Shown one piece after another: positions 1-64,000 of a stretch of 64,000 bases of DNA. Under the pieces are notes generated by a model that was not told the DNA's origin, searched no databases, and saw only the letters and a list, made by a program, of their open reading frames with translations. Positions within the stretch are counted from its first letter, which is position 1. Every line of letters starts with the position of its first letter. The stretch covers positions 2,666,001 through 2,730,000 of the forward strand of contig NZ_CP119108.1 of assembly GCF_029094505.1 (NCBI RefSeq), written 5' to 3'. The position numbers were made by a program, and so were the translations under genes. The stretch is from Microbacterium horticulturae. GTDB lineage: Bacteria > Actinomycetota > Actinomycetes > Actinomycetales > Microbacteriaceae.

Positions 1-456
1 CACGATGGCGTCGACCTCGCCCTTCTCCACGCGGTAGGCGAGGTCCGACGCCGACAGCAGCGTCGACGTCGGGATCGACACGGCGCCTGCCTTTCCGATG
101 CCGAGCATGACCTCCCACAGCTCGATCGAGTTGTCGAGCATGACGATGACGTGCGCGCCGCGGCCGATGCCGAGCGAGACGAGCCAGTTCGCCACCTGAT
201 CGGATCGCTGCGCGAGCGCGCCGTACGTCCACGACCGGGCCTCGAGGTCGGCTCCGACGATCGTGACCGCGGGCCGGTCCGGATTCTCGCCCGCGACGAC
301 GTCGAACCACTCCAGCGCGAAGTTGAACGTCTTCGGCCGTGGCCACGAGAACCCGTCGACCGCCCCGTCGTAGTCCGTGGCGTGCGCGAACAGGCGGTCA
401 CGCGCCGCACGAACGGCGTCTGTGGCGGGGGTGGCGGCACGTCCTGCGTACGTCAT
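1..456 (-). CDS. AMP-binding acyl-CoA/acetyl-CoA synthetase, N-terminal part (cut by window edge)
   Basis: The frame reads from an ATG at 456 to the window edge without a stop, giving 152 codons. The protein begins MTYAGRAATPATDAV and contains the N-terminal features of acyl-CoA synthetases of the ANL superfamily: 'FNFALEWFDVVAG', then 'RSWTYGALAQRSDQVANWLVSLGIGRG' and 'HVIVMLDNSIELWEVMLGIGKAGAVSIP'. These enzymes activate a carboxylate with ATP and join it to CoA in the cytoplasm. The catalytic A3 and A8 motifs lie outside the window, so the substrate class cannot be judged. A GGAG element lies about 9 nt before the ATG. Confidence 0.85.
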   Translation of the reverse strand, partial: MTYAGRAATPATDAVRAARDRLFAHATDYDGAVDGFSWPRPKTFNFALEWFDVVAGENPDRPAVTIVGADLEARSWTYGALAQRSDQVANWLVSLGIGRGAHVIVMLDNSIELWEVMLGIGKAGAVSIPTSTLLSASDLAYRVEKGEVDAIV

Positions 457-547
457 GTCTCGAGCTCCATCGACATCGGGATACGGGTGACCCGAAGCCT
501 ACTCCGCACCGGAGACACGGCCTGCGCACACCGGAACGACGAGGCCG

Positions 548-1513
548 TCATCGGCGGAAGACCGCCACCGCGAGATCGGGATGGTCGGCGAAGACCCCGT
601 CCACACCGAGGTCGCGCAGCATCCCCCATTCGCCGGTGTAGTCGCCGAACGCCCGTTTGCCGCCCCCGCGCCGGTACGGGCGCGAGAGAAAGGTGTTCTC
701 AGGGCGGCACGTCCACGTGTACGCCAGCAGACCGCGCGCATGCGCGTCCGCGACGAGCGTGCCCGGCCTCGTCGCACCCGTGAGAAACGCCTTGTCGACG
801 CTGATCCCATCGACCTGCCCGACCAGAGAATCGAGTCCGGGCGGCGACGCCGTCCACGCGTACGTGGGGGCATCCCGTCCCTGCGCGAGCGCGAGGTCGA
901 CGGGCGTGCCGGTCGCCTCGAGAAGGTAGACGTACCGGGCGACGATCCCCTGCTCACGCACCTGCGCGAGGGCGGTCGATTCGAACGACTCGATGACGAG
1001 GGGGTGGATGCCGTCGGCCCAGCCGGCTGCGTGAAGCTCGGCCGCCACGAGCCCAGGCAGATCCCACCCGATGCTCGCGAAGTACACCGCGTGCTTGAGT
1101 TCGACCACGACGCCGCGGTCCGCGGCCGCCGCCAGCTCGAGCACATCGCGCAGCCGCAGCATCGGCTCCTGCCCGTCATACGCGGTGTTGTCGGGGCGCA
1201 GCTTCGGCAGCCGCTCGCGGCAGCGCAACCTCGACAGCTCGTCCCAGGTGAAGTCTTCGGTGAACCAGCCGGTCAGCTCGTAGCCGGCGAACCGCTTGGT
1301 CACGCGGCGCGCGGCAAACTCGGGGCGATCGGCGACATCCGTCGTGGTCGAGATCTCGTTCTCGTGCCGCACGACCAGCACACCGTCTTTGCTGACCACC
1401 ACGTCGGGCTCGACGGCATCCACCCCCTGCGCCAGAGCGAGCTCATAGGACGAACGGGTGTGCTCGGGCCGGTATCCGGGGGCTCCGCGGTGCCCGATGA
1501 CGAGGGTGCTCAC
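548..1513 (-). CDS. Glycerophosphodiester phosphodiesterase family protein
   Basis: A 321-residue GDPD-family enzyme that would hydrolyse glycerophosphodiesters to glycerol-3-phosphate and an alcohol. The N-terminus carries 'IGHRGAPGYRPEHT' (HRG, residues 8-10), then 'AVEPDVVVSKDGVLVVRHE', matching the family's metal-binding EPD and general acid-base His motifs. 'VVELKHA' near the middle fits another metal-ligand strand. There is no signal peptide, so it is probably cytoplasmic, although it is longer than minimal 250-residue GDPDs. A 91-bp gap separates it from the acyl-CoA synthetase upstream on the same side. Confidence 0.9.
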   Translation of the reverse strand: MSTLVIGHRGAPGYRPEHTRSSYELALAQGVDAVEPDVVVSKDGVLVVRHENEISTTTDVADRPEFAARRVTKRFAGYELTGWFTEDFTWDELSRLRCRERLPKLRPDNTAYDGQEPMLRLRDVLELAAAADRGVVVELKHAVYFASIGWDLPGLVAAELHAAGWADGIHPLVIESFESTALAQVREQGIVARYVYLLEATGTPVDLALAQGRDAPTYAWTASPPGLDSLVGQVDGISVDKAFLTGATRPGTLVADAHARGLLAYTWTCRPENTFLSRPYRRGGGKRAFGDYTGEWGMLRDLGVDGVFADHPDLAVAVFRR

Positions 1514-1544
1514 CCGGCCAGGCTACGCAACGACGGCTATCTAT

Positions 1545-1555
1545 CGCTCTGAGCG
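1545..1555. promoter_or_regulatory. ClgR/PopR-like half-palindrome CGCTCTGAGCG
   Basis: The 11-mer CGCTCTGAGCG is a perfect inverted repeat around its central T. It lies about 90 bp before the Bax1-like gene. The identical 11-mer forms the core of the longer palindrome before the ClgR/PopR-like regulator at 3938-3952. Two copies this close, both in front of genes, suggest a shared operator. Regulation of the Bax1-like gene is inference. Confidence 0.35.
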
Positions 1556-1647
1556 GAATCACAGTCCGCGGACGCGCGGTGCGCAGAGTTCCCCGTTATC
1601 GTTGGGAGAACAGCAGATTGCTGCCCACAGATTCGGAGAGTGCGAGC

Positions 1648-2565
1648 ATGCCCTCGGCAAACCCCGCTTTCAACAACCCGGCCTTCCAAGACCAGAGTGC
1701 GGTCCGGAGCTACCCCGGCGGCGCGCAGGCCGCGAACATCGGCGGCTCATCGCAGAACGCCGCGTTCGCCCAGCAGGCGCAGGCCGCATCGGTGAACGCC
1801 CACCTCGAAGGCCAGTTCGCCGCACCGTCGGCCGGCGCCGTCGAGACCGACCGGATGACGGTCGAAGACACCGTCTGGAAGACCGTCGGCCTGTTCGGCA
1901 TCCTCGTCGTCACGGCTGTCGTCGGCTGGTTCTGGTCGATGTCGACCGTGACAGCGACGAGCCCGACACCAACGATGATCCCGTGGATCGTCGGCCTCGC
2001 GGGCGGCTTCATCCTCGCCATGGTGATCTCGTTCTCGAAGACCGTGCGCCCGCCGCTCATCTTCGCCTACGCGGCGCTCGAAGGCCTGTTCATCGGTTCG
2101 ATCTCGGCGTTCTTCGAGATCATCTGGCCCGGCATCGTCCTGCAGGCGACCCTGGGCACCCTCTCGGTCGTCGGCGTCACGCTGGCGCTGTTCGCGAGCG
2201 GCAAGATCCGCGCGTCCAAGCGCGCGACGAAGATCTGGATGATCGCGATGATCGGCTACCTGGTCTTCTCCCTCATCAACGTCGGGATGATGATGTTCGG
2301 GGCGTTCCCGGCGGACTCTGGCGGCGCTTTCGGCATGCTGAGTAACGTCCAGGTCTTCGGCATCCCCCTCGGCCTCATCATCGGGGTGTTCGTGGTCATC
2401 ATGGCCGCCTACTCGCTGGTGCAGGACTTCGACTTCATCCAGCAGGGCGTGCGCAACCGCGCTCCGCGAAAGTACGGCTGGCTCGGCGGCTTCGGCATCA
2501 TGGTCACCGTCGTCTGGCTGTACATCGAGATCCTGCGGATCATCGCCATCGCGCGAAGCAACTGA
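1648..2565 (+). CDS. Bax inhibitor-1/YccA-like multi-pass membrane protein
   Basis: A 305-residue protein beginning MPSANPAFNNPAFQ. The N-terminal NPAFNNPAF segment is typical of the actinobacterial Bax1-I branch (PF12811), and it fixes the start here instead of at an in-frame codon 23 residues upstream; GGAGAG lies just before it. After a soluble Ala/Gln-rich stretch of about 80 residues come roughly seven hydrophobic segments, from 'VGLFGILVVTAVVGWFWS' to 'GIMVTVVWLYIEILRIIAIA'. The family is linked to ion leak and stress tolerance in other organisms; its bacterial role is poorly known. A strong terminator follows. Confidence 0.85.
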   Translation: MPSANPAFNNPAFQDQSAVRSYPGGAQAANIGGSSQNAAFAQQAQAASVNAHLEGQFAAPSAGAVETDRMTVEDTVWKTVGLFGILVVTAVVGWFWSMSTVTATSPTPTMIPWIVGLAGGFILAMVISFSKTVRPPLIFAYAALEGLFIGSISAFFEIIWPGIVLQATLGTLSVVGVTLALFASGKIRASKRATKIWMIAMIGYLVFSLINVGMMMFGAFPADSGGAFGMLSNVQVFGIPLGLIIGVFVVIMAAYSLVQDFDFIQQGVRNRAPRKYGWLGGFGIMVTVVWLYIEILRIIAIARSN

Positions 2566-2576
2566 CGACCCGTCGC

Positions 2577-2617
2577 AACGAAGGGGATCGCCCACTCGGG
2601 CGGTCCCCTTCGTCGTT
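2577..2617 (+). terminator. Rho-independent-type terminator after the Bax1-like gene
   Basis: An inverted repeat pairs CGAAGGGGA-t-CGCCC with GGGCG-g-TCCCCTTCG around an ACTC loop, 12 bp after the stop codon. It is followed by a T-containing but not T-rich tail. Confidence 0.7.
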
Positions 2618-2665
2618 CGCGCAAGCCCCTGGCCGCGGCATCCCGACCCCACTACGGTGGCGAAC

Positions 2666-3874
2666 ATGGCCGCGAAAGACGAGACCCACCTCGATATCGA
2701 GGGAACCGACGTGCGCATCTCGCATCCCGACAAGGTGGTCTTCCCCGAGCCGGGCGTGACCAAGCTCGACCTCGTGCGGTACTACCTCGCCGTCGCCGAC
2801 GGAGCCCTGCGGGGCGCCGCCGGCCGCCCGCTCGTGCTCAAGCGCTTTGTGAAGGGCATCGATGCCGAGCCGTTCTTCCAGAAGCGCGTGCCCGAGAACC
2901 ATCCGCCGTACATCGACACGGCGACCCTGCACTACGCATCGGGCACGTCAGCCGAAGAGACGGTGATCCGGGATGCCGCGGGCCTGGCCTGGATCGTGAA
3001 TCTCGGATGCCTCGACCTGAACCCCCATCCGGTGCGTGCGGAGGATCTGGACCACCCCGACGAGCTGCGCATCGACCTCGACCCGATGCCGGGTGTCGAC
3101 TGGTCGCAGATCGTGGATGCCGCCTTCGTCGCACGCGATGTGCTCGACGACCACGGCCTTGTCGGCTGGCCGAAGACGAGCGGCTCGCGCGGCATCCACA
3201 TCCTGGTGCGCATCCGGCCGGAATGGGAATTCGGCGAGGTGCGGCTCGCGGCCGAGTCGCTTGCGCGCGAGGTCGCAGATCGCGCCCCCGGGCTTGCGAC
3301 CGCGCAGTGGTGGAAAGAGGAGCGCGGCGAAGCCGTGTTCGTCGATTTCAACCAGAACGCGAAGGATCGGACCGTGGCATCCGCCTATTCGGTCCGCGCG
3401 CTGCCCGACGCGCGCGTCTCGACCCCGCTCGCCTGGGATGAGCTGCGCACGTGCCGCCCCGACGCGTTCACGGTGCGCACCGTGCCGCAACGCTTCGCCG
3501 AGCAGGGCGATCCGCACGAGGGCATCGATGACGCCGCGGGTTCCCTCGACGCGCTGCTGCAGCTGGCTGAGAAGCTCGGACCGGCCGAGAAGCCGCCGCG
3601 CGGCGCCGGTCGGCGGCAATCGACGATGCCGCTCATCGAGATCGCGCGCACGAAGACCAAGCCCGAGGCCGAAGCCGCGCTCGAGCAGTGGAAGGCGGCG
3701 CACACGGACGTGGCGGGGATGCTGCATCCCGCCGACGTGCTGGTCGACGGAATGCGCGGCTCGAGCTCGCTCTGGTACCGGGTGCGGATCAACCTGCAGC
3801 ACGTGCCCGAGGCCGAGCGCCCCGCGCCCGAGCCGCTGCTGGCGGACTACGATCCGTGGGCCGGGCGCGGGTGA
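2666..3874 (+). CDS. LigD-type DNA polymerase/primase domain protein (stand-alone)
   Basis: About 402 residues. Residues 1 to about 300 match the polymerase domain of bacterial NHEJ ligase LigD, an archaeo-eukaryotic primase fold. Visible motifs are 'LRIDLDPMPG' (catalytic DxD pair), 'KTSGSRGIHILVRI' (SGxxGxH nucleotide-binding loop) and 'VFVDFNQNAKDRT' (third Asp). There is no ligase or nuclease domain. The C-terminal ~100 residues ('PLIEIARTKTKPEAEAALEQWK...LWYRVRINLQHVPEAERP') form a separate conserved-looking tail. The ATG at 2666 is preferred over GTG 2657 because MAAKDETHLDIEG begins the conserved part. Proteins of this type are thought to fill gaps in double-strand break repair. No Ku gene lies in the window. 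Confidence 0.85.
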   Translation: MAAKDETHLDIEGTDVRISHPDKVVFPEPGVTKLDLVRYYLAVADGALRGAAGRPLVLKRFVKGIDAEPFFQKRVPENHPPYIDTATLHYASGTSAEETVIRDAAGLAWIVNLGCLDLNPHPVRAEDLDHPDELRIDLDPMPGVDWSQIVDAAFVARDVLDDHGLVGWPKTSGSRGIHILVRIRPEWEFGEVRLAAESLAREVADRAPGLATAQWWKEERGEAVFVDFNQNAKDRTVASAYSVRALPDARVSTPLAWDELRTCRPDAFTVRTVPQRFAEQGDPHEGIDDAAGSLDALLQLAEKLGPAEKPPRGAGRRQSTMPLIEIARTKTKPEAEAALEQWKAAHTDVAGMLHPADVLVDGMRGSSSLWYRVRINLQHVPEAERPAPEPLLADYDPWAGRG

Positions 3875-3937
3875 GGCGCGCTCCGCTCGCGCCGATCAGC
3901 CCGGCCTGACCCGCTCGCGCAGCTCCGCGCGGCCCGA

Positions 3938-3952
3938 TCCGCTCTGAGCGGA
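3938..3952. promoter_or_regulatory. 15-bp palindrome TCCGCTCTGAGCGGA, candidate ClgR/PopR-type operator
   Basis: A perfect 7-1-7 inverted repeat 42 bp upstream of the XRE regulator. Its 6-N3-6 geometry resembles the published PopR box of Streptomyces (TCTGCC-N3-GGCAGA), and its CGCT-N3-AGCG core resembles ClgR sites. The adjacent gene is a ClgR/PopR-like regulator of a Clp locus, so autoregulation is likely. A degenerate pair of the same half-sites, CCGCT and AGCGG with a wider spacer, occurs near 5586-5603 upstream of clpP. Confidence 0.55.
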
Positions 3953-3993
3953 ACAGGCTGCGGCCGCGATGCCGCGCGGCCTATCGTGAGCCC

Positions 3994-4314
3994 ATGGCCG
4001 AGATCATCCCGCTGCGCCCCGCGCCGAAGCGACGCCCCGAACCCCGCCCCGAACCGCTGTGGCGCGAGGCCGCCGGCTCCGTGCTGCGCCGCACGCGGCA
4101 CGAGCGCGGGGATCGCCTCGCCGACACCGCGCAGCGCTCGGGCGTCTCACCGCAGTACCTCTCCGAGATCGAGCGCGGACTGAAGGAGCCCTCCAGCGAG
4201 ATGCTCGCCGCCGTCGCAGGTGCACTCGACCTCACGCTCGTCGACCTGGCCTCCGCCGTCGCCGGCGACCTGCAGCGCCAGCAGCGCCGCGGCGCGTACC
4301 TGCTCGCCGCCTAG
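3994..4314 (+). CDS. XRE-family regulator of ClgR/PopR type
   Basis: A 106-residue cytoplasmic DNA-binding protein. After a Pro/Arg-rich leader, the segment 'VLRRTRHERGDRLADTAQRSGVSPQYLSEIERGLKEPSSEMLAAVAGAL' is a Cro/C1-type helix-turn-helix. The YLSEIERGxKExSSExLAA stretch is the signature of ClgR and PopR, activators of clp genes in actinobacteria. It is convergent with, and overlaps by 4 bp, a two-gene clpP operon, which supports a role in controlling Clp proteolysis. A 15-bp palindrome lies just upstream. Known homologues are themselves degraded by Clp; the C-terminal LLAA ending here would fit an exposed degron, but this is inference. Confidence 0.85.
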   Translation: MAEIIPLRPAPKRRPEPRPEPLWREAAGSVLRRTRHERGDRLADTAQRSGVSPQYLSEIERGLKEPSSEMLAAVAGALDLTLVDLASAVAGDLQRQQRRGAYLLAA

Positions 4315-4907
4315 TCGCGAACGCTCTGCAGCACGCGGTCGGCGAGCCCGTACGCCACGGCGTCGGACGCCGTGAAGAACCGGTCGCGATCTGTGTCGGC
4401 ACGCAGCCGCGCGGCATCCTGCCCCGTGTGCGCGGCGAGAATCTGCTCGACATCGCCGCGCACACGGACCAGCTCATCGGCCTGCACGATCAGGTCGGGG
4501 ATCGCCCCCTGGCCCTGCCCGGCAGGCTGGTGCAGTACTACGCGGGCATGCGGCAGCACGGCGCGCTTGCCCGGCGCACCGGCGGCGAGCATGACAGCGC
4601 CCACGCCGACGGCCTGCCCGATGCACGTGGTCGCAATGTCAGGACGCACGTGCCGCATGGTGTCGTAGACCGCGAGCATGGCCGAAGGGGCGCCGCCTTC
4701 ACTGTTGATGTAGAGCTGGATGTCGCGGTCCGTGCTCTCCGAGTCGAGGTGCAGCAGCTGCGCGATCAGCACGTTCGCGACTCCGGCGTCGATCGCGGTG
4801 CCCAGGTACACGATCCGTTCGCTGAGCAGGTGCGAATAGACGTCCATGATCCGGTCGCCGCGCGGGTTCTGCGCGATGACGTTCGGGATGCTGTAGCCGC
4901 CGCTCAT
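4311..4907 (-). CDS. ClpP-family subunit lacking the catalytic serine (ClpR-like)
   Basis: A 198-residue ClpP paralogue and second gene of the clpP pair. It has the family core ('QLYINSEGGAPSAMLAVYDTM', 'LPHARVVLHQPAG', 'TDRDRFFTASDAVAYGLAD'). In the nucleophile loop, the usual GQAASMGA reads GQAVGVGA, so Gly101 (codon GGC) replaces the Ser. His126 and Asp175 are kept at the normal spacing of 49 residues. It should therefore fold and assemble but not cleave, like cyanobacterial ClpR. Its start overlaps the stop of the active clpP by 4 bp, implying translational coupling and probably a mixed ClpP-ClpR barrel. Confidence 0.9.
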   Translation of the reverse strand: MSGGYSIPNVIAQNPRGDRIMDVYSHLLSERIVYLGTAIDAGVANVLIAQLLHLDSESTDRDIQLYINSEGGAPSAMLAVYDTMRHVRPDIATTCIGQAVGVGAVMLAAGAPGKRAVLPHARVVLHQPAGQGQGAIPDLIVQADELVRVRGDVEQILAAHTGQDAARLRADTDRDRFFTASDAVAYGLADRVLQSVRD

Positions 4908-5527
4908 GCTGCGACCTCCTCAGCCGAGATCCCCACCGGTCGGCGCCGACGCGGCACGACCTCGGTGAAGTCGCGCACGATGGCGTCGATGAAGCCGTAG
5001 TCGCGCGCCTGCGCGGCGGTGTACCAGCGGTCGTGCAGCGAATCTTCGAACACCCGCTCCGGGCTCTGCCCGGTGTCGTCGGCGATGAGGCCCAGCACGG
5101 TGTCGCGCAGATGCCGCAGGTCGTCGGCCTGGGCCTCGACCTCGACGGCCGAGCCGCCGATGCCGCTCGATCCCTGATGCATGAGGATGCGCGCGTGCGG
5201 CAGCGCCCGCCGCTTGCCCTTCGTGCCCGCCGAGAGCAGGAACTGCCCTGCGCTGGCCGCCATCCCCAAGACGAGCGTGGCCACATCGTTGGGGATCATG
5301 CGTATGACGTCGCGGATCGCCAGCATCGCCGGCACCGAACCGCCCGGCGAGTGGATCCACAGCGCGATATCGGCGGTCTCATCTTCGGCGGCGAGCGCCA
5401 GCAGCTGGGTGGCCAGCAGCGTGCCGTTGTCGTCATCGAGCGCTCCGTCGAGCACGAGCACGCGCTGCGCGTACAGCTCTCGCCGGGCCGCTTCCCCGAA
5501 CGCGGGGACCTTCGTCTCTTCAGCCAT
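4904..5527 (-). CDS. clpP: ATP-dependent Clp protease proteolytic subunit (active type)
   Basis: A 207-residue ClpP with a complete triad: Ser92 in 'LGMAASAGQFLLSAG', His117 in 'LPHARILMHQG' and Asp166 in 'LHDRWYT'. The fold signature 'LWIHSPGGSVPAMLAIRDVI' is also present. The ATG at 5527 (MAEETKVPAF) is chosen because the longer open frame upstream runs into a 20-bp tandem repeat array. The C-terminus 'VVPRRRRPVGISAEEVAA' is unusual and basic. It precedes and overlaps the serine-less paralogue. Actinobacteria normally also carry an essential clpP1P2 pair elsewhere, so this is probably an accessory pair under the neighbouring XRE regulator, comparable to Streptomyces clpP3P4. Confidence 0.9.
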   Translation of the reverse strand: MAEETKVPAFGEAARRELYAQRVLVLDGALDDDNGTLLATQLLALAAEDETADIALWIHSPGGSVPAMLAIRDVIRMIPNDVATLVLGMAASAGQFLLSAGTKGKRRALPHARILMHQGSSGIGGSAVEVEAQADDLRHLRDTVLGLIADDTGQSPERVFEDSLHDRWYTAAQARDYGFIDAIVRDFTEVVPRRRRPVGISAEEVAA

Positions 5528-5629
5528 GCCCCCAGCCTGCGCCCGCCGGGGCCGGGTGCGCGCGCCGCCCTGCCGCCGGCGGATCCGCTGGGGGCAGAGC
5601 GGCACCGCGGACACCGCCCCCTCAACGCC

Positions 5630-5780
5630 GAGGTCGTACCAGATTTCGCGAGGTCGTACCGGATCTCGCGAGGTCGTACCGGAACTCGCGAGGTCGTACC
5701 GGATTTCGCGAGGTCGTACCGGCTCTCGCGAGGTCGTACCGGCTCTCGCGAGGTCGTACCGGCTCTCGCGAGGCCGCACC
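5630..5780. repeat. Tandem array, 20-bp period, core GAGGTCGTACC (7 copies plus one degenerate)
   Basis: The word AGGTCGTACC recurs at exact 20-bp steps from 5631 to 5751, with a decayed copy (AGGCCGCACC) at 5771. The variable half of each unit reads RGATTTCGCG, GGAACTCGCG or GGCTCTCGCG. The array fills most of the 308-bp gap between the glycosyltransferase stop and the clpP start, about 100 bp upstream of clpP on its strand. A second array with the same core lies at 38806-39025. Confidence 0.9.
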
Positions 5781-5835
5781 GGCCGCGGCATCCACCACGT
5801 TCATCTCGCAGGATGGAAGTGCGACCCGCGGCCCT

Positions 5836-7233
5836 TCAGTCCTGAGGCGCGCGGCGCGTCGGACCGTCAGTCGCGCGGCGCGAAGGATGCCGCACCGCAG
5901 CCTCCATCGCCTCGACCAGCGCCGGCCGGATCGCCGCCGGATCGAACCGGCGCGCAGCATCCCGTGCCGCAGCCGACAGTCGCGCCCGCCATGAATCGTC
6001 GCGCAGCAGCGCGACCACCGCGTCGGCGAGCGCGTCAACGTCACCCGGCTCGATGAGCACTCCCCCGTCGCCGATCACCTCGCGCGGCCCGTACTTCGCG
6101 TCGAACGCGACCACCGGCAGCCCCCGCGCGAGCGCCTCGGCGATCGACAGCCCCTGCCCCTCGAACGCCGCCGTCGAGAGCATCAGCGTCGCCTGCTCGT
6201 AGGCGGCATCGCGCTCGGCGGGGGTCACGCGCCCGCGCAGCGTGACCACCGCACCCAGGCCGCGCTCATCGATCAGCGATTGCAGCGTCTCGCGCAGCGG
6301 CCCATCGCCGTACACGTCCAGCGTCGCAGAAGGCATCTCCGCGTGCACGCGCACGAATGCGTCGATCGCCAGATCCACGCGCTTCTGCGCGGCCAATCTC
6401 CCCACCATCACGACGCGCGCTGCAGAACGGGATGCCGCGGCCGCCGGCTCATCGCCGAGCTCGATCGGGTTCGGCACGACCGAGAACCCGTCGTCCTCGC
6501 CGAATCGCGCCGCGACGTCGTCGCGTTGCGCGCGGGTCGGCCAGAGCACCGCGTCGAAGTCGTGCACATGCTCGAGCCAGCGCGCCCAGGGCGGCGCAAG
6601 CGACGCGTCGGGGTCGTCGTACGGCGCCGGCAGGTGCGAATTGTGCACGGTGTGCACGAGACGCGTGTGCGCATCGCCCCAGCCCACCAGCAGCTCGCCA
6701 ACCTGGCGCGCCTCGCAGATCACGACGACCATCCGTTCGGGGTCGTCCGCCCGTTGCTGCGCCACGATGTGATCGAGCCATGCGCGATACAGCCCGCCGA
6801 ACCCCGGGAGCACCCGGTCACCGCCGGGCGCATGCACGACGACCGGCGCCGTCGTCAGGTGCCAGGCGGGGTTGTTCGGGATCACCGGCAGATCCACCAG
6901 CGGGCGGCCGGCGGCATCCCGCACCTGCCGGTACTCGACGGCGGGGTCGGCCGCACCCGGCACACCGGCCGCGAACAGCCACGCAGGGTCGGCCTGCGCA
7001 TCGTCGAAGAGATTGCGCCAGGCGGCGGCGTCCATCCGATGCACGGCGAGCTCGTCGCGCCACTGCGTGTGCGTGGCGGGGTCTGCAGCATCCAGGGTGA
7101 GGAGGAGGGGATGCTGCGCCCCGGCGTCGACGAGCTGGCGCACGCGCCACGGCACGGCGACCGCGAAGCCGCCGTCGAGCGCGGGCGCGACGCGGCTGGC
7201 GAGCACGAGGTACGCGGCGTCGGGCAGCGTCAC
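5836..7233 (-). CDS. GT4-family glycosyltransferase
   Basis: A 465-residue GT-B fold retaining glycosyltransferase. The C-terminal half carries the nucleotide-sugar-binding features of GT4 enzymes: 'VVMVGRLAAQKRVDLAIDAF', 'LDVYGDGPLRETL' and 'FEGQGLSIAEALARGLPVVAFDAKYGPREVI'. The FEGQGLSIxEAL...YGPxExI segment is typical of the branch with poly(glycerol-phosphate) alpha-glucosyltransferases (TagE/TarM-like), so decoration of a cell-wall glycopolymer is plausible, though the acceptor cannot be read from sequence. No signal peptide or membrane helix is evident. Its start overlaps the stop of the deazaflavin oxidoreductase by 4 bp. Confidence 0.85.
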   Translation of the reverse strand: MTLPDAAYLVLASRVAPALDGGFAVAVPWRVRQLVDAGAQHPLLLTLDAADPATHTQWRDELAVHRMDAAAWRNLFDDAQADPAWLFAAGVPGAADPAVEYRQVRDAAGRPLVDLPVIPNNPAWHLTTAPVVVHAPGGDRVLPGFGGLYRAWLDHIVAQQRADDPERMVVVICEARQVGELLVGWGDAHTRLVHTVHNSHLPAPYDDPDASLAPPWARWLEHVHDFDAVLWPTRAQRDDVAARFGEDDGFSVVPNPIELGDEPAAAASRSAARVVMVGRLAAQKRVDLAIDAFVRVHAEMPSATLDVYGDGPLRETLQSLIDERGLGAVVTLRGRVTPAERDAAYEQATLMLSTAAFEGQGLSIAEALARGLPVVAFDAKYGPREVIGDGGVLIEPGDVDALADAVVALLRDDSWRARLSAAARDAARRFDPAAIRPALVEAMEAAVRHPSRRATDGPTRRAPQD

Positions 7234-7676
7234 GCCGCGTCCTCGATGCGGAACACCGGGAAGCCGGGCGCGATCTCGGCCAGCCGCTCATCGGGCGACG
7301 ATGCGTCGACGCCCTCGAAGAAGCGGCCGACCTCCCACGCCCACGCCTTCAGGTACGCGCGCAGGATCGGCACCTTGTCGGCGTCGGCGACCTCGGTCGC
7401 CGTGAACGCCTCGGCTCGCCTGCCCTTGCGCAGCTCGCCGGCACCTGCGGCGCGCAGGTTGCGCACCCACTGCGTCTGCCCCCGCGGGGCGACCAGGTAC
7501 CGTTCACCGGCGACCCGGAGCGGGTTCACGGGCGTGGTACGCCACTGGCCGGAGGACCGGCCACGCACGGCGAGCACACGGCTGCCGGCGACCGGCAGAC
7601 CGAGGCGCGTGAAGAAGCCGACGACGCCGTTGAAGAGAGCGTCGGCACCGGTCGGCTCGATGAAGCGGGAGGTCAT
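7230..7676 (-). CDS. Deazaflavin (F420)-dependent nitroreductase-family protein
   Basis: A 148-residue protein of the split-beta-barrel DUF385/DDN family. Recognisable features are 'RVLAVRGRSSGQWRTTPVNPL' and 'ERYLVAPRGQTQWVRNLRAAGAGEL', the latter being the family's 'WxxNLRAxGxxxL' signature. Relatives use F420H2 or a flavin to reduce quinones or nitro compounds; the physiological substrate is unknown. The ATG at 7676 (MTSRFIEPTG) is chosen over a codon 14 residues upstream because it has a GGA/ACGG ribosome-binding stretch and matches family length. It is translationally coupled to the following glycosyltransferase. Confidence 0.8.
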   Translation of the reverse strand: MTSRFIEPTGADALFNGVVGFFTRLGLPVAGSRVLAVRGRSSGQWRTTPVNPLRVAGERYLVAPRGQTQWVRNLRAAGAGELRKGRRAEAFTATEVADADKVPILRAYLKAWAWEVGRFFEGVDASSPDERLAEIAPGFPVFRIEDAA

Positions 7677-7708
7677 CCGTCCATCCTGCCGGGATCCGGG
7701 CGCGGCGA

Positions 7709-9295
7709 CTACTCCCACTCGATGGTTGCCGGCGGCTTGCTCGTCACATCGAGGGCGACCCGGTTGATCTCACGCACCTCGTTGGTGATGCGGTTGGAGA
7801 TCTTGGCGAGCACCTCGTACGGCAGGCGCGTCCAGTCGGCGGTCATCGCGTCTTCGGAAGACACCGGACGCAGCACGATCGGGTGTCCGTAGGTGCGGCC
7901 GTCGCCCTGTACGCCGACCGAGTGCACGTCGGCGAGCAGCACGACCGGGCACTGCCAGATCTCGCCGTCCAGGCCCGCCTTGGTGAGCTCTTCGCGCGCG
8001 ATGGCGTCTGCGTCACGCAGGATCTCGAGGCGGTCGCGGGTCACTTCGCCGATGATCCGGATGCCCAATCCGGGACCCGGGAACGGCTGACGCGAGACGA
8101 TGGCCTCGGGAATGCCGAGCTCGCGGCCGATGGCGCGCACCTCGTCTTTGAACAGGGTGCGCAACGGCTCGATGAGCTCGAAGTCGAGGTCTTCGGGCAG
8201 GCCGCCCACGTTGTGGTGGCTCTTGATGTTCGCGGTGCCGGTGCCGCCGCCCGACTCGACGACGTCGGGGTACAGCGTGCCCTGCACGAGGAACTTGATC
8301 GGTGCGCCGCCGGAGGCCTCGGCCTCCGCCACCAGCTCGCGCTGCACCTTCTCGAACGCGCGGATGAACTCGCGCCCGATGATCTTGCGCTTCTGCTCGG
8401 GGTCGGTGACGCCCTTCAGATGACCGAGGAATGTGTCTGCGGCATCCACTGTCACCAGTCGCACGCCCGTGGAGGCGACGTAGTCCTGCTCGACCTGCTC
8501 CCGCTCGCCCTTGCGCAGCAGACCGTGGTCGACGAACACGGCGGTGAGCTGGTCGCCGATGGCCTTGTGCACGAGAGCCGTCGACACGGCCGAGTCGACC
8601 CCGCCCGACAGCGCCGAGATGACGCGCGCGTCGCCGACCTGCGCGCGGATGCGCTCGACCTGCTCGGCGATGACGCTGTCGCTGTTCCACGAGGCCTCGA
8701 GGCCCGCGGCCTTGTGCAGGAAGTTCTCGATGACCTCCTGACCGTGGTCGGAGTGCTTGACCTCGGGGTGCCATTGCACGCCGTACAGGCACTTCGCGTC
8801 GTTGCCGAACGCCGCGACCGGGGTCGCATGGGTCGAGGCGAGCACCGTGAAGCCCTCGGGGGCCGCGGCGACCTGGTCGCCGTGGCTCATCCACACGTTC
8901 TGGTCGGCGGGCTGACCGCCCAACAGCACGCCGCCGTCGCCGGCGAGCGCCGCGTCGGTCGCGCCGTACTCGCGCAAGCCCGTGTTTGCGACCTCGCCGC
9001 CAAGGGTCTTGGCCATCACCTGGAAGCCGTAGCAGATGCCCAGCGTCGGCACTCCGAGGTCGAAGACGCCGGCGTCGAGCTGCGGAGCGTCCTCTTCGTA
9101 CACCGACGACGGCCCGCCGGAGAGGATCAGCGCGACGGGGTTGCGCGCGGCGATCTCGTCGGCCGAGGCGGTGTGCGGCACGATCTCGCTGTAGACCCCC
9201 GCCTCACGAACGCGTCGTGCGATCAGCTGCGCGTACTGCGCGCCGAAGTCGACGACGAGAACCGGGCGCTGCGAGGTCTCTGTGTTGTCGGTCAC
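7709..9295 (-). CDS. guaA: GMP synthase (glutamine-hydrolysing)
   Basis: A full-length 528-residue enzyme that converts XMP, ATP and glutamine to GMP. The N-terminal class I glutamine amidotransferase has the nucleophile loop '[12 protein letters not shown]' and the His-Glu pair in '[11 protein letters not shown]'. The ATP-pyrophosphatase domain has the P-loop '[14 protein letters not shown]'. The C-terminal dimerisation domain ends with the conserved 'PPATIEWE'. It overlaps the DUF3817 gene upstream by 4 bp. guaB and guaB3 lie 4-7 kb away on the same strand. Confidence 0.97.
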
Positions 9296-9777
9296 CGGGC
9301 TCCTTCAGAGGCGGGGGTGGACGGGTCGGATGCCGCGGCCGACGCCTCGCGCTCGGCGAGGTAGCGCTTCACATCGCGCGCGACGATGGCCTCCATGATG
9401 AAGGACAGGAACGGGACGACGCCACCGGCGGCGAGCAGGATGAAGCGCCCGAACGGCCAGCGCATGAGGCTCCACAGGCGGAAGCAGCTGAACAGGTACA
9501 CGACGTAGAACCAGCCGTGCACGATGAGGATCGCCATCGAGAGGTTCACGCCGTCGCCGGTCGATTCGAGCCCGTCGGGACCGTTGACGACATCGGCGAA
9601 CCAGAGGAAGCCCCCGGAACCGCCGAGGAACAGCTCGAGGTGGATGGGCGTGTACTTCAGGATCATCTCGGCGACCAGCAGGAGCAGGAACGTACCGGTG
9701 ATGACCGAGCAGATCTGGTAGAACTTCAGGGCACCGCGGATGGCTGGGAACGACGCCAGCTTCGGGGCGAGGGGCAT
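9292..9777 (-). CDS. DUF3817 small integral membrane protein
   Basis: A 161-residue protein with about four hydrophobic segments ('[27 protein letters not shown]', '[25 protein letters not shown]', '[25 protein letters not shown]'). The layout and the terminal '[12 protein letters not shown]' fit the DUF3817 family (PF12823), often found beside guaA in actinobacteria. Function unknown. A 4-bp overlap couples it to guaA. Confidence 0.8.
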
Positions 9778-9834
9778 GGACCCATCCTACCCGGGGCTCT
9801 CCGGGAGCTCGCCGGGCTGCCAGCAGGCGGAGAG

Positions 9835-9865
9835 CGGGCGGGATGCTGCACCGGCACCCCGCCCG
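9835..9865 (-). terminator. Putative terminator of the 5'-nucleotidase gene
   Basis: CGGGCGGG (9835-9842) pairs with CCCGCCCG (9858-9865), about 30 bp past the stop codon on the minus strand. There is no clear T-run. Confidence 0.45.
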
Positions 9866-9893
9866 TTCGTCACCGTGCCCGCTCGTCACCGGG

Positions 9894-12260
9894 TCAGCGG
9901 ATCACCGCGTGGCAGCCGTGACCGGGACCACCATGCCCCGGTCCGCCATGCCCCGGCCCGCCATGCCCCGGTCCACCATGCCCCGGTCCACCATGACCAG
10001 GGCTGCCGTGGCCACCCCCGTGACCACCGCCACCGCCGTGCATCGCCTTGTTCACGTGCACGGTGGCCGTCGCGGCATCGCCGTCGGCCTGCGCCACCGT
10101 CAGCGTGTAGACGCCCGCTTTCGTCGACCGGGGCACGGTCAGCGTGGTGCGGAACGAGCCGTCCTTGCGTGCGGTGATCGTGCCGAGCGAGACGTGTGCC
10201 TTCTTCTTGCCCTGCAGCGTCGCGGTCAGCTTCTCACCGGCGTCGAACCCGGTGCCGCTGACCGTCAGCGTTCCGCCCGCCGACACCTTCGCGTGCTTCA
10301 CGGTGACGGCGCCCTCGAACGGCGCCGCGGTGATCTCGACCGGTACCTGGATGCTTGTGCCGGTGGATGCCACGGCCACCGTCAGCTGCTGCGCGCCCTC
10401 GACCCCGCTCGGGATCGTGAAGCTCAGCTCGGCCCGTCCGCCCTCGTCGGATGCGTCGATCACGGTTGGGTCGACCGCGCTCGAGGCGAGCTGCGTGTCG
10501 CCGAGCGAGATCGTGACCTTGTCAGCTGCCGGCTCGCCCGTGCTGAACGCGAGCGAAGACAGGTTCGCCGTCACCGTGTCACCGGCGCTGTACCCGTCGG
10601 CGTCGGGCGGGCTCAGCACGACGCCGACAGCACGCTGTGCGTAGTCGGGCGATGCCGTGCCGTTCTCCGAGAACCAGTCGACCATCGACTGCAGGTCGAC
10701 CTTGCCGGTGTCGGCGGTGTTGGCTCCGTCGGCCAGCGTCGTGAAGTTGTCACCGCCGGCAGCCAGGAAAGAGTTCACCGCCACCGTGAACGTGTCGGTC
10801 GGCGACACCGCCTTGCCGTTCACGGTCATCGAGGTGATGTGCGAGCCGGCCTCCGCCGTGGGGTCGTACGTGTACGACAGCGACTTCGAGACCCCCAGCT
10901 TGAGGAACGGACGGCTCGCCGCCGCGGGCTGCCACTGCTCTTCGAGCACCTGTGCGAGCTGCGCACCGGTGAGGGTCGTGGTCATCATCGTGTTGGCGAA
11001 CGGCTGCACCGTGGCCGCCTCGCGATACGTGACGTTGCCGTCGGGGTCGTTGTCGCTGCTCGATGCGTAGGTGATGTCGGTGCGCAGTCCGCCCGGGTTC
11101 ATCAGCGCCAGATCGGCACCCGTCGACCACTGCTGCACATCGGCGACGAAGTTGCCGAGTGTCGATTCGCCGCCGCGGTTCTCGGTGGTGCCGTCGCTCT
11201 GCAGAGCGCGGTTGAAGTCGGCGGTGACGTTGCCGACCGTGGCATTGCCCGGCCCTTCCGCTGCCTGCACGGCGTCGTCGACGATCTTCTGCACGTCCGG
11301 GTCGGGCGCGTACAGCGGCTTGTCGTCGGCGGTCAGCGGCTTGATCTCGTCGGTGATCGAGAGCACCGACTTGTCGGTGGGGTCCACGGTGATCTTCATC
11401 AGCCCGTAGTTCTCGCCGTACTTGCCCGCCGAGACCACCGGCCGCCCGTCGATTGTGAAGTTGTAGGCCAGGTGCGTGTGCGCCGAGACGATGGCGTTCA
11501 CGTCGTCGTCCACGTTGTAGACGATCTGTCCGAGGGGCGAGTCGGGCGTCACACTCGACACGTCGGTGGTCGTCGCGCCCTCGTGCACGAGCAGCACGAT
11601 GACGTCGGCCTCGCCGTTGTTCGGATCGCCGTCCTTCAGATCGGCGGCCGCGGCGTTGACCGAGTCGGCGATATTGCGCACCTCGAGGTCGGCGATGCCG
11701 GCGGGCGACACGAGCGAGCTGAGGTCTTCGGTCACGGCGCCGATGAACCCGACGCGGATGCCGTCGACCTCCTTCACCCACGAAGGCGCCAGCGCCGTCT
11801 CGCCCGTGGACTTCAGGAAGACGTTGGAGTTGATGTACGCCCAGTCGGCACGCGGAACGACGCGGTCTCGCAGATCTGCCCAACCCTGGTCGTACTCGTG
11901 GTTGCCGGTCGAGCTCACTTCGAGACCGGCCGCGTTGAGCGCGTCGATCGTCGGGTTGTCTTGCTGAATGAACGACGTGAAGGTGGATGCCCCGATAAGG
12001 TCGCCTGCGGCGGCGAAGATGGTGTTCGGGTTGTCCGTACGCACCTCCTTGACCGCGGTGGCCAGCGCCGCGGCGCCGCCCGAGGCGTGGTCCGCCTCGA
12101 TGCGACCGTGGAAGTCGTTGATGGTGACGACGTCGATCTCGACGGGGTCGTCGGCGGCGGATGCGGGAACCGCCCCCATCACGCCCAGGGCGACGGCGGC
12201 GACGGTACCGACGGTCAGCGCCGCCAGGCGCGGATGTCTGCGGACAGGGTTAAGGGACAT
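9894..12260 (-). CDS. Secreted bifunctional metallophosphatase/5'-nucleotidase with Gly/His-rich tail
   Basis: A 788-residue exported enzyme. The start MSLNPVRRHPRLAALTVGTVAAVALGVMGAVPASAADD is a Sec signal peptide, and GAGAGGAAG precedes the ATG at 12260. The calcineurin-like domain has all metal motifs: 'INDFHGRIEA', 'AAGDLIGAST', 'STGNHEYDQGW' (GNHEF/YD) and 'SAHTHLAYN'. The 5'-nucleotidase C-terminal domain follows ('LMNPGGLRTDI', 'MTTTLTGAQLAQVLEEQW'), then Ig-like or bacterial-repeat domains. The last ~50 residues are a GGGGHGGGHG-(GPGHG)n tail with no LPXTG sorting signal. It should release nucleosides and phosphate outside the cell. Confidence 0.92.
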   Translation of the reverse strand: MSLNPVRRHPRLAALTVGTVAAVALGVMGAVPASAADDPVEIDVVTINDFHGRIEADHASGGAAALATAVKEVRTDNPNTIFAAAGDLIGASTFTSFIQQDNPTIDALNAAGLEVSSTGNHEYDQGWADLRDRVVPRADWAYINSNVFLKSTGETALAPSWVKEVDGIRVGFIGAVTEDLSSLVSPAGIADLEVRNIADSVNAAAADLKDGDPNNGEADVIVLLVHEGATTTDVSSVTPDSPLGQIVYNVDDDVNAIVSAHTHLAYNFTIDGRPVVSAGKYGENYGLMKITVDPTDKSVLSITDEIKPLTADDKPLYAPDPDVQKIVDDAVQAAEGPGNATVGNVTADFNRALQSDGTTENRGGESTLGNFVADVQQWSTGADLALMNPGGLRTDITYASSSDNDPDGNVTYREAATVQPFANTMMTTTLTGAQLAQVLEEQWQPAAASRPFLKLGVSKSLSYTYDPTAEAGSHITSMTVNGKAVSPTDTFTVAVNSFLAAGGDNFTTLADGANTADTGKVDLQSMVDWFSENGTASPDYAQRAVGVVLSPPDADGYSAGDTVTANLSSLAFSTGEPAADKVTISLGDTQLASSAVDPTVIDASDEGGRAELSFTIPSGVEGAQQLTVAVASTGTSIQVPVEITAAPFEGAVTVKHAKVSAGGTLTVSGTGFDAGEKLTATLQGKKKAHVSLGTITARKDGSFRTTLTVPRSTKAGVYTLTVAQADGDAATATVHVNKAMHGGGGGHGGGHGSPGHGGPGHGGPGHGGPGHGGPGHGGPGHGCHAVIR
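9925..10000 (-). repeat. 15-bp coding repeats giving the GHGGP tail
   Basis: The C-terminal end of the nucleotidase is built from near-identical 15-bp units containing CCATGCCCCGGTC, each encoding GHGGP. About five units are seen, with single-base variation. The His/Gly-rich product could bind metals. Confidence 0.8.
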
Positions 12261-12426
12261 GCGACTTCCTCTCCATCTCACAGCGATGCCATCACCGCTT
12301 CAGAGCGTATGCACAGCGACGTGCATGAGATCGAGCCTAGGGAGCACCGCCGACATCCTCAACGGATTCGCGAAGAGTTCATCCGGCTCTCATCCGCGCG
12401 TTGTCCGGCGAACCGGCGAGGGCGGC

Positions 12427-13242
12427 TCAGGACGCCGCGCGACCCTCTTCGAGCTCTTCGATCTCCTTCTCGCGAGCGTCTCGCGCCAGGCGGTACCAGA
12501 GGTAGAACGCGAACCCCGCGAAGACAGCCCACTCGGCCGCGTAGAAGAGGTTCAGCCAATTGATGCTCTCGCCCGCCTCCGGCGGACGCGACACGATGGC
12601 CACGAGCGAATCGAGCGGGTGCTCGCTGACCACGTAGGCCCGATAGACGTCGAGATCGACGTTGTCGTGCCACCTGCTCACGAGCGCTGCGGGCGACATC
12701 GTCTGCATCTCGTCGGGGTCGCTGCGCGGCGGCAGCTTGGGGCCTTCATCGGCGACGATCCGACCCGTCACCGTGGTCGTGGCCTGATCGGCCGCATTGA
12801 GGGCGGCCGCGGCATCCCGCGCCTTCTCGATCGTGGGCGCCCAGCCGATGGCCACCGCGAGAGACGTCGGGGTGGACGTATCGGCGACACGCAACTGCCC
12901 GGTCACCCAGAAGCCCTGCTCGTCGCCGTTCATGCGCTGCGTCACGATGAGGAAGTCGCCGGGCACGAAGCGGCCGGTCACCTCGACCTTCTGCCCCTCC
13001 AGCGGGGAGTTCAGGTACTCGCCGGGATCGACGATCTGCGCGATCGGCAGCGCCTGCTCGGTCGTCTGGGCCGGCGTGGTCGCGCTCGTGTCGAGCGCGC
13101 GCCCGAGCTGCCACTGGCCGAGCCACGCGAACACGCCCGCAACGGCCAGGCACAGACCGAGCATCGCCAGCCAGCGCGGGCGCAGCATGACCTCGCGCAG
13201 GGTCGGCGGGAAGACCTCCGGCAGTTCGTCGCTCTCGGTCAT
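12427..13242 (-). CDS. SURF1-family cytochrome oxidase assembly protein
   Basis: A 271-residue protein with the SURF1 layout: an N-terminal helix ('MLGLCLAVAGVFAWLGQWQLGRA'), a periplasmic-side domain with 'GQKVEVTGRFVPGDFLIV' and 'GFWVTGQLRVAD', and a C-terminal helix ('INWLNLFYAAEWAVFAGFAFYLWYRLARD'). SURF1 helps insert haem into terminal oxidases. The ATG at 13242 (MTESDELPEVFPP) is right because the longer open frame simply runs antisense-like through guaB3. It overlaps the guaB3 stop by 4 bp. A charged tail 'EKEIEELEEGRAAS' follows the last helix. Confidence 0.85.
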   Translation of the reverse strand: MTESDELPEVFPPTLREVMLRPRWLAMLGLCLAVAGVFAWLGQWQLGRALDTSATTPAQTTEQALPIAQIVDPGEYLNSPLEGQKVEVTGRFVPGDFLIVTQRMNGDEQGFWVTGQLRVADTSTPTSLAVAIGWAPTIEKARDAAAALNAADQATTTVTGRIVADEGPKLPPRSDPDEMQTMSPAALVSRWHDNVDLDVYRAYVVSEHPLDSLVAIVSRPPEAGESINWLNLFYAAEWAVFAGFAFYLWYRLARDAREKEIEELEEGRAAS

Positions 13243-14357
13243 TCGATGCCGTATGGCGCCACGACCACCTCGACGCGCTGGAACTCCTTGAGGTCGGAGT
13301 ACCCGGTCGTGGCCATCGACTTGCGCAGAGCACCGATGAGGTTCGCGGTGCCGTCGGCGACGGGCGCCGGGCCGTACAGGACTTCTTCGAGAGAGGCGAC
13401 CTGGTCGACGCTCACGCGGCGGCCGCGGGGCAGCTGCGGGTGGTGCGCCTCGGGGCCCCAGTGGTATCCGCGGCCGGGAGCGTCGGTCGCCCGGGCCAGC
13501 GCGACGCCCAGCATGACGGCATCCGCCCCCATCGCCAGCGCCTTCACGATGTCGCCCGACGTGCCCACGCCGCCGTCGGCGATCACGTGCACGTAGCGGC
13601 CGCCCGACTCGTCCATGTAGTCGCGGCGTGCGCCGGCGACATCGGCCACCGCGGTGGCCATCGGCGCGTGGATGCCCAGCGTGGCACGAGTGGTGGATGC
13701 CGCGCCCCCGCCGAATCCGACGAGCACGCCCGCGGCACCCGTGCGCATGAGGTGCAGCGCCGCGGTGTACGTGGCGGCGCCGCCGACGATGACGGGCACG
13801 TCGAGGTCGTAGATGAACTTCTTGAGGTTGAGGGGCTCGGACACGCTCGAGACGTGCTCGGCCGAGACCGTGGTGCCGCGGATCACGAACAGGTCGACCC
13901 CGGCGGCCACGACGGTCTCGTACAGCTCTTGCGTGCGCTGCGGAGTGAGGGCGCCGGCGACGGTGACGCCGGCCTCGCGGATCTGCGCCAGACGGTCGCG
14001 CACGAGCTCGGGCTTGATCGGCTCGGCGTACAGCTGCTGCATGCGCGCAGTGGCGGCATCGTCGTCGAGCGTCGCGATCTCGGCCAGCAGCGGCTCGGGG
14101 TCGTCGTAGCGCGTCCACAGGCCCTCGAGGTCGAGCACGCCCAGGCCGCCGAGCTGCCCGAGCATGATCGCCGTGGTGGGGCTGACCACCGAGTCCATCG
14201 GCGCGCCGATGACCGGCACGTCGAACGAGAAGGCGTCGATCGACCAGGTCGTCGACACGTCCTCCGGGTTGCGCGTGCGCCGCGAAGGCACGACCGCGAT
14301 GTCATCGAAGGTGTACGCCCGACGAGCGCGCTTGGAGCTGCCGAGTTCGATGTCCAT
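13239..14357 (-). CDS. guaB3: GuaB3-family IMP dehydrogenase-related protein
   Basis: A 372-residue TIM-barrel protein without CBS domains. It matches GuaB3 from the start ('RARRAYTFDDIAVVPSRRTRNPEDVSTTW') through 'FSFDVPVIGAPMDSVVSP'. The catalytic loop, GPGSICTTR in true IMPDH, reads GGGAASTTR, so Ser221 replaces the Cys nucleophile. The phosphate-binding 'VIADGGVGTSGDIVKALAMGADAVMLG' is kept. Mycobacterial and related GuaB3 proteins have no established IMPDH activity. The ATG at 14357 follows a GGGGTGAGC stretch; GTG 14363 is an alternative. A canonical guaB lies nearby on the same strand. Confidence 0.9.
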   Translation of the reverse strand: MDIELGSSKRARRAYTFDDIAVVPSRRTRNPEDVSTTWSIDAFSFDVPVIGAPMDSVVSPTTAIMLGQLGGLGVLDLEGLWTRYDDPEPLLAEIATLDDDAATARMQQLYAEPIKPELVRDRLAQIREAGVTVAGALTPQRTQELYETVVAAGVDLFVIRGTTVSAEHVSSVSEPLNLKKFIYDLDVPVIVGGAATYTAALHLMRTGAAGVLVGFGGGAASTTRATLGIHAPMATAVADVAGARRDYMDESGGRYVHVIADGGVGTSGDIVKALAMGADAVMLGVALARATDAPGRGYHWGPEAHHPQLPRGRRVSVDQVASLEEVLYGPAPVADGTANLIGALRKSMATTGYSDLKEFQRVEVVVAPYGIE

Positions 14358-14399
14358 GCTCACCCCACTACCCTACCCGCGGGTCCTGCACGGAACGCG

Positions 14400-14480
14400 C
14401 TCAGACTTCGGAGCATCGCACCGAGCTCGGAGCGATCAGCGGCAATCGTCCGAGTTTCGCGCGATGTTCCGAAGACTGAG
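14400..14480. repeat. 83-bp palindromic element, copy 1
   Basis: An 81-bp imperfect palindrome. The left end CTCAGACTTCGGAGCATCGC is nearly the reverse complement of the right end, which ends TTCCGAAGACTGAG, and the inner part repeats TCGGAGCGAT and GTTTCGCGCGAT. It lies between guaB3 and the DUF559 gene. Related copies are at 14935-15018 and 37306-37388. Confidence 0.85.
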
Positions 14481-14489
14481 TGCCCCTGC

Positions 14490-14960
14490 TCACGCGGTCT
14501 CCGCATATCCCGCTGCGACGGCGCGGCGAAGGGTGAGCACGACGTTCGCCGCGTCGTGCACGATCTGCGCGTAGCTGAAACGCAGCACCGTGTACCCGCG
14601 CAGACGCAGCTGGGCGTCGTGGGCGATGTCACTGCCGCGCTGCGCGCTCGATGAGTGGAACGCATAGCCGTCGATCTGCACGACGAGCCGATCGCCGATG
14701 ACGAGGTCGACGGGGCGCCCGGCGAGCATGATCTGCTGACGTACGCGCAGGCCCGCGCGACGCAGCGGTTCGATCAGAAGCATCTCGAGACCGGAGTCCG
14801 ACAGGCCCGATGCTCGAAGTCTGGGTGCTTGCGGCAGCTCCGGGGCAGGCCGATCCGAAGATTGTGGAGAGATGTCGGCCTCGCCCCGCTTGGGGAGGAA
14901 CCGGCGCGCCGGCCAGCGTGGCGGCATCCATCTCTCACAGAGTTCGGAGAAGCGCATCAA
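14490..14960 (-). CDS. DUF559 endonuclease-like protein, probably N-terminally truncated
   Basis: The frame encodes 156 residues. The C-terminal ~95 ('SGLEMLLIEPLRRAGLRVRQQIMLAGRPVDLVIGDRLVVQIDGYAFHSSSAQRGSDIAHDAQLRLRGYTVLRFSYAQI') are a DUF559 domain, a Vsr/PD-(D/E)XK-like fold with 'VDLVIGDRLVVQIDG'. In related actinobacteria such proteins usually have a longer N-terminal helix-turn-helix-containing part, which is absent. The first nine codons, including the ATG, lie inside palindromic repeat copy 2, and copy 1 lies 10 bp beyond the stop. It may be a gene remnant enclosed by two repeats. Function unknown. Confidence 0.55.
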   Translation of the reverse strand: MMRFSELCERWMPPRWPARRFLPKRGEADISPQSSDRPAPELPQAPRLRASGLSDSGLEMLLIEPLRRAGLRVRQQIMLAGRPVDLVIGDRLVVQIDGYAFHSSSAQRGSDIAHDAQLRLRGYTVLRFSYAQIVHDAANVVLTLRRAVAAGYAETA

Positions 14961-15018
14961 CTTCGGAGCGATCCCGGCGAATCACTCCGAACTTCGCGCG
15001 ACTCTCCGAACTCTGTGA
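14935..15018. repeat. 83-bp palindromic element, copy 2
   Basis: An 84-bp palindrome. TCACAGAGTTCGGAGA at the left pairs with TCTCCGAACTCTGTGA at the right (16 bp, perfect). The inner segment has ACTTCGGAGCGAT and ACTTCGCGCGA as in the other copies. It overlaps the start of the DUF559 frame. Confidence 0.9.
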
Positions 15019-15075
15019 ATGCGACGTGGTCCGAGAAGGGATGCGGCAGCCCGCAGCCCGCGCGCCCCCGCGCCC

Positions 15076-16731
<1,656 letters not shown>

Positions 16732-16839
16732 TTACGAGCGGTGCAGTGGTCGGATGAGCGCTCGACCCGTTACGCTCGGTGCACACGCGGGGCGAAGCCG
16801 TACCCGACGGCGCCGTGCGCGGCTCAAGGTGGAGGTTGT

Positions 16840-18249
16840 GTGAGACACAGGACAGCGGCGCTTCGCCGACCCCGGAAATGGCACGTCGCACTGTGGGGCA
16901 TCGCCGCCTCGGCCGTGCTTCTGCTCACACCGGCGACGGCCGCGTCGGCACAGGAGACCTCGGCTGTGACGGCGGTGCAGGATGCCGCTGCCGGCGTCAG
17001 CGCGTCCGACACGGTGCACGCCGATGAGAACGCCCCGAAGACGTCGTTCTACTTCGGCGGCAACATCACGTATCAGGGCAAGCCGATCGCCGGCGTCGTG
17101 GTGTCGGTCGAGGGCGGCGGCTTCATCGCGCAGACCAAGACCGACGCGGACGGCAAATGGCGCCTGTACGTGCCGAAGAAGGCCTCGTACACCCTTCACG
17201 TCGACGAGGACACACTGCCTGAAGGCGTCATCGTCGACGCCTCGCAGCTGCCCACCGGCGTCGCCCCGGTGGCGGGCACGACCGGTTCGTTCGAGGCCGA
17301 GTTCGGGCTCACCGGCACCAAGATCATCAATCTCTTCCTCGGTCAGGGCGAGCGGATCACCGTCTCGTTCACCGATCAGCTGATCTCCCGGACCGTCGGC
17401 GGCATCAACTTCGGGCTCCTGCTCGCGCTCGCCTCGATGGGTGCCGCGCTGATCTACGGCACCTCCCGATTGTCGAACTTCGCACACGGCGAGATGGTCA
17501 CCTGGGGAGGTGTGCTCGCCTTCATGGCGACCTCGATGTGGCACCTTCCCCTGTGGCTGGGCATCATCGCCTCGGTCATCGGCGGCGGCCTGCTCGGCTG
17601 GGCGCTCGACGCGGGGCTCTGGCGGCCTCTGCGCCGTCGCGGACTGGGCATCGTGCAGCTCATGATCGTCAGCATCGGCCTCTCGCTGGCGCTGCGCTTC
17701 GGGCTGCAGTTCCTCATCGGCGGCGGCACGCATCAGCTGCCCGGGGCCAGCCCCGATCCGATGAAGTTCGGCCCGATCTCGCTGTCGTACATCGACATCA
17801 TCGGCATGGCCGTCAGTCTCGTGGTCATCATCGCCGTCGGAATCTTCCTCACCCGCACCCGGATCGGCAAGGCGACGCGGGCCATCTCCGACAATCCGCA
17901 GCTGGCCGCGGCATCCGGCATCGATGTCGACAAGGTCGTGCGGGTCGTATGGATCCTCGCCGGCGTGCTGGCCGCGATCTCCGGCGTCTTGTGGACGTAC
18001 TTCCGGCCCGGCGTGAAGTGGGACATGGGCATGCAGATGCTGCTGCTGATGTTCTGCGCGATCACGCTCGGCGGTCTCGGATCCACCCTCGGCGCGCTGA
18101 TCGGCTCGATCATCGTCGGCATCGCCGTCGAGGTGTCGACGCTGTGGATCCCGTCGGATCTCAAGTACGCCAGCGCGCTCGTCGCGCTGATCGTGATCCT
18201 GCTCGTCAGGCCGCAGGGCCTGTTCGGCCGCAGGGAAAGGCTGGGCTGA
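16840..18249 (+). CDS. livH: Branched-chain amino acid ABC permease (LivH) with exported N-terminal domain
   Basis: A 469-residue protein starting at GTG 16840, 4 nt after GGAGG. Residues 1-38 are a signal peptide ending TAASAQ. About residues 65-150 form a carboxypeptidase-regulatory-like beta domain ('SFYFGGNITYQGKPIAGVVVSVEGGGFIAQTKTDADGKWRLYVPKKASYTLHVDEDTLPEG'). From ~185 on it is a LivH permease with eight or so helices ('GINFGLLLALASMGAALIYGTSRLSNFAHGEMVTWGG', 'ALIGSIIVGIAVEVSTLW'). Ordinary LivH has no such exported domain; it would face the outside and might help receive the binding protein. First gene of livHMGF. Confidence 0.9.
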   Translation: MRHRTAALRRPRKWHVALWGIAASAVLLLTPATAASAQETSAVTAVQDAAAGVSASDTVHADENAPKTSFYFGGNITYQGKPIAGVVVSVEGGGFIAQTKTDADGKWRLYVPKKASYTLHVDEDTLPEGVIVDASQLPTGVAPVAGTTGSFEAEFGLTGTKIINLFLGQGERITVSFTDQLISRTVGGINFGLLLALASMGAALIYGTSRLSNFAHGEMVTWGGVLAFMATSMWHLPLWLGIIASVIGGGLLGWALDAGLWRPLRRRGLGIVQLMIVSIGLSLALRFGLQFLIGGGTHQLPGASPDPMKFGPISLSYIDIIGMAVSLVVIIAVGIFLTRTRIGKATRAISDNPQLAAASGIDVDKVVRVVWILAGVLAAISGVLWTYFRPGVKWDMGMQMLLLMFCAITLGGLGSTLGALIGSIIVGIAVEVSTLWIPSDLKYASALVALIVILLVRPQGLFGRRERLG

Positions 18250-18251
18250 CC

Positions 18252-19229
18252 ATGGACTTCGGAGCGATCTTCGGCAACACTGCCGCGTACCTGTTCAGCC
18301 CGATCACCATCGCCTACGCACTGGCCGCGACCGGGCTGGCGGTGCACTTCGGTTACGCCGGCCTGCTGAACTTCGGCATGGCGGGCTTCATGGCCATCGG
18401 CGGCTACGGCTATGCGATCTCGGTGCTCACTTTCGGCGTGCCCTGGTGGGTGGGCATGCTCATCGGCCTCGCCGGCGGTGCGGTGTTCGGGCTCTTCCTC
18501 GGCATCCCGACGCTGCGTCTGCGCGCCGACTACCTCGCCATCGCGACGATCGCGGCGGCCGAGATCGTGCGCTTGCTGTTCTTGACCCAGCTGTTCGACA
18601 AGTGGACGAACGGTGCCGAGGGCCTGTACGGGTACAGCGCGGGCTTCCGCAGCAGCAACCCGTTCCCCCCGGGGACGTATGGCTTCGGCCCGTGGACCTA
18701 CACCGAGGTCGAGCTGTGGGACCGCGTGTTCGGCCTGATCATGCTGGCGATCGCCATCCTGCTCGTGTGGGCGCTCATGCGCAGCCCCTGGGGCCGTGTG
18801 CTCAAGGGCATCCGCGAGGATGAGGATGCCGTCCGCTCCCTCGGCAAGAACGTGTTCGCGTACAAGATGCAGGCGCTCGTCGTCGGCGGCATCATCGGCG
18901 CGATGGGCGGCATCGTGTTCGTGCTGCCGTCGGCTGCCGTTCCCGGAAGCTACTCCACGTCGCTGACGTTCTTCCTATGGACGGTGCTGCTGCTCGGCGG
19001 CGCCGCGACCGTTTTCGGGCCGACCCTGGGCGCCGTGCTGTTCTGGATGCTGTTCGCCTTCCTCGGCAATCTGCTCCCCCAGCTCGCCCAGCACGGCTTC
19101 CTTCCCATCAGCGGTCCGCAGGCCGAGACGATCCGCTGGATCCTCGCCGGCGTCGCGCTGATGCTGGTCGTGATCTTCCGCCCTCAGGGCATCCTCGGCG
19201 ACAAGAGGGAGATGACCTTTGTCAAGTGA
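18252..19229 (+). CDS. livM: Branched-chain amino acid ABC permease (LivM)
   Basis: A 325-residue integral membrane permease starting two bases after the livH stop. The LivM signature 'ALAATGLAVHFGYAGLLNFGMAGFMAIGGYGYAISV' is followed by 'FLGIPTLRLRADYLAIATIAAAEIVRLLF' and 'SPWGRVLKGIREDEDAVRSLGKNVFAYKMQALVVGGIIGAMGG', the cytoplasmic loop that contacts the ATPases. It overlaps livG by 11 bp. Confidence 0.93.
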   Translation: MDFGAIFGNTAAYLFSPITIAYALAATGLAVHFGYAGLLNFGMAGFMAIGGYGYAISVLTFGVPWWVGMLIGLAGGAVFGLFLGIPTLRLRADYLAIATIAAAEIVRLLFLTQLFDKWTNGAEGLYGYSAGFRSSNPFPPGTYGFGPWTYTEVELWDRVFGLIMLAIAILLVWALMRSPWGRVLKGIREDEDAVRSLGKNVFAYKMQALVVGGIIGAMGGIVFVLPSAAVPGSYSTSLTFFLWTVLLLGGAATVFGPTLGAVLFWMLFAFLGNLLPQLAQHGFLPISGPQAETIRWILAGVALMLVVIFRPQGILGDKREMTFVK

Positions 19230-20199
19230 GAACGGCCCCCGCGGCATCCATCCTCAGAAATCCACCGGGCTCGCGAAGGGTCCGGCCGCTCCCGGCGTGC
19301 CCAAGACCGACCCGATTCTCATCGCCGACGATGTGAAGCGTCATTTCGGCGGACTCACGGCCGTCGACGTGGACCATCTCGAGATTCCCCGCGGCGCCAT
19401 CACCGCGCTCATCGGGCCCAACGGCGCCGGCAAGACGACGCTCTTCAACCTGCTGTGCGGCTTCGACCGCCCCAACGGCGGCAGCTGGTCGTTCGACGGC
19501 AAGCGCCTCTCGGGCGTCCCGTCGTTCAAGGTCGCCAAGATGGGCCAGGTGCGCACGTTCCAGCTGACCAAGTCGCTCTCGCTGCTGACCGTGCTCGAGA
19601 ACATGAAGCTCGGCGCGAAGGACCAGGTCGGCGAGCGGTTCTGGCCGAGCCTGCTCCCCTTTCTCTGGCGACCGCAGGAGCGCAAGATCGAAGAGCGCGC
19701 GCGCTCCCTCCTCGCCCGCTTCAAGCTCGATACCAAGGAGCAGGACTTCGCCGCGTCACTGTCGGGCGGCCAGCGCAAGCTGCTCGAGATGGCGCGCGCG
19801 CTGATGAGCGACCCGACCCTGGTCATGCTCGACGAGCCGATGGCCGGCGTGAACCCGGCGCTCACCCAGTCGCTGCTGGGGCACATCCTCGAGCTCAAAG
19901 ACCTGGGCATGACCGTCCTGTTCGTCGAGCACGACATGCACATGGTGCGCCACATCGCCGACTGGGTCGTCGTCATGGCCGAGGGCCGTGTCGTCGCCGA
20001 GGGGCCGCCCGAAGAGGTCATGGAAGACCCGGCCGTCGTCGACGCCTACCTGGGTGCGCACCAGGACGTCGACCTGGGCGCGGTCACCGGACGCATCGAC
20101 GTCGTCGCCGAGGCCGCGGCCGCGAAGGCCCGCGATCGGATCGAAGCCGAAGCCGAGGCGGAGGCCGAAGCCGACTTCGCAGAGGAGGACAAGCCATGA
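19219..20199 (+). CDS. livG: Branched-chain amino acid ABC ATP-binding protein (LivG)
   Basis: A 326-residue ATPase with Walker A 'GPNGAGKTTLFNLLCG', signature 'LSGGQRKLLEMARAL', Walker B 'PTLVMLDEPMAGVNP' and switch 'LFVEHDMHMV'. It starts at TTG 19219, preceded by GAGGGAG at a good distance; this is the only in-frame start that keeps the MSSENGPRG leader. The last ~30 residues are an Ala/Glu-rich tail (EAEAEAEADFAEEDKP) beyond the family's usual end. It overlaps livM and livF. Confidence 0.93.
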   Translation: MSSENGPRGIHPQKSTGLAKGPAAPGVPKTDPILIADDVKRHFGGLTAVDVDHLEIPRGAITALIGPNGAGKTTLFNLLCGFDRPNGGSWSFDGKRLSGVPSFKVAKMGQVRTFQLTKSLSLLTVLENMKLGAKDQVGERFWPSLLPFLWRPQERKIEERARSLLARFKLDTKEQDFAASLSGGQRKLLEMARALMSDPTLVMLDEPMAGVNPALTQSLLGHILELKDLGMTVLFVEHDMHMVRHIADWVVVMAEGRVVAEGPPEEVMEDPAVVDAYLGAHQDVDLGAVTGRIDVVAEAAAAKARDRIEAEAEAEAEADFAEEDKP

Positions 20200-20948
20200 G
20201 CACGGATGCCGCACCCGGCGAGGTCGTCGTGGAGCTGACCGACGTGTACGCCGGATATCTGCCGGGGGTGAACATCCTGAACGGCGCCAACCTCGTCGCG
20301 CGCAAGGGCGAACTGGTCGGGATCATCGGCCCGAACGGCGCCGGCAAGTCCACGCTGCTCAAATCGATCTTCGGCATGGTGCACGTGCGCGAGGGCGAGA
20401 TCACCGTCGACGGCGAGAGCATCATCGGGCTGAAGGCCGACAAGCTCGTCAAGCGGGGCGTGGCCTTCGTGCCGCAGACGAACAACGTCTTCCCGTCGTT
20501 GAGCATCGCCGAGAACCTGCAGATGGGGCTGTATCAGAATCCCAAGATCTACAAGGAGCGGCTCGAGTTCGTCACCGGGATCTTCGCCGAGCTCGGCAAG
20601 CGGCTGGGCCAGCGCGCGGGTTCGCTCTCCGGCGGCGAGCGCCAGATGGTCGCGATGTCGCGCGCGCTGATGATGGACCCGTCGGTGCTGCTGCTCGACG
20701 AGCCCTCGGCGGGGCTGTCGCCGGTGCGCCAGGACGACGCCTTCATCCGCGTCTCCGACATCAACAAGGCCGGCGTGACGACCATCATGGTCGAGCAGAA
20801 CGCACGCCGCTGCCTGCAGATCTGCGATCGCGGCTACGTGCTCGATCAGGGCCGTGATGCGTACGAGGGCTCGGGTCGCGAGCTGCTCAACGATCCCAAG
20901 GTGATCGGGCTGTACCTGGGCACTCTGGGTCAGGACGACGCGGCCTGA
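20196..20948 (+). CDS. livF: Branched-chain amino acid ABC ATP-binding protein (LivF)
   Basis: A 250-residue ATPase with Walker A 'GPNGAGKSTLLKSIFG', signature 'LSGGERQMVAMSRAL', Walker B 'PSVLLLDEPSAGLSP' and switch 'MVEQNARR'. Its ATG at 20196 overlaps the livG stop as ATGA and has AGAGGAGG upstream. It completes the importer; the binding lipoprotein is encoded convergently at 21163-22425. Confidence 0.93.
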   Translation: MSTDAAPGEVVVELTDVYAGYLPGVNILNGANLVARKGELVGIIGPNGAGKSTLLKSIFGMVHVREGEITVDGESIIGLKADKLVKRGVAFVPQTNNVFPSLSIAENLQMGLYQNPKIYKERLEFVTGIFAELGKRLGQRAGSLSGGERQMVAMSRALMMDPSVLLLDEPSAGLSPVRQDDAFIRVSDINKAGVTTIMVEQNARRCLQICDRGYVLDQGRDAYEGSGRELLNDPKVIGLYLGTLGQDDAA

Positions 20949-21021
20949 GCCGCGGCATCCGTCGCCCGCGACGTCCAGCCCCGCGGCCTCCCTCCCGCGC
21001 GGTCTTCCGGCGCGGTCCGCC

Positions 21022-21079
21022 TTCAGTCGTCACGAATTACCGCTTCTGTTCGGAAAAACGGTCATGCGTGACGACTGAA
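21022..21079. repeat. 58-bp palindrome between livF and the binding-protein gene
   Basis: TTCAGTCGTCACG (21022-21034) pairs perfectly with CGTGACGACTGAA (21067-21079), with a shorter ACCG/CGGT pair inside the loop. It lies between convergent genes and has no T-run. It could be a bidirectional terminator or a single copy of another palindromic repeat family. Confidence 0.75.
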
Positions 21080-21125
21080 TGAGAGGGCGGGATGCCGCAG
21101 CGCGGCGCCCACGCCACATGACAAA

Positions 21126-21153
21126 GGGCCCGGACGCCGAAGCATCCGGGCCC
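21126..21153 (-). terminator. Terminator of the Liv binding-protein gene
   Basis: GGGCCCGGA (21126-21134) pairs with TCCGGGCCC (21145-21153), directly downstream of the minus-strand stop at 21163. On the minus strand it is followed by TTTGT. Confidence 0.8.
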
Positions 21154-21162
21154 TCGCGGGTC

Positions 21163-22425
21163 TTACTTGATCCGCGTGTTGTTGTTGTCTGCGCCGTACT
21201 GGTAGACGCCGATCGCGGCGCCGGCCGGGTCGTTCTTGTCGTCGAACGTGACCTCACCGGACAGACCGTCGTAGTCGGGCGTTCCGCCGTCGTTGATGAT
21301 CTTGGCGCACTCGGCGAAGGTCGTGCACTTGGTGCCCTTGCCGGAACCGCCCGAGACCTCCTGCATCTTGGCGGCCATGTCAGCGCCCTTGACCGAGCGG
21401 GCCTCCAGCGCCGACAGCGCGATCAGCATCACGGCGTCGTAGGCCTCGGCCGAGTAGGTCAGGTCGTTGATCGGGTCGTTGCCCGCCGCCGTCCAGACCG
21501 CGTTGAGCTGGTCGATGAAGTCCTCCGGCAGCTCGGCACCGGCGCGGGTGCCCTTCGAGCCCTTGAGGTTGACGCCCAGCTTGTCCTTCGAGTAGTTCGA
21601 CAGGTTGCCGTCGACCAGGTAGAGCTTGCCGGTGTCGACCCCGGCGTTGCCGAGCAGCGGCGCGATCGTCTTGAACTGGTCGTACGACACCACCGCGACC
21701 GCGTCGGGCTTGGCCGCCGCGATCGTCGAGACCTGCGCGTCGAACTGGCCGTCGCCGACGTTGTACGACGCCTCGGCGACGACCTTGCCGCCGGTGCTCT
21801 CGAACGTGGTCTTGATCGCCTCGGCCAGACCGGTGCCGTAGCCGTCGTTCTGGTAGATGATCCCGAGGGTCTTGGCGCCGTCTTCGGCGGCCTCGTTGCC
21901 GAGCACCTCACCCTGCAGGTTGTCGCTCGGAGCGGTGCGGAAGTACAGCGGGCTCAGGCCCGAGAAGTCCGCCGAGGTGTTCGACGGCGAGACGGTGAGG
22001 ATGCCCGCACCGATGTTGCCGTCGATGATGAGCTTCGTGACACTGGATGACGCGGCCCCGACGAGCGCGGTGATGCCCTCGCTCTTCAGCTTCTCGATCG
22101 AGGTCTCGTAGGCCTTGGTGTCGGTGTCGCCTTCATCGGCCTGCGAGAGCTTGATGGTGACGCCGGCGTCGGCCTTGTTGACCTGGTCGACGGCGAGCGC
22201 GACGCCCGCTTCCATCGGCGCGCCGAGGAAGGCGAGACTGCCGGTCTCAGGAAGCAGCGAGCCGAGCTTCAGCGTGAGGTCGGCGGCCGCGGGCTTGTCG
22301 CCTGTGTCACCGGAGGGCTTCGTGTCGGACGAGCCGGCGCAGCCGGCCATCACCAGGGCGCTCGCGCTGACGACCGCGAGCCCCGCGAAGACCCGCGCCG
22401 TGCGCGACTTCTTCAAAACGTTCAT
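21163..22425 (-). CDS. Branched-chain amino acid ABC substrate-binding lipoprotein (LivK-like)
   Basis: A 420-residue lipoprotein. The ATG at 22425 (MNVLKKSRTARVF) has AAGGGAG upstream and starts a lipoprotein signal with lipobox VMAGC. The mature part is a Periplas_BP_6/LivJ-type fold ('LTLKLGSLLPETGSLAFLGAPMEAGVALAVDQVN', 'ALVGAASSSVTKLIIDG', 'KTLGIIYQNDGYGTGLAEAIK'). Longer upstream starts do not look like a leader. It faces livHMGF convergently, so its expression is separate, allowing the binding protein to be made in excess. Confidence 0.93.
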   Translation of the reverse strand: MNVLKKSRTARVFAGLAVVSASALVMAGCAGSSDTKPSGDTGDKPAAADLTLKLGSLLPETGSLAFLGAPMEAGVALAVDQVNKADAGVTIKLSQADEGDTDTKAYETSIEKLKSEGITALVGAASSSVTKLIIDGNIGAGILTVSPSNTSADFSGLSPLYFRTAPSDNLQGEVLGNEAAEDGAKTLGIIYQNDGYGTGLAEAIKTTFESTGGKVVAEASYNVGDGQFDAQVSTIAAAKPDAVAVVSYDQFKTIAPLLGNAGVDTGKLYLVDGNLSNYSKDKLGVNLKGSKGTRAGAELPEDFIDQLNAVWTAAGNDPINDLTYSAEAYDAVMLIALSALEARSVKGADMAAKMQEVSGGSGKGTKCTTFAECAKIINDGGTPDYDGLSGEVTFDDKNDPAGAAIGVYQYGADNNNTRIK

Positions 22426-22579
22426 CTTGCTCCCTTGCTGTGCGAACGTGGGCATACCCACATCTCGAGTGGTTCTTACCCTAACGGGAGCAAACACTCA
22501 GTTTCGCCGCGTTCGATCTCGGTGCGCTAACGATCGCGAAGCGGCGATCCGGGGCGATCTCCGCCGGGCTCACCAGGGC

Positions 22580-23506
22580 TCAAGCGATCTCGGCGACGTC
22601 GTCCACGCCGCGCGGGCGCCGGGCGTTGCGCACCGAGTCGACGCTCAGCACGATGAGGGCGACCCAGACCAGTGCGAAGCCGATCCAGCGTTCCAGGGGC
22701 ATGGCCTCGTGCAGCAGGAACGCCCCGGTGGCGAACTGCAGGATCGGCGTGAGGAACTGCAGCAGTCCGATCAGACTCAGCGGCGCCCGGCGGGTGGCCG
22801 CCGCGAACAGCAGCAGCGGCACTGCCGTGACGATGCCCGCCAGCAGCAGCAGCACGGCATGCGCGGCGCCGGCGGTGCCCGCCGTGATGCCCGAGGTCGC
22901 CCCCACCCAGATGAGCAGGCCCACGGCCACCGGCGAGAGCCAGGCCGTCTCCAGCGTCAGCCCGCTCACGGCGTCGACCGATCCGCCGACCCGGTTCTTC
23001 GTCAGCCCGTACAGGCCGAACGAGAACGCCAGCAGCAGCGAGATCCACGGCACCTGCCCGTAGCCGACGACGATGACGACCACGGCCACCACGGCGATCC
23101 CGATCGCGGTCCACTGCGCCGGCCGCAGCCGCTCGTGCAGCACGAGAACGCCCAGCAGCACCGTGACGATCGGGTTGATGAAGTAGCCCAGGCTCGCCTC
23201 GATCACGTGCCCGGTGAGGGTGGCCACGAGGTAGACGGTCCAGTTGACGAAGATCAGGATGCCGGCGGCCGCGGTCCAGCCGAGAAGTCGGGGCTGTCGC
23301 ACAATGCGTCCGAACGCGCGCCAGCCGCGGGTGACGGTGAGGGCGACGACGCAGAACACGAGCGAGAGCAGCACGCGCCAGGCGACGACCTCCCATGGGG
23401 TGGTGGGCAGCAGCGTCAGGAAGTACAGGGGGAACAGTCCCCACAGCAGGTACGCGGCGAAGGCGTAGAGCCCGCCCGTGGTCGTCTCGCTCGTCGCCTG
23501 CTTCAC
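22580..23506 (-). CDS. rarD: EamA-family transporter RarD
   Basis: A 308-residue ten-helix drug/metabolite-superfamily transporter. The start 'GLYAFAAYLLWGLFPLYFLTLLPTTPWEVVAWRVLLSLVFC' and later 'ILIFVNWTVYLVATLTGHVIEASLGYFINPIVTVLLGVLVLHERL' and 'PLSLIGLLQFLTPILQF' match RarD. The substrate is not established. It is downstream of groES, separated by a strong hairpin. Confidence 0.88.
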   Translation of the reverse strand: MKQATSETTTGGLYAFAAYLLWGLFPLYFLTLLPTTPWEVVAWRVLLSLVFCVVALTVTRGWRAFGRIVRQPRLLGWTAAAGILIFVNWTVYLVATLTGHVIEASLGYFINPIVTVLLGVLVLHERLRPAQWTAIGIAVVAVVVIVVGYGQVPWISLLLAFSFGLYGLTKNRVGGSVDAVSGLTLETAWLSPVAVGLLIWVGATSGITAGTAGAAHAVLLLLAGIVTAVPLLLFAAATRRAPLSLIGLLQFLTPILQFATGAFLLHEAMPLERWIGFALVWVALIVLSVDSVRNARRPRGVDDVAEIA

Positions 23507-23528
23507 TGCACCAGCCTAGAGACACGAC

Positions 23529-23561
23529 GAGGGCCCGGGCGCACGAAGCACCCGGGCCCTC
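23529..23561 (-). terminator. Terminator after groES
   Basis: GAGGGCCCGGG pairs with CCCGGGCCCTC around an 11-base loop, 12 bp beyond the groES stop on the minus strand. It makes groES monocistronic. Confidence 0.8.
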
Positions 23562-23572
23562 GATCGAGCGGA

Positions 23573-23869
23573 CTAGCGGACGACGACCGCCAGGACGTCG
23601 CGAGCCGAGAGCACGAGGTACTCGTCGGCACCGAACTTGACCTCGGTCCCGCCGTACTTGCTGTAGAGCACACGGTCGCCGACGGCGACGTCGAGCGGAA
23701 CGCGGTTGCCGTTGTCGTCGATGCGGCCGGGGCCCACGGCCACGACCTCGCCCTCCTGGGGCTTCTCCTTGGCAGTGTCGGGGATGACCAGACCACTCGC
23801 GGTGGTCTGCTCGGCCTCGACCTGCTGGATGACGATGCGGTCCTCGAGCGGCTTGATGGAAACCGACAC
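23573..23869 (-). CDS. groES: Co-chaperonin GroES
   Basis: A 98-residue Hsp10 with the full family sequence: '[47 protein letters not shown]', the mobile loop included, then '[36 protein letters not shown]'. It caps GroEL during protein folding. No groEL follows; in many actinobacteria groEL copies sit elsewhere. Two CIRCE boxes upstream predict HrcA control. Confidence 0.97.
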
Positions 23870-23904
23870 GGTCTACCTCTTCCTTCGTTGAGACTGAAGA
23901 CTGG

Positions 23905-23931
23905 TTAGCACTCAGACATCGAGAGTGCTGA
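23905..23931. promoter_or_regulatory. CIRCE element 1 (HrcA operator)
   Basis: TTAGCACTC-N9-GAGTGCTGA, a near-perfect match to the CIRCE inverted repeat bound by the heat-shock repressor HrcA. It lies 36 bp upstream of the groES start. Confidence 0.93.
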
Positions 23932-23950
23932 TCACAGTTTATGCACTCGG

Positions 23951-23977
23951 CTGGCACTCTCGCAACGCGAGTGCCAG
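23951..23977. promoter_or_regulatory. CIRCE element 2 (HrcA operator)
   Basis: CTGGCACTC-N9-GAGTGCCAG, a perfect inverted repeat with the CIRCE core and spacing, 46 bp (start to start) from the first box. It lies between groES and the Hsp70-like gene, about 43 bp upstream of that gene's predicted -35. Confidence 0.85.
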
Positions 23978-24019
23978 CCCATGTCGTGCGATCCACGAGC
24001 GGCCGGCGAATGACAACCC

Positions 24020-24048
24020 TTGTTCGCGCCGAAGCGGCGGACTACACT
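24020..24048 (+). promoter_or_regulatory. Predicted promoter of the Hsp70-like gene
   Basis: TTGTTC (24020-24025) and TACACT (24043-24048) are separated by exactly 17 bp, a good housekeeping-sigma match pointing to the Hsp70-like gene. This leaves a leader of about 85-120 nt. Confidence 0.6.
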
Positions 24049-24173
24049 CGGGGGCCTGCACGGCTGTCCTTTCACACGGACGGCGAAAACCACGTACTGG
24101 GCAGTAGCGGCCTGGGTCCGCTGCGGAGGGTGTTCCGGTGCGGGGTGTGCGTTCGCAATGGGGGGCGAAGCAC

Positions 24174-26351
24174 ATGGGGCACGCGTACGCGATGGCGGTG
24201 CGAATCGGAACGAGCACCATCGCCGCAGCGACCGCGCACGTCGACTTCGACGACACCGTCGTCACCGAGCCCGCCCCGCTCGGACGCGACCACGACACTC
24301 TTCCCGCGGTCGCCTTCGTACAGGATGACGGCACGGTGCTCATCGGCGACGACGCCGAGGCCGCCGCGCTCACGCATCCGCCGTCTCGGATCGATGGGTT
24401 CACCGCCCTTGTCGGCGAAGACGTGCCGCTCATCGCGGCCGGCCGACCGTTTCTGGCCGAAGACCTGTTCGCGCGGGCGGTCGCCCACGTCGTTGCGACG
24501 ACCACCGCCGTCGAGGGGTGCGCGCCGCGTCGCGTCGCCGTCGTGTGCCCGCTCGGCTGGGGACCGTATCGGCGCACGGTGGCCGCTGCCGCACTGGCCG
24601 CTGTGGGTCTGGGCGACGTCGACCTGATCAGCACGCCGTTGGCTGCGGCACGCCAGCAGGCGAGATACCGCGCGCTGCGCGACGACGAGGTCTTCCTCGT
24701 GTGCGACCTGGGCGCGACGACGTTCGCGGCGACCCTGGTGGCCTCAGACGATGAGCGCAACCTGTGCGTGCGAGCCGATCCGGTCAGCCTCCTCGATGCC
24801 GGCGGCACCGACATCGACGACGCGATCGTGCGCCATGCCGCCGCGACCTCGGACGTCCTCGCGCGCACGCTCGCGGAATCCGACCCCGCCTCTCCCGGAC
24901 CTCTCGCCACCGTGCGCCCCGCATGCGCGAAGGCGAAGCATGCGCTCTCCGACGACGTCGCGGCTGTCATCCCGATCACGTTGCCGGCCGGTCGCTCGAG
25001 CATCCGCCTCACGCGCGGTGAGCTCGAGACGCTCAGCGAGCCACTCGTGCAGCGCACCCTCGACGCGGTCGAGGCGGTGCTGTCGGGCGCCGGGCTCTCC
25101 GCCGAGCGCATCGCGTGCGTCATCCCGGTCGGTGGCGGGGCGCGGATGCCGCTGGTCGCGCAGAAGCTCTCCGAACGTCTCTGCCGGCCGATCGCCGCCG
25201 ACATCGACCCGGCGTTCATCGCCCTGTTCGGGGCCGCCCACCTGTCGTGGGAGCGTGCGGACGCCGAGGCCGCCGAGGCGCCGGCCAGCGACGGCGCGTC
25301 CGCCGAGCAGACCGATGAGGCCGGGATGGACATTCCCGTCGAGAACGCCCCCGTGCCGACGGGCGCGAGCCGATTGGCCGACATGCGCGAGCTCGTGAGC
25401 GTTCCGGGCAGCCGCTGGTATTCGGCGGCCCTTCTGGCGGGGGCCGCGATCGTGGCCGCCGGCATCGTGCTCGGCGGATCGATGGCCGCCGGAACGCGCC
25501 TGACGCCCGACGACGTCGCGCTTCCGGCAGCCGACCCGGCGGACGACGACTCCGGTGTCGATGAGCACGAGGCGTCACGTCCCACGCCGGCGCCGGTGCT
25601 GCCGGGCCGCGTCGACACGCGCAGTCTGCTCGTGAGCGACCGGGGCACGGGCGCCGACCGCCCGCCGTCGCCAGGCGTCGGCGACCGCTTCATCAGCGAT
25701 GCGTCGCGCACCGAGGTTCCGGACGATCCGGCGGCCACCGCGCATCCCTCGGCACCGTCCGTGCCGTCAGCGGACCCGGTGATGGAGCGGCGCGACAATG
25801 CCGGCACGGGCACGACCGACTCTGCCGGCGCCACGACTCCTCGGCCACCGGCATCGGGAGACACCGCGGACGCAGATCAAGCGAACGCCGCGGATGGCGC
25901 CAATGACGCGTCCGGCAGCGCGGGCGACCCGGCCGACGCGGACGCGCCGTCGGAATCGGACTCGCCATCCGCGTCCACCGGGTCGACCGCCTCCTCCGGA
26001 TCCACCGGCTCGACGGGAACCACGGGCTCGACCGCGTCCTCCGGATCCGGCGACTCACCGTCGGGCGGCGCATCCGAGCCCGAGGGCAGCACCGAGACAC
26101 CGTCCGATCCGCCGGCTCCTGACCCCGCGCCGGCTCCTGACCCCGCGCCGAGCACGGACCCGGCGCCCTCGCCCGCACCCGACCCGACGCCGGAGCCTGC
26201 ACCCACGACTCCCCCGGCGGACCCGGCCGACGCCGAAGTACCGGCCGCTGCCGGCACCGAAGACCCCGATGGCGCCGCGGCCGCGGCATCCCCCACCACA
26301 TCCACTCCGTCGTCTGCTCCCGACGACTCCGACGACGCACGCGCCGGATGA
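24174..26351 (+). CDS. Membrane-anchored Hsp70-like protein with low-complexity tail
   Basis: About 725 residues. Residues 1 to ~370 form an actin-like ATPase of the Hsp70 family ('AYAMAVRIGTSTIAAA', 'FLVCDLGATTFAATLVA', 'IACVIPVGGGARMPLVAQKLSERL'), degenerate compared with DnaK. There is no substrate-binding domain. A membrane helix follows at ~415-440 ('YSAALLAGAAIVAAGIVLGGSMAAG'), then ~290 residues rich in Pro, Ser, Asp, Thr and Ala, probably outside the membrane. The ATG at 24174 aligns with family starts (MGHAYAMAVRIG); GTG 24138 has a better GGAGGG site and is a real alternative. It is the first gene of the LuxR/IniB block. Role unknown; a membrane stress sensor is plausible. Confidence 0.75.
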   Translation: MGHAYAMAVRIGTSTIAAATAHVDFDDTVVTEPAPLGRDHDTLPAVAFVQDDGTVLIGDDAEAAALTHPPSRIDGFTALVGEDVPLIAAGRPFLAEDLFARAVAHVVATTTAVEGCAPRRVAVVCPLGWGPYRRTVAAAALAAVGLGDVDLISTPLAAARQQARYRALRDDEVFLVCDLGATTFAATLVASDDERNLCVRADPVSLLDAGGTDIDDAIVRHAAATSDVLARTLAESDPASPGPLATVRPACAKAKHALSDDVAAVIPITLPAGRSSIRLTRGELETLSEPLVQRTLDAVEAVLSGAGLSAERIACVIPVGGGARMPLVAQKLSERLCRPIAADIDPAFIALFGAAHLSWERADAEAAEAPASDGASAEQTDEAGMDIPVENAPVPTGASRLADMRELVSVPGSRWYSAALLAGAAIVAAGIVLGGSMAAGTRLTPDDVALPAADPADDDSGVDEHEASRPTPAPVLPGRVDTRSLLVSDRGTGADRPPSPGVGDRFISDASRTEVPDDPAATAHPSAPSVPSADPVMERRDNAGTGTTDSAGATTPRPPASGDTADADQANAADGANDASGSAGDPADADAPSESDSPSASTGSTASSGSTGSTGTTGSTASSGSGDSPSGGASEPEGSTETPSDPPAPDPAPAPDPAPSTDPAPSPAPDPTPEPAPTTPPADPADAEVPAAAGTEDPDGAAAAASPTTSTPSSAPDDSDDARAG

Positions 26352-26366
26352 ACCCGAAGGATCACG

Positions 26367-27962
26367 ATGTCGACGATCGCAGCACAGACCGTGGCGCGCA
26401 CGCGCCCGTTCGCCGAACCCGGTCGTGCCGGGCCGGCAGGCACCGAGGCTCTGCACGCGCTGGGGGATCCGCCTGACGATGACGTGATGGCACGGGCGGA
26501 GGCATCCTGGCAGGCCGGAGACATCGACGGCGCCGCCGTGCTGCTCGACGGGACGGCCGACGACGGCGATCCCGCGGTCGCGACGCTGCTCTCGGCGGTC
26601 TGGGCCGCCCGCGCGATGATGCCGGTGGCCGCTGACATCGCCCAGCGTGCGGGCGACGACGGCGCGCTCGCGACGGCGGGGGCGACGCAGATCGCCGCCG
26701 GAAGGCTCGACGCGCCGCCGGCCGCTGCGGCTGATACGGCTCCGACGACCCTCGGCATCGCCCTCGCGGCGCTGACCGCCGGGTTGCGCTCATCCCTCGA
26801 GCCGGAGGTGCCCGCCGACACCCTGAGCGAACTGGCCCGCGCCTCGCGCCTGTACACCTGCGCGCGGGCGGCGACACCGGTTCCCGAGCTGCCGGCGGTG
26901 ATCGCCGCCGCCGCAGCGGTCGGCCTGGGCGAACTGCCGACGGCGACGGCCGTCATCGACGCCGCCGTCGCCGAGGGGCAGGGCGGGGCCTGGGCGCGCC
27001 GCCGCCTGCTGCTGTGGCAGGCGTGGCTCGCGGTGCAGTGCGAGCAGCCCGGGCAGGCGCAGGAGAGCCTGCGCGCCGCACAGGAGATCGACCACGCCTT
27101 CACTCCCCGCGACCGCTTCATCGAGACCGCCGTGCGCGTCGCGCTCACCCGGAGGTACGAAGAGGTCGCCGAACTCGAGCTGCTGTGGGCGCAGGTGCGC
27201 AACGAGGTGCAGCAGATCGACGTCGACCTGTTCCTGCTGCTGCCGCTGGCGACCATGATCAGCGCGGTGGCGCGGATCGGAGACGACCGCACACTCGCAC
27301 CCCTCCAGGCCGAAGCACTCGATCTGCTGGCCCGGCTGGGGTCACCGCCCGCCTGGTCGGCGCATCTGCGGTGGGCGGGCATCCAGCAGGGCATCCTGCT
27401 CGACCACCCCGACATGCTCGCCCCGCACGCGCACGCTCTCGTCGAGGCCGCCGCGCACAGCGCTATAGCGGCCACCATGGCCCGCGCCGGCAGGCTCTGG
27501 ACCGCGGTGCTGGCCGGCCATGTCGACCCCGACGCCGTCGAGCTCTCGGCCACGGAACTGGCCGAATGCGGGCTGGCGTGGGATGGTGCGCGCCTCGCCG
27601 GGCACGGCGCGGCCCGCTCCGACGATCGCCGGGTCTCGGCGCGGCTGCTGGCCTGTGCGCGGCATCTGCACCCGCCCACGCCGACGACGCCCGCCGCCGC
27701 TCCCGCCGAGAGCTCGACGCCGGCCCCGGTCCATCCCGCAGGGCTCAGCGACCGCGAGATCGAAGTGGCGCGGCTGGTCGTGGAGGGCAGGACGTACGCC
27801 GAGATCGGCGCGGCGATCTTCATCTCTCCCCGCACGGTCGAGCACCACATAGCCCGCATCCGCCAGCGGCTGCAGGCGACCACGCGATCGGACCTCGTGG
27901 CCCGTCTGCGCGTTGTTCTGACGGAGATGGATGCCGCGCAGGCGGCGACGGCGGAGGGCTGA
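26367..27962 (+). CDS. LuxR-type transcriptional regulator
   Basis: A 531-residue protein. The C-terminal ~60 residues ('LSDREIEVARLVVEGRTYAEIGAAIFISPRTVEHHIARIRQRLQATTRSDLVARLRVVL', from ~458) are a LuxR/FixJ helix-turn-helix. The N-terminal 450 residues are Ala-rich and look alpha-helical and TPR-like; no response-regulator, autoinducer or P-loop domain is visible. It starts 15 bp after the Hsp70-like gene. In Mycobacterium a LuxR/MalT-type regulator (IniR) acts at iniBAC, so control of the two IniB-like genes here is a reasonable inference. Confidence 0.85.
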   Translation: MSTIAAQTVARTRPFAEPGRAGPAGTEALHALGDPPDDDVMARAEASWQAGDIDGAAVLLDGTADDGDPAVATLLSAVWAARAMMPVAADIAQRAGDDGALATAGATQIAAGRLDAPPAAAADTAPTTLGIALAALTAGLRSSLEPEVPADTLSELARASRLYTCARAATPVPELPAVIAAAAAVGLGELPTATAVIDAAVAEGQGGAWARRRLLLWQAWLAVQCEQPGQAQESLRAAQEIDHAFTPRDRFIETAVRVALTRRYEEVAELELLWAQVRNEVQQIDVDLFLLLPLATMISAVARIGDDRTLAPLQAEALDLLARLGSPPAWSAHLRWAGIQQGILLDHPDMLAPHAHALVEAAAHSAIAATMARAGRLWTAVLAGHVDPDAVELSATELAECGLAWDGARLAGHGAARSDDRRVSARLLACARHLHPPTPTTPAAAPAESSTPAPVHPAGLSDREIEVARLVVEGRTYAEIGAAIFISPRTVEHHIARIRQRLQATTRSDLVARLRVVLTEMDAAQAATAEG

Positions 27963-27964
27963 CC

Positions 27965-28090
27965 ATGAACCACCTATTGACGAGCGCGGGGAATCGGGAA
28001 CAACCCCGATCCCCACGCACCCCTGAACGCGTAGCGTCGCACACACAATGGCGACTTCTGTGGAACCGAGCCGGTGAGGAGCGTGCATGA
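27965..28090 (+). CDS. Possible 41-residue leader ORF before the IniB-like gene
   Basis: An ATG two bases after the LuxR stop opens a 41-codon frame (MNHLLTSAGNREQPRSPRT...) whose stop overlaps the IniB-like start as ATGA. An inverted repeat (GGGGAATCGGG against CCCCGATCCCC, 27989-28015) lies inside. No recognised family and no clear ribosome-binding site; the frame may be chance. Confidence 0.2.
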   Translation: MNHLLTSAGNREQPRSPRTPERVASHTQWRLLWNRAGEERA

Positions 28091-29115
28091 TGACCACATT
28101 GCTGACCACGATCGCGGATGCGCTGATCGAGTTCATCCTCAGTCTGCTGCGGGACCCCGCCGCCGCGGCGGAGTTCGAGAACGACCCCGACGGCACACTC
28201 GCACGCAACGGGCTGACCGGTGTGTGCGCGGCCGACGTGCAGGCGGTCAGACCGGTCGTCATCGACCACCCGCAGGTGTCGGTGCGCTCCGTCCCCGATC
28301 CGATCGTGGTGCATGTGGCGCCGGCACCTCAGCCGTTCGCGGCCGACCCGATCGCCGTCCGTGACATCACGCACATGGCGCAGACGTTCCACTTCGACAA
28401 TCGGTCCACCATCATCGACCAGTCGGTGAACCAGAGCATCTGGGCCGAGGGAGACGTGACGCAGCAGTTCGATCACGAGGCCGTGATCGCCTCGGGCGAC
28501 GGCGCCAATGCTGCCGGACACGACGTCGACAACTCAACCACCGACGCCACGATGGGCGACGTCTCGATCGGCAACACCGACACCGACATCACCGTGGACG
28601 ACTCGTACAACGACTCGTCGACCGACAGCACCACAACCGTCGATGCGAACGTGGACGACTCGTTCAACGACAGCTCTAACGACACCGACGTCGACACGAC
28701 CGTCGACGGCTCGTTCAACGGCGACGGGGCGGCCCTCGCCGTCGCGGCCACCGGCGCTGCCGACGCCGCCGACGACGGCACCGCAGACAACGACAGCGCC
28801 GGCGATGCGGACGTGGATGCCGCGGCTGGCCCCGTCGACAGTGACGCCGCAGACAGCACCCCGGCGGCCGCCGACTCCGTCGCTGCAGACACCGTGGACA
28901 GTGCACCGCTGGACAGTGCACCACTGGACAGTGCACCACTGGACAGCGCACCGCTGGACAGCGCACCGCTGGACAGTGCACCGCTGGACAGTGCACCGCT
29001 GGACAGCGACCCTGTCGACGCGAGCGCCGATCTGAGCATCGACAACGCGCCGGACGACGCCGGCGCCTATCCCGAAACGGAGCCACCGATCGATGTCGCG
29101 TACGACGAGCCGTGA
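28087..29115 (+). CDS. IniB-like protein with acidic Ser/Asp/Asn repeats
   Basis: A 342-residue protein. Residues ~4-60 ('LLTTIADALIEFILSLLRDPAAAAEFENDPDGTLARNGLTGVCAADVQAVRPVV') match the IniB N-terminal domain. Residues ~100-210 form a Ser/Asp/Asn/Thr-rich module ('SGDGANAAGHDVDNS', 'GDVSIGNTDTDITVDDSYNDSS', 'DVDTTVDGSFN') shared with the gene at 33128-34270. An Ala/Asp stretch and eight PLDSA units follow. There is no signal peptide. GAGGAG precedes the ATG pair. In mycobacteria IniB is a glycine-rich protein induced by cell-wall drugs; its function is unsettled. Confidence 0.75.
   Translation: MMTTLLTTIADALIEFILSLLRDPAAAAEFENDPDGTLARNGLTGVCAADVQAVRPVVIDHPQVSVRSVPDPIVVHVAPAPQPFAADPIAVRDITHMAQTFHFDNRSTIIDQSVNQSIWAEGDVTQQFDHEAVIASGDGANAAGHDVDNSTTDATMGDVSIGNTDTDITVDDSYNDSSTDSTTTVDANVDDSFNDSSNDTDVDTTVDGSFNGDGAALAVAATGAADAADDGTADNDSAGDADVDAAAGPVDSDAADSTPAAADSVAADTVDSAPLDSAPLDSAPLDSAPLDSAPLDSAPLDSAPLDSDPVDASADLSIDNAPDDAGAYPETEPPIDVAYDEP
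28894..29013 (+). repeat. 15-bp coding tandem repeat, 8 copies (PLDSA)
   Basis: Units of CTGGACAGTGCACCG, with variants at T/C and G/A, repeat eight times in exact 15-bp register inside the IniB-like gene. They encode LDSAP repeats. Such perfect repeats probably vary in number between strains. Confidence 0.95.
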
Positions 29116-29716
29116 GCGGGTCCCCGCTCCCCTGCCTGCCGCCGCCGCGGACCAGGGCCACGTGCAACCAGATCGTCCCCAGCTGACCAGCGAGAACGGG
29201 GCGCCGGTGATCGTCAAGGTCCCGCCGCCGGTGTCGGTCCGCTTCGCGCAGCTGCTGTGGGTGCTGAGCTTCGCGCTCGGCGGGTTCTGCGTCGTGTACT
29301 TCTTCATCATCCGGCAGGACCAGCTGCCGCTGATCCAGGATGCGGTGCGCGCCGTCGACGACTCCCGCGAGAAGGCGACCTATCAGAGCGCCGCCGACAT
29401 CATCTTCTGGGTCTGCTTCGGCGTGATGGTGACCTTGTTGCTCGCGCAGATCACGCTCTTCGTGTCATTCATGAGCCGCCGCTCGGGTATCCGATGGTGG
29501 CAGCTGACGACGTTCCTGGTGCAGCTGCTGCTGTACCTGGTCGTGATCCAGCTCGCGGCCACCGGTCCACAGGGCGCCCTGCTGCGACCGGCGCTGATGC
29601 TGCAGTGCGGCTTCGTGCTTCTGGCGCTGCTGTTGAGCACCTTCAGCCGGGCCATCGCCTGGACCGCCCGCGGTCACGACGTCCGTCGCGTCGGCACCGC
29701 GGCATCCGATCTCTGA
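29093..29716 (+). CDS. Four-helix membrane protein of the IniB/dynamin block
   Basis: A 207-residue protein with a soluble N-terminus of ~45 residues and four hydrophobic segments ('FAQLLWVLSFALGGFCVVYFFII', 'ADIIFWVCFGVMVTLLLAQITLFVSF', 'LTTFLVQLLLYLVVIQLAA', 'ALMLQCGFVLLALLLSTF'). It overlaps the IniB-like gene by 23 bp, so the two are coupled. No family recognised. Its 3' 252 bp are also open in the dynamin frame on the opposite strand. It could be the membrane partner of the dynamins, but that rests only on position. Confidence 0.7.
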   Translation: MSRTTSRERVPAPLPAAAADQGHVQPDRPQLTSENGAPVIVKVPPPVSVRFAQLLWVLSFALGGFCVVYFFIIRQDQLPLIQDAVRAVDDSREKATYQSAADIIFWVCFGVMVTLLLAQITLFVSFMSRRSGIRWWQLTTFLVQLLLYLVVIQLAATGPQGALLRPALMLQCGFVLLALLLSTFSRAIAWTARGHDVRRVGTAASDL

Positions 29717-31162
29717 CGCGATCCGCTCCAGACTCCGCACCACGGTGCGCGCGGCCTGCACCCCGTCGCGCATCACCAAAGGCGAGGCGCTCACGGCCCG
29801 CCAGTGGTCGAGACGATCGTCGAGCCGCGCGCGCAGCGCGTCGCCGTCGGAGTCCGGCGGCAGGCCGAGGCGCAGCGACGCGTCGTCGCCTGCCCCTCCG
29901 ATGATGCGCTCGGCCTCGCGCACGAGGGCGGGCGGCAGCGTGACGTCGCCCGTGCGGATGCGCCCGAGCAGTGCCAGCTCGCGCAGCCCGTGCGCGCCGA
30001 CCTGGATCTTCTCGATGCCCGCCTCGATCTCGTCGGTCGACGGTCGGGGCTTCTCGGCGATGAGCTGGGTCAGAGCATCGCAGACAGCACGCGCCTTCAA
30101 GGCGGGTGCACGGGAGCGGAAGTGCATCCGGACGGTCGCGACGAGTTCGTTCAATCCGCTCTGGGCGACCAGCTGCTCGGCCAGGACGGACGAGTCGTCG
30201 GCGCCGCCGCGGATCAGCGAGGTCGCCAGGCGCACCCCGAAGATGCCGAATCGGTCCAGCAGCTCGCGACGGCTCGCCTCAGGAAGTGCGTGCGCGGTGT
30301 TGACGAAGCGGTCGGCCGAGACGAGCATCGGCTCGCGCTCTACGCGCTCCAGCTGCGCGAGGGTGCGGAAGCTGGCGAATTCGCTCTCTCGCAGCGTGCG
30401 CGCGCCCTCGGCGAGCAGGCCGGCCACCGGCATGACCCCGAGGGCGAGGGATGACAGCATCCCGTCCCGTTCGTAGCGCTCGGCGACCCGGCGCGCCGAC
30501 AGCAGCGAGTCGATGCGTCCCGATCCGATCTCGTCGGCGCGTGAGAGCACGGCGAGCGCATTCACCGTCTGCGCGGTGCCGGCGGCGGTGTCGCGGAACG
30601 CCTCGAGGAACTTGAGGTCCGAGGCGTGCAGGTGCCGGATGAGATAGAGGATGGCGTCGGCCGACGAGGGCGACTCTTCGGGGGTCAGCAGGGCGAGGGA
30701 CCGCGCCGAGAGATCCTGCGAGAGCGACGCGATGCCGGGAGTATCGATCAGCGTCAGCGTGCGCAGCATGCGCGACGGCCAGTGCACCTCGATGTGGTCG
30801 ACGTCTTCGGCCGCGTACCTGCCGAGGTCGAGGACGAGGCGGCCGGCCGTGCGCCGCACCGGAATCTGCTGCGCGCGGGCGCCGTGCGGGTGCACGGTGA
30901 TGGAGGGCACGTCGGCGTACCGGTACCAGGTCACCACGCGGGTGCACTCGCCGGCATCCGTGGGGGCGATCCGCTCGCCCAGCAGGGCATTGAGCAGCGT
31001 GGACTTGCCCGCCTTCACGATCCCGGCCACCGCCACCCGCAGCGGCTCGCGCAGCCGCTCCTCGAGCGCGCCGAGCACGCTCTGGGCCGCCGGATCGTCG
31101 CGGTACACGCCGCGCGCGGCGGCGACCAGCGTGAGGACGTCGGCGATCTCGCTGTCTGTCAT
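29465..31162 (-). CDS. Dynamin-like GTPase, IniC type
   Basis: A 565-residue frame. The GTPase domain has P-loop 'GIVKAGKSTLLNALLG' (47-54), G3 'TLIDTPGIASLS' and a G4-like 'AVLSRADEIGSG'. The rest is helical, as in bacterial dynamins. It is smaller than, and 4-bp coupled to, its partner at 31159-33024, as iniC follows iniA in Mycobacterium. From ~483 onwards the frame runs antisense through the convergent membrane gene and encodes a Gln/Arg-rich, unfolded-looking tail (HEAALQHQRRSQQ), suggesting the original stop was lost. Bacterial dynamins bind and remodel membranes. Confidence 0.8.
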   Translation of the reverse strand: MTDSEIADVLTLVAAARGVYRDDPAAQSVLGALEERLREPLRVAVAGIVKAGKSTLLNALLGERIAPTDAGECTRVVTWYRYADVPSITVHPHGARAQQIPVRRTAGRLVLDLGRYAAEDVDHIEVHWPSRMLRTLTLIDTPGIASLSQDLSARSLALLTPEESPSSADAILYLIRHLHASDLKFLEAFRDTAAGTAQTVNALAVLSRADEIGSGRIDSLLSARRVAERYERDGMLSSLALGVMPVAGLLAEGARTLRESEFASFRTLAQLERVEREPMLVSADRFVNTAHALPEASRRELLDRFGIFGVRLATSLIRGGADDSSVLAEQLVAQSGLNELVATVRMHFRSRAPALKARAVCDALTQLIAEKPRPSTDEIEAGIEKIQVGAHGLRELALLGRIRTGDVTLPPALVREAERIIGGAGDDASLRLGLPPDSDGDALRARLDDRLDHWRAVSASPLVMRDGVQAARTVVRSLERIASEIGCRGADATDVVTAGGPGDGPAEGAQQQRQKHEAALQHQRRSQQGALWTGGRELDHDQVQQQLHQERRQLPPSDTRAAAHE

Positions 31163-33024
31163 CCCTGATCCGGCTCCGTGATCGATCGCAGCGGAGGAAT
31201 CCGGCGACGCAGCCGGTCGAGCGCCTGCAACTGCGCTTCGAGTCGTGCTATCTGCTTGTCACGATCCGCGCTGTACGTGCCCGCCGCGTTGCGCGCGCGG
31301 TTCACCGCCTCGGTGAGCGAGCGGTGCAGCTCGTCGGCGATGCCGCTGAAGTGGTCGCGCGCGGTGCGCTGCACGACGCGCAACCGGTCTTTGAGCTGCT
31401 TTCCCGACTGGAAGATGGCGTCGTCGATATAGCGCCGCACCAGCGTCTTGGCTTCGAAGCGGCGCCGCGCCAGACGCGCGCTCATGTCTTCGCGGTAGGC
31501 GCGGCGCCCGACGAGCACCCCTGCCAGAAGCGAGATCGGGTTGATCAGCGTGAGCCCGATGAGGCCGGTGGCCAGCCCCACCATGAGCACGCCGCCGTAC
31601 GAGCCGCGCACGCCGATGTAGATCTTCTCGGCGGCCTTCATCCGTCCCGGGTCGAGATCGTGCGGCCGCTCGACGGCGTCGAGCACGCCGTAGGTGTCGT
31701 CGACCTCGATCGCGGGCAGCGTCCGCTCCTCTTCAGCGAACAGCTCGGCCACCTCTTCGGTGAGCCAGCGGGAGCGTTCGTTGGTCCACACGAACGTCTC
31801 GGCGACCGCCGCGGCCGTGCGCTGATCGATCCACTCGACGATCTGCTCCCAGATGGGTCCGGGGTCGCCCTCGTCGATGGCGTCCTCCGCTTCGCGCTGC
31901 ACCTTGCGCAGCCGCTCACGCAGGTCGTGCTCCATGTCGGAGATGAGGTCTCCGATGCCGTCGTTGAGCGCGATCTGCCATTTCGCCGTGCGTCCGCGAA
32001 ACTCTTCGGCACGAGCAGTGGCGAACTCCAGCTCGGCGAGGATGCGCGGGGTCTGGCTCGGATTGCGCACGGCCTCGAGCTCGGCACGTGCCGCCACCGA
32101 CGTCTGCTCGAGCACCGAACGCAGGTCGTGCGCAGCCGCATCCGCATGCAGCAGTTCGGCGCGTTCGACGACGTCGCGGCGCAGGTGCGCGACGAGCGCG
32201 GGAAAGCCCGACTCGGAGTTCAGCTCGCGGTCCTGCCCGGCTGCGGCCAGCAGGCGCAGATCGCTCGAGACGGCGAAGATCGGCACGTCACCGACGTCGC
32301 CCAGATGCCGGCGGTCGATCGACTCGATCTGCCGCCACTGCGGATACAGGTCGGTCTTCGCAAGCACGGCCGCGACGTTCGGCGACAGGCGCAGCGCGTA
32401 CTTGAGGAATTGCACTTCCGGCTCGGTGTATTCCTGCGAGGCGTCCGACACGAGAAGCACCGCGTGTGCCGAGGCCAGCGCCGTGAGCGTCGACAGGGCG
32501 CTGTGCGATTCGAGGCCGCCCACCCCTGGGGAGTCGACGAGGCGCAGGCCGCCCTTGAGGATCTCGCGCGGCAACGACGCCTCGGCGGCGACGATGCCCT
32601 GCTCGTTGCCGGGGTTGCCGTGCTCGGAGACGTAACCGGCCAGCTCATCGATCGACACCGGGCTGCGGTCGGTGCGCGTGTCGCCGGCCGCATCCGCGAT
32701 GCGGGTCACGATCCACGCGCGGGGCTCGCTGCCGTAGCCGACCACAGTGGGCACGCTCGTGGCGATGTCGTCGTCGACCGGACACACCGGGGCGTTCACC
32801 AGCGCGTTGATGAGCTTGCTCTTGCCCTGCTTGAACTCACCGACCACGACCACCCGCACGGCGGGGTCGCGCAGGCGCTCGCGGGCCTGGGCGAGGCGTC
32901 CGCCGAGATCGGTGCGTCCGGTCTCATCGACGATCCGTCCCAGCTCGTCGATGAGTTGCACGAGTTCGGTCGCCGACAGCGCGGTCGGCGCGATGTCACG
33001 CGTCTGAGCGATCGGCTCGGTCAT
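31159..33024 (-). CDS. Dynamin-like GTPase, IniA type
   Basis: A 621-residue dynamin-family protein starting at ATG 33024 behind GGGGAGGG. The GTPase domain has P-loop 'VVVGEFKQGKSKLINALVN' (62-69), G2 'ATSVPTVV', G3 'LRLVDSPGVGGLES' and G4 'AVLAKTDLYPQW'. A long helical stalk follows. The hydrophobic stretch ~476-505 ('YGGVLMVGLATGLIGLTLINPISLLAGVLVG') is the probable membrane paddle, as in IniA. The C-terminal ~100 residues are basic and coiled-coil-like. It pairs with the downstream IniC-like gene; heterotypic assembly at the membrane is likely. Confidence 0.85.
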   Translation of the reverse strand: MTEPIAQTRDIAPTALSATELVQLIDELGRIVDETGRTDLGGRLAQARERLRDPAVRVVVVGEFKQGKSKLINALVNAPVCPVDDDIATSVPTVVGYGSEPRAWIVTRIADAAGDTRTDRSPVSIDELAGYVSEHGNPGNEQGIVAAEASLPREILKGGLRLVDSPGVGGLESHSALSTLTALASAHAVLLVSDASQEYTEPEVQFLKYALRLSPNVAAVLAKTDLYPQWRQIESIDRRHLGDVGDVPIFAVSSDLRLLAAAGQDRELNSESGFPALVAHLRRDVVERAELLHADAAAHDLRSVLEQTSVAARAELEAVRNPSQTPRILAELEFATARAEEFRGRTAKWQIALNDGIGDLISDMEHDLRERLRKVQREAEDAIDEGDPGPIWEQIVEWIDQRTAAAVAETFVWTNERSRWLTEEVAELFAEEERTLPAIEVDDTYGVLDAVERPHDLDPGRMKAAEKIYIGVRGSYGGVLMVGLATGLIGLTLINPISLLAGVLVGRRAYREDMSARLARRRFEAKTLVRRYIDDAIFQSGKQLKDRLRVVQRTARDHFSGIADELHRSLTEAVNRARNAAGTYSADRDKQIARLEAQLQALDRLRRRIPPLRSITEPDQG

Positions 33025-33072
33025 GACGCCCTCCCCTTCGAGACACACCGTACGCCCGGCCCTGCGCGCGCA

Positions 33073-33112
33073 ACAGCGTGCCGGCAGCCCCGTGGGGCTT
33101 CCGGCACGCTGT
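33073..33112 (-). terminator. Long hairpin after the second IniB-like gene
   Basis: ACAGCGTGCCGG (33073-33084) pairs perfectly with CCGGCACGCTGT (33101-33112), with AGCCCC/GGGGCT extending the stem. It lies 16 bp beyond the IniB-like stop. The stem is strong but there is no T-run. It could attenuate transcription into the dynamin genes. Confidence 0.6.
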
Positions 33113-33127
33113 CGGGCGCGATGACCG

Positions 33128-34270
33128 TCAGAATCCGAGGTCCAGGTCGGCGTGGTCCCCGTCGCCGGCGTCGGCGCCCGGGCTGAACATGTTGCCGCTG
33201 TTCTCCCAGCTCTCCATGTCGTGCGAGTCGACCTCGCTCGTGAACGAGTGGTCGAACGCCGTGTTCACATCGACATCGGTGGACTGGTCGTTGAACGCGT
33301 TGTCGAACGTCGTGTCCACGTCCCAGTTCGTGTTCGTGGAGTAGTCGTTGAACGCGTTGTCCATCGTGACACCGATGTCGGTGTTGCCGATGTTGATGTC
33401 GCCGACATCGATCGTCGTGTGCGAGTTGTCGATGTCGCCGCCGGCGGCGTTCGACCCGTCACCGCTGCTCCAGACCGTGTTCTGGCTGAACGTCTGGTTC
33501 ACGTCGCCGCCCGAGTCGATGGCCTGGGTGACGGACTGGTCGTTGAGCGCGGCCCGGTTGTCGATGGAGAAGCCCCCCGACATGCCGGCTGCGGCGGCGC
33601 CCGCCCCACCCGCGGCGCCGCCGAAGTCGACATCGCCGAACCCGGTGTTGTACTGACGCACGCCGATGGTCGTCGAGTGGTCGTTCAACGTCTGCGTGTT
33701 GAAAGAGCTCGTCAGGTTGAACGAGTCCTGGTTGCGCACCTCGTTCGAGTGATCGGAGTCGTCGGAGTTGTCGGTGTAGTGGGAGTTGTCCGACTGGTCC
33801 TTGAACGCGTCCGTGATGCCGCCCACGTCGACGTTGCCGTCGTCATCGCTGTTGCCGTTGTACGAGTCGACGTCGTTGCCGTCGTTGCCGACCGTGTTGT
33901 CGTCGACGCTCGTGTCGACCGAGTTGTCGGAGCTGTCCGAGTGGTCGGAGTTGTCGACGGAGTTGTCGGTCGAATTGTCCGAACCATCGGCCGAAGCGTC
34001 CGTCGTCGTCGAGTTGTCGGAGTGATCGTCGGTGTTGGTCGAGTTGTCGGAGTGATCGTCGGCGTTCATCGAGTTGTCCGACCCGTCAGCCGAGGCATCC
34101 GTCGTCGTCGAGTTGTCGGTGTTCGTCGAGTTGTCCGACCCGTCAGCCGACGCATCCGTCGTCGTCGAGTTGTCGGAGTGATCGTCGGTGTCGTGAGAGT
34201 CGAGCGTGTTGTCGGACAGCAGCTCGGTGTTGAGCTGGGTGCCCAGGAGGTTCCCGTTGGAGTCAGCCAT
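33128..34270 (-). CDS. IniB-like acidic Asp/Ser/Asn repeat protein
   Basis: A 380-residue protein starting at ATG 34270 behind AAGGGAAG. Residues ~25-200 are tandem DHSDNSTNTD / TTTDASADGSDNS units made almost only of D, S, N and T. The second half repeats the module of the gene at 28087 ('SSGDGSNAAGGDIDNSHT', 'GDINIGNTDIGVTMDNAFNDYS', 'DVDVNTAFDHSF') after a Gly/Ala hinge. It lacks the IniB N-terminal helical domain and any signal peptide. The regular short repeats suggest a beta-solenoid or a calcium-binding disordered chain. It heads the same strand as the two dynamins, as IniB heads iniBAC. Confidence 0.7.
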   Translation of the reverse strand: MADSNGNLLGTQLNTELLSDNTLDSHDTDDHSDNSTTTDASADGSDNSTNTDNSTTTDASADGSDNSMNADDHSDNSTNTDDHSDNSTTTDASADGSDNSTDNSVDNSDHSDSSDNSVDTSVDDNTVGNDGNDVDSYNGNSDDDGNVDVGGITDAFKDQSDNSHYTDNSDDSDHSNEVRNQDSFNLTSSFNTQTLNDHSTTIGVRQYNTGFGDVDFGGAAGGAGAAAAGMSGGFSIDNRAALNDQSVTQAIDSGGDVNQTFSQNTVWSSGDGSNAAGGDIDNSHTTIDVGDINIGNTDIGVTMDNAFNDYSTNTNWDVDTTFDNAFNDQSTDVDVNTAFDHSFTSEVDSHDMESWENSGNMFSPGADAGDGDHADLDLGF

Positions 34271-34429
34271 TGTCTTCCCTTTCTCGCGGTGCCTGATGGC
34301 CTGCGTCGAGTCTCGACCGCCGGTGCGCCGGCGGCATCGGGGGGCATCCCCGCACTCGGATGCGCGCGTTAGGGGACGGCGGTGGTGCCCGTGAGGGTGG
34401 ATAGGGATGCCGCCGCCTATCGTGGGGGG

Positions 34430-35641
34430 ATGCACAGCTCTGAGATGGCCGAGCTCACCGCCCTGCTGACCCCCGACGGGCTGAGCCTGCTCGACGAGCT
34501 CGGCCCTGTCGTCTCGACCGCCGACGCGGCGCGCGCCGTCTCGCGGCTGCGCGCGGCCGGGCACTCCCCCGACCTCGTCTCGGCGGTCGTCGGCCAGGCG
34601 CACCTGCGTGCGAAGGCGACGGCCAAGTTCGGCGACTTCGCCGCGCGCATGCTGTTCACCCGCGCCGGCCTCGAACAGGCGACGCGCCTGCCGGTGGCCG
34701 CGCACCACGCCTCACGGATGCGCACGGCCGGCATCGCGCGCGTCGCCGACCTCGGCTGCGGCATCGGCGGCGATGCCCTCGCCTTCGCCGCCGCGGGCCT
34801 GCGCGTGGACGCCGTCGATGCCGACGAGGTCACCGCCGCCATCGCCGCGTACAACCTCGCCGTGTTCGGCGACACCGTCACCGTGCGGCAGGGCCGGGCC
34901 GAGGCATCCCCCCTCTCCGACGTCGACGCGCTCTGGCTCGATCCGGCCCGCCGCACCGCCGGGCACCGCGAGACCCGGCGCGTGGGCGCGGCCGACTACT
35001 CGCCTCCGCTGGACTGGGCGTTCGAGATCGCGCAGACGCTGCCCACCGGCATCAAGCTCGGGCCCGGGCATGACCGCGACGAGCTGCCCGCCGAGGCGGA
35101 GACGCAGTGGGTCAGCGCCGACGGCACGGTCGTCGAGCTCGTGGTGTGGACGGGTGCGCTCGCCCGCGACGGCGTGCGGCGCTCGGCGCTCGTGCTGCGC
35201 GGCGAGCGTGCACACGAGCTGACCGCCGCCGCAGACGCGCCCGACGCCGAAGTGCGCGAACTCGGCGCCTACCTGCACGAGCCCGACGGGGCCGTCATCC
35301 GCGCGCGGCTGGTCGGCGAGGTCGCGCGAGAGCTCGAGGGCGGCATGCTCGATCCGCACATCGCGTACATCACGGGGGATGCCGCACTCACGAGCCCATT
35401 CGTGCAGTCGTTCCGCGTGCGCGAGACGATGGCCGCCAACGCGAAGGCTGTGAACGCCGCGCTGCGCGCGCACGACATCGGCACGATCGAGATCAAGAAA
35501 CGCGGGATGGATGTCGACCCCGCCGCATTCCGGAAGAAGCTGACGCTGCGCGGCCACGCATCGGCGACGCTGTTCCTGACCCGAGTGGGCACGCGCCACC
35601 TCGCGATCCTCGCCGATCGGGTGCGGGCCGATCAGGTGTAG
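34430..35641 (+). CDS. SAM-dependent methyltransferase with THUMP-like domain
   Basis: A 403-residue class I methyltransferase. The SAM motif is 'VADLGCGIGGDALAFAAAGLRVDAVDADE', followed by 'ALWLDPARRT' in place of an NPPY loop. The C-terminal region ('AAFRKKLTLRGHASATLFLTRVGTRHLAIL') matches the THUMP-like domain of a conserved actinobacterial family. An RNA substrate is likely from the domain, but unproven. ATG 34430 is used; ATG 34445 (MAELTALLTPDG) is a possible start. It is divergent from the IniB-like gene. Confidence 0.85.
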   Translation: MHSSEMAELTALLTPDGLSLLDELGPVVSTADAARAVSRLRAAGHSPDLVSAVVGQAHLRAKATAKFGDFAARMLFTRAGLEQATRLPVAAHHASRMRTAGIARVADLGCGIGGDALAFAAAGLRVDAVDADEVTAAIAAYNLAVFGDTVTVRQGRAEASPLSDVDALWLDPARRTAGHRETRRVGAADYSPPLDWAFEIAQTLPTGIKLGPGHDRDELPAEAETQWVSADGTVVELVVWTGALARDGVRRSALVLRGERAHELTAAADAPDAEVRELGAYLHEPDGAVIRARLVGEVARELEGGMLDPHIAYITGDAALTSPFVQSFRVRETMAANAKAVNAALRAHDIGTIEIKKRGMDVDPAAFRKKLTLRGHASATLFLTRVGTRHLAILADRVRADQV

Positions 35642-35672
35642 GCCGATCAGGCCGGGTGAGGATGCCGCAGGC

Positions 35673-36149
35673 TCAGGTGAACAGCTGCTCCTGATACGCC
35701 AGCCACACCAGCCAGCCGGCGCTGTAGAGGATCGAGAGGATGCTCAGGCCCAGCGCCCACCCGGCCATGAAGCGGCTGTCCCATGGGCGCCGCAGCGCGA
35801 CGATGGAGACGATAACCCCGGCGATGCCGAGCGGGAACGTCCAGCCCACGAAGAACGACGCGGCGAGCGCGACGACGGCCAGCCCGAGCGCCCAGGCGCT
35901 CAACGTGCCGTGCACCTGCTCGGTGCCGACCCATTCATACTCCGGCAGCGGCTCGACGTCTTCGCTGGGGCCCACGTCGGTCGCCGGCACGTCGACCGGT
36001 GCAGTGGGCAGTCGCTGGAAGCCGCCACGGTGCTCACCGGGCAGGGCCGAGTCTCCCGAGCGGGTCGGGTCGCCGAAGCCGAGCTCGACCTCGGGTGACG
36101 GCGGGGCCGTCTCGATGTGCGGCGCCGGCGGGGTCTTCTCGTCGCTCAC
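35673..36149 (-). CDS. DUF4190-type membrane protein
   Basis: A 158-residue protein from GTG 36149, overlapping the tsaD stop as GTGA. An acidic, Pro-rich N-terminal half precedes '[39 protein letters not shown]' and '[26 protein letters not shown]', the DUF4190 layout. Function unknown. Last gene of the long minus-strand operon. Confidence 0.75.
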
Positions 36150-37246
36150 GACTGTACCGCCGCGGTGCTCTCGGCCACCTGGATCTGGGTGACCGGCAGT
36201 GTGGAATCGGCGCCGAATGCGAGTGTCGACGGCTCGCGCCCCGAGGCGATCAGCTGTGCGGCCAGCGCCGCGATCATGGCCCCGTTGTCGGTGCACAGCG
36301 ACAGCCGCGGGATGCGCACGGTGACGCCCGCCTGCTCGGCACGGGCCAGCGCGACATCGCGCAGCCGGCGGTTCGCAATCACCCCGCCGCCCAGCAGCAG
36401 CCGCGGCACGTCGTGGCGCGCGCACGCGTCGAGCGCCTTGGTGACGAGCACGTCCACGACCGCTTCGCGGAAGCTCGCCGCGACGTCGGCGACGGGCACC
36501 GGCTCGCCCGCGGCCTCGTGCTGCTCGATCCAGCGCGCGACGGCGGTCTTCAGTCCCGAGAACGAGAAGTCGTAGCGGTGCTCGGCCATGTCAGACGCGC
36601 GCGAGAGCCCGCGGGGGAACCGGACCGCCGTGGGATCGCCGGATGCCGCGGCCCGATCGATCTCCGGGCCACCCGGGTAGGGCAGACCCAGGATGCGGGC
36701 CACCTTGTCGAAGGCCTCGCCGGCCGCGTCATCCATCGTCTCACCCAGCAGTTCGACGTCGGTGGTCAGATCGCGCACGAGCAGCAGCGAGGTGTGGCCG
36801 CCCGAGACGAGCAGGGCAACCGTCGGGTACTCCAGGGGGCCGGCCTGGGCATCGAGGATGTCGGCGGCGATGTGCCCGACGAGGTGGTTCACGGCGTAGA
36901 GGGGCTTGCCGAGCGAGACGGCGAGCGCCTTGGCCGCGCCGACTCCCACCATGAGGGCGCCGGCCAACCCCGGACCGCTCGTGACGGCGACGGCGTCGAG
37001 GTCCGCCAGCGGCAGCGGGCCCGGCAGGCCGAGGTTCGCGCCGGCCTCGGCGAGAGCGGCCTCGATCGACGGCTGCAGCGCCTCGAGGTGTGCGCGGGCG
37101 GCGACCTCGGGGATCACGCCGCCGTAGCGCGCGTGCTGCTCCATGCTGCTGGCGATGGTGTTCGAGAGCAGCGTGCGGCCGCGCACGATGCCGATGCCGG
37201 TCTCGTCGCAGCTCGACTCGATACCCAGCACGAGGGGGTCAGACAT
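36146..37246 (-). CDS. tsaD: tRNA N6-threonylcarbamoyladenosine transferase TsaD
   Basis: A 366-residue Kae1/TsaD protein that transfers threonylcarbamoyl to A37 of ANN-decoding tRNAs, working with TsaB and TsaE. It begins '[17 protein letters not shown]' and has '[19 protein letters not shown]' with metal-binding His, '[14 protein letters not shown]', '[12 protein letters not shown]' and '[14 protein letters not shown]'. It overlaps rimI by 8 bp. Confidence 0.96.
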
Positions 37247-37916
37247 CGTGCGTCACCTCCGTCGGCGCGCCGGCGCCTGGCGCCACCCGCTGTGTCGGCT
37301 GCACCTCACAGGGTTCGGAGGATTGCGCGGACTTCGGATGATTCGACGAGAATCCTGCGAACTTCGCGCGATCATCCGGAGTTTGTGAATCGCCAGCATC
37401 CGCAGGACGCACAGATCCCGCGGCATCCATAGACCCCACGGCATCCATAGAATCCGTGGCCGCATATCCGCGCAGGTCCGCCTGCATGACGATGGCGTCG
37501 ACGTCGTCGGGCTGGTAATAGCGGGGCCGCCGGCCGACTTCGCGAAAGCCCTCTGACACATACAGCGCCTGTGCGACCGGGTTGTCGGCGCGCACCTCGA
37601 GGAAGAGGTCGCGCACGCCGCGGCGCTGGGCCTCGGCGATGAGCTCGACCAGCAGCATCCGTCCCCATCCACGACCGCGGGATGCCGCAGCCACCGCTAT
37701 GGTCTGGATGTCGCCGTCGCGCGACCCAGCCACGGCCCGTAGCCCGGCATAGCCGGCGAGGGCGCCGTCGTGCTCGAGCACGAGGTAGCGGCCGTGCGGT
37801 GAGGCGAGCTCGTCGCGCATGGTGCGCGCGCTCCAGGCGTCGGTCGGGAATGACGCCCGTTCGAGCGCCATGATGGCCTCGAGATCCGAGCCTGTGGCGG
37901 TGCGCAGCGCGATCAC
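37239..37916 (-). CDS. rimI: Ribosomal protein S18-alanine N-acetyltransferase RimI, with repeat-derived C-terminal tail
   Basis: A 225-residue GNAT. Residues 1 to ~150 are a typical RimI ('[22 protein letters not shown]', acetyl-CoA loop '[27 protein letters not shown]', '[39 protein letters not shown]'). The family usually ends near 150-165. Here ~70 more residues follow; residues ~177-204 are encoded by copy 3 of the 83-bp palindromic repeat, and the adjoining part has repeated [12 protein letters not shown]. The tail keeps the frame and overlaps tsaD by 8 bp. It lies in the tsaE-tsaB-rimI-tsaD operon. Confidence 0.93.
37306..37388. repeat. 83-bp palindromic element, copy 3, inside rimI
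   Basis: TCACAGGGTTCGGAGGAT at the left pairs imperfectly with ATCATCCGGAGTTTGTGA at the right. The inner ACTTCGGATGATTCGACGA and ACTTCGCGCGATCAT match copies 1 and 2. The element is read in frame as the RimI tail. Confidence 0.85.
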
Positions 37917-38728
37917 AGGCCCACCTTCTTGCGCGCGGCAGGCAGGGCGACGTCGGGCGAGCGCAGGTAGAGCGCGTCGTGCGGGCCGATCTCGCGCCCG
38001 GCCGCGAGGGCGCGGGCGGCGGCCAGGGCGAGCATCATGCCCGAGACGGCGGTGGCGTCGCGGCGCTCGGCGCCGGCTTGGGCGAGCACGGCGTCGATCT
38101 CGTCACGCGGGGCCAGGGCCGGTCCGGTCGAGCGCACGGGCAGTCCGTCGTCGTCGAGCCCCTCGTAGACCGAGTACGCGACCTCGCGGCGGCGCGCGTC
38201 GGTGACGACGGCGAAGCGCGGGGTCGCGGCATCCCGCATCGCGTCGAGCAGGAGCATCTCGAGGGCGATCGCGTCGTGGCTGACCACCGGCACGACCGGG
38301 ATGCCCCGCCCGAGCGCGAACGCGCGCGCGGCGGCGATGCCGATCCGCAGGCCGGTGAAGGGGCCGGGTCCCATGCCGGCGGCGACGTGGGTGATCTCCC
38401 CGGCGCGGGCCGCCGCGGCCTCACCAGCGTCGGCCGCTCCAGCGTCGAACGCTCCAGCGTCGGCCGCTCCAGCGTCGAATTCATATGAATTTGGCGATTG
38501 CACATCAAACCGCCGACGGTTTGATGTTCTCTCGACAGTTTTATGTGCACTCGCGGCCTGGACCGAGGACGGACCGGGATGCCACGGCCCGACGACCTGC
38601 TCGAGCAGCGTGCCGATCACCTCGGCGTGAGCGAGCGGATCGGCGCTGTCGGCCTGGGCACGCGCGACGCCGTCCTCCTCGATGACGGCGACCGTCGTGC
38701 CGAGCGAGGTGTCGATGCCGAGGATCAC
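37913..38728 (-). CDS. tsaB: tRNA threonylcarbamoyladenosine biosynthesis protein TsaB, with repeat-derived insertion
   Basis: A 271-residue TsaB from GTG 38728 (ILGIDTSLGTTVAVIEEDG). Residues 1-50 and ~108-271 align with the family ('LAHAEVIGTLLEQVVG', 'HVAAGMGPGPFTGLRIGIAAARAFALG'). Between them lies an insertion of about 55 residues: ~59-85 are encoded by an 80-bp palindromic repeat (containing TSNRRRFDVQSPNSYEFD), then DAGAADAGAFDAGAADAG from 15-bp repeats. It falls in the loop before the GPGPFTG strand, so the fold may tolerate it. TsaB is the TsaD partner. Upstream lies the second 20-bp tandem array. Confidence 0.92.
   Translation of the reverse strand: MILGIDTSLGTTVAVIEEDGVARAQADSADPLAHAEVIGTLLEQVVGPWHPGPSSVQAASAHKTVERTSNRRRFDVQSPNSYEFDAGAADAGAFDAGAADAGEAAAARAGEITHVAAGMGPGPFTGLRIGIAAARAFALGRGIPVVPVVSHDAIALEMLLLDAMRDAATPRFAVVTDARRREVAYSVYEGLDDDGLPVRSTGPALAPRDEIDAVLAQAGAERRDATAVSGMMLALAAARALAAGREIGPHDALYLRSPDVALPAARKKVGL
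38429..38480 (-). repeat. 15-bp coding repeats within tsaB
   Basis: CGTCGGCCGCTCCAG and CGTCGAACGCTCCAG units alternate for about 3.5 copies, encoding FDAGAADAG twice. They adjoin the palindromic repeat at 38474. Confidence 0.8.
38474..38553. repeat. 80-bp palindromic element of second family, copy 1, inside tsaB
   Basis: It contains the 14-bp palindrome AATTCATATGAATT, then a hairpin CATCAAACCG-CCGA-CGGTTTGATG, then TTATGTGCACTCG. Copy 2 (41101-41181) carries the same parts in the same order on the opposite strand. Confidence 0.9.
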
Positions 38729-38805
38729 GCCTTCCAGGGTAATGGGCCCCGGCCCGACGGAAGCTGAGGAGCGGCACCGACGCCCCCGCGAAGCCGCGAC
38801 CACCC

Positions 38806-39025
38806 CGCGAGGTCGTACGCAATCCCTCGAGGTCGTACGTGATCCCGCGAGGTCGTACCCAATCCCGCGAGGTCGTACGCAATCCCGCGAGGTCGTACGC
38901 AATCCCGCGAGGTCGTACGTGATCACGCCGAGGTCGTACGCAACGGTCGAATACGCACTCCCACGAGGTCGTACGCAACCTCGCGAGATTAGCTACGACC
39001 TCGCGAAAACCGCTACGACCTCGCG
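38806..39025. repeat. Second tandem array, 20-bp period, core GAGGTCGTAC
   Basis: GGTCGTAC recurs at 38811, 38831, 38851, 38871, 38891 and 38911 in exact 20-bp steps, then at 38932 and 38968 with broken spacing. The spacer half is mostly GCAATCCCGCGA. At the end the core appears inverted (CTACGACCTCGCG at 38993 and 39013). It fills the 308-bp gap between the tsaE stop and the tsaB start, as the first array fills the gap before clpP. Confidence 0.92.
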
Positions 39026-39036
39026 GGGCAGAGGGG

Positions 39037-39543
39037 TCAGGCGCCGCGGCGCCACACGGTGACCACCCGGGGGTCGGGGGCGTCCTGGTCTTCTGGATCC
39101 CAATCGGGCAGCGCGCACGCCGAGTCGGAGCCGTGCCCGCCCGTCGCGCGCTCGAGCTCGACCTCCCACCACGTCTCGCGCAGCCCCTCGGCCATGCCGC
39201 GGCCCCACTCCACCACGACGACCGAGCGCTCGGCGTCGATGTCGAGGTCGTCGAGCTCGAGCGCCGACCCGAGCCGGTACGCGTCGGCGTGCACGAGCGG
39301 CGCCCCGCCGACCAGCGACGGATGCGTCCGCGCGATCACGAACGTCGGGCTCTGCACGGGCCCGCGCACGCCGAGCCCCTCGGCGATCCCGCGGGTCAGC
39401 GTCGTCTTGCCCGCCCCGAGCGGACCGGTCAGCACCACGAGGTCGCCGGCATGCAGCATCCCGCCCATCCGGCGTCCGAGTGCCTTCATGTCGGCCGCCG
39501 ACGCCACCTCGTGGCGGCCGACGAGCGCGTCCAGGCCGCTCAC
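39037..39543 (-). CDS. tsaE: tRNA threonylcarbamoyladenosine biosynthesis ATPase TsaE
   Basis: A 168-residue P-loop ATPase of the t6A pathway. Walker A is 'VLTGPLGAGKTTLTRGIAEGLG', followed by 'VQSPTFVIARTH' and 'LVHADAYRLGSALELDDLDID', the family's switch and Walker B region. GTG 39543 overlaps the alr stop as GTGA and begins SGLDALVGRHEVASAADM; longer starts read into alr. It energises turnover of the TsaB-TsaD complex. Confidence 0.94.
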   Translation of the reverse strand: MSGLDALVGRHEVASAADMKALGRRMGGMLHAGDLVVLTGPLGAGKTTLTRGIAEGLGVRGPVQSPTFVIARTHPSLVGGAPLVHADAYRLGSALELDDLDIDAERSVVVVEWGRGMAEGLRETWWEVELERATGGHGSDSACALPDWDPEDQDAPDPRVVTVWRRGA

Positions 39544-40664
39544 GCGCGCGCCTCCACACGGGGCACGCGCGGTCCGATCCGGCTCACGATCTCGTAGTTG
39601 ATGGTGGATGCCGCATCTGCCCACTCCTCCGCGCCCGGGGCGCCGAGGGTCGCGTCGCCGAACAGCACGGCTTCGTCGCCCACCGCGACCGGGGCGTCGC
39701 CGACGTCGACCACGAACTGGTCCATGGCGATGCGCCCCGCGACGCGGAATCGCTGCCCCCCGATCGCGACCGGCCCGGCGTTCGACGCCTGCCGCGGCAC
39801 GCCGTCGGCGTAGCCGGCCGGCACGAGCGCGAGTGTCGTGGCGCGGTCGGTGCGATATGTGTATCCGTACGAGACGCCGTGCCCGGCGGGCACTCGCCGC
39901 ACCGCCGCGATCGACGCGTGCAGGGTCATCGCCGGGCGCAGCCCGAGCTCGGCGGGCGTGCGGTCGGCGAACGGCGACAGCCCGTAGAGCCCCAGCCCCA
40001 GCCGCACGCAGTTCAGACGCGTCTCGGGCAGCCCGATCGCCGCCTCGGTGGCGGCCAGGTGCCGCAGGCGCGGGGCGAGTCCCGCGGCCGATGCCGCCGC
40101 CTCCGCGTCGCGGAAGCGCGCCAGCGCCGCGCGGTCGTCGTCGGGTGACGCGTTCGACACGTGGCTGAACAGCCCGGTCACCCGCAGCCGGCCGATGCGC
40201 TCGAGGCGCGCAGCCTCGGCGAAGACGGCGCCGATGTCTTCGGGCGCGATGCCGTTGCGGCCCAGACCCGTCTCGACCTTCAGGTGCACGCCGACGGGAC
40301 GATCAGTGGATGCCGCGGCCGCGGCCTGCTGCAGCTGGTCCATGCTCGAGATGCCCAGCTCGACCCCGAGAGCGGCCGCCTCGTCGAACGTGGTGCCCGG
40401 CGCGTGCAGCCACGCGAGGATTGGGGCGTCGATGCCTCCGCGGCGCAACTGCCGCGCCTCGGCCACGTCGGTCACGCCCAGCCACGTCGCGCCGCCGGCC
40501 AGGGCCGCAGCCGCCGACCGCACCGCACCGTGCCCGTAGCCATCGGCCTTGACCACGGCCATGACCTCGACGCCGGTCAGGGCCCGCAGGTGGCGGGTGT
40601 TCTGGGCGATAGCGCTCGTATCGATGACGGCTTCGCGCAGCACGCCCGGGGCGAGGCGGCTCAT
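39540..40664 (-). CDS. alr: Alanine racemase
   Basis: A 374-residue PLP enzyme supplying D-alanine for peptidoglycan. PLP Lys lies in 'EVMAVVKADGYGHGAV' and the catalytic Tyr in 'GHGVSYGYTYRT'. Also seen: 'GVHLKVETGLGRNGI', 'RLTGLFSH'-like 'VTGLFSHVSNAS' and 'NCVRLGLGLYGLSP'. The GTG/ATG region overlaps acpS by 4 bp. Confidence 0.96.
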   Translation of the reverse strand: MSRLAPGVLREAVIDTSAIAQNTRHLRALTGVEVMAVVKADGYGHGAVRSAAAALAGGATWLGVTDVAEARQLRRGGIDAPILAWLHAPGTTFDEAAALGVELGISSMDQLQQAAAAASTDRPVGVHLKVETGLGRNGIAPEDIGAVFAEAARLERIGRLRVTGLFSHVSNASPDDDRAALARFRDAEAAASAAGLAPRLRHLAATEAAIGLPETRLNCVRLGLGLYGLSPFADRTPAELGLRPAMTLHASIAAVRRVPAGHGVSYGYTYRTDRATTLALVPAGYADGVPRQASNAGPVAIGGQRFRVAGRIAMDQFVVDVGDAPVAVGDEAVLFGDATLGAPGAEEWADAASTINYEIVSRIGPRVPRVEARA

Positions 40665-41041
40665 GCGCTCGCCTCGTTCTCGGGAACGTCTGCGGCCTCG
40701 GCGATGACGTAGGCGATGGCGAGGCCCGCGTCGTGCGACATCGACAGATGCAGGGTCTGGATGCCGCGCGCGGCGACCACCTCGGCCGTGGTGCCGCGCA
40801 GCTCGAACCAGGGCTTGCCCGCGGCATCCGGAACGATCTCGATCTCGGTCCAGTGGACGCCGTCAGATCCGCCCAGGGCCTTGATGAGCGCTTCTTTCGC
40901 CGCGTAGCGCGCGGCCAGCGAGCGCGATGCGAGCGGACGCTCGGACGGCGCGAACAGGCGCGTGAGCAACCTCGGGGTGCGGGCGATGGTGCGCTCGAAG
41001 CGCGGGATGTCGACCAGGTCGACGCCGATCCCGGCGATCAT
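40661..41041 (-). CDS. acpS: Holo-[acyl-carrier-protein] synthase
   Basis: A 126-residue 4'-phosphopantetheinyl transferase. Both signature motifs are present: 'IAGIGVDLVDIPRFERTI' with the Mg-binding Asp, and 'ARYAAKEALIKALGG' with the Glu. It activates acyl carrier protein using CoA, whose synthesis begins with the CoaA encoded ~2.3 kb upstream. Confidence 0.95.
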   Translation of the reverse strand: MIAGIGVDLVDIPRFERTIARTPRLLTRLFAPSERPLASRSLAARYAAKEALIKALGGSDGVHWTEIEIVPDAAGKPWFELRGTTAEVVAARGIQTLHLSMSHDAGLAIAYVIAEAADVPENEASA

Positions 41042-41100
41042 CCGGCCTCCCCTCGCACCTGTACGACTTTAGCGCGCCGAGACAGGGCCCCGTGCTGTCA

Positions 41101-41181
41101 TCGAATGCACATCACACCGCCCCGTGCACATCAAACCGCCGCCGGTTCGATGTGCATCAGACAGATTCATATGAATTCGAC
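41101..41181. repeat. 80-bp palindromic element of second family, copy 2
   Basis: In the acpS-glmS gap, on the opposite strand to copy 1: GTCGAATTCATATGAAT, an 8-nt spacer, TGCACATCGAACCG-GCGG-CGGTTTGATGT and a GTGATGTGCATTCGA end. It is intergenic here, unlike the tsaB copy. Confidence 0.9.
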
Positions 41182-41249
41182 CGTGGTGACAGCGAGGCAG
41201 CACCCACGCCCGCGGCAACAGCAGCGCCCACAGCCCGCCCCGCCCCGCC

Positions 41250-43103
<1,854 letters not shown>

Positions 43104-43246
43104 GGGGTCAATCGTATTCAGCGGTGATTGCGAGGGGTCTGAACAAAGGGATGGATGCCGCGGGTCGGCCTGCCCCGGTCGTTGAGCGAGCGAAGCGAGT
43201 CGAAACGCCCCCGCACCCCGCGCCCCGCACCCCGCGCTCCAGCTCG

Positions 43247-43308
43247 ATGACTTGCCGCAAGTGGCGAGTGGATCCGACGCAACACCCACCACTTGCGGCA
43301 AGTCATCC
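43247..43308. repeat. 62-bp palindrome between coaA and glmS
   Basis: GATGACTTGCCGCAAGTGG (43247-43265) pairs perfectly with CCACTTGCGGCAAGTCATC (43290-43308). The 281-bp gap also holds a GTTGAGCGAGCGAAGCGAG-type word and a short GAACCCCGGAAGAG repeat near 43315-43345. It could terminate coaA transcription but has no T-run. Confidence 0.85.
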
Positions 43309-43384
43309 GCGAGGGAACCCCGGAAGAGGACCCCGGAAGAGAACCCCGCAAGTGGATGCCGCGGCCCGCAGCATCCATCACGCG

Positions 43385-44329
43385 TTACAGCTTGCGCAGC
43401 TGCACGTACTCCACCGCGTGGTCGCGTCCCTTGCGCAGCACGAGCGAGGCCCGGTGCCGGGTGGGCAGCACGTTCTCTTCGAGGTTGGGCAGGTTGATGT
43501 CGTTCCAGAAGCCGAGCGCCCGCTCTTGCGCTTCGGCGTCGCTGATGTCGGCGAAGACCTTGAAGAACGAGTTCGGATTGCTGAACGCCCCGTGCCGCAG
43601 CGCGAGGAAGCGGTCGACGTACCAGCGCTCGATGTTCGCGGCGTCGGCGTCGACGTAGACCGAGAAGTCGAACAGGTCGCTGACCGCGACATCGTTGGGC
43701 GCCGGCGGCGGCTGCAGCACGTTGAGCCCCTCGACGATGAGCACGTCGGGCCGCCGCACGGTCACGTGGGCGTCGGGCACGATGTCGTAGCGCACGTGCG
43801 AGTAGAAAGGCGCCCGCGCCTCGGCCGCTCCGCTTTTGACCTGGAGGAGGAAGTCGACGAGCGCCCGCCGGTCGTACGACTCCGGAAAGCCCTTGCGATC
43901 CATCAGGCCGCGTCGCTTGAGCTCGGCGTTCGGGTACAGAAAACCGTCGGTGGTCACGAGCTCGACCCGCGGGGTGTCGGACCAGCGGCTCATCAGCTCG
44001 CGCAGCAGGCGCGCGATGGTCGATTTGCCGACCGCGACCGACCCCGCCACCGCGAGCACGAACGGGGTCGTGGTGTCGTCGCCCTCCTGCAAGAAGGCGG
44101 AGGTCTCCGCACCGAGCCGCTTCGTCGCCGTCGCGTAGAGACTGAGCAGCCGGCTCAGCGGCAGGTACACGTCGCGCACCTCGGTGAGATCGAGCCGGTC
44201 TCCGAGCCCGCGGATCTGCACGACCTCGGTCTCGGTCAGCGGCTGTGCCATCCCGGCTGCCAGTCGCGCCCAGTCAGCGCGGGCGATCTGCCGGTACCTT
44301 TCGGGCGCGGATGCCTCATCTGTGGCCAC
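43385..44329 (-). CDS. coaA: Pantothenate kinase (type I)
   Basis: A 314-residue prokaryotic-type PanK that phosphorylates pantothenate, the first step of CoA synthesis. It has the P-loop 'LAVAGSVAVGKSTIARLLRELM', 'VELVTTDGFLYPNAELKRRGLMDRKGFPESYD' and 'VLIVEGLNVLQPP'. GTG 44329 (VATDEASAPERYRQIARADW) suits the family start; longer frames enter the divergent promoter region. Confidence 0.95.
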   Translation of the reverse strand: MATDEASAPERYRQIARADWARLAAGMAQPLTETEVVQIRGLGDRLDLTEVRDVYLPLSRLLSLYATATKRLGAETSAFLQEGDDTTTPFVLAVAGSVAVGKSTIARLLRELMSRWSDTPRVELVTTDGFLYPNAELKRRGLMDRKGFPESYDRRALVDFLLQVKSGAAEARAPFYSHVRYDIVPDAHVTVRRPDVLIVEGLNVLQPPPAPNDVAVSDLFDFSVYVDADAANIERWYVDRFLALRHGAFSNPNSFFKVFADISDAEAQERALGFWNDINLPNLEENVLPTRHRASLVLRKGRDHAVEYVQLRKL

Positions 44330-44445
44330 CCGGCAATCGTAGCGGGGTGGATGCCGCGCGCCGTGCGAGGCCGGCGCGCACCTCGTCGCGCGTTCACACT
44401 CGCGCAGACCACCAGCGAGTACCTTCCTCCCCCAATTCTGTGTAC

Positions 44446-44459
44446 TGTATTCAGTATTC
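44446..44459. promoter_or_regulatory. GntR operator-like site 1 (TGTATTCAGTATTC)
   Basis: It lies 35 bp before the first sugar-binding lipoprotein gene and matches the pattern YGTMTWCAGWATWC seen at 47742, 53334 and 53361. The embedded TACTG-TATT-CAGTA is a palindrome. CAGTAT here occupies the same register as the predicted -10 of site 2. Confidence 0.65.
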
Positions 44460-44493
44460 GGCACGGGCCGGTGCCATCGACAAGGAGGTCAGC

Positions 44494-45807
44494 ATGACAG
44501 GGCGCGGATTCACACTCGCCGCAATGACGGTCGCCGGAGCGCTCGCGCTCACCGGCTGCGCGTTCGGCGGGACGGGCAACAACACGGCGACGACACTCGA
44601 GCCAACGGCGAACGCCACGGGCAAGATCACGATCTGGTCATGGGATGTCGCCGCGACGGCACTCAAGCGCCTGGCCAAGCAGTACGAAGCCGATCACAAA
44701 GACACCACGATCGACGTCGTCGACATCGGCTACGACAACGCCTACGACAAGATCTCGGTCGGCCTGCAGGCCGGCACGGGCCTGCCCGACATGATCACAC
44801 TCGAAACCGACCATGATCAGGGATACCTGTCGCAGTTCCCGAAAGGTTTCGCCGATCTCACGCCCGTATTCGGTTCGATGAAGTCCGATTTCGACCCGTT
44901 CAAATGGGATGCCGGCAGCGACAAGGACGGCAAGCTGCGCATGGCCCCGTGGGACTCGGGCACCGTGGGCATGTTCTACCGCACCGATTACTTCTCGAAG
45001 GCGGGCATCGACCCGGCCTCGATCAAGACCTGGGACGACCTGGTCGCGGCGGGCGAGACCATCAAGGCCAAGCTCGCCAAGACACTGATCACCGCCGACT
45101 TGTCGGCAGGCGGGCCGTTCTCCATGCTCCTGCAGCAGCAGGGCCAGGGCTACTTCAACGCCGCAGGCGAGATCACTGTCAACTCCCCCGCGGCTGTCAA
45201 GGTGATGACGCTGCTGAAGACCATGAATCAGAAGGGGCTCATCAAGAACGCGAAGGGGTGGGATGCCAGCGTCACGAGCGCGAAGGACGGCGATTCCGCC
45301 GTCACCCCCGAGGCGGTGTGGTGGATCGGCACGCTCCAGGGCGAGGCGCCCGAACTCAGTGGAAAGTACGCGGCGCGCGACCTGCCACTCTTCGACGACG
45401 CAAGCGCGCCCACGTCGAACAACGGCGGTTCGGGCCTGGCGATCCCCACACAGGCCAAGAACCCGCAGCTGGCCGCAGCGTTCATGAAGTTCGTGCTCGC
45501 CGACGAGGCCAACCAGGCGTCGATGATGAAGAACGAGGGCCTGTTCCCCGCGTTCCTGCCAGCGCTGAAGTCCGACTTCTTCCAGCAGCCCGACCCGTAC
45601 TTCGGTGGGCAGAAGGTCTACCAGTTCTTCGGCGACCTGACGCCGAAGATTCCCTCGATCACCTTCACCAGCGACCAATCGGCAGCCAGTGACGCGATCA
45701 CCAATGCCGTCGGCGCGGCCGTGCTCGGCAACACCGATCCCAAGAAGGCGCTGGATGACGCGGCCCAGCAGATCGCGACGGCCACAGGCAGGAAGATCGC
45801 AGGCTGA
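44494..45807 (+). CDS. Carbohydrate ABC substrate-binding lipoprotein (set 1)
   Basis: A 437-residue lipoprotein with perfect AAGGAGGT upstream of ATG 44494. The signal MTGRGFTLAAMTVAGALALTGC has lipobox LTGC. The mature protein is an extracellular-binding family 1 fold ('GKITIWSWDVAATALKRLAKQYEADHKDTTIDVVD', 'VGLQAGTGLPDMITLE', 'MAPWDSGTVGMFYRTDYFSKAGID'). It delivers an unidentified sugar to the two permeases that follow. Confidence 0.92.
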   Translation: MTGRGFTLAAMTVAGALALTGCAFGGTGNNTATTLEPTANATGKITIWSWDVAATALKRLAKQYEADHKDTTIDVVDIGYDNAYDKISVGLQAGTGLPDMITLETDHDQGYLSQFPKGFADLTPVFGSMKSDFDPFKWDAGSDKDGKLRMAPWDSGTVGMFYRTDYFSKAGIDPASIKTWDDLVAAGETIKAKLAKTLITADLSAGGPFSMLLQQQGQGYFNAAGEITVNSPAAVKVMTLLKTMNQKGLIKNAKGWDASVTSAKDGDSAVTPEAVWWIGTLQGEAPELSGKYAARDLPLFDDASAPTSNNGGSGLAIPTQAKNPQLAAAFMKFVLADEANQASMMKNEGLFPAFLPALKSDFFQQPDPYFGGQKVYQFFGDLTPKIPSITFTSDQSAASDAITNAVGAAVLGNTDPKKALDDAAQQIATATGRKIAG

Positions 45808-46742
45808 TGACGGCGTCACTGACCGTTCGGGAGCGCGGGACGCGCCGCGCTCCCGGCGGTACCCGCACCGCCGGAGCCCGGCTCGCGGGGCGACGGCAGC
45901 GTCCGGGCCTCTGGTTCGCGCTGCCGGCCGCGGCCCTGCTGCTCATCTTCTTCGCGTACCCGCTGGCAACGTCGTTGCTGCAGAGCTTCTTCAGCACGAA
46001 GGGCGGCGAGTCCACTTTCGTCGGGCTTGACCAGTACGCGCGACTGTTCCGCGACCCGCTCGTGCTGAAGAGTCTGGGTACGGCACTGCTGATCCTCGTG
46101 GTGCAGGTGCCGATCATGATCGCCCTGGCGGTCGGACTCGCGTACATTCTCAACCAAGCATGGGTGCGCTTCCGCTCCGGCTTCCGGCTCATCATCTTCC
46201 TGCCGGCGATCACGACGCTGGTCGCCTACTCGGTGGTCTTCCGGGTCATGATGACGACCGACGGCGGGGCACTGAACCAGATCCTCGGCGTGTTCGGCGC
46301 CGGCCCCATCGACTGGCTCAACAACGAGTGGTGGGCCCGGGTCGCCGTGATCGCGTCGATCACGTGGCGCTGGACCGGCTACAACATGGTGATCATCCTC
46401 GCGGGCCTGCAGGCGATCCCCGCCGAGCTGTATGAGGCGGCGCGCATCGATGGCGCCGGCCGCTGGCAGACGTTCTGGCACATCGTGGTTCCCCAGCTGC
46501 GGCCGGTGCTCATCTTCACCATCGTCACCTCGACGATCGGGGCACTGCAGCTGTTCGACGAGAACTTCATCCTCACCGGCGGCGGACCCAACAACGCCAC
46601 CCTCACACCGGTGCTGTACCTCTACAAGGTCGGCTTCCAGCAGTTCGACTTCGGCTACGCCGACGCGATCGCCTGGATGCTGGTCGTCCTGACCGCCATC
46701 ATCGCGGTCATCCAGTTCCGCGTCCTCCGGGAGAAGCCCTGA
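45807..46742 (+). CDS. Carbohydrate ABC permease, MalF type (set 1)
   Basis: A 311-residue six-helix permease sharing one base with the previous stop (TGATG). The EAA loop reads 'ELYEAARIDGAGRWQTFWHIVVPQLRPVLIF'. A Thr/Arg-rich 30-residue leader precedes the first helix ('GLWFALPAAALLLIFFAYPL'). Confidence 0.92.
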   Translation: MTASLTVRERGTRRAPGGTRTAGARLAGRRQRPGLWFALPAAALLLIFFAYPLATSLLQSFFSTKGGESTFVGLDQYARLFRDPLVLKSLGTALLILVVQVPIMIALAVGLAYILNQAWVRFRSGFRLIIFLPAITTLVAYSVVFRVMMTTDGGALNQILGVFGAGPIDWLNNEWWARVAVIASITWRWTGYNMVIILAGLQAIPAELYEAARIDGAGRWQTFWHIVVPQLRPVLIFTIVTSTIGALQLFDENFILTGGGPNNATLTPVLYLYKVGFQQFDFGYADAIAWMLVVLTAIIAVIQFRVLREKP

Positions 46743-47638
46743 TGACCACCGAGCTCATCGTCACCGGTCGCGCCCGACGCCGCGGCATCCCGTCGCGCCG
46801 CAGGCACGAGCCACTCCTGCGTCGGATCGCCCTACGCAGCCCCGTCTACCTCGTCCTCGTCGTCGCGAGCGTGCTCTCACTGATCCCGTTCGCGTGGATG
46901 GTGATCGCCTCCACGCACAAGACAAGCGACCTGTTCGTCACCCCCCTGCCACTGTTGCCCGGCGGCGAGTTCTGGCAGAACCTCGGCCGGCTGCAAGAGT
47001 CGGTGGGCTTCGGCCAGGTGATGATCAACAGTGTGCTGGTGGCAGTGCTGTACACCGTGTTCAGCTCGATCATCAGCGTCATGTGCGGGTACGGGCTGGC
47101 CACGTACCGGTTCCGCGGTCGCGGCGTGCTCATGGGCGTCATCCTCGTCACGATGATGATCCCCATGCAGGTGCTGCTCGTGCCACTTTTCCAGATGATG
47201 GCCAGCGCCGGGTGGATCGACTCGTACCAAGCGCTGATCATTCCGTTCCTGGCCAATGCGTTCGGCATCTTCCTGATGCGACAGGGGTTCCTCGACTTCC
47301 CCACCACACTCATCGAGGCGGCGCGCATCGATGGCGCATCCGAGCTGCGCACGTTCTACCGCATCGTGCTGCCGGTCGCGCGTCCGCAGATCGCGGCGCT
47401 CATCATCTACACGTTCATCAGCCAGTGGAACTCGTTCATCTGGCCGCTGCTGATGCTCAACAGCGAAGACAAGTACACGATCCCGGTCGCGCTGAACACG
47501 ATGATCGGCCTGAGCCGCGTCGACTACTCGGGCCTTATGCTCGGTTCGCTCCTGGCGACGCTTCCGCTGTTCCTCCTGTTCCTGGTCTTCCAGAAGCAGT
47601 TCGTCGCGGGTCTGCTCGGCGGGGCCGTCAAAGGATGA
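46742..47638 (+). CDS. Carbohydrate ABC permease, MalG type (set 1)
   Basis: A 298-residue permease, again joined by TGATG. EAA loop 'TLIEAARIDGASELRTFYRIVLPVARPQIAAL'. No ATPase gene follows; a shared MsiK-like ATPase encoded elsewhere probably powers transport. The gene ends at a strong terminator. Confidence 0.92.
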   Translation: MTTELIVTGRARRRGIPSRRRHEPLLRRIALRSPVYLVLVVASVLSLIPFAWMVIASTHKTSDLFVTPLPLLPGGEFWQNLGRLQESVGFGQVMINSVLVAVLYTVFSSIISVMCGYGLATYRFRGRGVLMGVILVTMMIPMQVLLVPLFQMMASAGWIDSYQALIIPFLANAFGIFLMRQGFLDFPTTLIEAARIDGASELRTFYRIVLPVARPQIAALIIYTFISQWNSFIWPLLMLNSEDKYTIPVALNTMIGLSRVDYSGLMLGSLLATLPLFLLFLVFQKQFVAGLLGGAVKG

Positions 47639-47655
47639 GCCGCACGCACCGTCGA

Positions 47656-47700
47656 ATGAGGGCGGGATGCTGCAGCCGCAGCATCCCGCCCTCATTTGTA
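47656..47700 (+). terminator. Strong rho-independent terminator after permease set 1
   Basis: An 18-bp perfect stem, ATGAGGGCGGGATGCTGC against GCAGCATCCCGCCCTCAT, with loop AGCC, followed by TTGTA. Confidence 0.93.
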
Positions 47701-47724
47701 CAGTCACGAATCGGTCTCGCCCTC

Positions 47725-47755
47725 TTGACGTCTATGTGTTTTGTATACAGAATAC
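47725..47755 (+). promoter_or_regulatory. Promoter with GntR operator-like site 2 (TGTATACAGAATAC)
   Basis: TTGACG (47725-47730) and CAGAAT (47748-47753) are 17 bp apart. The motif TGTATACAGAATAC (47742-47755) covers the -10, a position suited to repression. It drives the second binding-protein gene. Confidence 0.7.
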
Positions 47756-47790
47756 CGAATAACAGCGTTCTTCCTCGAGAAGGGTCTCTC

Positions 47791-49098
47791 ATGCTCCGCT
47801 CACGCAAAGTCCTCACCATCGCTACGACCGTCACGGCGGTCACGGCACTTTCCCTCGGCCTCGGCGCGTGCAGCGGCGGTGGCGGCAACGGCGGCTCGGA
47901 CGGTCAGCAGACCGTCGTGTGGTCGACGTGGGGCACCCCGCAAGAACTCACCCGCTACAAGGAGTTCGACGCACAGTTCATGAAGGACCATCCGAATATC
48001 AAGGTGGTCCTCCAACCGGTGGCCGACTACGGCGACTACCACACGAAGCTGCTCACCGAATTGGCATCGGGTACTGCACCCGACGTCTTCTACATCGGCG
48101 ACGACCAGATCGGCAAGTTCGTCAACTCGAACGTGCTCATGCCGCTGAATGAGCTGATGAGTTCGAAAGACAGCAAGACCAAGCCCGACGATTTCGCGCA
48201 GGGGCTGCTGGGCGCCGCCGAGAAGGACGACAAGATCCTCGCCGAGCCGAACGACTCGAACCCGGACGCGCTCTGGTATGACAAGGTCGCGCTGAAGAAG
48301 GCCGGCATCACCGAAGATCCCGCGACCCTCGCTTCCGAAGGCAAGTGGACGACGCAGAAGTATCTGGAGATGAACGACAAGCTTCACGCCGCGGGTCTGA
48401 CCGGATCGATGTTCTGGAACTACTGGTCCACGCACTGGAGCTGGATCTCCTCGCAGGGCGGCAAGGCCTTCGACGACAACGGCGACTTCGTCGCCAACAC
48501 CGATCCGACCTCGGTGGCGGCGATGGACACGTTCGGCAAGTACTTCCAAGACAAGACGTTTGTCGTCGCCGACACGCTGCCCAGCGGTGCCGGGGCCGAC
48601 TCAGTGTTCGTGACGCACAAGGCCGGGTTCTTCATCCAGGGCCGCTACACGATCGGCACCGTCAAATCGGCCGGCGACCCGCAGAACTACGATGTCGCCC
48701 CATGGCCGACGCCCGACGGCAAGGCCGCGCCCACCGGCGTCGCCGTGAGCTACCTCGCCATCAATGACAAGACGAAGGTGAAGGATGCCGCGTTCACGTT
48801 CTGGACGAACTTCCTGAGCAAGGACGGCCAGACGTTCCGCCTGAAGGGCAGCGGCAACGCCGTGCCCTCGATCAAGGGCGCCGACAGCGTCGTGCTCGAC
48901 GGCTACCCTGATCACGCCCAGACGCTGCTCGACATGCGCGACCTCGGCTTCGAGGACTACGCAACCGAAGCGCAGGTGCCCGGTCTGTCGACCGACGTGA
49001 GCGACATCATGCTCAAGCTGTACCAGGGCAAGCTCACCGGCCAGCAGGCGCTCGACCAGTCGGCCCAGCTCATCTCGAGCAAGACCTCGGGCAAGTAG
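47791..49098 (+). CDS. Carbohydrate ABC substrate-binding lipoprotein (set 2)
   Basis: A 435-residue lipoprotein (MLRSRKVLTIATTVTAVTALSLGLGAC, lipobox LGAC) with GAGAAGGG upstream. Extracellular-binding family 1 ('TVVWSTWGTPQELTRYKEFDAQFMKDHPNIKVVLQPV', 'LLTELASGTAPDVFYIGDDQ', 'KAGFFIQGRYTIGTVK'). It is only distantly similar to the set 1 protein, so the two importers probably take different sugars. Confidence 0.92.
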   Translation: MLRSRKVLTIATTVTAVTALSLGLGACSGGGGNGGSDGQQTVVWSTWGTPQELTRYKEFDAQFMKDHPNIKVVLQPVADYGDYHTKLLTELASGTAPDVFYIGDDQIGKFVNSNVLMPLNELMSSKDSKTKPDDFAQGLLGAAEKDDKILAEPNDSNPDALWYDKVALKKAGITEDPATLASEGKWTTQKYLEMNDKLHAAGLTGSMFWNYWSTHWSWISSQGGKAFDDNGDFVANTDPTSVAAMDTFGKYFQDKTFVVADTLPSGAGADSVFVTHKAGFFIQGRYTIGTVKSAGDPQNYDVAPWPTPDGKAAPTGVAVSYLAINDKTKVKDAAFTFWTNFLSKDGQTFRLKGSGNAVPSIKGADSVVLDGYPDHAQTLLDMRDLGFEDYATEAQVPGLSTDVSDIMLKLYQGKLTGQQALDQSAQLISSKTSGK

Positions 49099-49108
49099 GA
49101 GCCGGGTC

Positions 49109-50071
49109 GTGACCGGGTCCTCCGTCGGCATCGCGGACGCCGCGATGACCGGAGTGCCGGCGCCGGGCGCGCCTCGTGCAGAGGCCGCCTGGCGCCGACG
49201 CGACCGCCGCTGGGGCTATGTCTTCGTCGCGCCGCAGATGATCGGGATGGGCGTTTTCGTGCTCGTCCCGTTCATCGCCGCCCTCGTGCTCGCCTTCGCG
49301 CAATGGGACGGCCTGACGCCCCTGAGCTGGGTGGGCTTCGACAACTTCAAGACCGAGCTGACCGACCCGCTGTTCGGGCGGGCGCTGGTCAACACCATGC
49401 TCATCGCCGTGGTCACGGTGCCGATCGGGCTGGGGCTGGCTGTCATCGTCGCCGTGGCGCTCGAGCGGCTGAAGACCCGCACGCTCTACCTGGCGCTGTT
49501 CTTCGCCCCGGTGATCACCAGCAGCATCGCCGTCGCCATGATCTGGCAGCAGCTGTTCCGCACCGACGGCATCATTTCGCGCACGATCGCGGCGGCCTTC
49601 CACGTGCCTGCCCCCGACTGGCTCGCCGACCCGCACCTGGCGCTGATCGCCGTGTGCATCGTGACGATCTGGTCATCGCTGGGTCTGAACGTCGTCATCT
49701 TCCTCGCGGGCCTGCAGAACATCTCGCCGAGCGTCATCGAGGCCGCACGCATCGACGGTGCCGGCGCCGTGGCCCTGTTCTTCCGCATCCGCCTGCCGCT
49801 GCTATCGCCGGTGATCTTCTTCTCGTCGATCATCGCGTTCATCAGCTCGCTGCAGACGTTCGACATCGTCTTCGTACTCGTGGCCAACGCCGGCCCCGAC
49901 AACGCCACGCGCACGATCGTCTACCACATCTACGATCTTGGCTTCGGCAAGACGCAGTTCGGCGTCGCCAGCGCGGCATCCATTCTGTTGCTGATCCTGA
50001 CGCTGGTGATCACCGCGATCCAGTTCGGGTTCCAGAAGCGGTTCGTGCATTACGAGGAGGGCGCGGCATGA
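49109..50071 (+). CDS. Carbohydrate ABC permease, MalF type (set 2)
   Basis: A 320-residue permease from GTG 49109 behind TAGGAG; ATG 49145 is an alternative. EAA loop 'SVIEAARIDGAGAVALFFRIRLPLLSPVIFF'. It overlaps the next permease by 4 bp. Confidence 0.92.
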   Translation: MTGSSVGIADAAMTGVPAPGAPRAEAAWRRRDRRWGYVFVAPQMIGMGVFVLVPFIAALVLAFAQWDGLTPLSWVGFDNFKTELTDPLFGRALVNTMLIAVVTVPIGLGLAVIVAVALERLKTRTLYLALFFAPVITSSIAVAMIWQQLFRTDGIISRTIAAAFHVPAPDWLADPHLALIAVCIVTIWSSLGLNVVIFLAGLQNISPSVIEAARIDGAGAVALFFRIRLPLLSPVIFFSSIIAFISSLQTFDIVFVLVANAGPDNATRTIVYHIYDLGFGKTQFGVASAASILLLILTLVITAIQFGFQKRFVHYEEGAA

Positions 50072-51012
50072 GCACCCCCAAGCCCCGGCTGACCGACGGC
50101 ACGCTCGCGGCGGCGACCGACTCCACGCGGGCGCTGACCGCCCCCGGCACGTCCTTCCGGCCGCACGCGCGCCCCGGACGCACGAAACGCCGCGTGACCG
50201 CGACGATCCTGCACGTCGTGCTGCTGCTGGCGGGGCTGGCGATGGTGTATCCGTTCGTGTGGATGCTGGTGACGGCGTTCAAGGGGCTACCGCAGCTACT
50301 CAACCAACCGCTGAGCTTCTGGCCGAACCCGTGGCAGCCGCAGAATTTCATCGACGCGTGGAACGACGCCCCGTTCGGCCAGGCGTACGCGAACAGCATC
50401 TACATCGCGATCCTCGTCGTGATCGGCACGCTCATCACCGCGTCGATGGCCGGCTACGCGTTCGCGCGCATCAAGTTTCGCGGCTCACGCGTCATGTTCG
50501 TCATGTTCCTGGCCACGCAGATGATCCCGATGCAGGTCACACTCATCCCCTTCTATCTGCTCATGGCCAAGTTCGGGTGGGTCGATTCGCACCTGTCGCT
50601 GATCGTCCCGGCGGCGCTGGCGAACCCGTTCGCCGTGTTCCTCATGCGGCAGTTCGTGCTGTCGCTGCCGAAGGAGCTCGAAGAGGCCGCCCTCGTCGAC
50701 GGCGCCGGCCGCTGGCGCGTCTTCTGGAGCATCGTGCTGCCCAACCTGCGCCCCGGCCTCGGCGCCCTGGCGATCATCGTGGCGCTGGGCACATGGAACA
50801 ACTTCCTGCTGCCGCTGGTCATGCTCAACAGCCAGAACCTGTTCACCGTGCCGTTGCTGCTGCAGAGCTTCCAGGGGCAGTTCGGCTCGATCAACTACGG
50901 GCTGATCATGGCCGCGTCGGCCGTGGCGACGATCCCCATGCTCGTCGCGTTCGTCATCGGCCAGCGGCAGATCCTCAACAGCATGGCCGCGTCCGGCCTG
51001 GGCGGGCGATGA
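50068..51012 (+). CDS. Carbohydrate ABC permease, MalG type (set 2)
   Basis: A 314-residue permease with EAA loop 'ELEEAALVDGAGRWRVFWSIVLPNLRPGLGAL'. ~50 polar N-terminal residues precede the first helix. It overlaps both neighbours by 4 bp, tying transport to the glycosidase that follows. Confidence 0.92.
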   Translation: MSTPKPRLTDGTLAAATDSTRALTAPGTSFRPHARPGRTKRRVTATILHVVLLLAGLAMVYPFVWMLVTAFKGLPQLLNQPLSFWPNPWQPQNFIDAWNDAPFGQAYANSIYIAILVVIGTLITASMAGYAFARIKFRGSRVMFVMFLATQMIPMQVTLIPFYLLMAKFGWVDSHLSLIVPAALANPFAVFLMRQFVLSLPKELEEAALVDGAGRWRVFWSIVLPNLRPGLGALAIIVALGTWNNFLLPLVMLNSQNLFTVPLLLQSFQGQFGSINYGLIMAASAVATIPMLVAFVIGQRQILNSMAASGLGGR

Positions 51013-52649
51013 TCCCCGCCGAGCAGGCCGCGCGCCACCTCGATCTCGTGCAGGCGCCGTTCACCCTGCCGTCGTCGCGCCTGCTCGTGTTCCGTGAGAA
51101 CGACGCGACGGGGCAGGATGCCGCGGCCGACGCGCGCGCTCTGCGCGTGCACACTGCCGAGTACGAGAGGCCGCTGCGCGCCTGCCGCGTCATCGACCGG
51201 CTCGAGGTGCGCGATGCCGACAGCGAGCTGGTGCCGGTGCGCGAGGTGCGCCCCGACCGCATCGTGTTCGCCGGCGGCGGGACCCTGACGTTCGCCGGCC
51301 CCGGAGCGCTGAGCGTGTGCGCACCACCCGGCGGCACCATCGCCTGGACGCTGCCCGACGGCACCCGGCACACGCACGCCGGCGCCGTGCGCCTCCACGT
51401 GAGTGCCGACCGCACGATGACCGCCGAGACCCAACGACACCACGACGACGCCCTCGATGCGACCGCGGCGGTATGGGCGGACTGGTTCGGCCGCTGCCCG
51501 CACGTGCGCGACGATCTACAGGAGATGACCGCGTTCTGCTGGTGGGTGCTCGGCGCGAACATCGTCGGCCTGCCTCGCCTGGGCGACGTGCGCGCCGTGG
51601 TGCCATCGAAGATCGGGTACGTCGGCCTGTGGCAGTGGGACGCCTATTTCATCGCCGCCGGCCTGCGCCACGGCGACCCGGCGCTGGCCCGCGAGCAGCT
51701 CGAGCTCGCGTTGCGCTTTCCCACTCCCACCGGGCAACTGGCCGACGTCGTGCATGAAGAGGGCACGCTCGCCTCGAGCGATGACCTGCCCATCGCCGAT
51801 CGCGCGCACCTGCGCCGCGACGGCTCGGCCATCGCCGACCCCGAGGCGCCGATCCCACTGACCAAGCCGCCTCTGACGGCCTGGGCGCTGCGCGCCGTGC
51901 TCGAGGTCTCACCCGATGATGCGTGGGCCCGGCGGATGCTCTCGGTCATCGAACGATCGCAGGACTGGTGGTTCACCTACTCCGACGCCGACGCCGACGG
52001 GATGCCGGAATACGCGCATCCCTACTCGTCCGGTCTCGACGACAGCCCGATCTTCGACGGCCGACTACCTGTCGCCTCCCCTGACCTCGGGGCTTACCTC
52101 GTGCGGCAAGACCTCGACCTGGCGCTCCTGTGCGAGCAACTGGGCACCGGCGATGCGGCATCCCACCGCCGCCGCGCGCAGCGCACGATGGGTCTGCTTG
52201 CGCGCATGTGGCACCCTGAGCGGCGGGCGTTCCTGGCCGAGGGGCGTCCGACCGATGCGATCACCGGTCTCATGCCGCTGCTGACCGGGATGCTCGATGC
52301 GCCCACGGTCGACGCACTGGTGGCCGCGCTCGACGACCCCGCACGTTTCGCCACGTCCTGGGCTGTGCCCACGGTCGCAGCCGGCGATGACGACTTCGAC
52401 CCCGAGCGCATGTGGCGCGGCCCGGTGTGGGTGAACACCAACGTGCTCGTGGCCGAGGGACTCGAGCGCTCGGGCCACCCCGAGCGCGCCCGGCGACTGC
52501 GCGAGCAGACCGTGCAGCTGGTGATGCACGCCGGCGGCCCGCACGAATACTTCACACCCGATACCGGGTGCAAGGCCCCCACCGCCACCACCGCCTTCGG
52601 CTGGTCGGCGGCGCTGTTCGTCGATCTGGCCGTGCGCCTGTCGGCGTGA
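51009..52649 (+). CDS. GH63/MGH1-like glycoside hydrolase
   Basis: A 546-residue cytoplasmic enzyme. The C-terminal two thirds is an (alpha/alpha)6-barrel with 'KIGYVGLWQWDAYFIAAGL', 'GMPEYAHPYSSGLDDSPIFDG' (candidate catalytic Asp region) and 'FDPERMWRGPVWVNTNVLVAEGL', the features of GH63 and mannosylglycerate-hydrolase-like enzymes. The N-terminal ~150 residues form a small beta domain. The sugar is unknown; coupling to the permease suggests it acts on the imported glycoside. Confidence 0.8.
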   Translation: MIPAEQAARHLDLVQAPFTLPSSRLLVFRENDATGQDAAADARALRVHTAEYERPLRACRVIDRLEVRDADSELVPVREVRPDRIVFAGGGTLTFAGPGALSVCAPPGGTIAWTLPDGTRHTHAGAVRLHVSADRTMTAETQRHHDDALDATAAVWADWFGRCPHVRDDLQEMTAFCWWVLGANIVGLPRLGDVRAVVPSKIGYVGLWQWDAYFIAAGLRHGDPALAREQLELALRFPTPTGQLADVVHEEGTLASSDDLPIADRAHLRRDGSAIADPEAPIPLTKPPLTAWALRAVLEVSPDDAWARRMLSVIERSQDWWFTYSDADADGMPEYAHPYSSGLDDSPIFDGRLPVASPDLGAYLVRQDLDLALLCEQLGTGDAASHRRRAQRTMGLLARMWHPERRAFLAEGRPTDAITGLMPLLTGMLDAPTVDALVAALDDPARFATSWAVPTVAAGDDDFDPERMWRGPVWVNTNVLVAEGLERSGHPERARRLREQTVQLVMHAGGPHEYFTPDTGCKAPTATTAFGWSAALFVDLAVRLSA

Positions 52650-52656
52650 GCGCGGG

Positions 52657-53313
52657 TCAGTCGGTGAAGTAGGTGCTCGAGGCGTTGGCGAGGATGCGAG
52701 TGGCCCCGTGCATCCAGTTGATCTCGAGCGCGTCGACGGCGCCGGGCACATCTCCCGCGGCCAGGCACCGGGCGATTTCGGCATGTTCGGCCGAGACGCG
52801 GTGGATCGTCGCGTCGCTCGGCACGAGCAGCGACTCGTACCGATGGAACGCGCCGCGTACGGTCTCGATGATCGTGAGCAGGCGCCCGTTCGGGCACGCC
52901 GAGAGCATGAGTGTGTGCCACTCGTCGTCCTTGGAGACGACCAGCGAATGTTCGACCTCTTCCTGTGTGAAGGCGGCTGCCATCTCACCCAGACGCACGC
53001 CGAGCGTCTTCAACTCATCGAGCGGGCTCAGCCGCAGCGCGAGCCCCTCCAGGGTCGCCATGACGGGCGCGAGCTCTTCGAACTCGGCCTTGCTCAGCGG
53101 CGCGAAGCGGAACCCCTTGCCGTTCTCGCTCTCGATCTGCCCATCGCTCTCGAGCCAGATCAGCGCTTCGCGTAGCGGAGTGCGGCTCACGCCGATCTCG
53201 TTGGCGAGCTGCACTTCATTGATGCCCTCGCCCGGCCGCACGCGGCCCGAGCGCATCCAGGCCAGCAGTTCATCGCGCACCTGCATGCGCAGGTTCTTCC
53301 GCTCGATTGCCAT
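52657..53313 (-). CDS. GntR/FadR-type transcriptional regulator
   Basis: A 218-residue regulator starting at ATG 53313 behind AAGGAG. The winged helix 'QVRDELLAWMRSGRVRPGEGINEVQLANEIGVSRTPLREALIWLESDGQIE' is followed by an FCD-type helical effector domain with His and Asp metal ligands ('DDEWHTLMLSACPN', 'SAEHAEIARCLAAGD'). It is divergent from the GH42 operon and convergent with the GH63-like gene. Four copies of a 14-bp motif in the island are its likely operators. Confidence 0.9.
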   Translation of the reverse strand: MAIERKNLRMQVRDELLAWMRSGRVRPGEGINEVQLANEIGVSRTPLREALIWLESDGQIESENGKGFRFAPLSKAEFEELAPVMATLEGLALRLSPLDELKTLGVRLGEMAAAFTQEEVEHSLVVSKDDEWHTLMLSACPNGRLLTIIETVRGAFHRYESLLVPSDATIHRVSAEHAEIARCLAAGDVPGAVDALEINWMHGATRILANASSTYFTD

Positions 53314-53328
53314 GGATTCTCCTTGTAC

Positions 53329-53374
53329 TTGACCGTCTACAGTATTCAGCATAGCCTCGCTGTATACAGAATAC
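53329..53374 (+). promoter_or_regulatory. Divergent gntR/GH42 regulatory region with operator-like sites 3 and 4
   Basis: TTGACC (53329-53334) and TAGCCT (53352-53357), 17 bp apart, form a plus-strand promoter. CGTCTACAGTATTC (53334-53347) sits in its spacer and TGTATACAGAATAC (53361-53374) just beyond the -10, identical to site 2. This is the expected layout for repression of the GH42 operon and autorepression of gntR. Confidence 0.7.
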
Positions 53375-53431
53375 ATTTGGCAGCAAGCATCCACCGGTCC
53401 CACGCCGAACCCACCTGACGAAGGAGTCCGC

Positions 53432-55504
53432 ATGACCCGGAACCCGCGCCCGTTCGATCTGGGGGCGCTCGCCTACGGCGGCGACTACAACCCCGATCAG
53501 TGGAGCGAAGACCTCTGGGCCGAAGACATCGCGCTCATGCAGGAAGCCGGTGTGAACATCGTGACGCTGCCGGTGTTCAGCTGGCCGCAGCTGGAGACCT
53601 CCCCCGGCGTCTACGACTGGGCCTGGCTCGACCGCATCATCGATCTGCTATGGGCCGGGGGCATCCACGTCGACTTGGCCACCGCGACGGCCACGCCACC
53701 TTCGTGGCTACTGCGTGCACACCCCGAGATGCTGCCGATGGATGCCGACGGCCGGCGCCTCGCGTTCGGCTCGAGGCAGGCGTACTGCCCGAGTTCGCCG
53801 GTGTGGCACGAGAACGTGGCGCGCCTGACCCGGGCGATGGCCGAGCGCTACGGTGAGCACCCCGCCGTCGTGCTGTGGCATGTCTCCAACGAGTACGGCG
53901 ACCACACCGCCCGCTGCTGGTGCCCAGAGTCGTCTCGCCACTTCCGTCGCTGGTTGCAGGAGCGCTACGGCACGCTCGAGCGCCTCAACGACGCGTGGGG
54001 CGTGAACGTGTGGGGCCAGCGCTACACCGACTGGGAGCACATCGAGGCCCCTCGGCGCGCCCCCGGGCCCATCAACCCGACGCAGTTGCTCGACTTCGAG
54101 CGCTTCTCATCCGACGCACTGCTGGACCTGTTCCGGCTCGAGGTCGACATCCTGCACGCCGCGACGCCCGACATCCCGGTCACGACGAACTTCATGAGCA
54201 TGTTCCGCGAACTGGACTACTGGCGCTTCGCCGAGGTCGAAGACCTCGTCACCGACGACGCCTACCCCGATCCCGCCGACTCCGCCTCGCACGTGGGCGC
54301 GGCCTGGAACTACGGGCTCATGCGGTCGCTGAAGGCCGGTCGGCCGTGGCTGCTGCTCGAGCAGTCGGCGAGCGCCGTCAGCTGGCGCGACGTGAACGTG
54401 CCCAAGCCCGACGGCAAGCTGCGCAGCGACAGCCTGCAGGCGATCGCGCACGGATCTGACGGGGCCATGTTCTTTCAGTGGCGCCAGGCGCGCTACGGGC
54501 AAGAGAAGTTCCATTCCGCGATGCTCGGCCAGCGCGGCGCACGCTCGCGCACGTTCGCGCAGGCAAAGGCACTGGGCGCCGAGCTGACGCGCCTGGCCCC
54601 GGTGCGCGGCACCCGGGTGCGCAGCCGAGCAGCCATCATCGTCGACTGGGACGCATGGTGGGGCTCGACCGCGGCCGAGTCGCTGCCGTCGCAACGATTG
54701 AACTGGGCGCGCCAAGTGCGCGCGTACCACCGCGCGCTGCACGCGCTGGGCCACCCCGTCGACGCGGTGCGCGCGACCGGGCCGTTCGACGGCTACGACC
54801 TTGTGCTCGCCCCTAACCTCTACATCGCCGACGCCGCGCAGGTCCAGGCTCTGACGGCGTTCGTCGAACAGGGCGGTCACGTGGTGGTCGGGCCGTTCTC
54901 AGGCGTCGTCGACACCGAAGAGAAGGTGCACCCCGGTGGTGCGCCCGGGCCGCTGCGAGCGCTGCTGGGCGTCGAGGTCGACGAACAGTGGCCGATCGCC
55001 GACGGGCAGCACGGGCAGATCACTTGCGGTGCTGACACCCTGGGCTTCACCGCATGGGCCGAGTGGCTCGAGGCTGGTGACGCCGAGGTGCGCGGCACCT
55101 ACGGCGGCGGCGACCTCGACGGCCGGCCGGCGATCACCCGCCGCGCGCAGGGCGCCGGCAGCGCCTGGTACATCAGCGCGATGCTCGACGACGACGCGCT
55201 GCAGACGGTGTTCCGCGACGTGCTGGCCGACGCGGGCCTGCCGGCGCGAGAGCGCGTCGACCAATCGCTCGATGCCGTGACCCGCTCCGATGCGCACACC
55301 GACTACACGTTCGTCCTCAATCACGGGCGCACCCCGCTGCAGGTCGTCGTGCCCGAGGGGCACGACCTGCTCACCGATACCGCGGTGGCGGGGGTGATGC
55401 AGCTGCCCGCGTTCGGCGCCGCTGTCATCGCCGCGCCCCGTGCCGACGGCATCCCGTTTCTCACCCTGACCGATTCTCCGCACACGCAAGGAGGGCACGC
55501 ATGA
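53432..55504 (+). CDS. Beta-galactosidase, GH42 family
   Basis: A 690-residue enzyme (usual length for GH42). The (beta/alpha)8 barrel begins 'LAYGGDYNPDQWSEDLWAEDIALMQEAGVNIVTLPVFSW'; acid-base Glu154 is in 'VVLWHVSNEYGDHTARCWC' and the nucleophile Glu (~310) in 'PWLLLEQSASAVSW'. The zinc-site Cys cluster (CPSS, CWCP) is present. Trimerisation and small C-terminal domains follow. No signal peptide, so it acts on imported galactosides. First gene of an operon continuing into the GcvP-like genes with a 4-bp overlap. Confidence 0.93.
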   Translation: MTRNPRPFDLGALAYGGDYNPDQWSEDLWAEDIALMQEAGVNIVTLPVFSWPQLETSPGVYDWAWLDRIIDLLWAGGIHVDLATATATPPSWLLRAHPEMLPMDADGRRLAFGSRQAYCPSSPVWHENVARLTRAMAERYGEHPAVVLWHVSNEYGDHTARCWCPESSRHFRRWLQERYGTLERLNDAWGVNVWGQRYTDWEHIEAPRRAPGPINPTQLLDFERFSSDALLDLFRLEVDILHAATPDIPVTTNFMSMFRELDYWRFAEVEDLVTDDAYPDPADSASHVGAAWNYGLMRSLKAGRPWLLLEQSASAVSWRDVNVPKPDGKLRSDSLQAIAHGSDGAMFFQWRQARYGQEKFHSAMLGQRGARSRTFAQAKALGAELTRLAPVRGTRVRSRAAIIVDWDAWWGSTAAESLPSQRLNWARQVRAYHRALHALGHPVDAVRATGPFDGYDLVLAPNLYIADAAQVQALTAFVEQGGHVVVGPFSGVVDTEEKVHPGGAPGPLRALLGVEVDEQWPIADGQHGQITCGADTLGFTAWAEWLEAGDAEVRGTYGGGDLDGRPAITRRAQGAGSAWYISAMLDDDALQTVFRDVLADAGLPARERVDQSLDAVTRSDAHTDYTFVLNHGRTPLQVVVPEGHDLLTDTAVAGVMQLPAFGAAVIAAPRADGIPFLTLTDSPHTQGGHA

Positions 55505-56895
55505 GCACCGCGTTCACGCACCCCTACATCCCGAACACCGCCGAAGCGACGAAGGCACAGATGCTCACCACGGTGGAGGCGTCATCCGTCGACGAGTTCT
55601 ACGCCGACGTGCCTGACCGGCTGCGCCTGCACCGCGCGCTGAACCTGCCGGAGCCGCTACCGGCAGAGCAGGACCTGGCCCGGCACGTGCGCGGCATCCT
55701 CGCAGCGAACCGTTCGACCGACGAGGTTCTGAGCTTTCTCGGCGCGGGCACGTACAACCACTACGTGCCGGCAGTGGTCGACGAGGTGATCCGCCGCAGC
55801 GAGTTCCTCACGGCGTACGCGGGCGAGCCGTATGAAGACCACGGCCGCTTCCACGCACTGTTCGAGTACCAGTCGCTCATGGGCGAGCTGCTGGCGATGG
55901 ATGTCGTGAACGTGCCGACCTATGACGGCTTTCAGGCCGCGGCCACCGGCATCGCGATGGCCGGGCGTATGACCGGGCGCGCTCGCGTGCTGCAAGTGTC
56001 TGACGTGTTGCCCGAGAAGCAGTCGAAGGTGCGCGACTTCGTGCGTGCCCGCATGCACGTCGAGGTCGTCCCGTGCCAGGGGGGGCTGGCCGACCTCGAC
56101 GCTCTCACGGCCGAACTCGGCGACGATGTGGCCGCGGTCTGGGTCGAGACGCCGAGTGCGACGGGTGCGCTCGAGACGCGCCTGCGTGAGATCGCGGATG
56201 CCGCGCACGCAGTCGGCGCGGTCGTCATGGTCGGCACGGACCCGATCGGGTACGGCGTGCTGGCCCCGCCGGCGCTCGCCGGCGCCGACATTGTCACCGG
56301 CGACATCCAGTCACTGGGCCTGCACCAGTGGTTCGGCGGGGCGCATGCCGGCTTCATCGCCGTGCACGATGACCCTCGGTTCGTCATGGAGCTCCCCTCG
56401 CGTCTGTTCGGCCTGGCCACGACAGATGTGCCCGGCGAGTACGGGTTCGGCGACGTCGCCTACGAGCGCACCTCGTTCGCACTGCGCGAGGAGGGCAAGG
56501 AGTGGGTGGGCACCGCCTCGGCCCTATGGGGCATCGCCGCCGGCGTCTACCTCGCCCTCATGGGCCCAGCCGGCATGGCCGAGCTCGGCGAGCTGTTGCT
56601 GGCCCGCACCCGTTACGCGCAGCAGGCGCTGGCCGCCGTCGACGGCATCAGGCTCGGCGACGACGCCGTGCATCTGCGCGAGTTCACGGTGCGCTTCGCC
56701 GACACCACCGCCGCCGCCGTCATCGAGGCGCTGCGCGCCGACGGCATCGAGCCCGGCGTCGCCGTGGGCGACGACACGCTGCTGGTTTGCGTCACCGAGA
56801 TGACCTCGCAGGCCGACATCGATCGGCTCGCGGCATCCCTCGCCCGCCTTTCCGCCCCCGCATCCGCTTCCGCACTCAAGGAGCAGCACGCATGA
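55501..56895 (+). CDS. Glycine dehydrogenase subunit 1-like protein (divergent GcvPA)
   Basis: A 464-residue PLP-fold protein matching the N-terminal half of split glycine decarboxylase ('YIPNTAEATKAQMLTTVEASSVDEFYADVPDRLRL', 'VLSFLGAGTYNHYVPAVVDEVIRRSEFLTAY'). The family's TPYQxExSQG substrate loop is replaced by AGEPYEDHGRF (residues 107-117), and 'NASxYDGATA' reads 'NVPTYDGFQA'. It overlaps the beta-galactosidase and GcvPB-like genes by 4 bp each. No gcvT, gcvH or lpd is nearby. The true reaction may therefore differ from glycine cleavage. Confidence 0.85.
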   Translation: MSTAFTHPYIPNTAEATKAQMLTTVEASSVDEFYADVPDRLRLHRALNLPEPLPAEQDLARHVRGILAANRSTDEVLSFLGAGTYNHYVPAVVDEVIRRSEFLTAYAGEPYEDHGRFHALFEYQSLMGELLAMDVVNVPTYDGFQAAATGIAMAGRMTGRARVLQVSDVLPEKQSKVRDFVRARMHVEVVPCQGGLADLDALTAELGDDVAAVWVETPSATGALETRLREIADAAHAVGAVVMVGTDPIGYGVLAPPALAGADIVTGDIQSLGLHQWFGGAHAGFIAVHDDPRFVMELPSRLFGLATTDVPGEYGFGDVAYERTSFALREEGKEWVGTASALWGIAAGVYLALMGPAGMAELGELLLARTRYAQQALAAVDGIRLGDDAVHLREFTVRFADTTAAAVIEALRADGIEPGVAVGDDTLLVCVTEMTSQADIDRLAASLARLSAPASASALKEQHA

Positions 56896-58484
56896 GCCTT
56901 CCCGTCGCACCCAAGCCGAGCCCGCGCCGCTTTCACCAGGCGCAGTGGGACGAGCCCATCGTGTTCGAGCTGCACTGCGCCGGCGAGCGCGGTATCGCCG
57001 TGACGCCGGTCGAGCCCGGCGTGCGCGAGGCCGTGGGTGACGTGGTCGCCGCACTGCCGGCATCCCTGCGCCGCCCCGCCCCGCCGCATCTGCCCGAGAT
57101 CGGGCAGATGCGTGTGCTCAAGCACTACCTGCGGCTGTCGCAAGAGACCCTGGGCTCTGACCTCAACGTCGACATCGGCCAGGGCACATGCACGATCAAG
57201 TACTCGCCGAAGATCAACGATCAGCTCATCGAAGTGCCACAGCTGCGCGAGTTGCACCCGCGGCAGAGCGAGGCCAGCGTGCAGGGCGCGCTCGAAATCA
57301 CGTGGCGGCTCGAGCAGCTCATGGCCGAGATCTCCGGCATGCACGCGGTGACGTTCCAGTCGCCGGGCGGCTCGGCCGGCATCTGGACGAACATCGCCAT
57401 GATCCGCGCCTATCACGCCGCCCGCGGCGAGGCGGAGCAGCGCGACGAGGTCATCACGACGATCTTCAGCCACCCGTCCAACGCCGCGGCCGCCAAAGAA
57501 GCCGGGTACAAGGTCATCACCGTGTACCCCGACGCCGACGGCTACCCCGATCTGACGGCGATGAAGGCGGCACTCAGCGACCGCACGGCGGCGATCATGG
57601 TGACCAACCCCGAAGACACGGGCATCTACAACCCGGCGATCCAACAGTGGGTGGATGCCGCGCACGGGGTGGGAGCGCTCGCTTCGTACGACCAGGCCAA
57701 TGCCAGCGGCATCCTGGGCATCACCCGTGCCCGCGAAGCCGGCTTCGACGTGTGCCAGTTCAACCTGCACAAGACATTCTCGGCCCCGCATGGCTGTGGC
57801 GGGCCGGCTGCGGCGGCCAACGCCGTCAGCGAGGCTCTGGCCCCGTTCCTGCCCGGTCCCCGCATCGTGCGAGAAGACGACGGCTTCGCCGTGCGCCAGC
57901 CGGGGCCATTGTCGATCGGGCACGTGGCGCCCGGGTTCGGGGTCGTGCTGCACGTCGTGCGCGCGTACGCGTGGATCATGGCGCTTGGTGCTGAGGGGCT
58001 GCGCACCGCATCGGAGATCGCCGTACTCAACAACAACTATCTGCTGCACGAGGTCACCCGCATCCCCGGCGCGTCGGCGCCGTATGCGACCGGGCGGCGG
58101 CGCATCGAGCAGGTGCGCTATTCGTGGCAGGAGTTGTTCGAGCAGACCGGCATCACCAGTGAGGAGATCGGGATTCGCATGACCGACTTCGGGTTCCACT
58201 ACTGGACGAGCCACCACCCCTATGTGGTGCCGCAGCCGTTCACGCTCGAGCCGACCGAGTGCTACTCCAAGGCCGAGATCGATGAGTACGTCGCGGCCCT
58301 GGCCGAGGTGGCCCGCGAGTGCCGCGAAGAGCCCGAGGTCGTACGCTCCGCGCCGCACAACCAGACCGTCCACCACACGCACCACGACGATCTCGACGAC
58401 CCCGAGCGCTGGGCGATCACCTGGCGCGCGTACCGCCGCAAGTACTTCGGCGAGACACCCGTCGACGACGTGGTGGCCGCCTAG
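56892..58484 (+). CDS. Glycine dehydrogenase subunit 2-like protein (divergent GcvPB)
   Basis: A 530-residue partner of the previous protein, carrying the PLP lysine (~294) in 'CQFNLHKTFSAPHGCGGP'. Compared with usual GcvPB, LGSCTMKYNPK reads GQGTCTIKYSPK, the PAAGAHGELTG loop reads SPGGSAGIWTN, and PHGGGGPGxGP reads PHGCGGPAAAA. A His-rich patch ('NQTVHHTHHDDLDD') lies near the C-terminus. Translationally coupled to GcvPA-like, so an alpha-beta complex is expected. Confidence 0.87.
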   Translation: MSLPVAPKPSPRRFHQAQWDEPIVFELHCAGERGIAVTPVEPGVREAVGDVVAALPASLRRPAPPHLPEIGQMRVLKHYLRLSQETLGSDLNVDIGQGTCTIKYSPKINDQLIEVPQLRELHPRQSEASVQGALEITWRLEQLMAEISGMHAVTFQSPGGSAGIWTNIAMIRAYHAARGEAEQRDEVITTIFSHPSNAAAAKEAGYKVITVYPDADGYPDLTAMKAALSDRTAAIMVTNPEDTGIYNPAIQQWVDAAHGVGALASYDQANASGILGITRAREAGFDVCQFNLHKTFSAPHGCGGPAAAANAVSEALAPFLPGPRIVREDDGFAVRQPGPLSIGHVAPGFGVVLHVVRAYAWIMALGAEGLRTASEIAVLNNNYLLHEVTRIPGASAPYATGRRRIEQVRYSWQELFEQTGITSEEIGIRMTDFGFHYWTSHHPYVVPQPFTLEPTECYSKAEIDEYVAALAEVARECREEPEVVRSAPHNQTVHHTHHDDLDDPERWAITWRAYRRKYFGETPVDDVVAA

Positions 58485-58488
58485 ACCC

Positions 58489-59670
58489 GTGCTCGCTCTC
58501 ATCGTCAACCCGGTCGCCGGGGTCGGCGGACCTGCCGGCCTGGCCGGCTCGGACGGCGTCGACGTGCAGGCCGACGCGGCCGTGCGCGGCGGCCTCTCGC
58601 GCGCCGATGCGCGCGCGACCGACGCCCTACGCCTGGTCGCCGCGGCTCGTCCGGGCACCCCGGTGCTGACGGCGGCCGGGGCGATGGGTGAGGATGCTGC
58701 GCGGCGCGCCGGCCTGGAACCGCATGTGGTCTACACCGCGGTGTCGGCGGCCACGACGCCTTCCGACACGACGGCCGCCGTGCGTTCGGCGATCGCCGCC
58801 GGGGCGAGCCTCGTGTTGTTCGCCGGCGGCGACGGCACCGCCCGAGACGTCGCGGCCGCGTTCGGCGACGGCGTGCCCGCCGGCGGGGCCGCAGCTCTCG
58901 GCATCCCGTCTGGCGTGAAGATGTATTCCCCCGTGTTCGCGATCAGCCCGAGTGCGGCCGGCGGCATGGCCGTGGCGTGGCTCGACGGGCCGCTGCCCGT
59001 GCAGGAGCAGGAGGTGCTCGACATCGACGAGGCGCAGCTGCGCCGCGCACACGTCGAACCGCGCCTGTTCGGCATGCTGCCCGTACCGCAGCGCGCCGGG
59101 CGAACTCAGGTCCGCAAGGCGCCGACCCCGGCCGGTGAGCACGCCGCCGTGGTCGCAGCCGCGCATGCGGCGGCGTCCCTGTTCCGCCCCGGCGTGCGGT
59201 ATCTGCTGGGCCCGGGTGGCACCATGGGCGAGCTCGGCCGCCGTCTCGGGCTGGCGACGACCGCGCTGGGAGTCGACGTGGTGCTCGACGGGCGTCTCGT
59301 GCGTGCGCGAGCCAGCGAGAGCGAGCTGCTCGACGAGATCGCGCGCGGCCCCGCGAAGGCGGTGGTAACGGTCATCGGCGGGCAAGGGTTCGTGCTCGGG
59401 CGTGGCAACCAGCAGCTGTCGGCGGCGGTGATCCGCGCACTCGGGCCCGATCCGCTCATCGTCGTCGCCCCCGAGCAGAAGCTCGTCGATCTACACGGCC
59501 GCCCGCTGCTGGTCGACACGGGCGACGCCGATGTCGATGCGTCGCTGACCGGCTATGTGCGCGTGGTCACAGGCCCCGGCACCGCCAGTCTCTACCCCGT
59601 CGTCGCGCCCGAGGCGGCGGCATCCACCCCTCACGACAACCACGAAGAAGGAGCACTCCATGCGACTTGA
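58489..59670 (+). CDS. ATP-NAD kinase-like (AcoX-type) protein
   Basis: A 393-residue protein from GTG 58489, 4 nt after the GcvPB-like stop. It starts 'VLALIVNPVAGVGGPAGLAGSDG' and carries the diacylglycerol/NAD-kinase core 'SLVLFAGGDGTARDVAAAF' (GGDGT) and 'LGIPSGVKMYSPVFAISP', the COG3199/AcoX arrangement, then 'YLLGPGGTMGELGRRLG' and 'VTVIGGQGFVLGRGNQQLSAAVI'. Members of this group are often found in catabolic operons; their substrate is usually unproven. It overlaps the SDR by 11 bp. Confidence 0.8.
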   Translation: MLALIVNPVAGVGGPAGLAGSDGVDVQADAAVRGGLSRADARATDALRLVAAARPGTPVLTAAGAMGEDAARRAGLEPHVVYTAVSAATTPSDTTAAVRSAIAAGASLVLFAGGDGTARDVAAAFGDGVPAGGAAALGIPSGVKMYSPVFAISPSAAGGMAVAWLDGPLPVQEQEVLDIDEAQLRRAHVEPRLFGMLPVPQRAGRTQVRKAPTPAGEHAAVVAAAHAAASLFRPGVRYLLGPGGTMGELGRRLGLATTALGVDVVLDGRLVRARASESELLDEIARGPAKAVVTVIGGQGFVLGRGNQQLSAAVIRALGPDPLIVVAPEQKLVDLHGRPLLVDTGDADVDASLTGYVRVVTGPGTASLYPVVAPEAAASTPHDNHEEGALHAT

Positions 59671-60418
59671 GAACAAGAAGGCCATCGTCACCGGCGGCGC
59701 CGGCGGCATCGGCCGCGCCACCTGCCTCGCGCTGGCCGCGGAGGGGGCCGAGGTGGCCGTCGTCGACCTCAACCAGCAGGCCGCGCAGGCTGTCGCCGAC
59801 GAGATCCGTGCCGCGGGAGGCTCGGCGATCGCGATCGGTGCCGATGTGTCGAGCGAGGCCGACATCACGCGCGTCGTGCAGACGGCGGTCGATGCGTTCG
59901 GCACGATCAACATCGTGCACAACAACGCGGGCATCATTCGCCGCACCACGGCGCTCGAGATCGACGTCGACGAATGGGACCTCGTCTTCGGCGTCAACGT
60001 GCGCGCGATCTATCTCATGTGCAAGCACGTCGTACCGATCATGGCTGCCGCCGGCAAAGGGTCGATCATCAACACCGGGTCGGGCTGGGGCCTGAAGGGC
60101 GGTGGGCGCGCCTTGTCGTACTGCGCCTCGAAGGGTGCGGTCGTCAACATGACCCGCGCGCTGGCGATCGATCACGGGCCCGCGGGCATCCGTGTGAACT
60201 CGGTCAACCCCGGTGACGTGAATACCGGGATGCTGCGCGACGAAGCCCGCCAGGTCGCTCAAGAGGAGAACTCGTTCCTCGCCGAATCGGCCGACCGGCC
60301 GCTGGGCCGCATGGGCGAACCCCGCGAGATCGCGGCCGCCGTGGTGTGGCTGGCCAGCGACGAGTCGTCGTATGTGACCGGCTCCGCCCTCGTCGTGGAC
60401 GGTGGCGGCATCGCCTGA
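59660..60418 (+). CDS. Short-chain dehydrogenase/reductase
   Basis: A 252-residue classical SDR with 'VTGGAGGIGRATCLA' (TGxxxGxG), 'NNAGII', Ser in 'IINTGSGWGLKGGG' and YCASK (Tyr-x3-Lys). 'VVDLNQ' after strand 2 favours NAD(H). AAGGAG lies before ATG 59660. Last gene of the GH42 operon; it could oxidise a sugar, a sugar acid or a hydroxy-amine made by the GcvP-like pair. Confidence 0.9.
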   Translation: MRLENKKAIVTGGAGGIGRATCLALAAEGAEVAVVDLNQQAAQAVADEIRAAGGSAIAIGADVSSEADITRVVQTAVDAFGTINIVHNNAGIIRRTTALEIDVDEWDLVFGVNVRAIYLMCKHVVPIMAAAGKGSIINTGSGWGLKGGGRALSYCASKGAVVNMTRALAIDHGPAGIRVNSVNPGDVNTGMLRDEARQVAQEENSFLAESADRPLGRMGEPREIAAAVVWLASDESSYVTGSALVVDGGGIA

Positions 60419-60540
60419 CCTTCGTTCTTGACCTCGTGATCCGCCCGTGCCTCGAATAGCCACGACACGCCGCCGGGGCACCCGCGCCGGCCACTGTCAC
60501 GCTGAGTTCTGAACACGACGAGAGTGGATGCCACGCCGGG

Positions 60541-60589
60541 CGCGCGGTTCGCTGGTGAACACCGTCGGGTGTGCACAGCGAACCGCGCG
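60541..60589 (+). repeat. 49-bp palindrome after the SDR gene
   Basis: CGCGCGGTTCGCTG (60541-60554) pairs perfectly with CAGCGAACCGCGCG (60576-60589), with TGAACACC/GGTGTGCA inside. It sits 120 bp past the SDR stop in a 236-bp gap and could end that operon, although no T-run follows. Confidence 0.75.
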
Positions 60590-60654
60590 GCGAGATGGCA
60601 CCCGCCACCAAGCGCGTCATGGGCTGACCTCACTCCGCACACTACGCTTTGACC

Positions 60655-61599
60655 GTGCGCCTCGCCGTTCTCGACATCGGGTCGAACACCGTCCACCTGC
60701 TGATGGCCGATGTCCGCCCCGGCGGGCGCCCGCTCGCGGTCACCAGCGAGCGCGCCGTCGTGCGCCTCATGCGCTTCCTCACTCCCGACGGCGCTATCAG
60801 CGACGAGGGTGTGGAAGCGCTGCGGGATGCCACGACCCGCGCCCGCGACATCGTCGCCGGCGAGCGCATCGACGAGTTCCTCGCCACCGCGACCTCCGCC
60901 GTGCGCGGTGCAACGAACGGCGCTGCCGTCATCGCGATGATCGAGCACATTCTCGGCACCGAGCTGCAGGTGCTCGATGGCGAGACCGAGGCGCGGCTGA
61001 CGTTCCTGGCGGTGCGGCGCTGGTTCGGCTGGGCGTCGGGCAACATCCTCCTGTTCGACATCGGCGGAGGGTCGCTCGAGCTGGCCACGGGTGCCGACGA
61101 GCTGCCCGACGTTGCGGCATCCGTCCCCCTCGGCGCCGGTCGTATGACGGTGCAGTTCATGCCCGACGATCCGCCCGGAGACGCCGCCGTCGAGGCGTTG
61201 CGCGCGCACGCGCGTGCGGTGCTGGCCCCGGTCGCCGACACGTTCGCCGCGCAGCCCCGCCCCGATCACATCGTCGGGTCGTCGAAGGCCATCCGGTCAC
61301 TGGCGCGGCTGGCGGGCTTTCCGGTCGCAGGCTGGAACGGAAGCGAGCGGATGCTGCTCCCCCGCGCCGCGCTGGGCTCGTGGATTCCGCGACTCGCCCA
61401 CATTCCGGCATCCGCCCGCCAAGAGCTCCCCGGGATCACGCCTGACCGCACGTTCCAGATCGTGGCGGGCGCGGTGGTGCTGCACACGGCCATGGAGATG
61501 CTCGGCGCCGGCGAGCTCGAGGTCAGCCCATGGGCGCTGCGCGAGGGCGTGCTGCTGCGCTACATCGAGTCGATGGCGTGGGACCACCTCGGGCGCTGA
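60655..61599 (+). CDS. Ppx/GppA-family phosphatase
   Basis: A 314-residue exopolyphosphatase/pppGpp phosphatase-family protein with the ASKHA motifs 'LAVLDIGSNTVHLLMADV' and 'NILLFDIGGGSLELATGA', then 'VPLGAGRMTVQF' and 'IVGSSKAIRSLARLAG'. It hydrolyses polyphosphate or pppGpp; short actinobacterial members of this kind are common. GTG 60655 is used; TTG 60649 would add two residues. Ends 'SPWALREGVLLRYIESM', the family C-terminus. Confidence 0.92.
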   Translation: MRLAVLDIGSNTVHLLMADVRPGGRPLAVTSERAVVRLMRFLTPDGAISDEGVEALRDATTRARDIVAGERIDEFLATATSAVRGATNGAAVIAMIEHILGTELQVLDGETEARLTFLAVRRWFGWASGNILLFDIGGGSLELATGADELPDVAASVPLGAGRMTVQFMPDDPPGDAAVEALRAHARAVLAPVADTFAAQPRPDHIVGSSKAIRSLARLAGFPVAGWNGSERMLLPRAALGSWIPRLAHIPASARQELPGITPDRTFQIVAGAVVLHTAMEMLGAGELEVSPWALREGVLLRYIESMAWDHLGR

Positions 61600-61605
61600 A
61601 CGCCC

Positions 61606-62760
61606 TCACCTCCGGCGCGCGGTGCCGACCTCGATTCTCATCAGGTCGCTCCCGAGCGTCAGCCGGCCGTCGTAGCCCGCGGCCCGCCCGCTCTCGCGCA
61701 GCTTCTTGCGCCACACGTGGTCGGGCACGACGCTCGGATCGACGGGGCTCAAGTGCGTGGCGACGAGGGCGCGCACATCGGCGGCCTTCGCGATCGCGCC
61801 GAGGTCACCGACATCGGTGTGCACGAGCTTGATGTGTTCGATGACCGCCTCCGGATACCCCAGCTTCGGCAGCGCCGCGAAGTCGGCGGTCTCGTGCAGC
61901 AGCAGGTCCGCGCCCGCAGCGAGTCGGATGATGTTGGGCGTGGGCGCTGTGTCGCCCGAGAAGACGACGCTGCCGTGGTCGGAGTCGAAACGGTACGCCA
62001 GTGCCGGCCAGACGGCACCGTGCGGCACGAGCGTCGCGGTGACCTTGACCCGGTCGTCTTCCATGACCGCGAACGGCTCCATCGTGGGCGCGGGGTTCGA
62101 CGCCGACGCGCCGGCCGACGCGGGCGGCAGCACATCGTGCACCGTGAGCATCGAGGCGGGGTCGGCGAAGAAGTGCTCGTCGAGGAAGAAGGTGGTGGAT
62201 GCTGCGAAGCTCTCGTTCGCGAGTCGGGTCATCTCCACCGTGCCCGGCGTCGTGCCTGTGGCCCCGCTGATCTGCGAGGGCAGACCCGATGCGCCGGGAC
62301 CCCATACGCCGATCGGCGACAGAAAGCCCTGTGCGCCGACGACGCCGCCGGCAAGGAGCGGGAAGGCGAAGTAGTCGACCGTGTGATCGGAATGCAGGTG
62401 CGTCAGGAAGATGGCGGTGAGGTCCGGCATCGACAGCCCCGCGCGCATGTACCGGCTGACGGCGCCCCGGCCGCAATCGATGACGTAGTTGCGCCCGTCC
62501 ACGGTGAGCACCGACGAGATGCCGTACCGGTCGGCTTGTGCGGGCGGGCCGCCCGCCGTTCCCAGCAGTGTCACCAACATACCGGCCGTCGAGGTCGGCT
62601 TCCTGCCAGGCAGCGTCTCGGCAGCCTGCGCGGGTGTCGAGCCGCCCACCAGACCGCCCATGGCTGCGGCGGCCGCGGTCGCCCCGGCAATGCCAAGCAG
62701 CCCGCGGCGGCTCAGGCCCCGTACGTCGTCACGGTGTCCCTCAGGTGCTGATCCATCCAT
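61606..62760 (-). CDS. Exported MBL-fold hydrolase with Tat-type leader
   Basis: A 384-residue protein from ATG 62760. 'LSRRGLLGIAGATAAAAAMGGLVGGSTPAQA' is a twin-arginine-type signal. The metallo-beta-lactamase domain has 'FLTHLHSDHTVDYF' (HxHxDH), 'FSGDTAPTPNI' and the downstream 'LLLHETADF' and 'LVATHLSP', as in tRNase Z/arylsulfatase-like members. Export means it is not a tRNA nuclease; substrate unknown. It is convergent with ppx. Confidence 0.88.
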   Translation of the reverse strand: MDGSAPEGHRDDVRGLSRRGLLGIAGATAAAAAMGGLVGGSTPAQAAETLPGRKPTSTAGMLVTLLGTAGGPPAQADRYGISSVLTVDGRNYVIDCGRGAVSRYMRAGLSMPDLTAIFLTHLHSDHTVDYFAFPLLAGGVVGAQGFLSPIGVWGPGASGLPSQISGATGTTPGTVEMTRLANESFAASTTFFLDEHFFADPASMLTVHDVLPPASAGASASNPAPTMEPFAVMEDDRVKVTATLVPHGAVWPALAYRFDSDHGSVVFSGDTAPTPNIIRLAAGADLLLHETADFAALPKLGYPEAVIEHIKLVHTDVGDLGAIAKAADVRALVATHLSPVDPSVVPDHVWRKKLRESGRAAGYDGRLTLGSDLMRIEVGTARRR

Positions 62761-62909
62761 CGGAGAGCCTCTCTGTCGTCTTCGACATGAGTGCCTGTGG
62801 CCGTCGTCGGCCGCGTGCGGGAGCACTCCCCTCCATTAGCGCGTACGCGTCAGGAGCTTGTGACGACGACGGCACCGATACGACGAATCACGCTCGCTGA
62901 TGGGGGTCG

Positions 62910-64000
62910 TCACGCCGGCAGCGCGAGGTGCTCGCGCACGACGTCCGCGAGGCGCCCGGCGATCTGCGAGGCCACATCGGCATCGGCCGCTTCGACCATC
63001 ACGCGCACGAGCTGCTCGGTGCCCGACGCGCGCAGCAGCACACGACCCGACGAGCCCAGCGACCCCTCGGCCTCGAGCACGGCGGCTGCCACGACCGGGT
63101 GACCGACCTGAGTGCGATCGACGTCCTTCACGTTGATCAGCACCTGCGGGTACACCGTCATGACCGATGCGAGCTCGCCCAGCGACTTTCCGGTCTCGGC
63201 CATGCGAGCCAGAAGGTGCAGACCCGTCAGCAGGCCGTCGCCGGTGGTGGCGTGCTTGCTCATGATGACGTGGCCCGACTGCTCGCCGCCCAGGGAGAAG
63301 CCGCCCTCGTTCATGCGCTCGAGCACATAGCGGTCGCCGACCGCGGTCTGCTCGACACGGATGCCGTGGGCGCTCATGGCCCGGTGCAGGCCGAGGTTGC
63401 TCATCACGGTGGCCACGAGCGTGTCGTCGACGAGCTCGCCGCGCTCCTTCATCGCCACCGCGAGGATCGCCATGATCTGGTCGCCGTCGACGATGTTGCC
63501 CGCAGCATCCACTGCCAGACACCGGTCGGCGTCGCCGTCGTGGGCGATGCCGATGTCGGCACCTAGGCGGAGGACCTCGACGGCCAGCTTGTCGATGTGC
63601 GTCGAGCCCACGCCGTCGTTGATGTTGATGCCGTCGGGGTCGGCCCCGATCACGGTCACCTGTGCTCCGGCGTCGCGGAACGTCTCGGGCGAGACGCCGG
63701 CGGCGGCGCCGTTCGCGCAGTCGAGGACGACGTGGATGCCGTCAAGCCGGTGCGGCAGCGTCGACAGAAGATGCAGGGCGTACCGGTCTTCGGCATCCGC
63801 AAAACGGCGGATGCGCCCGACGTCGGCGCCCGTGGGCTGCAGCTTGGGGCGCGACATGGCGGCCTCGATGCGCTGCTCGACCACGTCGGGCAGCTTCACT
63901 CCCCCGCTCGCGAAGATCTTGATGCCGTTGTCGGGGGCAGGGTTGTGCGAGGCCGAGACCATCACGCCGAAGTCGGCGTCGATGGAGCCCACGAGGTATG
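62910..64000 (-). CDS. glmM: Phosphoglucosamine mutase, C-terminal part (cut by window edge)
   Basis: The frame stays open to the window edge; 363 codons are present, beginning inside '...[29 protein letters not shown]', so about 80-90 N-terminal residues are missing. The phosphoserine loop is SASHNP, the Mg loop '[13 protein letters not shown]', the sugar loop 'GGEQSGHVI' and the phosphate-binding loop '[18 protein letters not shown]'. It converts glucosamine-6-phosphate to glucosamine-1-phosphate, the step after GlmS. In relatives glmM is often near coaA and glmS; here ~18 kb of other genes intervenes. Confidence 0.96.

Follow-up and report, generated by a model that had tools for sequence, protein, structure and literature searches.

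A candidate iniBAC-type envelope-stress locus with a degenerate Hsp70-like protein and a shortened IniR-type regulator

Known systems and the composition of the locus

The mycobacterial iniBAC genes (Rv0341-Rv0343), together with the regulator IniR (Rv0339c), belong to a long-studied envelope-stress response whose signal path and protein functions are still debated. Mycobacterial roles of IniR, IniA and IniC are set out in the available parts of three papers (PMC5760070, PMC6715688, PMC11077946). Trehalose has been proposed as the signal for IniR, and so has ATP (PMC5760070, PMC6104191, both in excerpt), the latter in a published proposal that makes the ATPase domain of IniR the ATP sensor (PMC6104191). 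Excerpts of one report place an Hsp70-like gene beside iniR in M. smegmatis and liken the middle part of IniR to MalT domain III (Boot 2017, PMC5760070).

The window, which is the whole 64-kb stretch of DNA analysed here, contains seven open frames at 24138-34270, none of them interrupted (Table 1). All seven genes proposed in the first-pass annotation were found on the strands it gave, both as open frames and by profile matches. On balance we favour reading the locus as an iniBAC-type envelope-stress regulon that has diverged and been rearranged and whose genes come and go together; its function would, by analogy with mycobacteria, lie in envelope-stress membrane remodelling. It shares with mycobacterial iniBAC an IniR homologue, a protein with the IniB N-terminal domain, an IniA-like dynamin with a second dynamin adjacent, and a related promoter dyad, but differs in having an IniR without its ATPase half, two IniB-like proteins (one lacking the N-domain), an inverted two-arm layout and a four-helix protein. 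We file it as iniBAC-related rather than as an iniBAC operon because its IniR falls short of the curated full-length cut-off: the match scores 230 bits against NCBI's 750 and covers only positions 381-826 of the 827 in the model, positions 1-380 being missing. Given an IniA-like dynamin and an IniR homologue, neither the LuxR protein nor the Hsp70-like protein is the extra partner it had been taken for. The LuxR protein is itself the IniR homologue, and an Hsp70-like gene adjoins iniR in five of six mycobacterial-type loci (L168, L169, L170, L172, L173; its neighbour in L171 is dynC), as in M. smegmatis (PMC5760070, in excerpt). The four-helix protein does hold up as an addition, since its profile finds none in the six mycobacterial-type loci.

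Table 1. Features of the locus, in window positions
Feature	Position	Strand	Evidence
Hsp70-like protein, membrane-anchored	24174..26351	+	PF00012 80.6 bits; alternative start GTG 24138
IniR-type LuxR regulator without N-terminal AAA+ ATPase half	26367..27962	+	NF038181 4.4e-68
Predicted IniR box 1 (dyad), upstream of iniB1	27991..28012	+	matrix score 23.1 bits, best of 64 kb
-10-like hexamer TAGCGT, 19 bp past box 1	28032..28037	+	TAnnnT spacing survey
IniB1: IniB N-terminal domain, conserved core, acidic Asp/Ser-rich tail	28087..29115	+	NF038175 75.7 bits
TM4, four-helix membrane protein	29093..29716	+	4 predicted TM helices
DynC, second dynamin-like GTPase, IniC-like position	29465..31162	-	Dynamin_N 2.3e-12
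DynA, IniA-like dynamin GTPase	31159..33048	-	Dynamin_N 2.9e-18; IniA 6j72 408 bits
Inverted repeat between iniB2 and dynA, 27-nt arms, 2-nt gap	33065..33120	none	
IniB2, acidic Asp/Asn/Ser/Thr-rich, IniB-like, without IniB N-terminal domain	33128..34270	-	
-10-like hexamer GAGACT, 19 bp past box 2	34309..34314	-	class nA(C/G/A)ACT
Predicted IniR box 2, upstream of iniB2	34334..34355	-	15.7 bits, second best of 64 kb

DynA, which has a hydrophobic segment at 487-505, aligns near full length (query 29-612) with the solved M. smegmatis IniA and matches other dynamins only in part. This distinguishes it from Campylobacter DLP1/2 and Streptomyces DynA/DynB (PMC6104087, PMC6715688, as excerpted), with which the locus shares two adjacent dynamin-like GTPases, an arrangement that suggests heterotypic assembly. 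DynC adjoins DynA on the same strand and matches IniA with 36 bits and BDLP with 44 bits, its likeness to IniC resting on position; its 3'-terminal 252 bp lie antisense to TM4. TM4, present in 75 of the 80 loci surveyed, has its four predicted helices in common with 73 of 83 profile hits (window included) and no Pfam or NCBIfam match above cut-off. Both IniB proteins are strongly acidic (charge -64 for IniB1, -76 for IniB2). The N-terminal domain of IniB1 is matched at 2e-21 (75.7 bits, the cut-off being 40), and an NCBIfam search finds no such domain in IniB2, so the earlier call of a second IniB-like protein stands for the repeat and core part, where IniB2 resembles IniB1, and not for the N-terminus. 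On the plus strand the Hsp70-like gene is paired with iniR, and the minus-strand order iniB2-dynA-dynC is like iniB-iniA-iniC, with an IniB2 lacking the N-domain and iniB1 in the opposite arm. This face-to-face arrangement is probably a derived inversion, which would have arisen by a flip of the iniB2-dynA-dynC-TM4 block.

Inheritance as a block and predicted shared promoter boxes

All six core genes are present in 64 of 80 named relatives, completeness here meaning that profiles match, whether or not the frames are intact (L050 has its Hsp70-like gene, and L040 its iniR, split over two frames), and a contig end interrupts the locus in 15 of the 16 incomplete ones. Wherever both are found, the Hsp70-like gene and IniR lie on one strand (65/65 loci). 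Among 59 genomes of the genus, DynA and a module-type Hsp70 occur in an identical set of 15, where the module-type class excludes partial Hsp70 matches (E 1e-4 to 5e-4, in G120, G139, G154 and G156) as well as the additional, second full-length Hsp70 of G132 and of G136. The usual site is a single block between groES and a methyltransferase gene, which are otherwise neighbours: IniR lies within this gap in 11 of 14 IniR-positive genomes, and the gap measures 92-248 bp in 35 of 39 IniR-negative genomes. In G114, G155 and G218 no module adjoins the IniR-like gene, which is a paralogue; these genes are counted inside the IniR tally of 46/149, and G114 and G155 account for two of the three IniR-positive genomes with IniR outside the gap. 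The complete loci, the matching sets of genomes and the common site together rule out chance neighbours. The first-pass annotation had staked its idea of one iniBAC-like module on co-conservation across relatives, and the survey bears it out; on this gene-content evidence the module is passed on as a whole, its genes being acquired and lost together. Its presence is patchy (of 100 genomes of the family, 8 have a strong DynA), which argues that it is not an essential response.

A second tie between the arms lies in their promoters. What is new here, as predicted from the DNA, is a shared 22-bp dyad box that joins both arms of the module, with a -10-like hexamer 19-20 bp downstream: one copy precedes iniB1, which the four-helix gene follows, and the other precedes iniB2-dynA-dynC. 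The box matrix was trained without the window, and its only two matches of at least 15 bits in 64 kb are the two iniB promoters. Box 2 is weak when taken by itself: 30 shuffled windows average 0.2 hits of at least 15 bits, the best at 18.5. Among loci of inverted layout, a box precedes iniB2 in 26 of 41, at 77 times the density elsewhere, and is absent from the 700 bp scanned in the other 15; 9 of the 50 inverted loci have too little upstream DNA and were excluded from this count. Once the 8 of 74 promoters without a box of at least 12 bits are set aside, 63 of the remaining 66 carry TAnnnT 19-20 bp past the box, and no other offset within 45 bp shows it. TAnnnT or nA(C/G/A)ACT stands at about 19 bp in 31 of 32 iniB2 sites inspected, these classes having been read by eye post hoc in hand-set stretches (L047 has no box there). 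Three copies of other loci (L088, L099 and L109, copies of L026, L027 and L028) were dropped from the matrix and the spacing counts and remain in the 80 completeness loci, the 77 dyad-survey loci and the 86 loci scored for Hsp70.

We considered whether such boxes are common GC-rich dyads and rejected this: of 11 pattern matches genome-wide, only the two iniB boxes score at least 15 bits and carry a -10-like element. One of the 11, outside the module (L198), scores 23.0 bits, but on inspection by eye it falls within the last part of a coding frame and has no hexamer. The Micrococcales matrix finds no match before iniB in the mycobacterial-type loci (a 14.7-bit match in L172 sits in the DynA frame), and a related, looser dyad chosen after inspection, GGGG-N6-CCCCG, precedes iniB in 5 of the 6. 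The 22-bp dyad is probably the IniR site. However, the mycobacterial iniBAC promoter has a separate palindrome for the regulator HpoR (PMC13413693, in excerpt), so the dyad need not be IniR's. The predicted box, with its fixed -10 spacing, could serve as a handle on the regulon outside mycobacteria.

The Hsp70-like protein and IniR

Residues 102-367 of the Hsp70-like protein match PF00012 (1e-22). This match runs out at position 369 of the 599 in the model, so that the PF00012 search reveals no substrate-binding domain. The nucleotide-binding domain is followed by a hydrophobic segment (419-437) and a 288-residue Ala/Pro/Ser/Asp-rich tail; helix calls are rough, since the simple hydropathy scan also picks out a stretch within the domain (173-191) and one each in IniR and IniB1. 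When positions are mapped on the genome's own DnaK, the DnaK catalytic residues D8, E171, D194, T199 and D201 (E. coli numbering) read R, T, D, T and A, three of the five being lost. Because the equivalents of D8, E171 and D201 have changed, the protein is unlikely to be a working ATPase in this genome, which tells against the remodelling ATPase of the first-pass annotation; the sensor role it also offered is possible.

Of 86 loci scored, 58 (three copies among them) retain all five residues, and the ancestral form may thus well have been an ATPase; this scoring excluded L050 and L179 and kept the better of two Hsp70-like genes in a genome. Degenerate residues recur in the nearest named relative, L087, and in the mycobacterial-type loci, and catalytic loss falls on at least five branches. 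The protein is nevertheless under purifying selection, with dN/dS well under 1 (0.42 for the window against L087), and is 52% identical in this pair, in which DynA is 87% identical. Lost-type pairs at moderate distance tend to a higher dN/dS (0.42-0.46, four pairs) than most intact pairs, with dS above 1 in several pairs; the IniR figures of two intact pairs (70 and 84 residues only) were left unused. The Hsp70-like protein thus evolves fast, and the higher lost-type dN/dS points to some relaxation.

As for IniR, ATPase profiles gave no match in the window protein or in P0150, which sets both apart from STAND-type signal-transduction ATPases with their P-loop domain. The short form occurs in two sequences, 78% identical, from the window and one relative; a degenerate Hsp70, together with DynA at 95%, lies on the likely contig of the second sequence. 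To judge from these comparisons, the recurrent catalytic loss in the Hsp70-like protein and an IniR without its ATPase half, in the window and one relative, are new here. By Hsp70 state and IniR ATPase, the 80 loci divide into 42 intact with ATPase, 21 lost with ATPase, 13 intact without and 4 lost without, and loss of the IniR ATPase does not clearly track loss in Hsp70. The strict P-loop motif and the profile miss some cases, since L040, L041 (GTARSGKT) and L042 (GNAGSGKT) carry a P-loop; after this correction the window is what remains of the class that has lost both, and the IniR state is ambiguous in L175, L182, L183 and L184. In the PADLOC search a CARF profile also matches IniR, through its HTH part (23.5 bits).

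Readings of the locus

In the mechanism we propose, IniR would act as an activator on both dyads, near -43, and envelope damage would switch both arms on together. DynA and DynC would form a heterotypic dynamin pair by which the cytoplasmic membrane is remodelled or pinched off, and the acidic IniB proteins and TM4 may provide a membrane-side scaffold or adaptor. The first-pass annotation pictured a module that senses general envelope damage, with IniB as scaffold or cargo, which may be so. The Hsp70-like protein would most likely be a one-helix membrane receptor or tether, not a chaperone, its cytoplasmic Hsp70 fold holding or releasing IniR, a contact assumed from gene order alone. Neither protein keeps a recognisable ATPase here, which suggests signalling by binding and not by ATP hydrolysis. 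MalK is the protein that holds MalT, the ATPase that transduces signals in the E. coli maltose regulon, and the present locus likewise has a gene for a membrane partner next to that of its regulator; the likeness would be one of role, not kinship, and the present locus differs in its Hsp70-like partner and in a regulator with no P-loop ATPase.

More tentatively, iniBAC-linked Hsp70-like proteins in general could be membrane pseudo-Hsp70 receptors, with a wall-reaching tail, one helix and an inside Hsp70 fold gating IniR by binding, with repeated loss of hydrolysis, both in several lineages of Micrococcales and in mycobacterial-type loci, and loss of the IniR ATPase too in the window lineage. 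If so, the sensing of ATP by IniR through its ATPase domain (PMC6104191, in excerpt) cannot be general, the envelope-damage sensor would be the Hsp70-like protein, and recurrent catalytic loss under purifying selection would mark a pseudo-ATPase turned receptor. The relatives form a natural experiment, with both ATPases, only one or, in the window, neither.

The same losses could instead mean that the regulator half is decaying, with the IniR sensor ATPase gone and the Hsp70-like protein under relaxation, so that a dynamin-IniB operon that is still useful would be run by a constitutive or dead switch. The absence of both ATPases, the high divergence of the Hsp70-like protein and its dN/dS of 0.42 against L087 fit this, but all seven frames are open, dN/dS stays well under 1, boxes are kept at both promoters and the short IniR is kept in a second sequence whose probable contig also carries a degenerate Hsp70; we consider decay rather unlikely. 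A role for the Hsp70-like protein as an active chaperone, or as a remodeller that uses ATP to load or disassemble dynamins or IniB, is improbable, more so than decay. The Hsp70 fold and the many loci with intact catalytic residues would suit such a role, whereas the substitutions in the window, the degenerate copies in L087 and the mycobacterial-type loci, and the missing match to a substrate-binding domain speak against it.

Presence or absence at one site and apparent transfer between families would also be expected of a patchy, block-wise island, an anti-phage or other conflict system with dynamins, and PADLOC Leo models match DynA (up to 73 bits, with LeoBC) and DynC (41 bits). These matches are confined to the two dynamins, with none for the Hsp70-like protein, IniR, IniB1, IniB2 or TM4, and DynA and the regulator match IniA and IniR; we rejected a phage or defence island and hold any conflict system to be very improbable. 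We thus retain the iniBAC-type regulon as the preferred reading. A search for structural RNA found none at gathering scores within the 64-kb window; the inverted repeat between iniB2 and dynA is a possible attenuator or processing hairpin.

The module and its conservation

The window comes from a 3.65 Mb genome in one contig, assigned to a Microbacterium genus group on the basis of its closest named relatives, and its module consists, as the first-pass annotation had claimed, of seven open genes: those of an Hsp70-like protein, IniR, IniB1 and a four-helix membrane protein (TM4), in this order on the plus strand, facing DynC, DynA and IniB2 on the minus strand. Family searches matched the Hsp70-like protein to PF00012, IniR to the NCBIfam IniR model (4.4e-68), IniB1 to the IniB N-terminal domain (2e-21) and both DynA and DynC to Dynamin_N, whereas TM4 and IniB2 had no family above cut-off in Pfam or NCBIfam searches. 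DynA aligned with the solved IniA across almost its full length (408 bits). It is established in mycobacteria that iniBAC is activated by IniR upon wall damage (PMC5760070), that IniA cuts membranes in vitro (PMC6715688) and that vesicle release is reduced upon iniAC loss (PMC11077946, reporting Gupta 2023). By homology, the window module would act in membrane remodelling or shedding when the envelope is stressed.

Features of the module and its borders
Feature	Position	Strand	Remark
groES	23573-23869	minus
CIRCE-like inverted repeats (two)	23902-23934 and 23949-23979		between groES and Hsp70-like gene; presumably HrcA operators
Seven-gene module	24138-34270	both	inverted layout
Box 1	27991-28012		before iniB1; 23.1 bits
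Tandem repeat	28890-29006		15 bp, 7.9 copies; DSAPL units in IniB1 tail
dynC/TM4 3' ends	29465-29716	both	252 bp antisense overlap
Inverted repeat	33065-33120		between iniB2 and dynA; 27-nt arms, 89% complementary
Box 2	34334-34355		before iniB2; 15.7 bits

The first-pass annotation also expected these genes to be co-conserved, and the relatives bear this out. A DynA profile scan of named genomes confirmed at least 574 relatives, and among the best 80 loci a six-gene core (Hsp70-like, IniR, IniB with its N-domain, DynA, DynC and TM4, each by profile match) was complete in 64. Judged from spans, the contig stops short in 15 of the 16 incomplete loci on the side where the absent gene would lie; L115 is the only incomplete one among the 80 without TM4 despite ample room. 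These loci, mostly from Microbacterium or other Micrococcales, were selected by DynA and so inform on neighbours, not on frequency. DynA is strong in 8/100 family genomes (weak in four more), and the partners are present in all seven other strong-DynA genomes, spread over two contigs in G044. Within the genus, the 15/59 genomes with DynA are exactly those with an Hsp70 of the module type (E of at most 5e-23, full DnaK type not counted), and strong IniR occurs in the same 15 plus G114 and G155. In a set of 149 genus genomes, IniR (E < 1e-80) was found in 46, at least 3 of which (G114, G155, G218) hold paralogues without the module. Their loci (L188, L189, L190) encode a 41-43% identical IniR-like regulator with no iniBAC genes alongside, which may control another system; near it, L188 and L189 encode a small protein of surface type whose end resembles LPQTG or LAHTG (read by eye).

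The module behaves like a single block. Among the 53/59 genus genomes with groES and the methyltransferase gene on the same contig, 39 lack strong IniR, and the gap between these two genes measures 92-248 bp in 35 of them and 1.2-3.4 kb in the remaining four; in 11 of the 14 IniR-positive genomes IniR lies within a gap of 10.5-12.4 kb, and in three it lies elsewhere. In L055, L065, L071 and L072 the module sits between groES and a RarD-like gene, not between the methyltransferase gene and groES, implying that either groES or the block has moved.

Across the phylum, IniR (E <= 1e-20) occurs in 16/396 genomes. The 17 stretches examined, from 15 of these, contained an Hsp70-like gene (at least 120 bits) in 16 cases, both dynamins in 14 and TM4 in L176 alone; of the dynamin-less stretches, L174 and L175 run to the contig end and L179 stops inside the Hsp70-like gene, and a profile search of the L177 stretch found no IniB match. 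These sequences suggest an old origin within the phylum for the Hsp70-IniR-IniB-dynamin set, with TM4 as part of the Micrococcales form.

Layout was decidable in 71 of the 80 loci: 21 are collinear (Hsp70-IniR-IniB-DynA-DynC, facing TM4) and 50 inverted as in the window. The inverted layout is probably derived, through iniB duplication and a subsequent flip of the iniB2-dynA-dynC-TM4 block, and the second IniB of inverted loci gave no N-domain profile match. L092 and L111, collinear with tandem IniB genes, perhaps resemble the pre-inversion state. In a quick DynA tree, inverted modules of Propionibacteriaceae-type MAGs and Phycicoccus elongatus (L040, L041, L047, L104) are nested among Microbacterium ones, which suggests transfer between families. 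The dynC/TM4 overlap differs in length between relatives and is seemingly absent in L083. The inverted repeat between iniB2 and dynA could reduce dynA-dynC expression relative to iniB2; unequal stoichiometry has been suggested for mycobacteria (PMC5760070).

The regulator and its Hsp70-like partner

The window IniR starts 15 bp past the Hsp70 stop codon, and its alignment begins at model position 381. An equally short homologue, P0150 (536 residues), is 78% identical over 99%; it shares a longest-contig figure of 9622 with homologues of DynA (P0013, 95%) and Hsp70 (P0133, 73% over 67%), so the three probably lie on one contig. The P-loop part is gone and the rear ATPase region retained in seven Arthrobacter relatives (L097, L101, L108, L110, L113, L114, L115) and Compostimonas L028, all with an intact Hsp70. 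L095, where Hsp70 falls past the contig end, shows the same loss with the rear region retained. The L087 IniR is full length with GSAGSGKS.

Using the genome's own DnaK, we mapped the DnaK catalytic residues D8, E171, D194, T199 and D201 (E. coli numbering). The window Hsp70-like protein has R, T, D, T, A there, and P0133, read by eye, E, T, D, T, T. Among 86 scored loci, three copies included, 58 keep all five residues, three keep four, and 25 keep three or fewer; mycobacterial-type loci are degenerate too, and seven scored loci of other classes in the phylum are intact. On the 99-row DynA tree (LG+G4, quick, with a warning of long branches meeting; 55 intact and 24 lost counted) at least 8 state changes are needed, at least 5 being forced by starred branches, and we read them as losses because regain of several residues is unlikely. 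A hydrophobic segment follows residue 350 in 66/71 Hsp70-like ORFs. Among the literature matches listed, which exclude subscription papers, nothing addressed the Hsp70-like partner apart from a single sentence on M. smegmatis in PMC5760070.

We regard a divergent, rearranged iniBAC-type envelope-stress regulon as the best explanation of the window module, and a reasonably probable one. Gene pairing, topology and lost catalysis point to the Hsp70-like protein as a putative membrane receptor of IniR, and the signal, for which trehalose (PMC5760070) and ATP (PMC6104191) have been proposed in the case of IniR, should here work without the IniR ATPase. Alternatively, the regulator half could be decaying, with IniR stripped of its sensor ATPase and its partner relaxing. 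Pairwise dN/dS spans 0.06-0.46 in lost-type Hsp70 pairs (n=8) and 0.05-0.49 in intact ones (n=9), so the lost-type protein appears retained, though somewhat relaxed; the lost-type values tend to be higher, which shifts weight from the regulon reading towards decay, an explanation we still find unlikely.

A predicted IniR box at both iniB genes

Expectation-maximisation on 73 IniR-IniB intergenic regions, window excluded, yielded a dyad of 22 bp that reads approximately GCATCGGGGnnAACCCCGATGC (21.7 bits). Boxes 1 and 2 are the only matches of at least 15 bits in the 64-kb window (third best, 9.1). Thirty shuffled windows had a mean of 0.2 such matches and a top score of 18.5, so box 2 leans on relatives for support. 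Upstream of iniB2, a region absent from motif training, a box of at least 12 bits lies within 700 bp in 26/41 inverted loci (window included, 9 further loci outside the count), a 77-fold density compared with 10 such boxes in 817 kb elsewhere.

In iniB1 promoters, TAnnnT starts 19 or 20 bp past the box in 63/66 and at no other offset up to 45 bp; of 32 iniB2 sites, 12 have TAnnnT, 19 have nA(C/G/A)ACT (a class read by eye) at about the same place and one is boxless. With the -10 hexamer set at -12 to -7, the dyad centre falls at about -43, near the usual site of action of LuxR-type activators. Genome-wide, the dyad pattern has 11 matches, and high score and hexamer coincide only at the two module sites.

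We infer that the predicted box is the IniR binding site. In M. tuberculosis, ChIP-seq places IniR directly upstream of iniBAC (PMC5760070), and a term search of that paper turned up no description of a motif or palindrome; the palindrome that HpoR recognises in the iniBAC promoter is a different one (PMC13413693). The literature matches listed contained nothing on such an IniR box or on iniBAC in Microbacterium; the search did not extend to subscription papers, of which Alland 2000 treats the iniBAC promoter, so promoter structure may partly be in print. Mycobacterial-type loci carry GGGG-N6-CCCCG before iniB in 5/6, each with TAACGT or TAGCGT in the tail of that sequence. CCCCTA words are also enriched (36/77 regions versus a shuffled mean of 5.7 and maximum of 15). 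In L092, an identical box precedes each of the two tandem IniB genes.
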